Shown here: positions 1 through 39,985 of the stretch, one piece after another
Layout: each line of letters begins with the position of its first letter
How positions within the stretch are numbered: the stretch's first letter is position 1
Assembly: GCA_021295715.1 (NCBI GenBank)
Contig: JAGWBV010000052.1
Location: 603 to 40,587, forward strand
DNA: 39,985 nucleotides
Direction of reading: 5' to 3'
Source of the DNA: Candidatus Poribacteria bacterium
GTDB lineage: Bacteria > Poribacteria > WGA-4E > WGA-3G
Position numbers and translations under genes: made by a program
The notes under the pieces: generated by a model
Databases searched by the model: none
Told to the model about the DNA's origin: nothing
Seen by the model: the letters and a program-made list of their open reading frames with translations, nothing else

Positions 1-62
1 CTGTAAGTCCATCCTTATGTTTCCTTTTGTTTAGGTGAACTTATAGGATAACATAAGGGTGG
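1..62. repeat. imperfect inverted repeat at window edge
   Basis: The arms around 11-21 (CCTTATGTT core) and 50-60 (AACATAAGG core) are inverted copies separated by about 28 bases. The stem can be extended by TCC/GGA with one bulge. This lies immediately upstream of the point where a truncated gene begins to match its paralogue. It could be a transposon end, a REP-type hairpin or a terminator; the edge of the window prevents a decision. Confidence 0.35.
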
Positions 63-128
63 ATACATTCACAGAAAAAGAAAACCTATCTGCTCTCAAA
101 TCAAGGAAAAACAATTAGCACAAGGCGT

Positions 129-809
129 TATAGTTACAAATACCTTCAAGAGGTAGAAGATACCCTCCTTTGGAATGAAAAGAATCTCCGATCCCCGCAA
201 ATCAATTCGCTTCGTCCCCAAGGGTTTGGGCAATATTCTCCCGATGCCCCTGAAAACAAACGTTGGATGCGGCTGTTTACGACAATGAGCCTAACACATT
301 CTGATGGATATATCCTTTACACGACGGGACGATCGGATTTTTTCAACGGGTTTGATGAGAAAGGCGAATTTGTTCCGCATCACGAACACATCTGGTACGA
401 CTTCTGGAATGCCCCGCTCGGTCGTCCGATCGGTGGTGATGAAAGCAAGGGGGTCCTCCACAAAACCTCTAAAGGTATCACGATAGATGGGTTATTTATC
501 CGCGAATTCACTAACGGTTGGGCAGTCTATAACCGCAGTGGTGCCCCTCAAGTTATTCAACTATCAGAACAGGCAACAGGTGTAGAAAGTGGTTTGCTTA
601 ACACCCTTCACATCCTCCCTGACTTAGACGGTGAAATCTACCTGAAAAGAACAACCGATAGTCACGATGTCAATGCGGACGGTATTGTGAATATTCTGGA
701 TTTGGTTGCGGTTGCCAATGGGTTCGGCAAAAAAGCACCGGATGTAAATGGCGATGGCGTTGTCAATGTTTTGGACTTGGTCGCTGTGGCAAATGCGTTC
801 GGGCAGTAG
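129..809 (+). pseudogene. 5'-truncated copy of secreted TIM-barrel/dockerin protein
   Basis: From about position 129 the reading frame matches the C-terminal third of the protein encoded at 2245-4587 (TLLW..., PQINSL, RRWMRLFTT-like, LFIREFTNGWAVYNRSG, then two dockerin-like half repeats). Over the last ~330 bases the two genes look roughly 90% identical. Upstream of ~129 the frame stays open to a TAA at 54-56 but shows no similarity to the paralogue, and there is no signal peptide or plausible start. The ATG at 267 corresponds to an internal Met of the paralogue, so it is not a credible start. I read this as a gene remnant cut by a rearrangement, although a chimeric gene starting outside the window cannot be excluded. 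The two terminal motifs carry the D-x-N-x-D-G calcium-loop pattern of dockerin type I repeats. The stop is TAG at 807-809. Confidence 0.7.
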
Positions 810-861
810 GAATATTAGGAACTACCAGAAAACCAACAGACTCCTCTTTTCAAATTCGATT

Positions 862-890
862 TTGCCATCTAAACTTTGGTATGGTATAAT
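862..890 (+). promoter_or_regulatory. sigma70-type promoter for the higB operon
   Basis: TTGCCA (862-867), a 17-base spacer and TATAAT (885-890), preceded by TATGG, which gives an extended -10. It lies about 95 bases upstream of the higB start and is the only strong promoter seen before the three-gene run 987-4587. Confidence 0.7.
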
Positions 891-986
891 AGATAGCGTT
901 GCGATTAAGCTTCCTGCGCCATTGAGTGAAGAACTAAGTACGCGTGGATAATAACAAAGCACCAACGCGGACTTCATACATATTCG

Positions 987-1325
987 ATGCATATTAGAAA
1001 TCAAGAAAAATTGGCTGAATTTTCACAGAAACATCCGAATTCTAAATCGGCAATTGATAGGTGGCTTGAATTGATGGAGCGAGAAAATTTCGGTTCGATC
1101 ATTGAGTTACGAGAAATATTTCCGCATGCTGACCCGGTCCGAGTAAAAGTGCAGAGGAGGCAATCTGTTGGCGTTCACGTGAGTATAGAAGCGATCGCGA
1201 CAGTTTTCAACATTGGCGGCAACAAAGCGCGTCTTATCGTATCCATACAGTACCAATTGCAACGTGTTACCGTTCATAAGGTTCTAACGCACGCAGAATA
1301 TGATAAGTGGGACAGGAGGATTTAA
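987..1325 (+). CDS. higB: HigB-family type II toxin (mRNA interferase)
   Basis: The 112-residue product has the layout of HigB_toxin proteins. The N-terminal half has F..KHP..K..ID.W and a FGS-I-ELRE-FPHAD segment. The C-terminal half reads VFNIGGNKARLIVSIQY, then V..KVLTHAEYDKW, which is the family's most recognisable signature (usual form: VFNIKGNKYRLV...THAEYD). Members are RelE-fold ribonucleases that cut mRNA at the ribosome. It is the first gene after a clear promoter, and its partner starts 6 bases after its stop. The region between the halves (about residues 50-72) is a little longer than in the family members I remember. The family call is firm; activity is not shown. Confidence 0.85.
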   Translation: MHIRNQEKLAEFSQKHPNSKSAIDRWLELMERENFGSIIELREIFPHADPVRVKVQRRQSVGVHVSIEAIATVFNIGGNKARLIVSIQYQLQRVTVHKVLTHAEYDKWDRRI

Positions 1326-1331
1326 AAAATA

Positions 1332-2234
1332 ATGTCAACTAGTACACAAACAACAAAAAATGTATTGCCCTTATTGGTGCCTCCGCCCCCTACGAAGCCG
1401 AGCCTGCTTGAATCCCAGAAACAAGCTCCTTTTATAACACAACCGGCTCCACTTCTCGAAGCTGTGAAGTCTGCCCCCCGTTCAGAAAGTGACTATCGCT
1501 GGCTTGCATACGTACTGGAGTTGCTAATTGAGATTGGGAATCGAGACGAAAGCCTTAGTTTCAACACTGTATTGAGGCGTGACTACAAGCAGCTTTCATT
1601 CCTGCTGGAAGAGTTAGTTCTTACAGTAGGTGAAAATGTACACCATCCTGCTGCCTCCCTGATGATGCTTGTTGGGTTTCTCGTTGAAAGGTATGAGACC
1701 GAGAACATTCCAAAATTGTTAGATCTCCCACCAGAACCGATAGAAGCGGATCTCGTTGAACAAGACGACGAATGGGAAATCTTAGAGATACGGGACCTCA
1801 CACCAGAAGAGATGCAGGAACTTGAAAAAAACCATCCCCCTGCTGCTATCTTAGAGTGGAGCAAAACGGAGGTAGTTATCCACGCCTTCTTCTCAATGGG
1901 TAATATCCTTTCGGAGGGTGGTTGGGTAAGAGAAGCCATCTCTGCCTACGATATGGCACTCCGCTTGAAACCGGATTACGCCGAAGTTTACTACAATCGG
2001 GGCACAGCGAAAACGTTGATTGGCGAACACCAACTTGGCATCACTGATTTTGACGAAGCCATCCGCCTGAAACCTCAATTTGTAGAGGCACACTACAATC
2101 GCGGTGCGGCAAAACTTGCCCTCAACCAGAGTGTCGCGGCGCGTCCTGATTTTCAAACGGCGTTAAAATTGATGGAACAGCAGGGACGTGAAGATATCAA
2201 AACCAACATCACCCAATACCTTGGAGAAAATTAA
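1332..2234 (+). CDS. HigA-like N-terminal region fused to TPR repeats (putative antitoxin)
   Basis: 300 residues, second gene of the higB operon. Residues 40-127 (APLLEAVKSAPRSE..YR...VLELLIE ... HPAASLMMLVGFLVERYE) resemble the N-terminal helices of HigA antitoxins that go with this HigB family, including the HPLASLL-x-LLG-LIE-YE motif. The XRE helix-turn-helix expected next is absent. After an acidic linker (about 135-165) come three tetratricopeptide repeats: roughly 183-215, 216-249 (AEVYYNRGTAKTLIGE) and 250-284 (VEAHYNRGAAKLALNQ). The first 35 residues are proline rich and probably disordered. A GGAGG at the end of higB serves as ribosome-binding site. By position it should be the antitoxin, but loss of the DNA-binding domain would change autoregulation. 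Alternatively it is a TPR protein only historically related to HigA. TPR call 0.9; HigA relation about 0.6. Confidence 0.7.
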   Translation: MSTSTQTTKNVLPLLVPPPPTKPSLLESQKQAPFITQPAPLLEAVKSAPRSESDYRWLAYVLELLIEIGNRDESLSFNTVLRRDYKQLSFLLEELVLTVGENVHHPAASLMMLVGFLVERYETENIPKLLDLPPEPIEADLVEQDDEWEILEIRDLTPEEMQELEKNHPPAAILEWSKTEVVIHAFFSMGNILSEGGWVREAISAYDMALRLKPDYAEVYYNRGTAKTLIGEHQLGITDFDEAIRLKPQFVEAHYNRGAAKLALNQSVAARPDFQTALKLMEQQGREDIKTNITQYLGEN

Positions 2235-2244
2235 AGAGGAAGTG

Positions 2245-4587
2245 ATGAAACGCATTTACACACTACTTGTGTTCGTTATGGGGGGCTGTATCGTCTGTGG
2301 TGCTGCATCAGCACAAGAGGCGTGGATGCCGGATGAGAACTTGCAACAGGCAGTGCGCAAGAAACTCGGAATTCCTGAACACATTCCGCTAATACCCCCA
2401 GAGATTCATCGCCTGCATGATCTTGTGAGTATAAATGAAGGTATTAAGAATGTACAGGGCTTGGAACACGCTATAAATCTTAGCTTTTTGCATATCGCCC
2501 CGGCTGAAGTCTCTGACCTAACACCCCTCGCGGGACTACTCTCATTAAAGACTTTAAAGTTATACGGCAATAACATTTCGGATATCACACCGCTTTCAAA
2601 CTTAACTGCCTTGAAGCACCTCCAACTGCACGATAACCAGATTACCGACTTAACACCCTTAACTCATTTAACAAACTTGGAAGAGTTAACTATTGCTGGA
2701 AACCCTATTGCTGATTTTAGCCCGCTTGCCAAATTTCCACATTTTGCCCATCTTATTCCTACTGTGATTGAGATACCGGATCCGACCCTCCAACGAGTTA
2801 TTCGAGAAAAACTTGGACTACCAGCAAAAATACCATTAACGGATGTAGAGATGCGTCGACTTGGGGATTTGGTAGTTTTAGAGTCTGAGATAGCGAATCT
2901 TCAAGGATTAGAGCATGCTGTAAATCTCCATTTTTTACATTTGAGTAGCAGTCGGATTGTTGACCTTACACCGCTCGCGAACTTAGTGTCATTAGAGGTG
3001 CTAAAACTCTACGACAATGGGATTTCGGATATTACGCCGTTGACAAACTTGACGAATTTACAGGCACTCAATTTGTCTGGAAATCAGATTACGGATGTAG
3101 CACCTATCGCAAATTTGGTTAATCTCAAAGTGTTGATGTTAGGAGATAACCCGATTACGGACTATAGTTCTATCAGTGGGTTGTCTGGTGTTGATTTCGG
3201 TTACTGCGAAATACCGAGAGTTAGCACGATAGATAGGGTTAAAAATAGGAATTATCCATCTATCTTCTCGGCATGGCACAATATTATAAACCTCCCGACC
3301 TTATCTTATTTGGAACGCCTTGCCTATCACGATCTACACTTTTGCTGTCCTCTGTTCGGGCTTAGCTTTGCAGAGACCGAACAGGGTGTAAAATTAGTTG
3401 GGGACTTGAGAGCGGCGAGAAACCAACGTGATACGCTCTTGGAACAGAATCCAAACATGCTATTCCTCGTTGGCATTTACTATTATGGTGTGCATCCAGA
3501 TACGTTTCCTGAAGATTGGCCGTATTGGTTAAGAGACGAGAACGGCAATCGTGTCCAAGATGTTGGATGGAGTGAATTGCTTATTGATTTCACAATCCCC
3601 GAGGCACAAGATTTTTTTGTTCAGCAGGCTGTCGCAGTTGCTGAATGTGGTCTCTATGACGGTATTTTCTTCGATTGGTGGAGCGAAGAATGGAATGCAC
3701 TCTACAACCGCGAAACAGGAAAACGCTATTACGACCTTGAAGTAGAAGTGAACGCGAAGGTTTCAATACTCCGTCGTATCCGTGAAGCTGCTGGGGACGA
3801 TTTTCTAATCCTTGTCAACACAAATCGCAGTCAGGTCCCGCGCTCAACTCCTTACGTAAACGGGACCTTCATGGAAACCTTGCGGGATTACGAGGGTGGC
3901 TACACATACGCTGGACTTTCTGAAATTGAAAGTACATTGTTATGGTCAGAAGAAAATTTCCAATATCCTCAAATAAACAGTTTGGAAGGTTGGGGAATTG
4001 AAGCCGAACCACTTGATAGTTTAGCAAACCGTCGTTGGATGCGTCTATTTACGACGTTAAGCCTGACACATTCCGATGGTTATGTCCAGTATGTTTCTGG
4101 TATCAGCAGTACAATACATACTCACGTCTATGAAATTTGGAAAGGACATTCAACCGAGCATGCCCGTGGTGAAATCCACGACCACCAACATCACCATTAC
4201 TATTACGACTTCTGGGATGCTGACCTCGGACAACCTATTGGCGAAAAGGCACAACGCTACCAAAACCGAGATGGCTTATTTATCCGCGAGTTCACAAACG
4301 GTTGGGCAGTCTATAACCGTAGTGGTGCTCCCCAAGCTATTCAATTATCAGAACAGGCAACAGGTGTAGAAAGTGGTTTACGTAACACCCTTCATATCCT
4401 CCCTGACTTAGATGGCGAAATCTACCTGAAAAGAACGACCGATAGTCACGATGTCAATGCGGACGGTATTGTGAATATTTTAGATTTGGTTGCTGTGGCA
4501 AATGCGTTTGGCAAAAATGCGCCAGATGTGAATGCGGATGGGGTCGTCAATATTTTGGATTTGGTGGCGGTCGCAAACGCCTTTTGA
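2245..4587 (+). CDS. secreted LRR / TIM-barrel-like / dockerin protein
   Basis: 780 residues from the ATG at 2245, which follows GAGGAAG and begins a clear signal peptide (MKRIYTLLVFVMGG...AASAQ, cleavage near 24). An ATG 19 codons upstream lies inside the preceding gene and would bury the signal. Residues 27-330 hold two ~150-residue units, each an N-terminal cap (PDxxLQxxxRxKLG) plus internalin-type leucine-rich repeats (L..L.L..N.I.DITPL). Residues ~335-640 look like a TIM-barrel glycoside-hydrolase-like domain (LVGIYYYG, YDGIFFDWWSEEW near 473, LILVNTN). The C-terminus has two dockerin-like repeats (DVNADGIVNILDLVAVANAFG and a near copy). The product is probably exported and surface attached. 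The catalytic activity and any cohesin partner are unknown. It starts 10 bases after the TPR gene and is probably cotranscribed with higB. Confidence 0.85.
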   Translation: MKRIYTLLVFVMGGCIVCGAASAQEAWMPDENLQQAVRKKLGIPEHIPLIPPEIHRLHDLVSINEGIKNVQGLEHAINLSFLHIAPAEVSDLTPLAGLLSLKTLKLYGNNISDITPLSNLTALKHLQLHDNQITDLTPLTHLTNLEELTIAGNPIADFSPLAKFPHFAHLIPTVIEIPDPTLQRVIREKLGLPAKIPLTDVEMRRLGDLVVLESEIANLQGLEHAVNLHFLHLSSSRIVDLTPLANLVSLEVLKLYDNGISDITPLTNLTNLQALNLSGNQITDVAPIANLVNLKVLMLGDNPITDYSSISGLSGVDFGYCEIPRVSTIDRVKNRNYPSIFSAWHNIINLPTLSYLERLAYHDLHFCCPLFGLSFAETEQGVKLVGDLRAARNQRDTLLEQNPNMLFLVGIYYYGVHPDTFPEDWPYWLRDENGNRVQDVGWSELLIDFTIPEAQDFFVQQAVAVAECGLYDGIFFDWWSEEWNALYNRETGKRYYDLEVEVNAKVSILRRIREAAGDDFLILVNTNRSQVPRSTPYVNGTFMETLRDYEGGYTYAGLSEIESTLLWSEENFQYPQINSLEGWGIEAEPLDSLANRRWMRLFTTLSLTHSDGYVQYVSGISSTIHTHVYEIWKGHSTEHARGEIHDHQHHHYYYDFWDADLGQPIGEKAQRYQNRDGLFIREFTNGWAVYNRSGAPQAIQLSEQATGVESGLRNTLHILPDLDGEIYLKRTTDSHDVNADGIVNILDLVAVANAFGKNAPDVNADGVVNILDLVAVANAF

Positions 4588-4946
4588 GTGTTCCCCGATC
4601 GGCTATAGCAAGTGGTTCAGCCATCACACATGGTAAGTCAATACTACTCAAGCACTTAATGCTTTTAACTTTGAAGTCCACGCACGACCCGGCGAACAGG
4701 GAGTTGCATCTGCTTCTGATGGCGTTTATCGCTGTCTGTTTCGCTTGCCAATGTGTGTTTTTTGCAAATTTGGATTTATGCTATAATGTGTATGTGAGGC
4801 CTGATGGCACCAATTTAGCAAAAACCCTTCAAATCATAGGAGACATCCACAAGACGTAGCATCAACGCTATGTCTTCCGGGACTATCAATATTTTCAGGT
4901 TCTTTCAGTTCGTGGAAAGACGCATTACGCGTAAGGAGATTAACTT
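4588..4946. other. 359-base gap without a convincing gene
   Basis: A 91-codon frame runs through it (4584-4859), but it has no recognisable domain and overlaps the end of the preceding gene. A TATAAT at 4782-4787 within TATGCTATAATG could be a -10 element for the gene at 4947, but I find no good -35 at 16-18 bases. Another frame around 4660-4740 reads like decayed coding sequence, too short to assign. Confidence 0.4.
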
Positions 4947-5723
4947 ATGTTTCCTCATTTGTTTGCATGGCTCTGTATTTTGACGCTTGTTTTGAGTGTA
5001 ATTGCTGTAGAAGCTGCTAAAATTGCTGTTATTGATTTTGCCGACGAGTGGACAAAAGTTGATGCGTTACGTCAGACCCTGGATGAATTCAAAGTTGAGT
5101 ACGATGATCTGACAAAGGCACTTGAAGGTGGAAAGCTACCTCTCAAAGCAGAAACTAAAATTTTTTTGATTGGTAGCATGCTGACCAACAACGCTGAATT
5201 GCATCAAAATCTTGACAAGAACGCAAAAACGATTCAGGATTTCGTCGAAAATGGGGGTCTCGTCTGGGAACCGACCCAAGCTGATCAGAACGAAGCGAAT
5301 GTGGATTGGTTGCCACCTGGATTGAGTTGTGTTCGTAGCGACCGTGATAGTCCAGTTTTTGAAATACTGCAAGCCGACCATCAGCTCTTTAACGAACCAA
5401 ACCGTATGGATCAAAAAACGTTTGAAGGTTGGGGACATCAGGGCTGGCCTACTGTCTGGGAAGTCATCGCTTCTCAAAAGGGCTTTGACGTGCTGATGGA
5501 AAGTTTAGGGCAACCTGTCATTATGGAAGCGGAATTCGGGAAAGGTAAGTTCCTGATGATGGCAATTGCGCCTGATAAATACTATATCGCAGGTAACGAT
5601 GACAACACGAAGGACATGGCAAAACTTTTCATGGAGAATTTGCTGTTCCATGTCGAAGAATTTGCCGCTATCGAAGCAGATGGTAAACTCACAACAATGT
5701 GGGCGAATCTGAAAATGTGGTAG
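4947..5723 (+). CDS. secreted ThuA/GATase1-like protein
   Basis: 258 residues with an N-terminal signal peptide (hydrophobic stretch 5-22, then VEAAK). The body reads IAVIDFADEW, TKIFLIGSML, IQDFVENGGLVWEPTQAD and FGKGKFLMMAIAPDKYY, then a C-terminal amphipathic helix. This order of strands and the 'FVENGGLV' turn fit the class I glutamine-amidotransferase-like fold, as in ThuA-type and secreted trehalose-utilisation-like proteins. I see no certain catalytic triad, so a binding role is as likely as an enzymatic one. The last 16 residues contain EADGKLTTMWANLK, which resembles the end of the LamG protein at 9619-10410 (EARGKLATTWGRLK). The start is an ATG preceded by AAGGAG at 4933-4938. Confidence 0.6.
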   Translation: MFPHLFAWLCILTLVLSVIAVEAAKIAVIDFADEWTKVDALRQTLDEFKVEYDDLTKALEGGKLPLKAETKIFLIGSMLTNNAELHQNLDKNAKTIQDFVENGGLVWEPTQADQNEANVDWLPPGLSCVRSDRDSPVFEILQADHQLFNEPNRMDQKTFEGWGHQGWPTVWEVIASQKGFDVLMESLGQPVIMEAEFGKGKFLMMAIAPDKYYIAGNDDNTKDMAKLFMENLLFHVEEFAAIEADGKLTTMWANLKMW

Positions 5724-5792
5724 ATACGATATTAGGCATTATTGTAACCTCCAGGTTTTCAACGATCTGCCGGATGCTACAACTTGTTTGAG

Positions 5793-5821
5793 GTAGGGCG
5801 GATATAAGAAACCGCCCTTAC
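5793..5821. terminator. REP-like hairpin between convergent genes
   Basis: GTAGGGCGG ... CCGCCCTTAC forms a stem with GGGCGG (5796-5801) pairing CCGCCC (5812-5817). It lies between the ends of two convergent genes, so it could end transcription from either side. Its GTAG-stem layout resembles other hairpins in the window (10462-10484, 20601-20624). Confidence 0.5.
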
Positions 5822-5832
5822 AAACAGAATCC

Positions 5833-7092
5833 CTAACTCCACAACCTATCGTGTGAACGTTCAGAATCCCATTCTGTCGTCGGCGCGAAGTAGTCCGTCT
5901 CCTCAGGGTGCAGATGCTCGCGGATGACCTCTTCGTTGAGGTCTATACCTAACCCTGGGGTTTCGGGAACATTGATATAGCCGTTTTCAATGATCGGATT
6001 CGGCAAACCTGTCACCATTTCATCCCACCATGGATTGTCGACGGAGTGGTTTTCTAAGACCATAAAGTTCGATGTCGCTGCAGCACAATGGACACTCGCC
6101 ATTGCACAGATAGGCGTTCCTGCCATGTGGAGTGCCATCGCAATGCCGTGCTCTTCCGCCAGATCGCCGATCTTCTTCGTCTCTAAAATTCCACCTGATG
6201 TCGCTATATCCGGGTGCGCTATGGCAATCCCTCGACGCTCAAACAGCGGCATAAAGTCCTCTTTGCAATAAATGTCCTCGCCTGTGCAGATAGGCGTCGC
6301 ACACGAATTCGAGAGACGCACATACTGGTCGGTATACTGCCACGGTACCATATCCTCTAACCACGCGAGATTGTATTTCTCCAATGCTCTCGCGATGCGG
6401 ATACAGTCCTCAATACCGATATGTCCGAAGTGATCGACGGCGAGTGGTATCTCATAACCGATAATATCCCGAACCGTTTCCACGTATTCGCACAATATGG
6501 CAATTCCCTTTTCAGTGAGTCGGATACCGGTAAACGGGTGCATCAGGTTGGAGGTATCTAAATTTCCCGCAGGTGCGGAGATTGTACCCGGTGTTCCCCG
6601 AAGTAGTCCAACACCGATGTCCATCTTCAGAAAGGTAAACCCTCTATTCATACGTTCTTGAAGGATTTTCCCCATCTCTTCGGGATCTCTGAGGGATGGC
6701 GTGTCACTGTAGCATCGGATTTTGTCTCGGAATTTGCCGCCAGCGAGTTGATAGCACGGCACGCCGTAAGCCTTCCCAGCCAGATCCATCAGTGCCATCT
6801 CAATCCCACAGATACCACCACCTTGCCGTGCGTGATGACCGAACTGCTTAATCTGTCGAAAGATTTTATCGACGTTACACGGATTTTCGCCGATAATACG
6901 GCTTTTCAGCATCAACGCATACGTCGGACTTGCACCATCTCGGACCTCACCGAGACCATGAATGCCTTGATTCGTGTCCAGTTTCAAGATGGGACCGCCT
7001 GTCTGCGTCCGAACGATACGCATATCGGTGATTTTTAGTCCCGAAGGTTGAGAAGCAGTATTGACGTTTGATAATACCTGTTGATCTTCCAT
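5833..7092 (-). CDS. mandelate racemase/muconate lactonizing family enzyme
   Basis: 419 residues, enolase superfamily, probably an acid-sugar dehydratase. An N-terminal capping domain (about 18-130, with IMxLLDxAGK-like ALMDLAGKAYG near 100-110) precedes a barrel with K156 (FLKMDIG), D220 (PLAVDHFG), E246 (WLEDMVP), E272 (TGEDIY), D295 (AHPDIATSGG) and H322 (MALHMAG). D220/E246/E272 fit the Mg2+ ligands. D295-H322 fits the catalytic dyad of the D-gluconate/galactonate dehydratase branch, and H221/H224 next to the first ligand also point that way. The substrate cannot be fixed from sequence. The ATG at 7092 is preceded by CCGCAAGGAATAATTAAAA, the tail of an intergenic repeat that seems to supply the ribosome-binding site. 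The gene is convergent with the ThuA-like gene. Confidence 0.9.
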   Translation of the reverse strand: MEDQQVLSNVNTASQPSGLKITDMRIVRTQTGGPILKLDTNQGIHGLGEVRDGASPTYALMLKSRIIGENPCNVDKIFRQIKQFGHHARQGGGICGIEMALMDLAGKAYGVPCYQLAGGKFRDKIRCYSDTPSLRDPEEMGKILQERMNRGFTFLKMDIGVGLLRGTPGTISAPAGNLDTSNLMHPFTGIRLTEKGIAILCEYVETVRDIIGYEIPLAVDHFGHIGIEDCIRIARALEKYNLAWLEDMVPWQYTDQYVRLSNSCATPICTGEDIYCKEDFMPLFERRGIAIAHPDIATSGGILETKKIGDLAEEHGIAMALHMAGTPICAMASVHCAAATSNFMVLENHSVDNPWWDEMVTGLPNPIIENGYINVPETPGLGIDLNEEVIREHLHPEETDYFAPTTEWDSERSHDRLWS

Positions 7093-7182
7093 TTTTTAAT
7101 TATTCCTTGCGGGGTGATGAAGTGGATTTCATGTTTGATGTCCCTTTCTCTTGATCCGCCCGCGCCGTTGTTGCGGGCTGCT
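7093..7182 (-). repeat. leader repeat, copy 1 (hairpin + AAGG tail)
   Basis: Read on the minus strand: a head hairpin GCCCGC-AACAACGG-CGCGGGC (about 7156-7180), ~45 variable bases, then the tail CCCCGCAAGGAATAATTAAAAA ending directly at the ATG of the racemase-family gene. Relative to copies 2-4 the head stem has T-to-C and A-to-G changes on opposite arms, so pairing is kept. Confidence 0.65.
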
Positions 7183-7215
7183 TTCTTAAGTTGATTTTCA
7201 TTTTGGACAGACAAA

Positions 7216-7941
7216 CTAAGCGTCACTTTCTGATATGATTTTGAGCGCGGTATCCAGTATCGTCAGATGGAGTGCTACCCGTTGTTCAAGTTGCCAGACC
7301 GTTGGTGTCTCAGAGATGATAACATGTTCACTATGAAAATGCAATAGGTAAGGTGCCAAGCCTTGCGTTCCCCAAGAATTAGCGACTTTGTAGACACCCT
7401 CCGCGAGATCGGGAGCATCTTCGCCCGGATCATTGGGATCTATTGAACCAATCGCCTTGGCGGCGACAGCGAGTTGAGGACCGATGTATTTCTCGTTCCG
7501 TTTGCCTTCATAGAGGTAAAATCCGGTTGCATCGTAGTCTTCATGGAAATCTATCGTAAGTGAGAATTGAGTCTTACCGAGGGCTTTTTTGACGATAGCG
7601 ACTTCGGCAACATCCTCCGTTTCAAAAGCGCGGTTGATGTCTATGCCATCACGGGTTTCGCGTGTGTTATGAACGTAACCGTAGGGGTTTATACACGGAA
7701 TGATTAGGAATGAGAATTTATTTAGGCGTGAGGTATTGTCCCGTTCAAGGAACTGTAAAACTGCCTCAACGCCAGCGGGTTCGTCGCCGTGCATACCACC
7801 CGTGATAAGAACTCGTTGGGGCGTATGTGCGGATGACGCTAAATGAATTTGATGTATCGGGTAATTGTGGGCGGTGCCGAGTTGTTCTATTCGTACATCT
7901 AAGTTTTTTAGCCGTTCAGTAGCTTCAGTGTAATTGCGCAA
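7216..7941 (-). CDS. M14-type zinc carboxypeptidase / AstE-like protein
   Basis: 241 residues. Zinc ligands H51 and E54 (GGMHGDEPAG) and H133 (DFHEDYD) are present, as is the N-P-x-G-x...R...G-x-D-x-N-R motif (INPYGYVHNTRETRDGIDINRAF region, ~83-106). This places it with short M14 metallocarboxypeptidase-like proteins related to succinylglutamate desuccinylase/aspartoacylase. No signal peptide is visible, so a cytoplasmic amidohydrolase acting on a small peptide or acyl-amino acid is likely. It runs in the same direction as the racemase-family gene downstream (about 120 bases apart, with a leader repeat between) and diverges from the TPR gene at 8104. Confidence 0.8.
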   Translation of the reverse strand: MRNYTEATERLKNLDVRIEQLGTAHNYPIHQIHLASSAHTPQRVLITGGMHGDEPAGVEAVLQFLERDNTSRLNKFSFLIIPCINPYGYVHNTRETRDGIDINRAFETEDVAEVAIVKKALGKTQFSLTIDFHEDYDATGFYLYEGKRNEKYIGPQLAVAAKAIGSIDPNDPGEDAPDLAEGVYKVANSWGTQGLAPYLLHFHSEHVIISETPTVWQLEQRVALHLTILDTALKIISESDA

Positions 7942-8041
7942 ACTTCAGAACTCCTCAATAAATTTAACAAACAAAAGATATACGCATAGCATATCGCAAA
8001 ACGATTCAGTATGCAATCGTTTTTGCTGGTCTATTTTAGGT

Positions 8042-8070
8042 TTGACAATTACGGGCTTTTTTGATAAAAT
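8042..8070 (+). promoter_or_regulatory. sigma70-type promoter for the small TPR gene
   Basis: TTGACA (8042-8047), 17 bases, TAAAAT (8065-8070). The start codon of the TPR gene follows at 8104, with AAAGGA in between as ribosome-binding site. Confidence 0.75.
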
Positions 8071-8103
8071 TCTGTTAAACTTTCACCTCAAAGGACACAA
8101 AAG

Positions 8104-8436
8104 ATGCCGACCGAAGCGGAACTTTACGATGCCGCACTCACCCATTTTGCTGAAAACGACCTCGAAGCGGCTGTTAATGGTTTTAAAGAATTGATTGAAA
8201 CTTACCCAGACTATATCGAAGGATTCCTTGGGCTCGGACACGCCTATGAACGGATGAGTCTATACGATGAAGCCATTGAGGCTATCCAGAAGGCGATAGA
8301 AATCAACCCGAAGGATCCACTTGTATATACCAGTCTGTCCATGTGTTACCAACGAAAAGGGATGATCCAAGAGGCAGAAGACGCGATGGCAAAGTCGCAG
8401 GAACTGCAGATGGAGGTGTCCCGTTCATCCACATGA
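8104..8436 (+). CDS. small TPR protein
   Basis: 110 residues made almost wholly of tetratricopeptide repeats: about 3-36 (AELYDAALTHFAENDLEAAVNGF), 37-70 (IEGFLGLGHAYERMSLYDEAIEAI) and 71-104 (PLVYTSLSMCYQRKGMIQEAEDAM). No signal peptide or extra domain. It is a protein-protein scaffold of unknown partner. It has its own promoter and RBS (AAAGGACACAAAAG-ATG), and the selenoprotein gene follows 60 bases later. An overlapping longer frame (7934-8194) is not real. Confidence 0.85.
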   Translation: MPTEAELYDAALTHFAENDLEAAVNGFKELIETYPDYIEGFLGLGHAYERMSLYDEAIEAIQKAIEINPKDPLVYTSLSMCYQRKGMIQEAEDAMAKSQELQMEVSRSST

Positions 8437-8450
8437 TGTCTTAAAGGATT

Positions 8451-8471
8451 GGCGAGGTTCCAAACCTCGCC
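8451..8471. repeat. short REP-like hairpin
   Basis: GGCGAGGTT (8451-8459), loop CCA, AACCTCGCC (8463-8471): a perfect 9-bp stem between the TPR gene and the selenoprotein gene. It may attenuate readthrough into the next gene. Confidence 0.6.
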
Positions 8472-8496
8472 TGCAACAAAATATTGAGGTTTTCCT

Positions 8497-9033
8497 ATGC
8501 CAAACACGACTTTACTCGATCCAACCTCTCAAGGCGATGCATCAGCGAAATTTCTCTCGCCACGGCTTGAGAGTTTTGATGGAAAAGTGATGGGCTTATT
8601 GAACATCACGAAAAACGGTAGTGATATTTTTCTTGACCGCATTGCTGAATTAATGAAGGAACGATTTGATCTTGCCGAAGTAATTCACGTTAAAAAACCG
8701 ACGTTCACGCGTCCCGCGCCGACGGAACTGCTCGTCGAACTGGCGGAGCAAGTAGATTTCGTCATTGAAGGACTTGCCGACTGAGGGTCCTGTATATCGT
8801 GCAGTATGCACGATGGAAGTGTTTTAGAGGAACGCGGGGTGCCAAGTGTCGCTGTTTGTACGGAAGTCTTTTTCGCAGCAGGCAAAGTGCAAGCACGTGT
8901 ACTCGGTCATAGCGAATTGGAACCGCTCACCGTTCCGCATCCAATCCAGAGTCTGACACCGGATCAGATTCGGGAGCGCGCAGAGGGTGCCGTGGAAGAA
9001 ATTGTTGCACGGTTGACAAAGAACGGTGAGTAA
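8497..9033 (+). CDS. UGSC-motif selenoprotein (Sec at TGA 8782-8784)
   Basis: An ORF of 95 codons ends at TGA and a second in-frame stretch of 82 codons follows with no other stop. Read through, they give one 178-residue protein with ...EGLAD-U-GSCISCSMHDG..., the U-G-S-C motif of the UGSC family of (seleno)proteins, where Cys replaces Sec in many homologues. Sec96 and Cys99 form a U-x-x-C redox-type pair, with a further C102. The codons after TGA continue a coherent domain (LEERGVPSVAVCTEVFFAAG), so this is not a chance extension. A hairpin suited to a bacterial SECIS follows the TGA. RBS: GAGG seven bases before the ATG. Function in the family is unclear; a redox or detoxification role is an inference. 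Automatic annotation would split it into two genes. Confidence 0.87.
8785..8814 (+). promoter_or_regulatory. bacterial SECIS-like hairpin
   Basis: ATCGTGC (8796-8802), loop AGTAT, GCACGAT (8808-8814): a perfect 7-bp stem starting 11 bases after the TGA. The apical loop begins about 19 bases after it and has G as its second base. Those distances and the early loop G match known bacterial SECIS elements, which recruit SelB to recode UGA. No selA, selB or selD lies in the window. Confidence 0.75.
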
Positions 9034-9054
9034 ATCGTAATTTTCCTAAAACTG

Positions 9055-9120
9055 AAAACGCCGTAAGGTATAGTTTGTTACGGCACAACGGAGTGTGCCT
9101 ACTATATTCTACGGCGTTTT
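9055..9120. terminator. long bidirectional hairpin between convergent genes
   Basis: AAAACGCCGTAAGGTATAGT (9055-9074) pairs with ACTATATTCTACGGCGTTTT (9101-9120), 17 of 20 positions. Inside is a second stem GGCAC(A) / (T)GTGCC. The A-run on one side and T-run on the other suit termination in both directions. It overlaps the stop codon of the minus-strand gene. Confidence 0.7.
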
Positions 9121-9601
9121 AGATGTCAAACAGCAGGGTCATTGACTCGCCTGGCTGTAAATCGTGCCACTTCTGTAACAGGGCTTGCAGTTTCTGCTGC
9201 ATAGTCTCAAGCTGCGCATCTGTGATCTTCACTGGCAGTAGTGCTCCGTAGTCGCGAAGCAGTTCACAACGGTCTGCATTCCCTCTTAAACTCTCCAACA
9301 AATCTGTCTGTAAGAGTCCGACAATTACCTCAGTGTTAATTGCTTCTTCGGGAATTTCAAAAGGGCGTTCCGCTTTAGGTTGGTTGAAATCGGGGATATC
9401 GTATCCTTTTGCTACGAGACCCAAAAAAGCGTTTTCAAACCCGAGTGTTGTTTCGACAACGTAGTGTGCCAAATCCTGAAGCGCAAACTCGCGATAAAGG
9501 TATGTCCATGTCACACTACCGTCGTCCCGAATACAAGTAAGCGTATCGGGTTTGTGTTTCGACCGGTTTTTCCCTTTTTTGAAACGAATAACCATCTGCA
9601 C
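9119..9601 (-). CDS. hypothetical protein
   Basis: 160 residues, no family recognised. It begins with a basic stretch (IRFKKGKNRSKHK), then CIRDDGSVTWTYLYREFALQDLAHYVVE, then a helical C-terminal half with ITDAQLETMQQKLQALLQKW. Likely soluble. The start chosen is GTG at 9601, six bases after an AGG; an ATG two codons later is an alternative. It follows the LamG gene by 17 bases on the same strand, so it is probably the last gene of that operon, ending at the hairpin 9055-9120. Confidence 0.6.
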   Translation of the reverse strand: MQMVIRFKKGKNRSKHKPDTLTCIRDDGSVTWTYLYREFALQDLAHYVVETTLGFENAFLGLVAKGYDIPDFNQPKAERPFEIPEEAINTEVIVGLLQTDLLESLRGNADRCELLRDYGALLPVKITDAQLETMQQKLQALLQKWHDLQPGESMTLLFDI

Positions 9602-9618
9602 TAACTACCTATCATTTC

Positions 9619-10410
9619 CTATTTGGAAAGTTTCAACCGTCCCCACGTCGTCGCGAGTTTACCACGCGCTTCGACATCAAGAGTGTTCTCAACCAAATTG
9701 TTGATCTCTTTTTTACTGAGAGCAGCGTTGTAGATTCTCGCATCTTCCACACGAGCAACGATCCAACCGTGAGCGGTGCCACCGATGAGCGCGCGCGGTC
9801 CAAAGAGTGCTTCCACATCACCGGCTTCCCAAGACTTGATCGGTCCCATCGTATAACCACCGATACGATCACCGTTCCTATATATCGTGATTTTGGCGTT
9901 TCCACCCTCGTCTTCATACGAAATCGCCAACTGGATTAGCTTCCCTGTCTCCTTTTCCTCAAATCCAGGAATGGCGTCCTGTGTGCGTCTAAAGAAGCTG
10001 CTGCCGGCCATCCAACGTTTCGGTTGACGTTCCGCATAGACGATCGCGTCAAAGGTATCTGCACTGCTTTTATTGACCGCCAATGTGGCACCTCTTGTAA
10101 CGTTCAAATCATCTAAGTAGAGCCACGTTACCAATGTTTTGTCGGGACCGATGTCAGGTCCTTTATAGCCTGTGGTCATTGCCCATTCATTATTGCCGAT
10201 ACGCAATTTTCCGTCCTTCACATCGGCACCTAAGAGATCAATATCGCTAAAGTGTCCCGTTAGGTCCTCCAATTCGACACCTTTCTCGAAGGTCCAATGC
10301 CCAATCAGATCTCCCTTTTTTTCTCCCTGTCCTAACGCTGGCATGACTATGTTTCCGAGCAGGAATAGCACAGAAATGCTCAATGCGAAATAACGCCCGA
10401 AGTGTATCAT
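9619..10410 (-). CDS. secreted LamG-domain (concanavalin-like) protein
   Basis: 263 residues with a signal peptide (MIHFGRYFALSISVLFLLG...ALGQG). The domain starts GDLIGHWTFEKGVELEDLTG and continues through TLVTWLYLDD, AGSSFFRR, LIQLAISYED, KITIYRNGDRIGGYT and RVEDARIYNAALSKKEIN, the usual pattern of LamG/LamGL jelly-roll domains that bind glycans or proteins. The extreme C-terminus EARGKLATTWGRLKLSK resembles the tail of the ThuA-like protein at 4947-5723. It lies between a DUF1549/DUF1553 gene and a hypothetical gene on the same strand. Confidence 0.85.
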   Translation of the reverse strand: MIHFGRYFALSISVLFLLGNIVMPALGQGEKKGDLIGHWTFEKGVELEDLTGHFSDIDLLGADVKDGKLRIGNNEWAMTTGYKGPDIGPDKTLVTWLYLDDLNVTRGATLAVNKSSADTFDAIVYAERQPKRWMAGSSFFRRTQDAIPGFEEKETGKLIQLAISYEDEGGNAKITIYRNGDRIGGYTMGPIKSWEAGDVEALFGPRALIGGTAHGWIVARVEDARIYNAALSKKEINNLVENTLDVEARGKLATTWGRLKLSK

Positions 10411-10461
10411 CGTTGTGTCCTCCGTTGTTGATTCTATTTGAGAGTTGCAAGGTTAATACAA

Positions 10462-10484
10462 GACACGAGGACAAGACCTCGTCC
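10462..10484. repeat. REP-like hairpin
   Basis: ACGAGG (10465-10470), loop ACAAGA, CCTCGT (10477-10482), followed by CCCTAC. On the minus strand it reads GTAGGGACGAGG..., the same GTAG-plus-stem layout as 5793-5821. It lies between the LamG start and the end of the DUF1553 gene. Confidence 0.5.
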
Positions 10485-12791
10485 CTACTGAATAAAGAGA
10501 AATGCTCGCGATGAGATGAGTGCCCATAAGAGATCCTCAGATCCTGAACGACGCTCGGGACTCTCTGAGATGTATGCTTTAGCCGTTTCAAGTTCCGTAT
10601 CCGTCGGGAACCGATTTAACGTGCTGAGGTACAACTCGGTAATAAGTGCTTGATCGTCAGGTTTCGTCTGGAGCAGATGGCTAAGCGATCCACTCGGACT
10701 CTTCAATTTTTTATGGATGTAATTGGAGTTAATCATGTGGAGTGCTTGGGCGAGTGTTGGTTCCAACTTCGGGTCCAGATCGCCGAGGAATTCACGAGAA
10801 GAACGTCCATAGAGCGATAAGAAGCGCGAACTCACCGGCAGCGGCAATTCCACAGATCGCGTCCCGATTGGATAACGCCCATACTTTTCTCTGGTGCCGG
10901 TAACATCGTTTAAAACATCTAACAACACCTGCGCCACCATCGGTCGGGGATAGAAGCGCGAGAAAAACCGGTCGTCCAACTGATTCGTTTCGTTCGGCGC
11001 TGCGGAGAGTTGATATGTGCGTGAATTGAGAATCCGCCGGATGATGTGTTTCGTATCAAACCCGCTTTTCACAAAATCGTCCGCTAACGCCTCTAAAAGT
11101 CCTTCGACGCTTGGTGGGGTCGTCGCACGCATATCGTCAACCGGATCGACGATCCCTCTTCCGAAATATTGGCTCCAGATACGATTCACAGTCGCCTTCG
11201 CGAAGTATGGATTTGTTGAGGAGGTCATCCAATCTACCAGGACTTGTAGCACATCGCCCTGATAATTCGGAGCGAGGGACTCACCGCCAAGGAAAGTCGG
11301 TAATGCCACTTCGCCGCGGTTACCTTGCACGGATTGATTAATAACGCGTCCTGTTGGATTGTGGTAGATAACCTGTTCGTTGTAGAGTTCACCACCGCGG
11401 ACACCCACTTTTCCAGTGAAAGCGGCAAAATTCCAATAGTCGTCGGTTGTCCACTGGTCAAATGGATGCTTATGGCATCTCGCACAACTCAAACGGATAC
11501 CGAGAAACACCTGTGCTGTCGTTTCGGCTCTACCTGCTGGTTGTTGCTCAATACGGTAGTAGTTTGTAGGACCGTGTTGATAGGTGCTTCCTCGTGCGGT
11601 GATAAGCTCTTGGACGACTGCATCGTAAGGTCTGTTTTCAGCAACAACCTCACGTATCCATTCGTGAAAAAGCGTTGCAGCCCGCTCACCAAATGCCCCG
11701 TTCCCTAAACTACGGGGATGGATGCGCAACATATCGGCTAATTTCAACGTTCGCAGGTCTATCCATTCCTGTTTGTCAAGAAGCGTATCAATGAGGTACG
11801 AGCGTTTGTCCGGATGCGTATCTGCGAGGAATGCTTTCACCTCATCGGGTGTTGGAAGCTGACCGATAGTGTCCAAATAGACTCGACGCATAAACGTTTC
11901 ATCCGATGTCAATGCAGAGGGACGGACGTTCAATTTCTTAAGTTTCGCAAAGACCAATTCATCAATAAAGTTGTTGGGCGTAAATCCCTCGTTCTGTGAC
12001 ACGGAAACCACAGGTTCCGCGCGCGGAATTGTTACAAACGATGCAGTGACAACACCTAAAAATCGCGCAATAACAGCGGTTCCTCCCCAGCGAACACTCG
12101 TCACTTCGCCAGTAGGTGATACATCAGCGACAGGTGCGTCCTTGGATTCATAGACGGCTTTTTCGGTTACGTCCTCAACGGATCCGTCAGAAAAATAGGC
12201 GAGGACCTTCAGTTGTGCTGTTTCTCCAACATCAGCGAGAACGACAGAACTCGGCTGGACTTCGAGTTTCCTGAGGCGCGGTTCGTCGTCAGAAAAGGGA
12301 GCCCCGGCTTCAATCCAACGGAGAATCATTAACGCCTCATCTGAACTCGGATTAAACCGTCCGCCGCCCTCATGTGCTATCTGTCCGGTGGGTTTGAGAA
12401 AAAAGAGACTCTGATCTGGTTCAAGTAGGTTGATACGTCTGCCGCGACTGTGGTGGACAATCGGTTCATAATCCGATTCTGGATTTAAGGTCAACAGAGA
12501 GAGATTTAACCCGCCCTGTCCACCAAATTTTCCGTGACACATACCGGCTGAACATCCATACTTATCGAGGATGGGTGCGACATCTTTTAAAAACTTAACA
12601 GCAGGTTCTGATTCGTCGTCTTCACCAGTTCCAGAGAGTGCGATTGTAGGTATGGGATTTGCCTTGTCAGTCGTGTTTGCATGCGTCGTGAATGGTATTA
12701 CAAACAGAAACGCGACAGCGAATACAGCAACCCGACCGATGAAGCGCGAGAAGGATTGATCACGCGCTGTGTTCCTCAATGTGCGTCTCAT
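10485..12791 (-). CDS. DUF1549/DUF1553 secreted protein with cytochrome-like motifs
   Basis: 768 residues. A hydrophobic signal segment (~20-38) is followed by a planctomycete-cytochrome-like region with GCSAGMCHG (C80, C85, H86: C-x4-C-H rather than CxxCH) and DQSLFFLKPTGQ. Next comes a bacterial Ig-like stretch (EVTSVRWGGTAVIARFLG). DUF1549 follows (FIDELVFAKL, FMRRVYLDTIGQLPTPDEV, and SCARCHKHPFDQW near 432, a true CxxCH), then DUF1553 (FAKATVNRIWSQYFGRGIVDPVDD, ILNSRTYQLS). This order is typical of the large PSD1-type families of Planctomycetes and relatives, thought to work in the periplasm; heme binding is plausible but unproven. The ATG overlaps the lon stop as ATGA, which suggests translational coupling. 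Confidence 0.9.
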   Translation of the reverse strand: MRRTLRNTARDQSFSRFIGRVAVFAVAFLFVIPFTTHANTTDKANPIPTIALSGTGEDDESEPAVKFLKDVAPILDKYGCSAGMCHGKFGGQGGLNLSLLTLNPESDYEPIVHHSRGRRINLLEPDQSLFFLKPTGQIAHEGGGRFNPSSDEALMILRWIEAGAPFSDDEPRLRKLEVQPSSVVLADVGETAQLKVLAYFSDGSVEDVTEKAVYESKDAPVADVSPTGEVTSVRWGGTAVIARFLGVVTASFVTIPRAEPVVSVSQNEGFTPNNFIDELVFAKLKKLNVRPSALTSDETFMRRVYLDTIGQLPTPDEVKAFLADTHPDKRSYLIDTLLDKQEWIDLRTLKLADMLRIHPRSLGNGAFGERAATLFHEWIREVVAENRPYDAVVQELITARGSTYQHGPTNYYRIEQQPAGRAETTAQVFLGIRLSCARCHKHPFDQWTTDDYWNFAAFTGKVGVRGGELYNEQVIYHNPTGRVINQSVQGNRGEVALPTFLGGESLAPNYQGDVLQVLVDWMTSSTNPYFAKATVNRIWSQYFGRGIVDPVDDMRATTPPSVEGLLEALADDFVKSGFDTKHIIRRILNSRTYQLSAAPNETNQLDDRFFSRFYPRPMVAQVLLDVLNDVTGTREKYGRYPIGTRSVELPLPVSSRFLSLYGRSSREFLGDLDPKLEPTLAQALHMINSNYIHKKLKSPSGSLSHLLQTKPDDQALITELYLSTLNRFPTDTELETAKAYISESPERRSGSEDLLWALISSRAFLFIQ

Positions 12792-15208
12792 GAGAAGACC
12801 TCCGTGAAAACTTCGGTTACATGTTCTACAAATAGAAACTCAACACCAGATTGAATGTCTTCGGGAACTTCAATGAAGTGTTTTTTGTTGCCTTCTGGCA
12901 TGATGACCTTTTTGATACCTGCCTGCTTCGCTGCGAGTATTTTTTCCTTCACACCGCCAATGGGTAACACCCTCCCTCTGAGAGTCAGCTCACCTGTCAT
13001 GGCGATTTCAGGATTGATTTGTTGCTGCGTAGCAATTGAAGCAAGCGCTGTCGCAATTGTAATACCAGCCGAGGGACCGTCTTTAGGGATTGCTCCTGCT
13101 GGCACATGAATGTGAATGTCGTTTTCTAATGCACTCGGATCAAACTTAAGCGCATCAGACTGAGATTTCACATAACTGAGGGCAGCCTGTGCGGATTCCT
13201 GCATGACCTCGCCAATCTGACCGGTAATACGGACTTGCGTCTGAGCATTTACCTTCTTGGTAGCAGCGACCTCAATGAAGAGGATCTCACCACCAGCAGG
13301 TGTGACAGAAAGTCCTGTCGCAACACCAACATCAGCTTTACGACTCGCTATTTCAGAATCAAACTTCGCTGGTCCCAAATAACCTTGGATGTCTTTTGTT
13401 GTGATGGTTGTCTGCTCGGTATTCCCTTCGGCAACACTACGTGCGACTTTTCGGCAAACGGTCCCGAGTTCGCGCTCTAAATTTCGTACACCCGCCTCGC
13501 GAGTATATTCGCTGATGACTTTGTCAATCGCTTTATCCTTAATGTTAATCAATTCATCATTCAATCCGTTCTCTTTCAATTGACGCGGTATCAGATACTG
13601 CTTGGCGATAATTTGCTTTTCGTTGGCGGTATAGCCGGGGAGTTCTATGGTCTCCATCCGATCCCGTAACGGTGGCGGAATCGTGTGAAGTTGGTTTGCT
13701 GTTGTGACAAACATCACTTTTGAAAGGTCAAACGGGACGTCAAGGTAGTTGTCCGTAAATGAATGATTCTGTTCCGGATCAAGGACTTCCAGAAGTGCGG
13801 AAGCCGGGTCACCTCGAAAATCAGATCCAAGTTTGTCAATCTCATCAAGCATAAAGACAGGATTGTTCGACTCAGCTTGTCGGAGTCCTTTGACGATGCG
13901 TCCCGGCATTGAACCGATGTAAGTCCGTCGATGCCCACGGATTTCGGCTTCGTCGTGCATACCCCCTAACGACATACGCACAAATTTTCGGTTCATTGAG
14001 CGAGCGATAGACCTACCGAGAGAGGTTTTTCCGACGCCCGGTGGTCCAACGAAACAAAAGATAGGTCCCTTCATATCGGTTTTGAGCATGCGGACAGCTA
14101 GATACTCCAAAATTCGCTCTTTGACCTTTTCTAAATCGTAGTGATCCTCATTAAGGATTTCTTGTGCCGCTGTGAGGTCTAAAGCGTCTTCTGTGCTGAC
14201 ACACCAAGGAAGATTTAACAGCCAGTCCAAATAGTTTCGAGAAACGGTGGATTCAGGCGAGAAAGACTGCATTTTAGAGAGCCTTTTCAATTCTTTTGCC
14301 GCTGCTTGTTTTGCTTTATCGGGCATTTCAGTTTCGCTCAACTGCTCCCGCATTTCATCAATTTCAAGTCCGAGGTCATCCGATTCACCAAGTTCTGTCT
14401 GAATGGCTTTAAGTTGTTCTCTGAGATAATATTCACGCTGCCCTTTATTGATGACGGCTTGCGCGTTATTTTGGATTTTGCTTTCCAATTCATGGAGATC
14501 GAGTTCTTTAGCGAGTATAACAGCGAGCGTATTCAAACGTTCATGGACAGATACCGCCTCCAAAACGCGTTGCTTATCGTGTGGCTTTAAATCCAGCATG
14601 GCAGCGATATAGTCAGCAAGGCGACCCGGTTCATCAATCATTGTTTTGGTTAGGCTGCCGTATTCCTCTTGATAGCGCGATGACATCTGAACGATGCGTT
14701 GGAACATTTCATCGTTGCTGCGGACGAGTGCCTCCACCTCCAGATCCCCCTCTGGGTTACCAACAGTATCTTTATTATCACCGCTGATGACATTAACCCG
14801 AACCTTGACGAAGGGTTCGGTGTGCAAAATCTCCTCGATTTGGACGCGTTCACGTCCAACAGCGAGAAACAACACGTCTTCATCGTCAGTTTTGTATCGG
14901 AGGATGTGTATTAAACTCCCGATTGGACTGAGGTTGCTCTTTTTAAGATCCTTGATGTCCTCTTTAGAGAGAGCCTTTTTCGGGTGAAAAATGCAAAGCA
15001 TTCTCTCATTTTCCATGGCACATTCAACAGCCGTCGTTGCCATTTTTCCAGTGAGTGCAACGTGGTGTGGAGGGAATGGTGGCACCGGCGGCATATACGG
15101 AAAGACAACGAGGTCATCTAAGGGAAGGAGTGGGAGTTCCTGGACAAGTTCTTCTTCTTCGGTGGTATTTTCGTCTGTGTTTTTTTCTTCTTTCTCTCTG
15201 GTTTCCAT
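12788..15208 (-). CDS. lon: ATP-dependent Lon protease
   Basis: 806 residues, full length. N-terminal LON domain (LPLLPLDDLVVFPYMPP..., with an unusual proline-rich 40-48), central coiled coil, AAA+ module with Walker A GPPGVGKT (388-395) and Walker B VFMLDEIDK (D455, E456), and a C-terminal protease domain with the Ser-Lys dyad S713 (PKDGPSAG) and K756 (GGVKEKILAA). It degrades misfolded and regulatory proteins in the cytoplasm. RBS AAGGAG eight bases before the ATG. A leader-repeat tail lies ~30 bases further upstream, and a TATAAT (minus, 15274-15279) is a possible -10. It is the first gene of a possible operon with the DUF1553, LamG and hypothetical genes. Confidence 0.97.
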   Translation of the reverse strand: METREKEEKNTDENTTEEEELVQELPLLPLDDLVVFPYMPPVPPFPPHHVALTGKMATTAVECAMENERMLCIFHPKKALSKEDIKDLKKSNLSPIGSLIHILRYKTDDEDVLFLAVGRERVQIEEILHTEPFVKVRVNVISGDNKDTVGNPEGDLEVEALVRSNDEMFQRIVQMSSRYQEEYGSLTKTMIDEPGRLADYIAAMLDLKPHDKQRVLEAVSVHERLNTLAVILAKELDLHELESKIQNNAQAVINKGQREYYLREQLKAIQTELGESDDLGLEIDEMREQLSETEMPDKAKQAAAKELKRLSKMQSFSPESTVSRNYLDWLLNLPWCVSTEDALDLTAAQEILNEDHYDLEKVKERILEYLAVRMLKTDMKGPIFCFVGPPGVGKTSLGRSIARSMNRKFVRMSLGGMHDEAEIRGHRRTYIGSMPGRIVKGLRQAESNNPVFMLDEIDKLGSDFRGDPASALLEVLDPEQNHSFTDNYLDVPFDLSKVMFVTTANQLHTIPPPLRDRMETIELPGYTANEKQIIAKQYLIPRQLKENGLNDELINIKDKAIDKVISEYTREAGVRNLERELGTVCRKVARSVAEGNTEQTTITTKDIQGYLGPAKFDSEIASRKADVGVATGLSVTPAGGEILFIEVAATKKVNAQTQVRITGQIGEVMQESAQAALSYVKSQSDALKFDPSALENDIHIHVPAGAIPKDGPSAGITIATALASIATQQQINPEIAMTGELTLRGRVLPIGGVKEKILAAKQAGIKKVIMPEGNKKHFIEVPEDIQSGVEFLFVEHVTEVFTEVFS

Positions 15209-15239
15209 GTTTTTTCTCCTTTTTAAAATAGATGTGCCG

Positions 15240-15263
15240 TTTTTTAGTTTTACCTTGCAGAGG
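15240..15263 (-). repeat. leader repeat tail, partial copy upstream of lon
   Basis: Minus strand CCTCTGCAAGGTAAAACTAAAAA matches the tail of the leader repeat (CCGCAAGGTAAAATTAAAAA). Here it is ~30 bases from the ATG, and lon has its own AAGGAG. No head hairpin is seen. Confidence 0.55.
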
Positions 15264-15458
15264 AATGACGTGGATTATAACTTTAGCGGATCTTGCTTAT
15301 ATTGTCTGAACAGTATGCAATATCTGTGCCAATAACGTAGAATAACAGGAATTCCCACTGAATATCTGCCAAACTGACACAGTCTTAAAAGGATTATGAT
15401 TTCATCGGTCAATTTGACTTCTTCGTAAAGAACGGATATGGAGCAGCGTCCGAGAATA

Positions 15459-17417
15459 TTAGGGCCAAAATTGATATAGTGTTGTGTTCGCAAGAATGCT
15501 ACCGATGCTCCACAAACTTCCACTGATGTAATCTCCGAGGGCAAGTCCGAGGAAGAGCGGGACCATGCGTCTGTAGGCTTTGAGTCCTCCTTGATGCAAT
15601 ACAACTGCCTTTGCTACCCATGCGACAAAGAGGCAGCTCCAGAGGTTGTACATGCCCCAACTATTTGCCATAGCATAGCCGAGTGGATGCAGCGGCCACC
15701 AGAGAAAACGGGTTCGCAATAACATGAGCCCGAGAGCGACACCTGCACCGCCTCCCATAAAAGCAAGTGCGGGGACATCCGTGCCCTGTGGATAATTCAA
15801 CCAGTTTTCAAGTTGTCTATAAACGCCCCTGCCAAACCCTAATGCCCAGGGACCGTAATAACCCGTCTCTGCTCCATGTCTGTAGTAACTATCCAAGAGT
15901 AGCCAGAATATAACGATCGCGCCGACGAGGGTAGCAATGACAATCGCCGCGGCGGTGTGCTGTGGGCGGATCTGCCGTCGCTCTGAGATTTTCAACGCCT
16001 CTAATTCTTGCGGCATCGGGTGTGCTCGATAGGCTCGGTTAAAGAACATGTACAACGAAAAAACCGTTTTTGTGCTCGTTGTCAAACGCTGGGTGCCGAA
16101 CGCTGTTACGATTAACCCGTGTGGATCGACTCTGTGCAAATCGTGAACTAAGAATCCTAATTCCGCCCGAAGTCGGGCAATCATCGTCGCGAGTAAAAAA
16201 TAAAGCCCGAAAAAGATCGGAATTACCCAAAGCGACATCCCTGCCTTATAGGAAAACACGGACAAAAACAGCATCCCGCACATGATACCGAGAAAAGCGA
16301 TGTGATACGGCATCGGCTCACGCTGCATCTCCATCTGAGACGTGCCTCGGAACCCATCTACGACCCCGGTAAAAATCCGTTTGATGTGCGTTCTGCCGAC
16401 CCATCCAGCGGTCCCGAGAAGGACCATATACGCCCCGAAACTCTGTGCATCCGCATAAGGGAAGCCCGGTAAATTCCGTATCCCAAGAATACTGCCTGCC
16501 ATTAACTCAAATTTGTAAACCCAATAGAACGCCCAACACGAAAAAAGTAGATCCAGTGGAATGAGGAAACTAATCCCAATGGCAAAGGGATAAAATGAGA
16601 GACGCACACCCCCCATTGCATTCCAAGGACGACCAGTGAAGTACTGATGGATGTTTTGCCGTTTAACTGGTAGATATGGAACAACTGGATAAATCGAATT
16701 AAGTAGGTTTAGGATGCTAATGGCTGCGGCAATACTGAAGCCCAACCACATCAGCTTATTTTTAAAAAAACTTGTATTCGGCTCCGTCATCGCGAGCGGA
16801 AGTTGAATAATTGGATAGGTCAGTCGTTCCCGCTCAGTCCATTGGATTCGAAGCAGTGTGTTGATACACAGCATAACGAACATCAACACGAGGATAAAAA
16901 TGGTCCACCACACCACTGGAACCGCCCAAGCGTTAAGATGTGCCTTTCGGTAGAGGCTGGATTGCCCCTCATAATATCCCGATAGGACGCTGGTGTCTTG
17001 AACGGTTAACCATGTTGGAAGTTCTTTCCAGAAAAGCTGCTGCCACTCATTCTCAGACGTTGCAAACCGAAATGGATGCCCGAGGATAGTGACAAGAATT
17101 TCCATCATATCGTGCGAGCAGAGCGATGAAACGATGCACAACATGACGTAAACTGTGAGCAACTCCGCCGGTGTTAATCGCAGTTTTGGAGACAATTTTC
17201 CCAACGCTGCGCTGAACACCATCAGCCAAAAGATTATGAAAATGACATTGGACAGCGGGTGAATTAACGTCGGATGTGTGTAGCGGACAACCTCCAGTTC
17301 GATGATCCAAAAAACGTTAAGAGGAATCAGAAGCATTGCGATGAGAAATGCTTTCGGTGTTAACCCACGTTCACCTCTGAACAAGTTTCGCGCTACATCC
17401 CCCGTGTTGTCTGTCAT
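15459..17417 (-). CDS. polytopic membrane protein, DUF6785/OPT-like
   Basis: 652 residues with about twelve hydrophobic segments (e.g. 25-45, 55-75, 170-195, 220-245, 275-300, late ones around 490-510 and 600-620). Recognisable stretches are RLTPAELLTVYVML, ERLTYPIIQLPL, GFPYADAQSFGAYM and LRAELGFLVHDLHRVDPHGL. This is the pattern of large inner-membrane proteins of Planctomycetes/Poribacteria annotated as DUF6784/DUF6785 and resembling oligopeptide transporters; the substrate is unknown. The ATG follows AAGGTATAATTAAAAT, similar to the leader-repeat tail. The CapA-like gene ends 14 bases upstream, so the two are probably cotranscribed. Confidence 0.75.
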   Translation of the reverse strand: MTDNTGDVARNLFRGERGLTPKAFLIAMLLIPLNVFWIIELEVVRYTHPTLIHPLSNVIFIIFWLMVFSAALGKLSPKLRLTPAELLTVYVMLCIVSSLCSHDMMEILVTILGHPFRFATSENEWQQLFWKELPTWLTVQDTSVLSGYYEGQSSLYRKAHLNAWAVPVVWWTIFILVLMFVMLCINTLLRIQWTERERLTYPIIQLPLAMTEPNTSFFKNKLMWLGFSIAAAISILNLLNSIYPVVPYLPVKRQNIHQYFTGRPWNAMGGVRLSFYPFAIGISFLIPLDLLFSCWAFYWVYKFELMAGSILGIRNLPGFPYADAQSFGAYMVLLGTAGWVGRTHIKRIFTGVVDGFRGTSQMEMQREPMPYHIAFLGIMCGMLFLSVFSYKAGMSLWVIPIFFGLYFLLATMIARLRAELGFLVHDLHRVDPHGLIVTAFGTQRLTTSTKTVFSLYMFFNRAYRAHPMPQELEALKISERRQIRPQHTAAAIVIATLVGAIVIFWLLLDSYYRHGAETGYYGPWALGFGRGVYRQLENWLNYPQGTDVPALAFMGGGAGVALGLMLLRTRFLWWPLHPLGYAMANSWGMYNLWSCLFVAWVAKAVVLHQGGLKAYRRMVPLFLGLALGDYISGSLWSIGSILANTTLYQFWP

Positions 17418-17431
17418 ATTTTAATTATACC

Positions 17432-18526
17432 TTATTGAATCCACCCGCGTTCGCCTTCTATGAACACCTCCGTTTTCAATTCTGCGCAACGTCGCTGATA
17501 ATGCTGTAAGGTGTCTACTGCTGCCTCTCCAGTTAGGATGCTCGGAAACTGATTGGCAACTTCAGGGAGCACTAAGGTTTCCTTGGGTTTTCCAGGACGG
17601 ACTGAGGTTTTCGGCGGATCTGTCAAAATCGGGATTAACTCAATTGACTTCAGAGCTTTAGCGTCAAACGTTGCCTTTGGAATAACTATGTGTGAGTGCT
17701 GTTTATCGTAAGCATCATAGATAAAATCTGAGAGACTGTAAACAATCGGTTTGTCCTGGTACAACTCAATACCACCAAACGTATGAAGTTGCTGACATAT
17801 CACCATGTCCGCCCCTGCGTCAATGAGGGCATGGGCAAAAATTCGCTGTCTGCCAATTGCCTCATCTGTAGAGCGGCTTCTGCTTCCCCAGTGTAGCCAG
17901 ACAACCACGAGTGCTGCTTTCGTCCGTATTTGTTCGACGGCATTTGTCATTTCACTGTAAACGGCATAGGCAAGCGGGTCCTTGGTGTAACGTGAGAATT
18001 CGTTCACTCGGTAATACGCTAACAACGCAACCTGTGTAGTCTCGGTTTCGCCGCGCTTGACGGGTACCCATGCCGGTATTTTCGCTGTTTCCGCACTCGT
18101 CCCAGCACCGATTGGTTTCACGTCATACCATTCCAGTTCTGTGATCGTATCTTCCAACGCCTCAAAGCCGAAGTCCATTATATGTGGGGTGGCTAAAGAG
18201 ACAGCATCAAATCCTGCATTCGCAATGGCTCTACCGAGTCCCGGTGCCGCCTGAAAAGGGTGTTCAATCCCGTACCGCGGTTCGCCTCTTTCCGATATGC
18301 TCGCGTTCAGGGAGGCGGTCGCGACATCCGCAGATCGAATCAAATCAGTGGTTCCCTGAAAAAATACACCAGCCCCTTTGCTTTCAATCAACGGGGTCAT
18401 CCGGCTACCAATAGTAATATCACCAACGACAAGAACTGAAATCTCCTCTGAGGAAACTGATTCATCCGCGGCGATTTGCCCGGTAATTCCACCGAAGATT
18501 GTCAGAAGAATGGAAGCCACCAGCAT
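17432..18526 (-). CDS. CapA-family (PGA_cap) metallophosphatase-like protein
   Basis: About 364 residues from the ATG at 18526. The body carries the CapA layout: ISVLVVGDITIGSR, ATASLNASIS, GFDAVSLATPHIMDFG, ALVVVWLHWGSRS and QQLHTFGGIELYQDKPIVYSLSDF. CapA-type proteins belong to the calcineurin-like phosphoesterase fold and are linked to poly-gamma-glutamate or other capsule export. The canonical N of 'NxE' and the HPH motif are altered (LNASIS, QLHTFGG), so activity is uncertain. The frame stays open to 18730, but residues 10-60 of that longer form translate a repetitive intergenic element (18530-18690), so I prefer the ATG that begins MLVASILLTIFGG. That signal lacks a basic n-region and a clear RBS, so 18703 (overlapping the previous stop) remains possible. 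Confidence 0.7.
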   Translation of the reverse strand: MLVASILLTIFGGITGQIAADESVSSEEISVLVVGDITIGSRMTPLIESKGAGVFFQGTTDLIRSADVATASLNASISERGEPRYGIEHPFQAAPGLGRAIANAGFDAVSLATPHIMDFGFEALEDTITELEWYDVKPIGAGTSAETAKIPAWVPVKRGETETTQVALLAYYRVNEFSRYTKDPLAYAVYSEMTNAVEQIRTKAALVVVWLHWGSRSRSTDEAIGRQRIFAHALIDAGADMVICQQLHTFGGIELYQDKPIVYSLSDFIYDAYDKQHSHIVIPKATFDAKALKSIELIPILTDPPKTSVRPGKPKETLVLPEVANQFPSILTGEAAVDTLQHYQRRCAELKTEVFIEGERGWIQ

Positions 18527-18529
18527 TTG

Positions 18530-18690
18530 GATGGAAATATGGAAGACATGGGGATAGAAGATTGGAACACTGGAAGATTGGGAGCTCCATGCTTCCCTTC
18601 TTCCATGCTTCCCTTCTTTTCTTCCGCTCTTCCCTGTCAGTCTTTTGCTGATAGCGGACCGCGGGCCGCTGATGGCTATAACAATCTGTT
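18530..18690. repeat. low-complexity/REP-like intergenic repeat
   Basis: Contains iterations of GGAAGA/TGGAAG and CTTCC (e.g. CATGCTTCCCTTCTTCCATGCTTCCCTTCTT at about 18588-18618), then a stem AGCGG ... CCGCT in GATAGCGGACCGCGGGCCGCTGATGG. The GCTGAT/GCTGACTG wording recurs at 22580-22600. It looks like mobile or slippage-expanded intergenic DNA rather than protein-coding sequence. Confidence 0.5.
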
Positions 18691-19361
18691 TAACTTTCGT
18701 CATTTTCTGAGGTCCCATCTGAGACTTCATCGATGTCCAGATCTATTCCGAATTCATCCAGCAAGTCATCATTTTTCAATTTCATCCCAAGCATAATGAG
18801 GGTTTCGGCTAAGATCAACCGATCGACTTTAGTCGTTTCAAGGGTTTCGGTTTCAGAAACTAACTCTGTGCGTAGAGACTCCTGATTTCGGCGCGCTTGC
18901 TCTCGCATGAGTTTCGTTTCGTTGGTGAGCCGATCAATTTGTTTCTGGAACTCACTGGCGAAATCATTGATGAGCGTTGACAGTTTCTGGAGGTCTGCTT
19001 CGCCGCGAGCAGTAATTCCATCAAGCCTTGCATCCAACTTCGCGTCGATGAGCCCCTCAATTTTTTCTAACGTTAACCCTAAATCTTCGCCGCCAAGATT
19101 ATCGGACAGACTACGAATATCAGTTTTGACCTCTGCGATTTCCTCAGAAATGTGTCGATCTATACCAGTGAGTTTGTCATCAACCTGCTGGCGTAGGTCC
19201 TCTAATTCTTGGTTGAGAGTGCGCAAGCGCTTGTTGTAACTCCTGATATACCTTCCGACTATGCTGTCCCGGAGGTGTGCCTCCAACTGATCTCGCGCTG
19301 CATCTTCCTCAGTGTCCACACTGTCATGTTCCAAGTCTTGGACATCTATTGGGTTTCGCAT
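18690..19361 (-). CDS. coiled-coil protein, unknown function
   Basis: 223 residues from the ATG at 19361, which has GGAGGAACAACAT before it; an ATG 29 codons upstream has no such site. From ~30 to 185 the sequence is a heptad-rich coiled coil (NKRLRTLNQELEDLRQQVDDKL, EIAEVKTDIRSLSDNL, QLxRLTNETKLMREQA-like), ending in an acidic tail. No membrane segment. It may be a structural or scaffold protein. It lies between a class II aldolase-like gene and the CapA-like gene in one minus-strand run. Confidence 0.7.
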   Translation of the reverse strand: MRNPIDVQDLEHDSVDTEEDAARDQLEAHLRDSIVGRYIRSYNKRLRTLNQELEDLRQQVDDKLTGIDRHISEEIAEVKTDIRSLSDNLGGEDLGLTLEKIEGLIDAKLDARLDGITARGEADLQKLSTLINDFASEFQKQIDRLTNETKLMREQARRNQESLRTELVSETETLETTKVDRLILAETLIMLGMKLKNDDLLDEFGIDLDIDEVSDGTSENDES

Positions 19362-19475
19362 ATATGTTGTTCCTCCGTTTCTATGACTATCGACTCTTGG
19401 CAGTCGGTTGTAGGAGTATCCTGTGTAGATACCCAATTGGGCAGGCACAAAATCTGTCCCTGCTGCTGACGGCTA

Positions 19476-20528
19476 CTACGGATAATTATAGACGTTGTCA
19501 GATTGACTCGGTGTATCGACATCTTCAAAACCAACATCTCGTTGGGCAGATGCCTCACGATTTGCATTAAATTCGCGTAAGATACAACTGACTATCTCTT
19601 CAGTATAGGCTTGGGCGTCCACACGTTGTTGATTTGCTTCCCATGCCATTCGTGCTGCCGCTTCAAAATATTCTGCGTGTTTGTAAGCATCGAGGAGATC
19701 TGTGCCGCGCGAAAACGTTCCGTGTCCTACCCAATAAAGAATGTGCCGCTCCGCATTCCCGCCATTTTGGAAAAGTCGTAGACTCTCATAGGATAATTCT
19801 GGAATGCCGGGTGCCTTCTCTTCCACGAATCCGATACCACTGGATTCATCGTATATAATAGGTGTTTCCGGTTCGTATCCTCTGAGAAAGTTGTAAAATC
19901 GCTCAGGTGCACCGTGTTCTGTACGAGAAATGAGATTCAAAAACTTCGGTTGCAAGTGCACAAGCGTGTTAAACCCATGTCCTTCTAACTGTTCAAAAAT
20001 GAGGAGATAATGGAACATTTCACTGGTCGGTGCTGGCGGGGCTATACCCTCTCGATTCAGTTCTAAGGTGGCTTGGTCGGGTGTGCCGAAGCGCATTCGG
20101 TAGTGGACGCCATCGGGTTCAACTTCAATGAGCGTTAAATTAAGGGCAGGATGTTCAATGCCAATCATATCCAAACGTGAACCCGACTTTGTGAGCAGGA
20201 CGTGTCGTCCGGCCAAACCTTTAACAACAATCTGCGGTGGTAATTGGTAGCGCGGCGATGTGTTATAAGGGATGAGGCATGGCTCTTCGACTGTTTCAGC
20301 TAAAACTGCGCCCATGTTGCCGGCAGTCGCCCACAAATATTCGTGAGCGTGCGCATGCGCGCCGACCCAGCCCATCTGTCCTATCAGTGTTCCACATTCG
20401 CTGTCCGGCGAAATTGGGCGTAGGTCGGGATGATACCCCCGCTCTCGCCAGCGTGCATAGCGATAACTTTGCGGCGGCGGCGTTGTTAAAGCATTCGTCA
20501 GATACGGATTGGTTAAAGTTGAATCCAT
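19476..20528 (-). CDS. class II aldolase/adducin-like protein
   Basis: 350 residues. The middle and C-terminal parts follow the class II aldolase order: an N-terminal 'GxxGN' region (WATAGNMGAVLAET), a metal-site strand (NTLVHLQPKFLNLISR) and the closing helix motif ILYWVGHGTFSRGTDLLDAYKHAEYFEAAARM, close to the family's HG...G.DL.EA......E..A. The usual HxH zinc pair is reduced to H-L-Q, so the enzyme may be divergent or inactive. It is probably a sugar-phosphate aldolase relative, substrate unknown. The start codon is preceded by GCAAGGAATAATTAAAAAATAAAAA, a leader-repeat tail giving an AAGG. Confidence 0.6.
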   Translation of the reverse strand: MDSTLTNPYLTNALTTPPPQSYRYARWRERGYHPDLRPISPDSECGTLIGQMGWVGAHAHAHEYLWATAGNMGAVLAETVEEPCLIPYNTSPRYQLPPQIVVKGLAGRHVLLTKSGSRLDMIGIEHPALNLTLIEVEPDGVHYRMRFGTPDQATLELNREGIAPPAPTSEMFHYLLIFEQLEGHGFNTLVHLQPKFLNLISRTEHGAPERFYNFLRGYEPETPIIYDESSGIGFVEEKAPGIPELSYESLRLFQNGGNAERHILYWVGHGTFSRGTDLLDAYKHAEYFEAAARMAWEANQQRVDAQAYTEEIVSCILREFNANREASAQRDVGFEDVDTPSQSDNVYNYP

Positions 20529-20644
20529 TTTTTATTTTTTAATTATTCCTTGCGATTCGGTCAGCTAAGTTTGATGGCTGAGGTGCCTCTGTGTAGACCC
20601 GCCTGCGCCGTTGTTGCAGGCTACTTTTTAATTATTCCTTGCGG
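20529..20644 (-). repeat. leader repeat, copy 2 with duplicated tail
   Basis: On the minus strand: tail (20625-20644, CCGCAAGGAATAATTAAAAA), directly followed by the head GTAGCCTGCAACAACGGCGCAGGCGGG (20598-20624), ~45 variable bases, and a second tail GCAAGGAATAATTAAAAA that leads into the aldolase-like start codon. The two identical tails flank the head unit like a direct repeat, so the unit may have inserted into, or duplicated from, an existing tail. Confidence 0.7.
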
Positions 20645-20725
20645 AGGATGACGGTCATTCTATCTTTTGAAGTGTGTTTCTGAGATCCGTCTGCATGTTT
20701 TTGCAAACGCTTACGGACGGGCGAG

Positions 20726-20759
20726 GGTGTTGCTCATTCCTTCGTCTGTGAGCAACACC
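20726..20759. repeat. perfect 11-bp inverted repeat
   Basis: GGTGTTGCTCA (20726-20736), 12-base loop, TGAGCAACACC (20749-20759). It has no T-run on either side, so a REP-type element or RNA structure is more likely than a terminator. Confidence 0.6.
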
Positions 20760-20947
20760 GTTACCATCTGCCACCCAATGCGAAGAAAGTGTTTCTGTGT
20801 ATTGTTGCGGACTATTGGTTTTGTTTAACGTTCCCATCAAAGCCCTCAAACATAATTGGAACGACTTGCCTATTCTTTAACTATACCATGTCTAAAAGGA
20901 AATAGCAAATTTTTAGCGGACGAATTGATCTGCGTTACGGTTGTTTT

Positions 20948-20976
20948 TTGACACCTTCGTTTTGATATGGTATAAT
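20948..20976 (+). promoter_or_regulatory. consensus promoter for fumC
   Basis: TTGACA (20948-20953), 17 bases, TATAAT (20971-20976), preceded by ATGG (extended -10). It is about 158 bases upstream of the fumC ATG; the leader carries leader-repeat copy 3. Confidence 0.85.
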
Positions 20977-21045
20977 ACTAAAAATTAAAATTGAGAGGAG
21001 TCGAGGGAGGCGTGTGGCGAGGTGTCTTTTCTTAAGTAAAAAAAC

Positions 21046-21133
21046 GTAGCCTGCAACAACGTTGCAGGCAGGTTTATGGAAAGGAGCATCATTGACACAA
21101 CCACCCTCACCGAACCGCAAGGTAAAATTAAAA
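21046..21133 (+). repeat. leader repeat, copy 3
   Basis: Head GCCTGCAAC-AAC-GTTGCAGGC (21049-21069), a perfect 9-bp stem. The tail ACCGCAAGGTAAAATTAAAA then runs straight into the fumC ATG, so the AAGG of the repeat is the likely ribosome-binding site. Confidence 0.7.
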
Positions 21134-22519
21134 ATGCGAATGGAAACAGATAGTATGGGGACACTTCACGTCCCAGATGACCGATATTGGGGGGCACAAA
21201 CACAACGTGCGCTCCAAAATTTTAAGATCGGTGAAGAACGCTTGCCACGTGCCGCAATATGGGCACTCGGCACTATTAAACAGGCGGTCGCGCACGTCAA
21301 CGCAGACCTCGGTTTGCTCGAAAACCGGCTTGCTGAAGCCATCAGCGACGCAGCACAAGAAGTTATCAATGGAACATTAGACGATCACTTCCCACTCCGC
21401 ATCTGGCAGACGGGTAGTGGCACTCAAACAAACATGAATGTCAATGAAGTCATCTCAAATCGGGCAATTGAGATGCTGGGCGGCGAGTTAGGAAGTAAAG
21501 ACCCTATCCATCCGAACGACCACGTCAACAAGTCCCAATCCACAAATGATGTCTTTCCGACTGCCATCCATTTGGCAATGGTCCGGCAGATTCGAGAGCA
21601 TCTTTTACCGCGTCTAACGCGCCTGCGAACTGCATTCGCAGAAAAGGCATCCACATTTGCGGAGATTGTTAAGATCGGACGCACACACCTGATGGATGCG
21701 ACACCTCTTACGCTCGGACAGGAATTTAGTGCTTACACACAACAACTCGCTGCCGCGGAACAACGTATCAATGCCTCGCTGCCGCATCTCTCTGAACTCC
21801 CAATTGGTGGAACAGCTGTTGGAACGGGGTTGAATACACACCCAGACTATACAGCACGGGTTGTGGCGAAGCTATCAAAAACAACAGGTTATGGACTCAA
21901 ACGCGCACCGAATGCATTTGAGGCACTCGCGTGTCGAGATGCCGTTGTGAGTGCAAGCGGTGCCTTGAAAACACTGGCGGTAGCCCTGTTTAAGATCGCA
22001 AACGACATCCGATGGCTCGCTTCGGGACCACGCTGTGGACTCGGTGAATTGCAGTTGCCTGAGATGGAACCCGGAAGCTCAATTATGCCCGGAAAAGTGA
22101 ATCCAACGCAATGTGAAGCCGTCACGATGGTGTGTGCACAGGTAATGGGAAATGATACAACCTTGGCATTCGCGGGAGCAAATGGGGCATTGCAACTGAA
22201 TGTATTTATGCCTGTGATGGCATATAACGCTTTACAATCTCTACAACTGCTCGGCGATGCGTGTGAGTCATTCCGCGAGAATTGTGTCGAAGGTATCATG
22301 CCGAAGACTGAAACGATAGAGCGGCACTTGTCGGAATCGTTAATGCTTGTGACGGCATTGACCCCGCATATTGGATATGATCAAGCGGCAAAAGTTGCGC
22401 AATACGCACATGAGCACGGGAGTACACTGCGCGAGGCGGCTATTGCGCTTGGAGCACTGACAGGTGAGGCGTTTGATGAACTCGTTTTGCCAGCGGATAT
22501 GACACGACCGAATTTGTAG
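21134..22519 (+). CDS. fumC: class II fumarate hydratase
   Basis: 461 residues, the normal length. Reversible hydration of fumarate to malate in the TCA cycle, as a cytoplasmic homotetramer. Seen: [17 protein letters not shown] (91-107), [29 protein letters not shown] (H185), and the superfamily signature [11 protein letters not shown] (314-324). The ATG at 21134 (MRMETDSMG) is chosen because the extra 24 codons of a longer frame translate repeat DNA; real family members start near this point. It is convergent with rpoC, with a strong hairpin between them. Confidence 0.96.
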
Positions 22520-22529
22520 AATAACCACC

Positions 22530-22581
22530 AGCGGTCAGTAAAGAGGTTCTCGTTTAACAAAACCTCTTGTAACTGACCGCT
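22530..22581. terminator. bidirectional hairpin between fumC and rpoC
   Basis: AGCGGTCAGT-A-AAGAGGTT (22530-22548) pairs with AACCTCTT-GTA-ACTGACCGCT (22561-22581), an 18-bp stem with a small bulge and a 12-base loop. It is followed by tandem GCTGACT units. It separates two convergent genes. Confidence 0.75.
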
Positions 22582-22600
22582 GATTGCTGACTGCTGACTG

Positions 22601-25600
22601 CTAATCATCTTCGCCTATTTCTGGCTCAATAGCGGATACCTCTAAGTTCTGGAAACTGGAGAACCCACTTCCGGCGGGTATCAGTCTACCGAGAATAACG
22701 TTTTCCTTCAGCCCGAAGAGTTTATCGGTTTGTCCGCTGACAGCGGCATCCGTTAGCACCTTCGTCGTCTGCTGGAAGGAGGCAGCTGAGATGAAGCTGT
22801 CTGTACTCAAGGAGGCTTTACTAATACTCTGGAGAATCGGTTCACCCGCTGCAGGTGTGCCACCTGTGTCTTCAATTTCACTATTAACGCGTTCAAATTG
22901 CTTTCGTTGCACTTCGTCGTTCGGGTAGAAGTTTGTGTCGCCCGGCTCAGTGATGCGAATCTTCGTTAACATCTGTCGGACGATTGTCTCAACGTGCTTA
23001 TCGTTGATAGTTCCCTTACCGTAGACTTTCTGGACTTCATCGACGAGATATGACCAGACCGCCTCTTCACCCTCAACCGATACACCTTCGATAGTCGTAC
23101 GTCCGATCTTCAAAATATCGTGTGGATTGAGATACCCATCGGTGAGGGGTTCACCGGCATCCACCCAATCGCCTTCAGCGACGCGTCGCTTCTCATCAGG
23201 TATCTGATAGAGATCACTCTGATAACCTTCGTGCTCAATGCGGTAGGCAGGAATCCCTGACTTCGTGCCAGCAGATTGGACGTAACCTTCAATTTCAGCG
23301 ATTTCTGCGGCTTCACCGCGTTTCGGACGGCGCGCTTCAAACAATTCAGTGACACGCGGAATACCTGCAACAATGTCCCGGTTCGCTGTCCGCTCATAGA
23401 GTTCTGCCAGCGTTTCTCCCTTCCGAATGCTATCACCCTCTGTCAGAGAGAAGGAATAACCCGTAGGAATAACGTGTGGCACCCGATTCCCATCCGATGT
23501 TTCTACTTCAATACGCATCCGCAACGACAATTCATCGACCTCGAATCCGGGGTATCGTGTCACCGCATCATTGTATACTTCTTCGGACAATTCGTCGCCA
23601 ACAGCGTGCTTGAAATGGGGATGATGGACCCCGGTGATGGTATAGGTCACCTTCTGATTCGCCTTCTCAAGGGCGCGGTATTCCTTTGAAGGTAGAATAG
23701 TCCCAGCCTCAAGCCGATCATCAACATCTCGCTTATCCTCCGTTACCTGATAAACCAGTTCAACATCAAACCCTTTGAACTGGCGATGATAGGTCTTATA
23801 GTCCTCTTCACTCAGTTCAGTATCAACCTCCAGATTCAATTCAGGATGGTGGACGCTAACGACGTGATAGAGGCTCTTGACTTTCTCAGGTAACGTCGCG
23901 TCCGTCTTGCGGAGTGCCTTATACTCAATCTCGGTGAGACGTTGACCGACACTTAGCTCCGTCGTCCCATCTTCGATGTGGGTCACTTCATAATGACGTG
24001 CGACATCAAAACCCTTGTAGTTTCGGCGATTTGAGGAGGACTCTTTTTGTGTCAGCAGACCATCAACTTGTAGTGGACAGTCAGGATGATTGACGGATGT
24101 AACACGGTACATGCGTTCCGCTGCAAAGCCACCCACAGTGTTCTTACTTTGGGAAGTGGTGAACCCAGGGTAGCTTTCATTGAGCTGTTTTGCTTCATTA
24201 TCGCTAATCAGGTCACCCGGCTTGAGCGGACAGTCAGGGTGATGAATTTGAGTTACGCGGTGTCGCAGCCTTTGAGCATCGAAACCTGTGAACCGTTTGT
24301 GTGCTCGGGTTAAGGCTGTCTCGCTCAATTCTTCACCTTCTGTAAGAGGACATTCGGGATGATATACAACCGTCACAAAGTGCTGTTCAACGTCCTGTTT
24401 TTCAACTTTAAATGCGCGTTCGAGTTGTTGATACTCTGTGCGAGCATCCTCGTACTCACGGGACGTTAACGTCTGATCAACCGTAAAATCAGAAACTTCT
24501 GTATGGACAACGTAAACAGGCTTTGCCTCAATCTCAAATGGGTTCAGCAGCGGAGCGATTTCCTCTGGGGCAACTTCGTTTCCTACCTTAAATCCGAAAT
24601 CTTTACTTGTCTGTTTATCTATCTCGGTTATACGATACACACGATTAAAGCTTGCATCTCGTCCAGAGGCATTCGCAGCATCAGGACTATCAGATGTGCC
24701 ATTCGTAAGTTCAGAAGAAGCGTTACCTGAAGATGCTGTAAGGCTTTCAATAGCAATACGCTCGCCTGATTCTGCATCCAAGTAATGCCATTCTCCACTA
24801 ACGCCTTGCCGGACATCTGCTCTCAATTGTTCTATCTCTGCTTCAGTGAGTTGCGTGCCAACACTCAATGAAAGTTTGGGATGTTGCACTTGTGACACTC
24901 GGTATTTTGGGGTCACAAATCGTTGGAAGCCATATTCCATCTGTGCCTTGACGTATTCTGCCTGAGACAGTCGGTCCCCTACCTTCAAATCACAGTCGCT
25001 ATCCAAGACCTCTGTGACTTGATATTGCCACGTCTTTGTATCGAAGCCTTTATAACGCTCCATGTTTTCCGTATACTGCTTCTCACTCAGCAGTTCATTT
25101 TCTTTTAAAGGACAGTTGGGATTGTTAACCCCCAGAACCTTGTAGGCGGGTTCATCAAGGTTGCCTCTGTTTTCGGTAGCAACCCAGAGTTCGCCCTCCT
25201 TTTCGACCGTCCGACCGGGTTGGAAATCTCGGAAATACACCGTGCCACTAACTTTAGATAATATTCTGCGCTGACGCGCTTCTGAAACATCTTCAACAGC
25301 ACCACCCGTGTGGAACGTCCGCATGGTGAGCTGCGTACCCGGTTCACCGATAGACTGCGCAGCAATGATGCCGACAGCTTCACCAACATTGGCAAGAGCA
25401 TTCGTTGTTAAATCATGACCGTAGCATTTTGCGCAGATACCATCATCGGTTTGGCACGTAAGCACAGAGCGCACTTTCACCACCCTTATGCCAAGTGCGT
25501 CAATCTGCTCCGCCATCTGCGCGGATATGACAGTACCGGACGGAACAAGAATATCTCCGTTCTCTGGATGGAGAACATCTTCGGCGGCGGTGCGTCCGCT

Positions 25601-28291
25601 AATCTTGAAAGCAAGGTCGCCGCCGTCTGTCGCGAACTTTTGAATGCTATTGAGAGTGCCGCAGTCTTCAGTGGTGACACGGACATCTTGCGCCACATCT
25701 ACAAGCTTTCGAGTCAGGTACCCTGATGCAGCGGTTTTCATCGCCGTATCCACGAGACCTTTACGAGATCCGTATGTAGAATTAAAGTAATCAAGAACAT
25801 CCAGACCATCACGATAGGAGGTGGTAATCGGCGGGATAAGAATTTCACCGCTCTGCTTCGCTTTCAATCCGATAACGGCACTGATTTGCATGAATGGATT
25901 CTTCCGTGCACGTGCGCCACTATCTGCCATGATATGGACCGGACTGAAACCCTCTACTATTGTTTCGCCTATCTCTGACCCAGTTTTATCAACATACGGG
26001 TGAATCTTTCGAGGATCGCCGCGCTCAACGAGGGAGGTCCCTAACCGGGGCAAATCATCGAACATCTCATCCTCAACTTTTTTGAGGGCATCCAACCAGA
26101 TACGAATCTGCTCGTTTTCATGTTCTTCGCGCTCGGTCGCTGTGACATCGCTAAGGAGTTCGTCAATATCTGCTTGAGCTCTGTTTACCAAGGCATCGCG
26201 ATTGTCAGGTGTGATGTAATCCGCGATACCGGGCGAAATACCGCTCAGCGTTGCATACTCGAACGCGAGTTTCTGGACTTTCTCAAGCACTTCCGTCGTG
26301 ACACGTGTGCCAAGTTCGTTAAAACACCGATGGATCAGATCAGATAATTCCCGGCCGCCAGCCTCGGCATTGAAGAACGAAAGTCGCTGCTGCGAATTTT
26401 CGTCCTCCCACTCTAAACCGGACGGGAGTACCTCGTTAAAGATAACTCTGCCCACTGTTGTGAGAATGGGTTCAGCCGTTTTCCGGTCATCTCCATTAGA
26501 TGCACAGAACAGTTGGATGCTGTCGTGCAGTTTCAGTTGACCGGCTGCATGCGCTGTAAGTACCTCTTCTGGGTGTGCGTAGCGACGATGGAACCACGGC
26601 TTTTCGCGGAGTGCCTCAAAAGTAGCAGGATTCCTTGTGGTATAGGCATCATGCAGAAGTGCCGCATCCGCCGCGTGCTCTGGCAACACCTTTGTCAGGA
26701 AACTGGGTCCGAGTACCATGTCAAGTTCCGGAACAGTAACGGGATCACCGTGTGAGGGCTTGAGAATGTTATGGCTGCTGAGCATAAGGAGTTTCGCTTC
26801 AGCTTGCGCTTCCACGGTCAGTGGGACGTGGACTGCCATCTGGTCACCGTCAAAATCAGCGTTAAACGCTTTACAGACGAGTGGCGGAATCCTGATGGAT
26901 TTGCCCTCTACTAAGACTGGCAAAAATGCCTGAATGCCGAGTCGGTGCAAAGTTGGGGGGCGGTTGAGCAAGACTGGATGGTCCGCAATGACTTCCTCTA
27001 CGACTTCCCATACAGGAGAATCAGAATCAACGTGTTCAGCGATATGCTTCGCACGCTTAATGGTCTGTGTATAGCCATACGCTTGAAGTCGCTCAATAAT
27101 GAACGGCTTAAACAACTCTACAGCCATTCGTTTAGGGATTCCGCACTGATGCAACCCCAATTCAGGTCCAACAACGATGACACTACGTCCCGAGTAATCA
27201 ACCCGCTTACCGAGCAGATTCTGACGGAACCTTCCAATCTTACCTTTGAGAACATCGGCAAGAGATTTGAGCGGGCGGTTACCCGGACCGGTGACGCGCC
27301 TACCGTGCCGTCCATTGTCGAAGAATGCATCGACGGCTTCCTGTAACATCCGTTTCTCGTTCCGGAGAATGACTTCTGGAGAGCGGAGTTGTATCAATTT
27401 ACGGAGTCGGTTGTTCCGATTAATAACACGGCGATACAGATCGTTCAGGTCACTGGTAGCAAAGCGTCCGCCTTCAAGGGGGACAAGAGGACGTAAATCT
27501 GGCGGGATAACAGGAATAACATCCAGAATCATCCACTCGGGTCGCTGTCCGATTTCTGCAAAATCAGCCATCTGTTTCAGCTGCTTGGCGATCTTAAGCT
27601 TCTTCTGATGGCTTGTTGTTTCGTCCAAATCTTGGGTTAACTTCTCTATTTCCGCCTCAAGGTCAATGTCACTCAGTAATTCGCGAATGACTTCTGCGCC
27701 GGTGCCAGCCCGAAATCCGCCCCAGTACTTGTTGCTGTTTTCTATGTACTCAATCTCGGTTAAGACCTGTCCACGTTCAAGAGGGCAATCTGGGTCAGTC
27801 ACTTCAACGACAATAAACCCCTCAAAATAGAGCACACGCTCAACATCACGTGAAGAGAGTTCGCAAAAAGTGCCAATGCGGGAAGGAATTCCTTTGAAGT
27901 ACCATATATGAGATACAGGGGCGGCAAGTTGGATATATCCGAGCCGATCTCTGCGAACGCGCTGTTGTGTGATTTCAACACCGCAGCGGTCACATATCAT
28001 CCCTTTATGTTTGATCCGTTTATACTTACCGCAGTTACACTCCCAGTCCTTTTGGGGTCCAAAGATAGCCTCACAAAAGAGGCCCTCCGGTTCAGGACGG
28101 AAGGAACGGTAGTTAATAGTCTCCGCCTTTTTGACCTCGCCGCAACTACATGTCCCTTTCTCGGGACAGATAAAAGGTTCATCCGCTGCTTGAGATGGAT
28201 TCCGACGTTTGCAACTTGTCGTCTTCGACTCATCTTTAATCTGATCAGGCGAGGCTATCTTGATGGAGATGCTGTCAAATGCCGTGTTCAT
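22601..28291 (-). CDS. rpoC: RNA polymerase beta' subunit with a giant trigger-loop insertion
   Basis: 1896 residues, against about 1400 in E. coli. Zinc site 1 C85/C87/C100/C103, catalytic NADFDGDQM with D479, D481 and D483, zinc site 2 C877/C946/C953/C956, bridge/trigger region GTQLTMRTFHTGG (M990, R991, H994) and the conserved end LKENVILGRLIPAG are all present, so the core enzyme should be active. Between about 1002 and 1636, where E. coli carries its ~190-residue SI3 in the trigger loop, there are ~635 residues. The flanks (e.g. LSKVSGTVYFRDFQPG and PTGYSFSLTEGDSIRKGETLA) look like the barrel-type SI3 module. The ~540 residues between are a repeat array. GGAGG lies 14 bases before the ATG. 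Transcribed with rpoB, 187 bases upstream. Confidence 0.98.
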   Translation of the reverse strand: MNTAFDSISIKIASPDQIKDESKTTSCKRRNPSQAADEPFICPEKGTCSCGEVKKAETINYRSFRPEPEGLFCEAIFGPQKDWECNCGKYKRIKHKGMICDRCGVEITQQRVRRDRLGYIQLAAPVSHIWYFKGIPSRIGTFCELSSRDVERVLYFEGFIVVEVTDPDCPLERGQVLTEIEYIENSNKYWGGFRAGTGAEVIRELLSDIDLEAEIEKLTQDLDETTSHQKKLKIAKQLKQMADFAEIGQRPEWMILDVIPVIPPDLRPLVPLEGGRFATSDLNDLYRRVINRNNRLRKLIQLRSPEVILRNEKRMLQEAVDAFFDNGRHGRRVTGPGNRPLKSLADVLKGKIGRFRQNLLGKRVDYSGRSVIVVGPELGLHQCGIPKRMAVELFKPFIIERLQAYGYTQTIKRAKHIAEHVDSDSPVWEVVEEVIADHPVLLNRPPTLHRLGIQAFLPVLVEGKSIRIPPLVCKAFNADFDGDQMAVHVPLTVEAQAEAKLLMLSSHNILKPSHGDPVTVPELDMVLGPSFLTKVLPEHAADAALLHDAYTTRNPATFEALREKPWFHRRYAHPEEVLTAHAAGQLKLHDSIQLFCASNGDDRKTAEPILTTVGRVIFNEVLPSGLEWEDENSQQRLSFFNAEAGGRELSDLIHRCFNELGTRVTTEVLEKVQKLAFEYATLSGISPGIADYITPDNRDALVNRAQADIDELLSDVTATEREEHENEQIRIWLDALKKVEDEMFDDLPRLGTSLVERGDPRKIHPYVDKTGSEIGETIVEGFSPVHIMADSGARARKNPFMQISAVIGLKAKQSGEILIPPITTSYRDGLDVLDYFNSTYGSRKGLVDTAMKTAASGYLTRKLVDVAQDVRVTTEDCGTLNSIQKFATDGGDLAFKISGRTAAEDVLHPENGDILVPSGTVISAQMAEQIDALGIRVVKVRSVLTCQTDDGICAKCYGHDLTTNALANVGEAVGIIAAQSIGEPGTQLTMRTFHTGGAVEDVSEARQRRILSKVSGTVYFRDFQPGRTVEKEGELWVATENRGNLDEPAYKVLGVNNPNCPLKENELLSEKQYTENMERYKGFDTKTWQYQVTEVLDSDCDLKVGDRLSQAEYVKAQMEYGFQRFVTPKYRVSQVQHPKLSLSVGTQLTEAEIEQLRADVRQGVSGEWHYLDAESGERIAIESLTASSGNASSELTNGTSDSPDAANASGRDASFNRVYRITEIDKQTSKDFGFKVGNEVAPEEIAPLLNPFEIEAKPVYVVHTEVSDFTVDQTLTSREYEDARTEYQQLERAFKVEKQDVEQHFVTVVYHPECPLTEGEELSETALTRAHKRFTGFDAQRLRHRVTQIHHPDCPLKPGDLISDNEAKQLNESYPGFTTSQSKNTVGGFAAERMYRVTSVNHPDCPLQVDGLLTQKESSSNRRNYKGFDVARHYEVTHIEDGTTELSVGQRLTEIEYKALRKTDATLPEKVKSLYHVVSVHHPELNLEVDTELSEEDYKTYHRQFKGFDVELVYQVTEDKRDVDDRLEAGTILPSKEYRALEKANQKVTYTITGVHHPHFKHAVGDELSEEVYNDAVTRYPGFEVDELSLRMRIEVETSDGNRVPHVIPTGYSFSLTEGDSIRKGETLAELYERTANRDIVAGIPRVTELFEARRPKRGEAAEIAEIEGYVQSAGTKSGIPAYRIEHEGYQSDLYQIPDEKRRVAEGDWVDAGEPLTDGYLNPHDILKIGRTTIEGVSVEGEEAVWSYLVDEVQKVYGKGTINDKHVETIVRQMLTKIRITEPGDTNFYPNDEVQRKQFERVNSEIEDTGGTPAAGEPILQSISKASLSTDSFISAASFQQTTKVLTDAAVSGQTDKLFGLKENVILGRLIPAGSGFSSFQNLEVSAIEPEIGEDD
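23534..25147 (-). repeat. array of ~12 degenerate 40-residue repeats inside rpoC
   Basis: Encodes residues ~1049-1586. Repeats begin near residues 1049, 1089, 1129, 1218, 1257, 1303, 1343, 1394, 1433, 1474, 1513 and 1549. Pattern: [YH]-x-V-T-x-[VI]-x-[HD]-P-[DE]-C-x-L-x-x-G-x-x-L-[TS]-E-x-E-Y, then ~8 residues and Y-x-G-F-[DE]. Best preserved units contain VTQIHHPDCPLKPGDLIS, VTSVNHPDCPLQVDGLLT and VVSVHHPELNLEVDTELS. Copies 3 and 4 are separated by a Ser/Asn/Ala-rich linker (about 1180-1215). DNA identity between copies is low, so the expansion is old and kept as protein. Confidence 0.88.
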
Positions 28292-28397
28292 TTTTTTACT
28301 TATGGCCTCCTGTGCTGCGCTCCATTACATTACGCGCAGGTTTCTGGTTACATCTCAACTTACTTGGGGACTTTGGTGGAAACATGAAGCGAAACCG

Positions 28398-28484
28398 GTA
28401 GCCTGCAACAACGGCACAGGCGGATTTGAGAAACCCACTTCAAAGATAGAACAACCGTAATTTCTCCGCAAGGTAAAATTAAGA
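28398..28484 (+). repeat. leader repeat, copy 4, between rpoB and rpoC
   Basis: Head GTAGCCTGCAACAACGGCACAGGCGG (28398-28423) and tail CTCCGCAAGGTAAAATTAAGA (28464-28484), oriented opposite to the rpoBC genes. The tail overlaps the rpoB stop codon (TAA complement at 28479-28481), so here the repeat cannot serve as a translation leader. This suggests that the element itself moves or spreads. Confidence 0.65.
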
Positions 28485-31400
28485 GTCTTCATCCTTATCA
28501 AGGGATACATGAAGTCCGAGGGTTTGAAGTTCGCGGACCAAGACTTTGAATGATTCCGGTGTCCCGGGTGGGTCAGGGTTTAACCCTTTCACAACCGACT
28601 CATAGATCTCTCTTCTACCGAGAACGTCATCTGATTTGAGCGTGAGCATTTCTTGGAGCGTATGGGCTGCACCATAAGCCTCCAGTGCCCAGACCTCCAT
28701 TTCACCGAGTCGTTGGCCCCCGTGTTGCGCCTTGCCACCCAGCGGTTGCTGTGTAACAAGAGAGTAAGGTCCTGTTGAGCGAGCATGCATCTTATCAGCA
28801 ACAAGGTGGTTCAACTTCAAGAAATAGACGTAGCCCACCGTTACTTCCTGTGCAAATGGCTGACCGGTCCTACCGTCAAAGAGAATGCTTTTACCGTTCT
28901 GCTTACTGCGTTCCGGAAGATCGGTCTTACCGAGCATTTCAAAGATTTCTTCTTCTGTCGCACCGTCAAACACAGGAGATTCCACCTGGATACCGAGTTC
29001 ATGGCATGCCCATCCGAGATGAATTTCCAAAATTTGACCGACGTTCATTCGAGAGGGCACACCTAAGGGGTTCAGCACCAATTCAACGGGTGTACCATCG
29101 GGGAGATAAGGCATATCCTCAGCAGGCAAAATTTTGGCAACAACACCTTTGTTTCCGTAACGACCCGCCATTTTATCACCCACAGAAATCGGACGCTTAC
29201 TTGCGACATAAACTTTGACGCGTTTGATGACGCCTGGTTTCAGTTCATCACCCATCTCTAACTGTTGAAGTGCCCGTTCTTTTTCCTCAGTGTAAGTGGT
29301 TATCCTACCTTGCGCCATCTCTTCGACACGTTGGATATGCTCTCTGGCATTGGCATCGGTTACATGGATGTCTGAGAAAGTCAAACTACAGGATTTACGC
29401 GCCTGTTGGTAGTCGTCATCAGAAACATATTCTCCAACAGGTAATGTACACGCTGGGTCAAAAACAGCGGTAACGTGCCAGACCTTGTCGGCTTTCAAAT
29501 CCTTGATCGTCTGGTCGAGTGATGCCAGTTCATCCGCAGTCAACCGCTGTCCGGCTGCGATAGGACGCGCAGGAAAGGCTCTGGAGACTCGCAGGTACTC
29601 GTTGTCGGAAAACTCTTGGCCCTCGGTCAATGTGCATTCAGGATCGAAAACTTCCATAATTTGCCAGAATAACTCGGCTTGTAAACCGGGATAAGCCTGA
29701 CTGAAGTTTGCCCATTCTTCCTCGTTTAGTCTCTGTGTCTCAACGACGGGGCATCCAGTTGCCTCAATCTGTTCGGTGACTCCGGTCTCAAATTCGGAAC
29801 GCGCACACGGTTGCAACACTATTTGATCAGCGACTTGTGCTTCTGCGTCTTGTGTCGGGGGCGAGTCGCTGGTCAAATCTGCGAGTTCATAGAAATCCCA
29901 GTTATCGGGTTCTGATTCACCTTCGGTTACCAATACACCAAATCGTGCGCCTGCTGCAGTGAGCATTTCTGTCAGATGCTCGGAATTATACCCGTTTTCC
30001 GTGTCCTCATTTTCACATACAGCAATGGCAATCACACTGTTATCGTAGCCCTGAAGCACAACATCAGCGTCTCCTGTAGGAGAGGTTTGTGACTCCGATT
30101 CCTGAGGTTCTGTTTCCTGATAGAATGGCTCTGTATTTCCCAAGGTCGATTTGCACACTTCGCTAAGGTACGCTTGCACGGTTGAAGAATTCTTCGAGGG
30201 GTGGACCACAAGAGTAGGGATGGGTTCAGGTACGTCCGTTACCCTGTAACCTGCTTCAGCGGTAAAGGCTTCAGAATTTGTATCTTCGGTTACCAGATGA
30301 TACTCATCTGCAGTGAAACCGGAAATATAAGCGTCCAGAACCTCAGCTGTTAGCGTATCGCCAGCATTCGCAAAGGGTTCAGCTGTAGGAAGGGTTTTCA
30401 ACCCCGATGCCTCTTTTGTGTAAAGCGGATCAGCGAGTTCACATCCTATGAGTGTTTCGCGAATCTCTTCGATTCTTCGGCGACGGATGGAAGCGATCTG
30501 CTCACGCGAAGTCTCTTCTATCTCCTTGCGTTTCGACTCATATCGCAAATTGTCAGCCATTGATAACCCTGAGGGGTCTCCTTGTGACCAACTTCCACGA
30601 CGGGACCCAGTATCCGGCTTACGGGAAAATACTTTCACGTCAATGACGACCCCTTCAACGCCGGGGCGGACATACGTTGAAGCATCTCTTACTTCTTTGA
30701 CCTTTTCGCCAAAGATCGCGCGTAGGAGTTTCTCTTCTGGACCATATTCGCTTTCGCCTTTCGGTGTAATTTTTCCAACGAGGATGCTTCCTGCACCCAC
30801 AACGCTTCCAACGCGAATAATGCCCTCTTCATCAAGTTGTGTGAGCCGCTGCTCGCTAACGTTCGGAATATCACGGGTGATTTCCTCTGGACCTACTTTC
30901 GTTTCACGTGCTTCTACTTCAAATTCTTCAATGTGGATAGAGGTGAAGGTATCCTCTTTAATGAGCGTCTCACTTATCAGGATAGAGTCCTCATAATTGT
31001 GACCGCCCCACGGCATATAAGCACATAGCACGTTCCGTCCAAGAGCGAGTTCGCCATTTTCTGTAGAAGTGCCATCCACAATAACCTGTCCGGCTTCAAC
31101 TTTATCGCCTACTGCGACGATAGGACGCTGATGGATACAGGTGCCGCTATTACTTCGTTTGAAGGTTTGGAGTTTGTAAACATCGTAGCCCATTTCGCTG
31201 AATGTATTCTCACCTTTATCATGGTGAAGTGTTTCACCAGTATATATGAGAATCTCATCGGCAGAAACACTCGTGACAGTACCGGCTCGCTTAGCCGTAA
31301 TGAGAGCACCTGAATACAGTGCCGCCGGTGCTTCCATCCCCGTTCCAACGAGAGGTGCTTCTGGACGAACAAGCGGTACAGCCTGACGTTGGTGGTTAGC

Positions 31401-33740
31401 ACCCATCAAAGCACGGTTTGCGTCCTCGTGCTCCAGAAACGGAACCAGCGCGGCAGAAATCCCAACGATTTGCTGCGGGGAAACGCCGATATAGTCTACC
31501 TTTTCCATCGGAACCGACAGGACATCCTCTCCACTGCGTACAGGCAGTGTATGCCCAGATGCATCACCATTTCCGCTTTGTTCGGTATCACTCGAGGCGG
31601 CTTTCGCAGCAATGTAGGCAGTATCCTCGCTATCTGCTGTGAGGTATTCCACTGGATCCAGCACTGAACCATCTTCAACCTTATGATAAGGGGTTTCAAT
31701 GAAACCGTAGGGATTTATCCGTCCATAACAAGCCAAAGAAACGATAAGACCGATCGATGGACCCTCAGGTGTCTCTAAGGGACAGACACGTCCGTAGTGC
31801 GTTCGATGGACATCCCGAACCGCTGCTGTTGCCCTATCTCGGTGAAGTCCACCTGGACCGATCGCTGAGATACGGCGTTTATGCGTCAATTCGTCCAACG
31901 GATTAATCTGTTGCATAAACTGTGACAGTTGGTTCGATCCAAAGAATTCTCGAAGTGCCATCATCAGCGGTTTCGGATTTATGAGAGAAGACGGGACAAC
32001 TTTCGCAATATCGTTATTGGTGCTCAAACGTTCGCGCGTGGTTCGACGAATCTGGAATAGACCCATTCGGAACTGGTTTTCGAGGAGCTCACCGATAACA
32101 CGCACTCGGCGATTACCGAGGTGATCCAGATCGTCTTTCGGCGCAACCCCGTTGTGGACGTTAAGAAGATAACCTACCGTCGCAGCAATATCTTCGGGAC
32201 GAAGTGTGCGAAAAGCCTCTGCAGGTGGCTCACCATAAATCGGGATATTCTGGAATTTCCGATTCAGTTTGTACCTGCCAACGACCCCTAAATCGTATCG
32301 GTGCGCGTCGAAAAGCAACCATGAAAGGTGTTTACGAGCGTTCTCTATGCCAGCGGGGTCTCCGGGTCTCAGCGTGCGGAAAATTGTAAGCAGTGCGGCA
32401 TCTTTTAAAGTATACGGTTCCTCATAGTCCGCCTGTCGGTCACGCTCCAATGTATTACGCAAAAATCGAATGTGCTGGCAATCTTCCTCATCCAGTACTG
32501 TAAGTGCCTCAACACCAGTCTCACTGAGGCGTTCCAATTCCGTTTCGGTGAGCAGCGTATTTGCTGTGAGGAGCACTTCGCCAGTCTCTGGATTTTTAAC
32601 ATCTTCAGCGCAGACTCTACCGACACATTCCTGATTGTCTTCGGACAAAAGTTGTTCAGCTGTGAAAGCTTTGCGTCCGTAGCGGGCACGCGCCTCTTCG
32701 TATTCCGAATTCGTTAGTACTTGTCCCGGAATGAATTCACACCCACTATTGTGGGTATCAATCACACGCCGCAGAAGTTCAGTTTCAAAGCCCTTCCATT
32801 TTCTGCGAAAACTTGTACGCTCCTTAGACGTAATTTCTTGCCCAATCTCCAGCGAACAGCCCTCATCCTTATCACTTACTTTCGTAACGCGATAACAATT
32901 CTCTACCTCAAGGTCAGGATAGTCTTTGCTGGATTGTCGAAAGTCCGCGGCATCCAGCAAATCACCGGGTTTGAGTTGCTTTGCTGGTCCTTCTACATCG
33001 GTAACCTGCCATCCGGCGAGCACAAGTCGTTCCGTCTTGGCGTAAAGCTGCATGATATCCGCGTCCGACTCCCAACCGAGTGCACGGAGAAGCACGGTAG
33101 CAGGCAGTTTTCTACGTTTGTCAATACGGACGTAAATCTGGTCTTTGGTGTCTATCTCAAATTCGACCCATGCCCCTCGGTACGGAATAATTTGGGCAGT
33201 CGGTGTGCGTCGCCCGGTCGGTAATGTCTTTTCAAGAAAAATAACACCCGGCGAACGGTGCAATTGGCTCACAATCACGCGTTCGCTACCGTTGACGATG
33301 AAACTGCCGTTTTCGGTCATTAAAGGAACTTCGCCGAGGTATACATCGGATTCTCGGATATCCACAACGTGGGGTTCATCCGCATCGGAGTCTGCCTCAC
33401 GCAGGACAAGCATAATACGGGCAGTAAGGGATACTTGATACGTTACGCCGCGCGCAACACACTCTTGGAGCGTATATTTCGGGATGCCAAGGCTGTAACT
33501 GACAAATTCGAGACTATTAACTTCCGAAAAATCGCGAACACCACTCTTTTCTCCTGTCTGAAATACTTCCTTAAACACCGCTTGGAGACCAGTATCCGAA
33601 CGTTCATTAGGTGGGACATTTCGTTGTAAGAAGGCGTCATAGGCGAGCTTTTGTGTCTCTATGAGGTTCGGGAGCGGGGTCCGTACCTGCGTTTTAGCAA
33701 AAGAGATTCTCTCATTTTTTTGGATGGATTTTTGGTTCAC
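28479..33740 (-). CDS. rpoB: RNA polymerase beta subunit with two repeat-bearing insertions
   Basis: 1753 residues, against ~1180-1340 usually. Core motifs are intact: NGSERVIVSQLHRSPGV, GPGGLHRDRA...RDVHRTHYGRVCPLETPEGPSIGLI, WGGHNYEDSI, GDKMAGRYGNKGVVAKILP, and C-terminal QPLGGKAQHGGQRLGEMEVWALEAYGA. Extra sequence lies at ~244-358 (lobe, in front of the E. coli SI1-type module) and ~1095-1455 (E. coli SI2 position). In the rifampicin region, FMQQINPLDELTHKRRIS has Q610 for E. coli D516, I612 for N518 and D616 for S522. The start is GTG at 33740, with GGAG ten bases before. No rplJ/rplL upstream: a divergent DUF4416 gene is there instead. Confidence 0.98.
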   Translation of the reverse strand: MNQKSIQKNERISFAKTQVRTPLPNLIETQKLAYDAFLQRNVPPNERSDTGLQAVFKEVFQTGEKSGVRDFSEVNSLEFVSYSLGIPKYTLQECVARGVTYQVSLTARIMLVLREADSDADEPHVVDIRESDVYLGEVPLMTENGSFIVNGSERVIVSQLHRSPGVIFLEKTLPTGRRTPTAQIIPYRGAWVEFEIDTKDQIYVRIDKRRKLPATVLLRALGWESDADIMQLYAKTERLVLAGWQVTDVEGPAKQLKPGDLLDAADFRQSSKDYPDLEVENCYRVTKVSDKDEGCSLEIGQEITSKERTSFRRKWKGFETELLRRVIDTHNSGCEFIPGQVLTNSEYEEARARYGRKAFTAEQLLSEDNQECVGRVCAEDVKNPETGEVLLTANTLLTETELERLSETGVEALTVLDEEDCQHIRFLRNTLERDRQADYEEPYTLKDAALLTIFRTLRPGDPAGIENARKHLSWLLFDAHRYDLGVVGRYKLNRKFQNIPIYGEPPAEAFRTLRPEDIAATVGYLLNVHNGVAPKDDLDHLGNRRVRVIGELLENQFRMGLFQIRRTTRERLSTNNDIAKVVPSSLINPKPLMMALREFFGSNQLSQFMQQINPLDELTHKRRISAIGPGGLHRDRATAAVRDVHRTHYGRVCPLETPEGPSIGLIVSLACYGRINPYGFIETPYHKVEDGSVLDPVEYLTADSEDTAYIAAKAASSDTEQSGNGDASGHTLPVRSGEDVLSVPMEKVDYIGVSPQQIVGISAALVPFLEHEDANRALMGANHQRQAVPLVRPEAPLVGTGMEAPAALYSGALITAKRAGTVTSVSADEILIYTGETLHHDKGENTFSEMGYDVYKLQTFKRSNSGTCIHQRPIVAVGDKVEAGQVIVDGTSTENGELALGRNVLCAYMPWGGHNYEDSILISETLIKEDTFTSIHIEEFEVEARETKVGPEEITRDIPNVSEQRLTQLDEEGIIRVGSVVGAGSILVGKITPKGESEYGPEEKLLRAIFGEKVKEVRDASTYVRPGVEGVVIDVKVFSRKPDTGSRRGSWSQGDPSGLSMADNLRYESKRKEIEETSREQIASIRRRRIEEIRETLIGCELADPLYTKEASGLKTLPTAEPFANAGDTLTAEVLDAYISGFTADEYHLVTEDTNSEAFTAEAGYRVTDVPEPIPTLVVHPSKNSSTVQAYLSEVCKSTLGNTEPFYQETEPQESESQTSPTGDADVVLQGYDNSVIAIAVCENEDTENGYNSEHLTEMLTAAGARFGVLVTEGESEPDNWDFYELADLTSDSPPTQDAEAQVADQIVLQPCARSEFETGVTEQIEATGCPVVETQRLNEEEWANFSQAYPGLQAELFWQIMEVFDPECTLTEGQEFSDNEYLRVSRAFPARPIAAGQRLTADELASLDQTIKDLKADKVWHVTAVFDPACTLPVGEYVSDDDYQQARKSCSLTFSDIHVTDANAREHIQRVEEMAQGRITTYTEEKERALQQLEMGDELKPGVIKRVKVYVASKRPISVGDKMAGRYGNKGVVAKILPAEDMPYLPDGTPVELVLNPLGVPSRMNVGQILEIHLGWACHELGIQVESPVFDGATEEEIFEMLGKTDLPERSKQNGKSILFDGRTGQPFAQEVTVGYVYFLKLNHLVADKMHARSTGPYSLVTQQPLGGKAQHGGQRLGEMEVWALEAYGAAHTLQEMLTLKSDDVLGRREIYESVVKGLNPDPPGTPESFKVLVRELQTLGLHVSLDKDEDS
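29376..30458 (-). repeat. rpoB insertion 2 (SI2 position) with repeat copies
   Basis: Encodes residues ~1095-1455, against ~100 in E. coli. It contains at least two clear copies of the 40-residue repeat (QIMEVFDPECTLTEGQEFS near 1360 and HVTAVFDPACTLPVGEYVS near 1422). A weaker, partial similarity lies at 1130-1170. An acidic Gln/Glu/Ser-rich stretch (about 1203-1300) lies between. It is flanked by the coiled-coil helices (REQIASIRRRRIEEIR and YTEEKERALQQLEMGDELKPG) that normally frame this insertion site. Confidence 0.8.
32667..33011 (-). repeat. rpoB insertion 1 (lobe) with three repeat copies
   Basis: Encodes residues ~244-358. Three units: WQVTDVEG..KQLKPGDLLDAADF, CYRVTKVSD..CSLEIGQEITSKE...KWKGFETE, and RVIDTHNSGCEFIPGQVLTNSEYEEARARYG. 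It is followed by ECVGRVCAEDVKNPETGEVL, which aligns with the normal lobe module of E. coli beta, so the repeats are an addition and not a replacement. Confidence 0.8.
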
Positions 33741-33793
33741 TGAATGAAGTCTCCCTACTTGGCGGTGGTTACGCAGTTTACAAATAGACTTTT

Positions 33794-33823
33794 GAAAAAG
33801 CCTGCTTTCTCAACTGCTTTTTC
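33794..33823 (-). promoter_or_regulatory. hairpin in the rpoBC leader
   Basis: GAAAAAGC (33794-33801) and GCTTTTTC (33816-33823) form an 8-bp stem with a 14-base loop in the transcribed leader, between promoter and rpoB start. It might attenuate transcription or stabilise the mRNA; this is inferred from position only. Confidence 0.4.
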
Positions 33824-33855
33824 CGTCTTAATGTGGTAGCATAGCATAACAGAAT

Positions 33856-33884
33856 ATTATACATTATTTTCCGTAGAATGTCAA
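33856..33884 (-). promoter_or_regulatory. consensus promoter for rpoBC
   Basis: Minus strand TTGACA (33884-33879), 17 bases, TATAAT (33861-33856): both hexamers match the sigma70 consensus exactly. It lies ~115 bases upstream of the rpoB GTG, with an A/T-rich tract just upstream of the -35 that could act as an UP element. Confidence 0.9.
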
Positions 33885-34101
33885 GAAAAAATAAAAAAAT
33901 CACATTTTTTCCTAATTTAATGCAATAATGTATGATATTAACCGTTAGAATCGCGGTTTTTATAGAACTTCACAACAATAAATGAAGTGTTGATACGCGA
34001 AACCTAATTCACTGCACTTGATGAAATTGAAGTTCACGCTATCAACGATCGGGATGTGGGTTTTAGGGGTATGCCATAAATTTTCGACGCTGGAGGATAA
34101 C

Positions 34102-34668
34102 ATGGGAGCAATCACGACACCACTGCCGGTTAAAGCAATCATCGGTGTGCTGACAGCCGACCCTGACCTCCTGTCAACAGTTTATGCAGAGTTAACACAT
34201 CGCCTTGGACCCATTGATTACACAAGTGAATTGGTGCCCTTCACAAGCACAGCCTACTACGAGGCTGAAATGGGACCAGACATCCAACGACAATTTATTA
34301 GTTTTGAAAGACTTGTCGATGCCGGTACGCTGGCAGAAATGAAGTTGTTCACGAATGGTATCGAGCAAACTTTTGCAATAAAAAAGTCCGAAGCAGACGC
34401 GCGGCGTGTCAATTTAGACGCCGGTTACATCTGCTTAGCAAAGCTCGTGCTTGCGTCAACGAAAGACCATGCCCATCGTATCTACCTCAGCGACGGTATC
34501 TACGCCGAAATCACACTCCGCTTCTATCGCAAAACGTTCCAACCATGGGAGTGGAGTTATCCGGACTACCGTTTACCAATATACATCGCTATTTTTAACC
34601 ACATTCGCAAAATTTATAGAAATCAATTAGAAAGTCAACTACTCTTCACTGAAGCGCGAGATTTTTAA
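34102..34668 (+). CDS. DUF4416 family protein
   Basis: 188 residues from the ATG at 34102 (RBS GGAGGATAAC). Features of DUF4416: VKAIIGVLTADPDLL, RLGPIDYTSE, TAYYEAEMG, FISFERLVD, IKLxTNxIEQxFA-like MKLFTNGIEQTFA, RRVNLDAGYICLAKLVLASTKDHAHRIYLSDGIYAEITLRF and WSYPDYR. Function of the family is unknown; members are found in thermophiles, Planctomycetes and others. It stands alone, divergent from rpoB. Its stop lies in AGATTTTTAAAAATCT, a palindrome that may help termination. Confidence 0.9.
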   Translation: MGAITTPLPVKAIIGVLTADPDLLSTVYAELTHRLGPIDYTSELVPFTSTAYYEAEMGPDIQRQFISFERLVDAGTLAEMKLFTNGIEQTFAIKKSEADARRVNLDAGYICLAKLVLASTKDHAHRIYLSDGIYAEITLRFYRKTFQPWEWSYPDYRLPIYIAIFNHIRKIYRNQLESQLLFTEARDF

Positions 34669-35023
34669 AAATCTCTGTTGTTCATGCCACGGAATACTAT
34701 GTCCTTCAATCTCCCACGTTATAATATGGTGGTGGCGCGCAGAATTCTGAAAGGTTTTGAGGTGTTCTAACCAGTCTAATCTAATAGTATTTTCTCCTGT
34801 GTTTTTGTAGGATACACAGGATATTTAAATCAAAGTCACGGTTTATCGTGTATCGTGTGTTTATTACCTGTCAAGTAGGCGGCAGACACATTGCCGAGAG
34901 GCAATGCTTGACATGTCTGCCAACACGATATAATTATTATACCATAAAGACTGACGAAGGTCAAATTAAAAGAAAGGGCGGTTTTTTCTGCTCACCATAA
35001 ATGGTGAGATTTCCAAATCGCGA
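34669..35023. other. intergenic region with hairpin and opposing promoters
   Basis: Contains a complex hairpin: TATCGTGT (34851-34858) with ACACGATA (34923-34930), GGCAGAC (34881-34887) with GTCTGCC (34915-34921), and ATTGCC-GAGA-GGCAAT (34890-34905). A plus-strand TTGACA-15-TATAAT (34908-34934) may serve the peptidase gene. A 48-codon minus-strand frame (34639-34785) lacks a normal start. Confidence 0.45.
34936..34964 (-). promoter_or_regulatory. candidate promoter reading antisense to the DUF4416 gene
   Basis: Minus strand TTGACC (34964-34959), 17 bases, TATAAT (34941-34936), with ATGG before the -10. It points into the hairpin region and the 3' end of the DUF4416 gene. No standard gene is found downstream of it. 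Confidence 0.4.
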
Positions 35024-36211
35024 ATGTTGATGAAGAAAATTCTTAAAAGGATGCAAGGCATTGAGAACTCGTGCGACACGAAATTGTTGATTTTTATCGT
35101 TCTCACAGGTACATTTTTAGCGTGTTCTATATACGGCGTAAACGTCAAATCGACAGACTCGGATACTCGCGCACGGGCGCGCGACATCGGTATCCAAGTC
35201 GGAAGCCTTCCAACCGGTACACACAATGCGATCACTGATGTAGAGGGCGTGAAAGTCGGACATGTCACGCTAAACGAAGGCGATTCAATTCGGACGGGTG
35301 TTACTGCTATCCTTCCGAGTGATGATATTTGGACAGCGCGCTTATTCGGTGCAGCACATGTCATTCATGGCAATGGTGAAGCAACCGGTGTCGCGCGTAT
35401 CAATCAAGCGGGATGGATTGAATCGCCCATTTTGCTTACGAATACACTCAGTGTCGGGGCAGTCCATGATGGTGTTGTGCGTTACATTGTAAAACGGTAT
35501 CCAGACAACAATATTGTGCTACCAATCGTGGCGGAATGCTACGATGGTGGCTTGAACGATATCAGCGGACTCCATGTCACAGCGCAACATGCGATTGAAG
35601 CGATTGAGAACGCCGCTGCCGGTCCCGTAACCGAAGGAAGCGTTGGGGGCGGTACCGGGATGCGATGTTACGGGTTTAAAGCCGGTATCGGCACAGCCTC
35701 CCGTGTCCTACCCGAAGAACGCGGTGGATGGACAGTCGGGGTCCTTGTTAATTCCAATGGGGGGCGTCGTTCGCAACTGCGAATTGATGGTGTCCCTGTG
35801 GGCGAGGAAATTGTCGGATCCCCACCGAAACCGGGTAGAGATGGATCGTTCATCATTGTTATCGCAACGGATGCTCCGTTGACGCACCGCCAATTAAAAC
35901 AGTTAGCGATTCGTGCGACACATGGACTTGCTCGCACAGGCACGCCAAGTACAGACGGTAGCGGAGAATTCGTCATTGCATTTTCTACCGCGAACATTTT
36001 TCCAAACAGCACCGAAAACGGCACTTTTGAAATCCAAATGCTTGTCAATTGGCGTTTGAGTTCCCTCTTTCAAGCAGTTATTGAAGCCACAGAAGAGGCT
36101 ATCATCAATTCAATGACAATGGCGACGACAACCACTGGACGCGGAGGCAGAACGATGTATGCGATTCCGTTGGCGGAGCTGCAAAAGGTGATGAGGGCGC
36201 ACGGACATTAA
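35024..36211 (+). CDS. P1 (DmpA/S58) family N-terminal nucleophile peptidase
   Basis: 395 residues. The family signatures are all visible: RARDIGIQVGSLPTGTHNAITDVEGVKVGH, TGVTAILP, HGNGEATGVARINQAGWIESPILLTNT, VGGGTGMRCYGFKAGIGTASRV, VGVLVNSNGGRR and RDGSFIIVIATDAPL. In DmpA the chain cleaves itself before a Ser that becomes the nucleophile; here S275 in DGSFIIV is that residue. Substrates are likely D-amino acid or beta-amino acid peptides. The N-terminal ~40 residues include a hydrophobic segment (LLIFIVLTGTFLACS), so export, possibly as a lipoprotein with a weak lipobox, is plausible. The start is uncertain (35024, 35030 or 35051). Its end is 5 bases from the end of convergent fusA. Confidence 0.9.
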   Translation: MLMKKILKRMQGIENSCDTKLLIFIVLTGTFLACSIYGVNVKSTDSDTRARARDIGIQVGSLPTGTHNAITDVEGVKVGHVTLNEGDSIRTGVTAILPSDDIWTARLFGAAHVIHGNGEATGVARINQAGWIESPILLTNTLSVGAVHDGVVRYIVKRYPDNNIVLPIVAECYDGGLNDISGLHVTAQHAIEAIENAAAGPVTEGSVGGGTGMRCYGFKAGIGTASRVLPEERGGWTVGVLVNSNGGRRSQLRIDGVPVGEEIVGSPPKPGRDGSFIIVIATDAPLTHRQLKQLAIRATHGLARTGTPSTDGSGEFVIAFSTANIFPNSTENGTFEIQMLVNWRLSSLFQAVIEATEEAIINSMTMATTTTGRGGRTMYAIPLAELQKVMRAHGH

Positions 36212-36216
36212 AGGTG

Positions 36217-38373
36217 CTAAGCCGAACTGACACGATTCAGATCCGGGGCAAGAGAGGATGGCACAACTTCATAGTGTGAAAATTCCAATGTAAACGCCCC
36301 ACGTCCCTGTGTCATTGAGCGAAGCCGTGTCGTGTACTGAAACGTCTCTGAGAGTGGAATGAAAGCATTGATGACATTTTGTGTCGATTGCGAGGGGCGT
36401 CCTGTATCGGAGGTATCTTGGGTTGTGCTCTCATTAATCTGCGCCCGTCGGGAATTCAGGTCACCAATGACTTTGCCGACATGCTCATCAGGAACAGTAA
36501 TATGCATCCGCATGATTGGTTCTAACAACAAAGGGTTTGCTTTTCTGGTCGCATTTTCAAACGCTAAGACTGCTGCTGCTTCAAACGCGACTTCCGAAGA
36601 ATCCGTTGGATGGTAGGAACCACCTGTGAGTGTAACCTTTACATCCTGCATTGGATATCCGATCCGGGGACCCGTTCCCATGGCACCTTCCAACGCCTTC
36701 TCAATAAACGGAACGTACTGCCGCGGAATTTGCGTTTCGTCTGTGTTATCCTCGAACTGAAATCCTGCCTCGCGTGCTAACGGTTCAACCGCCAGTAGGA
36801 CATCGCCGTATATCCCTTCTTCATCTGTTTTGTGGATATGCGTCCCGCGTGCCTCTGCAAGCGTACTGATCGTTTCGCGATACGCCACCTGTAGTTTGCT
36901 TACCCGAGCGTTGACCCCGAATTCGCGTATCATACGATCTGTGAGAATTTCTAAGTGGAGTTCACCCATACCGGAGATAATCCGTTGTCCGGTTTCTTTG
37001 TCGATTCCCACAGTGAAAGTTGGGTCCTCGTCCATCAATTTTTCGAGTGTTTCTTCCAAGTCATCAGCATCGCTTGCACGCTCAGGTTCAATCGCAATTG
37101 AGATAACCGGATCTGGGAAAGTAATGGATTCTAACAGAATAGGCTCTCTCTGATCCGTCAGAGTGTCTCCTGTCTTGGTATCCTTAAGTCCGACGATCGC
37201 AACAATGTCACCGGCATAAGCTGCATCACAGACCGCCTCCTTATTGGCATGCATCTGCAAGATACGGTTAATCCGTTCCCGTTTTTCGGAACGGACGTTA
37301 TAGACGACCTCCCCGCGTTTAAGCTCACCTGAATAGATACGACAGTATACGAGTTTGTCCACTGTTGGATGGCTTGCCACTTTAAATGCCAATGCTGAAA
37401 ACGGTGTATTGTCATTTGGGATGCGTGTCACTATATCCTGTTCTTCGGATGTGTTTTTCGCTCGCTTGGGACGCGCACTCCCAGCAGTAGAATCTGGCAC
37501 AGTGCCTTCAATAGGAGGGATGTCAATAGGAGACGGCAGAAAATCAATGACCGCATCCAACAGAGGTTGAACGCCTTGATTCTTTAGAGAACTTCCACAA
37601 AGCACGGGAAAAAGTTTCCCTTCCAACGTCGCTGCGCGGATAACCGTTAGTAACTCGGCATGGGGTATCTCTTCACCCTCCAAGTATTTTTCAAGCAACG
37701 CCTCGTCTTCGACAGCGACGCTCTCATAGAGGGTTTCCCGTGCTTGTGCCACGTCATCTTGAAATTCAGGTGGGATCTCTGCCTCTACGTATGTCTGTCC
37801 GAGATCGGTTGTATCCCAACGCATTACCTTCTCCGTCAAGAGATCGATAACACCGGCAAAATCGGGACCTTCACCCATCGGTAATTGAAGCGGGAGTGGG
37901 TTCGCGTCTAACTGTTCCTGCATCATTTCCAGAACGCGAGTGAAATTCGCGCCGACCCTATCCATCTTATTAACGAAGACGATGCGCGGCACATCGTAAC
38001 GCTCCGCTTGCCGCCAAACCGTTTCTGATTGTGGCTCGACGCCGCCGACGGCACAGAAAAGGGCAATCGCCCCATCCAAAACTCGCAAGGATCGTTCCAC
38101 TTCCACTGTAAAATCGACATGTCCGGGTGTGTCAATAAGGTGAATTGCGTAGTCTCGCCAGAAACAGGTCGTCGCGGCGGCAGTAATTGTTACGCCGCGT
38201 TCTCGTTCCTGCACCATCCAATCCATCTCTGCAGTGCCGTCGTCCACCGCGCCGATCTTATGCTTTTTACCGGTATAGAAAAGAATCCGTTCCGTCGTGG
38301 TTGTTTTTCCGGCATCAATGTGCGCTGCAATGCCGATATTGCGCACGTTTTCGATAGGATATTCGCGTGCCAT
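36217..38373 (-). CDS. fusA: translation elongation factor G
   Basis: 718 residues from the ATG at 38373 ([20 protein letters not shown]), which has AAGGA before it; a longer frame to 38472 adds residues no EF-G has. GTPase motifs: AHIDAGKT (17-24), DTPGHVDFT and [10 protein letters not shown]; switch region [14 protein letters not shown]. Domains II-V follow ([48 protein letters not shown]). It is slightly long because of a lysine/arginine-rich linker (about residues 304-325) between the G domain and domain II. It is 16 bases downstream of an MDR dehydrogenase gene and has no rpsL/rpsG/tuf neighbours. Confidence 0.97.
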
Positions 38374-38389
38374 TTTTTCCTTTTTGTGC

Positions 38390-39391
38390 TTACATGTTAT
38401 CGTTCCATCGAAGGATAACGCCGAGTAAGCTGGGGTTCCACTCCATGAGGAGTTGATATGCTTTTGCCGCATCTTCTCCAGGGACGCGATGACTAATCAA
38501 CGGAATAACGTTGAACCGTTTCTGCGCAATGAGCGATAACAGCAAGAGACTATCCTCTTCAAGTGTCCAGAAATTCGGTGAGGACTCTTGACGCGGACGG
38601 ATGGAATTGTGTGCGCCGTAGAGAATGAGACCTTTTTTATGCACATCGCGATAGAAATTCACCTTCGGTGTTTCTCCACGAGTACTTGCCAACAACACGA
38701 CGCGCGCGTCCCGTCCCGCAACATCTAAAGCGGTGCTGATTGCGTCCGGATGCCCAGTTGCTTCAATAACAACTGCGGGTCCCTCACCTTTCGTCGCTTC
38801 ACCTAACTGTTCAGAGAAATCGGTATTTTCGGGGTTGAAGGTGTAGTCAGCTCCCACTGTTTTAGAGATTTCGAGACGACTATCGGTGAGATCTGCCGCA
38901 ATAAGCGGCAATGATCCACTCAATTTCGAGAGTTGCATCGCCGATAAGCCGATAAGTCCCTGTCCCAGAACCAGTGTCGCTTCTCCCAATTCAATCCGTG
39001 CCTTGCGGACACCTTGCAGCGCAATCGCTCCGAGATTGAAGAAGACCGCCTCTTCGGCTGGAACATCGTCAGACGCTATCTTTAGCAAGCGACTTGGCGA
39101 AGTCACAAAGTGACTGGTATGCCCCTGCGTTGAGGCGACGCGGTCACCTGCCTCACAATCCGTAATGGCTTTTCCCACCTCTATTATTGTGCCAATATTG
39201 CTGTAACCCGGACGCGTCGGATACCTTCCTTGAGCATTCGGAAGTCCCAATAGAAACGCGCGTTCCGTGCCGGGACTGATGAGTGTGCATTCTGTTGCAA
39301 CGAGCACTTCATCATCGCTGATAGACGGTAACATAAACGTCTCAATGTCAACTTTGGCGCGATCGGGCCAAACGACCCGTTGTGCTTCCAT
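38390..39391 (-). CDS. MDR-superfamily dehydrogenase without the usual zinc Cys
   Basis: 333 residues from the ATG at 39391; a TTG at 39421 would add ten residues. N-terminal GroES-like domain with [17 protein letters not shown] in place of the zinc-alcohol-dehydrogenase [19 protein letters not shown] and GDRVAS; then a Rossmann domain with [16 protein letters not shown] and [11 protein letters not shown]. It belongs to the 'SPGTE' branch of zinc-binding-alcohol-dehydrogenase-like oxidoreductases; NAD(P)-dependent, substrate unknown. It is followed closely by fusA on the same strand, so they may be cotranscribed. A transposable-element end lies only ~30-75 bases upstream of the start, so its native promoter may have been replaced. 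Confidence 0.85.
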
Positions 39392-39422
39392 CTCTAACCT
39401 GTACCTCGTCAATGTACCCAAG

Positions 39423-39481
39423 CCTAAAGACTTAGGAAACCTGTTAAGAGTGTTAACAGGTTTCCTATCGGTCTACCGATA
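39423..39481 (-). mobile_element. IS200/IS605-type right end with hairpins
   Basis: Just after the tnpB stop: AGGAAACCTGTTAA (39434-39447), loop GAGTG, TTAACAGGTTTCCT (39453-39466) is a perfect 14-bp stem. A smaller CCTAA-AGAC-TTAGG (39423-39436) and ATCGGTCTACCGAT (39467-39480) flank it. Subterminal hairpins next to tnpB are characteristic of this family and are also where the guide (omega/re) RNA is encoded. The exact element boundary cannot be placed. Confidence 0.65.
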
Positions 39482-39985
39482 AGTTTCTCGTTTCAGTGAG
39501 GTTGGTAACCCAACGCTCTCCACGACGGGCGCAAGTTTCCGCCCTAAAAAGTATGTTTAATGCAGCGTTATGGTCTCGGTCTAACGAAGTCCCACAAAAC
39601 TGGCAGTTAAAGGTTCGTATCGCAAGAGAGAGTTTCCTTTGCGATTTCTCACCACAAGCCGATCACGTTTGCGAAGTATTCTTAGGGTCAACTTGGTGGA
39701 AGTGCAAGCCGTCTCTTTCGGCTATACTTGCACACCACTCAAAGAAGGTTACCCAAGACGCATCGCTGATACTCTTGCTGAGGTGTTTGTTTTTTACCAT
39801 ATTAGATACGCGTAAGTCCTCTGCCACTAACACATTATTTTTTTGATGGTGGTAGAGTTTATAGACGAGTTTTCCGATAAAGTCTTTGCGTTTGTTTGTT
39901 GTTCGCTCATGGTGTAAAGCGAGTTTGTGTTTTTGTTTCTGCCAACGCTGGCTGCCTTTTTTCTTTCGAGAAAGGTCTGTAGAAT
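39465..39985 (-). pseudogene. tnpB: TnpB (IS200/IS605 family), 3' part, with in-frame TGA
   Basis: The frame enters from the right edge and reads GSQRWQKQKHKLALHHERTTN..KDF, then LVAEDLRVSNMV (RuvC E motif), ISDASWVTFFEW, VDPKNTSQT, a TGA at 39663-39665, SACGEK..., CQFCGT and LDRDHNAALNIL (RuvC D motif), ending at TAG 39465-39467. In TnpB the residue after DPKNTSQT is the first Cys of the zinc ribbon (T-C-S-x-C-G), so TGA replaces that Cys codon. The rest of the frame after TGA is intact for 65 codons. The likeliest reading is a recent nonsense mutation. Because the window also has a convincing selenoprotein, recoding is worth a check. TnpB is an RNA-guided nuclease of transposons and the ancestor type of Cas12. 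Confidence 0.85.

Follow-up and report, generated by a model that had tools for sequence, protein, structure and literature searches.

D-Proline reductase, PrdA/PrdB, is a two-protein arrangement in which the selenocysteine (Sec) subunit carries a UxxC motif. UGSC selenoproteins were reported in the GOS study of 2008, which suggested a thioredoxin-like fold for them and mentioned a UGSC/Unknown_1 fusion (PMC2398784), and they are also listed in reviews of 2022 and 2026. The family has been known since at least 2008, is uncharacterised, and gains one member with the poribacterial gene described here. The new point is its almost constant association with one particular partner protein, an indication of a two-part enzyme; this link is not described in the passages of the UGSC literature that were examined.

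The window, i.e. the whole stretch of 39,985 nucleotides that was analysed, contains the UGSC gene and the following associated features.

8104-8436, plus strand: gene for a TPR-repeat protein of 110 aa, upstream neighbour of the UGSC gene, conserved in Poribacteria
8486-8489, plus strand: GAGG, Shine-Dalgarno-like, 7 nt 5' of the ATG, from direct reading of the sequence
8497-9033, plus strand: gene of a UGSC-family selenoprotein of 178 aa, ending in TAA, with matches to PF24696 and NF041046
8782-8784, plus strand: in-frame TGA, predicted Sec96 of U-G-S-C-x-x-C, from the frame translation and kept in homologues
8796-8814, plus strand: SECIS-like hairpin with a 7-bp stem (8796-8802/8808-8814), loop AGTAT (8803-8807) and frozen synonymous codons

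Translated with readthrough, the frame at 8497-9033 contains exactly one TGA, at residue 96, and yields a protein that reads MPNTTLLDPT...VIEGLAD-U-GSCISCSMHDGS...LTKNGE. The predicted Sec motif is U96-G-S-C99-I-S-C102, embedded in ...EGLAD-U-GSC-IS-C..., whereas without readthrough the list of open reading frames shows only the 95-aa first part of the frame. The protein matches PF24696 with 168 bits (cut-off 25) over positions 2-171 of 172 and NF041046 with 158 bits (cut-off 125) over 2-147 of 147. The first-pass annotation, made from the letters of the window, had assigned the gene to the UGSC family, placed the TGA exactly at the U of the motif and described the frame as open and coherent on both sides of it, all of which agrees with these results; it mentioned neither the earlier cataloguing of the family nor the partner gene. 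TGA also serves as an ordinary stop in the window, as had been noted, and ends other open reading frames at 4585-4587 and 8434-8436. With the described UGSC family the locus shares the full-length match above both cut-offs, the UGSC motif with its putative Sec and a hairpin past the UGA. As far as sequence can tell, 8497-9033 is confirmed as a genuine gene with one UGA predicted to be read as selenocysteine; Sec insertion into the protein itself we infer. The TPR-repeat gene at 8104-8436 is conserved just 5' of UGSC in Poribacteria only, and we make no claim that it belongs to the enzyme.

The UGSC gene was found in 63 of 85 Poribacteria genomes, with near full-length copies that have TGA at the site. 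TGA occupies the Sec codon in all 59 poribacterial homologues compared and in all 80 named public loci, from several phyla, that were kept of 227 in a scan of public genomes. The expectation had been Cys or Sec at this position; neither Cys nor an unrelated residue occurs at the site among the 80 public loci kept, and the refutation by an unrelated residue that the first-pass annotation had named therefore fails. The closest public record, OX639992.1, has 97% protein identity. A scan of viral contigs found no UGSC relatives. The segment past the TGA has a dN/dS of 0.04-0.08, a strong purifying selection that is to be expected if this segment is translated. In principle, a lone TGA might be an artefact of a metagenome-assembled genome, and the codon might be an ordinary stop that arose in a Cys-type gene through a sequencing error or a recent nonsense mutation, a view that no result obtained here supports. 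Homologues from several phyla carry TGA at this codon without exception (59/59 and 80/80), which, together with the frozen codons of the hairpin described below, speaks against this explanation; on comparative grounds it is already refuted and retains a negligible probability.

The arms of the hairpin, ATCGTGC and GCACGAT, form seven perfect pairs, and G is the second base of the loop. As originally described, the stem is perfect, the loop has an early G and the structure begins 11 nt past the TGA. With a distance of 18 nt from UGA to loop, a 7-bp stem and a 5-nt loop it lies inside all bSECIS limits (16-37 nt from UGA to loop, loop of 3-9 nt, stem of 4-16 bp; PMC13188914), and its loop has the G that a bSECIS should show within the first two bases. 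Among synonymous recodings of the same peptide, 1.4% have a perfect stem at that place and 3.4% some SECIS-like hairpin; the peptide itself favours such a structure, and its occurrence in one sequence is therefore not decisive. Folding energy was likewise rejected as sole proof, as synonymous recodings fold equally well in 6% of cases.

What is decisive in taking the hairpin as more than chance is its conservation rather than the folding of a single sequence. Of 88 windows compared in an alignment of 58 homologues, the one formed by its five codons ranks lowest in synonymous entropy (0.03, against a mean of 0.67 over all codons). Of the 59 homologues from Poribacteria, 58 have Ser at codon +5 and all of these use TCG, although this amino acid has six codons; the neighbouring positions are similarly fixed (+6 TGC, 58/59; +7 AGT, 59/59; +9 CAC, 59/59), while codons beyond the hairpin vary freely. 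The only change of a pair in the stem core, in L089, is a TGC to TGT substitution matched across the stem by GTG to GTA, both synonymous, which converts C:G to T:A. The core CGTGC-nnnnn-GCAYG is also present in Rokubacteria, Binatota, Acidobacteriota and Proteobacteria. Judged by these codon patterns, the hairpin is under selection at the RNA level. Upstream of the TGA, GAC at codon -1 (8779-8781) is found in 59/59 homologues and GAA at codon -5 (8767-8769) in 58/59, even though the synonymous codons occur at other positions; both are possibly part of the recoding context.

The source genome (G000; 5.14 Mb, 175 contigs, 96% complete) contains selB (C54:29721-31616; 349.6 bits, cut-off 242) and a Sec-type selD on contig C29 (L020:1483-2526; 359.5 bits, cut-off 125). 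This selD has its own in-frame TGA at the active site (CAG-U-ASKL) and is a second selenoprotein gene. No match to selA above the cut-off was found in the assembly; two weak matches to the selA model, L010 and L011, are other SelA-like PLP enzymes below the cut-off and were rejected. The gene is present in 72 of the 85 relatives, and the selA region of one of them, G083, maps to contig C150 of the source genome, which starts 2.7 kb from selA. The absence of selA is thus probably explained by an assembly gap, the assembly breaking 2.7 kb away.

The order selB-selC-lipA is conserved, with selC just 3' of selB. In the source genome the tRNA-Sec scores 39.5 bits against RF01852 (cut-off 47), with its 3' end missing in the assembly; the best RF01852 match is a tRNA-Leu and was discarded. 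The selC gene (C54:31679-31784; L023:9680-9785) is the same as in relatives through GGTTCG and then continues with the sequence just upstream of lipA. Thereby it lacks ~16 nt at its 3' end, along with the spacer, and ~120-190 bp are absent in comparison with G066 and G083. No other copy of the selC 3' end was found in the assembly. An intact tRNA-Sec of about 75-79 bits was recovered from 34 of the 37 other genomes of the genus; in G078 a contig ends inside the tRNA-Sec, and in G050 and G061 the selC region was not found. From the sequence, the truncation may be either a real deletion or an assembly error. On the same contig, two signal-peptidase-like genes that lie upstream of selB are separated by an insertion (L023:5756-6894), which resembles a fragmented IS200/IS605-type tnpB and has a masked stretch of N inside.

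Were the selC 3' deletion real, Sec decoding would have just been lost in this genome, the UGA would terminate translation and only a 95-residue fragment would be made. The jump after GGTTCG into the upstream sequence of lipA, with ~120-190 bp gone, the lack of a second 3' end and the position of selA outside the assembly are in line with such a loss; however, selA falls in an unassembled stretch next to the start of C150, the break in G078 indicates that tRNA-Sec is a gene that breaks assemblies, and decay is seen neither in selB (dN/dS 0.06-0.08, equal to the value between two relatives with intact selC) nor in UGSC past the TGA (0.04-0.08). Any loss would have to be very recent, as selB has not decayed, and we regard it as unlikely. 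These gene comparisons give good support to Sec decoding of UGA in the lineage. The first-pass annotation, which had attributed this decoding to the organism and named the four sel genes as its test, holds in that sense and for selB and selD; for the source genome by itself, with selA probably in the gap and selC 3'-truncated in the assembly, the case for Sec decoding is formally incomplete. The absence of sel genes from one assembled genome is consequently a poor refutation of Sec decoding, and there is a practical trap in that standard gene calling truncates the UGSC protein, while selC may be broken and selA missed when a metagenome is assembled.

The partner is a protein of ~310-360 residues, encoded in the source genome at C46:22725-23549 (L247:2115-3053, minus strand). 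Outside Poribacteria its gene immediately precedes UGSC, in the same orientation, in 25 of 27 loci (within L212-L238), within about 200 bp in 24 of the linked loci and at 1.1 kb in L235. The two genes are separated in most Poribacteria, G024 and G026 being cases of adjacency, and otherwise nothing essential differs from the family elsewhere. Sixty-three of the 85 poribacterial genomes have the partner; 61 have both genes, 20 have neither, and two plus two have one only (Fisher 3.6e-15, uncorrected for phylogeny). Nine genomes within the order are without both genes, and eight of these keep selA, so that the two genes were lost jointly and independently of Sec decoding. A distant UGSC relative in G005 (L099, G005:C955:642-1079 and on), with the motif U-S-T-C and a TGA at the Sec site, shares one frame with the partner and is probably the UGSC/Unknown_1 fusion mentioned in PMC2398784. 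In some Acidobacteriota and Proteobacteria a Trx-like N-terminal domain is fused to the partner. This domain aside, the partner matched no Pfam or NCBIfam family; no NCBIfam reductase model matched it and a sequence search of the PDB gave no relative. Its invariant residues include Cys80, the sole invariant cysteine (in NAVMAGC), His103 and His256. The predicted structure has low confidence (pLDDT 68.5), and fumarase-like structural matches of this model were set aside as weak (E 1.2e-3, TM 0.25). Operon structure, fusion and shared gain and loss establish a genomic linkage of partner and UGSC; their co-occurrence does not prove a complex.

In the AlphaFold2 model of UGSC (pLDDT 90.5, pTM 0.85), which has a parallel alpha/beta fold, Sec96 follows strand 88-94 and precedes helix 97-112; the invariant Cys99 follows three and Cys102 six residues past Sec96. 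A sequence search of the PDB gave no real match, and Foldseek and VIA-align returned only generic alpha/beta folds for UGSC, the best with Z of about 10-11 among many unrelated rows, for which reason no function was read from them. The modelled fold does not support the Trx-like fold suggested in 2008 (PMC2398784), although the PDB matches are generic; thioredoxin proteins are not among the best matches listed. That earlier suggestion, together with the Trx-like domain of certain acidobacterial and proteobacterial partner proteins, would suit a stand-alone thioredoxin-like redox protein for which the link to the partner is incidental. Given a confident model that is Rossmann- or flavodoxin-like, with no thioredoxins among the best PDB matches listed, and a partner that immediately precedes UGSC in 25/27 loci and disappears together with it, we hold this to be quite improbable.

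The GrdB model is matched weakly by 25 of 47 UGSC proteins (best E 8.5e-4). The likeness to GrdB (TIGR01917; GrdF NF040794) is a local match at the Sec-x-x-C segment, in which UGSC 82-157 aligns to positions 333-402 of the GrdB model, and GrdB too is a Sec subunit that may act with a larger partner; unlike GrdB, UGSC does not have the N-terminal ~330 positions. The window protein scores 17.1 bits against TIGR01917 (cut-off 602.2) and 12.1 against TIGR01918 (65.45), below both cut-offs, and an assignment as a GrdB was rejected since the score is far below that of the family. Their local similarity may reflect a remote relationship. The arrangement that we propose for UGSC, two proteins of which one is a UxxC Sec subunit, would be analogous to PrdA/PrdB; PrdB differs in that a match to it is found in only one of 19 UGSC members (E = 0.09).

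We consider it very probable that the gene encodes a UGSC selenoprotein made via SelB and the hairpin, and that this protein is likely the Sec subunit acting with the partner in GrdB/PrdB-like chemistry. The ribosome would read the UGA at 8782-8784 as Sec with the aid of SelB, which would bind the hairpin that follows, giving a compact alpha/beta (Rossmann-like) protein with Sec at the start of a helix. UGSC, from the genomic comparisons, is most likely the subunit that carries Sec in a redox enzyme made of two proteins, the second of which would be the ~310-360-residue partner. By analogy with GrdB/PrdB reductases, the partner would present a substrate or cofactor to the attacking selenolate, which Cys99/Cys102 would then reset. 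The formation of a complex, its chemistry and its substrate are what we infer from these comparisons.

Naming the accompanying gene provides a concrete pair for expression and assay. On balance we favour the view that UGSC and its partner constitute a new class of two-subunit selenoenzyme, distantly related to GrdB-type reductases and with a different substrate, which would then span Poribacteria, Rokubacteria, Binatota, Entotheonella, Acidobacteriota and Proteobacteria.
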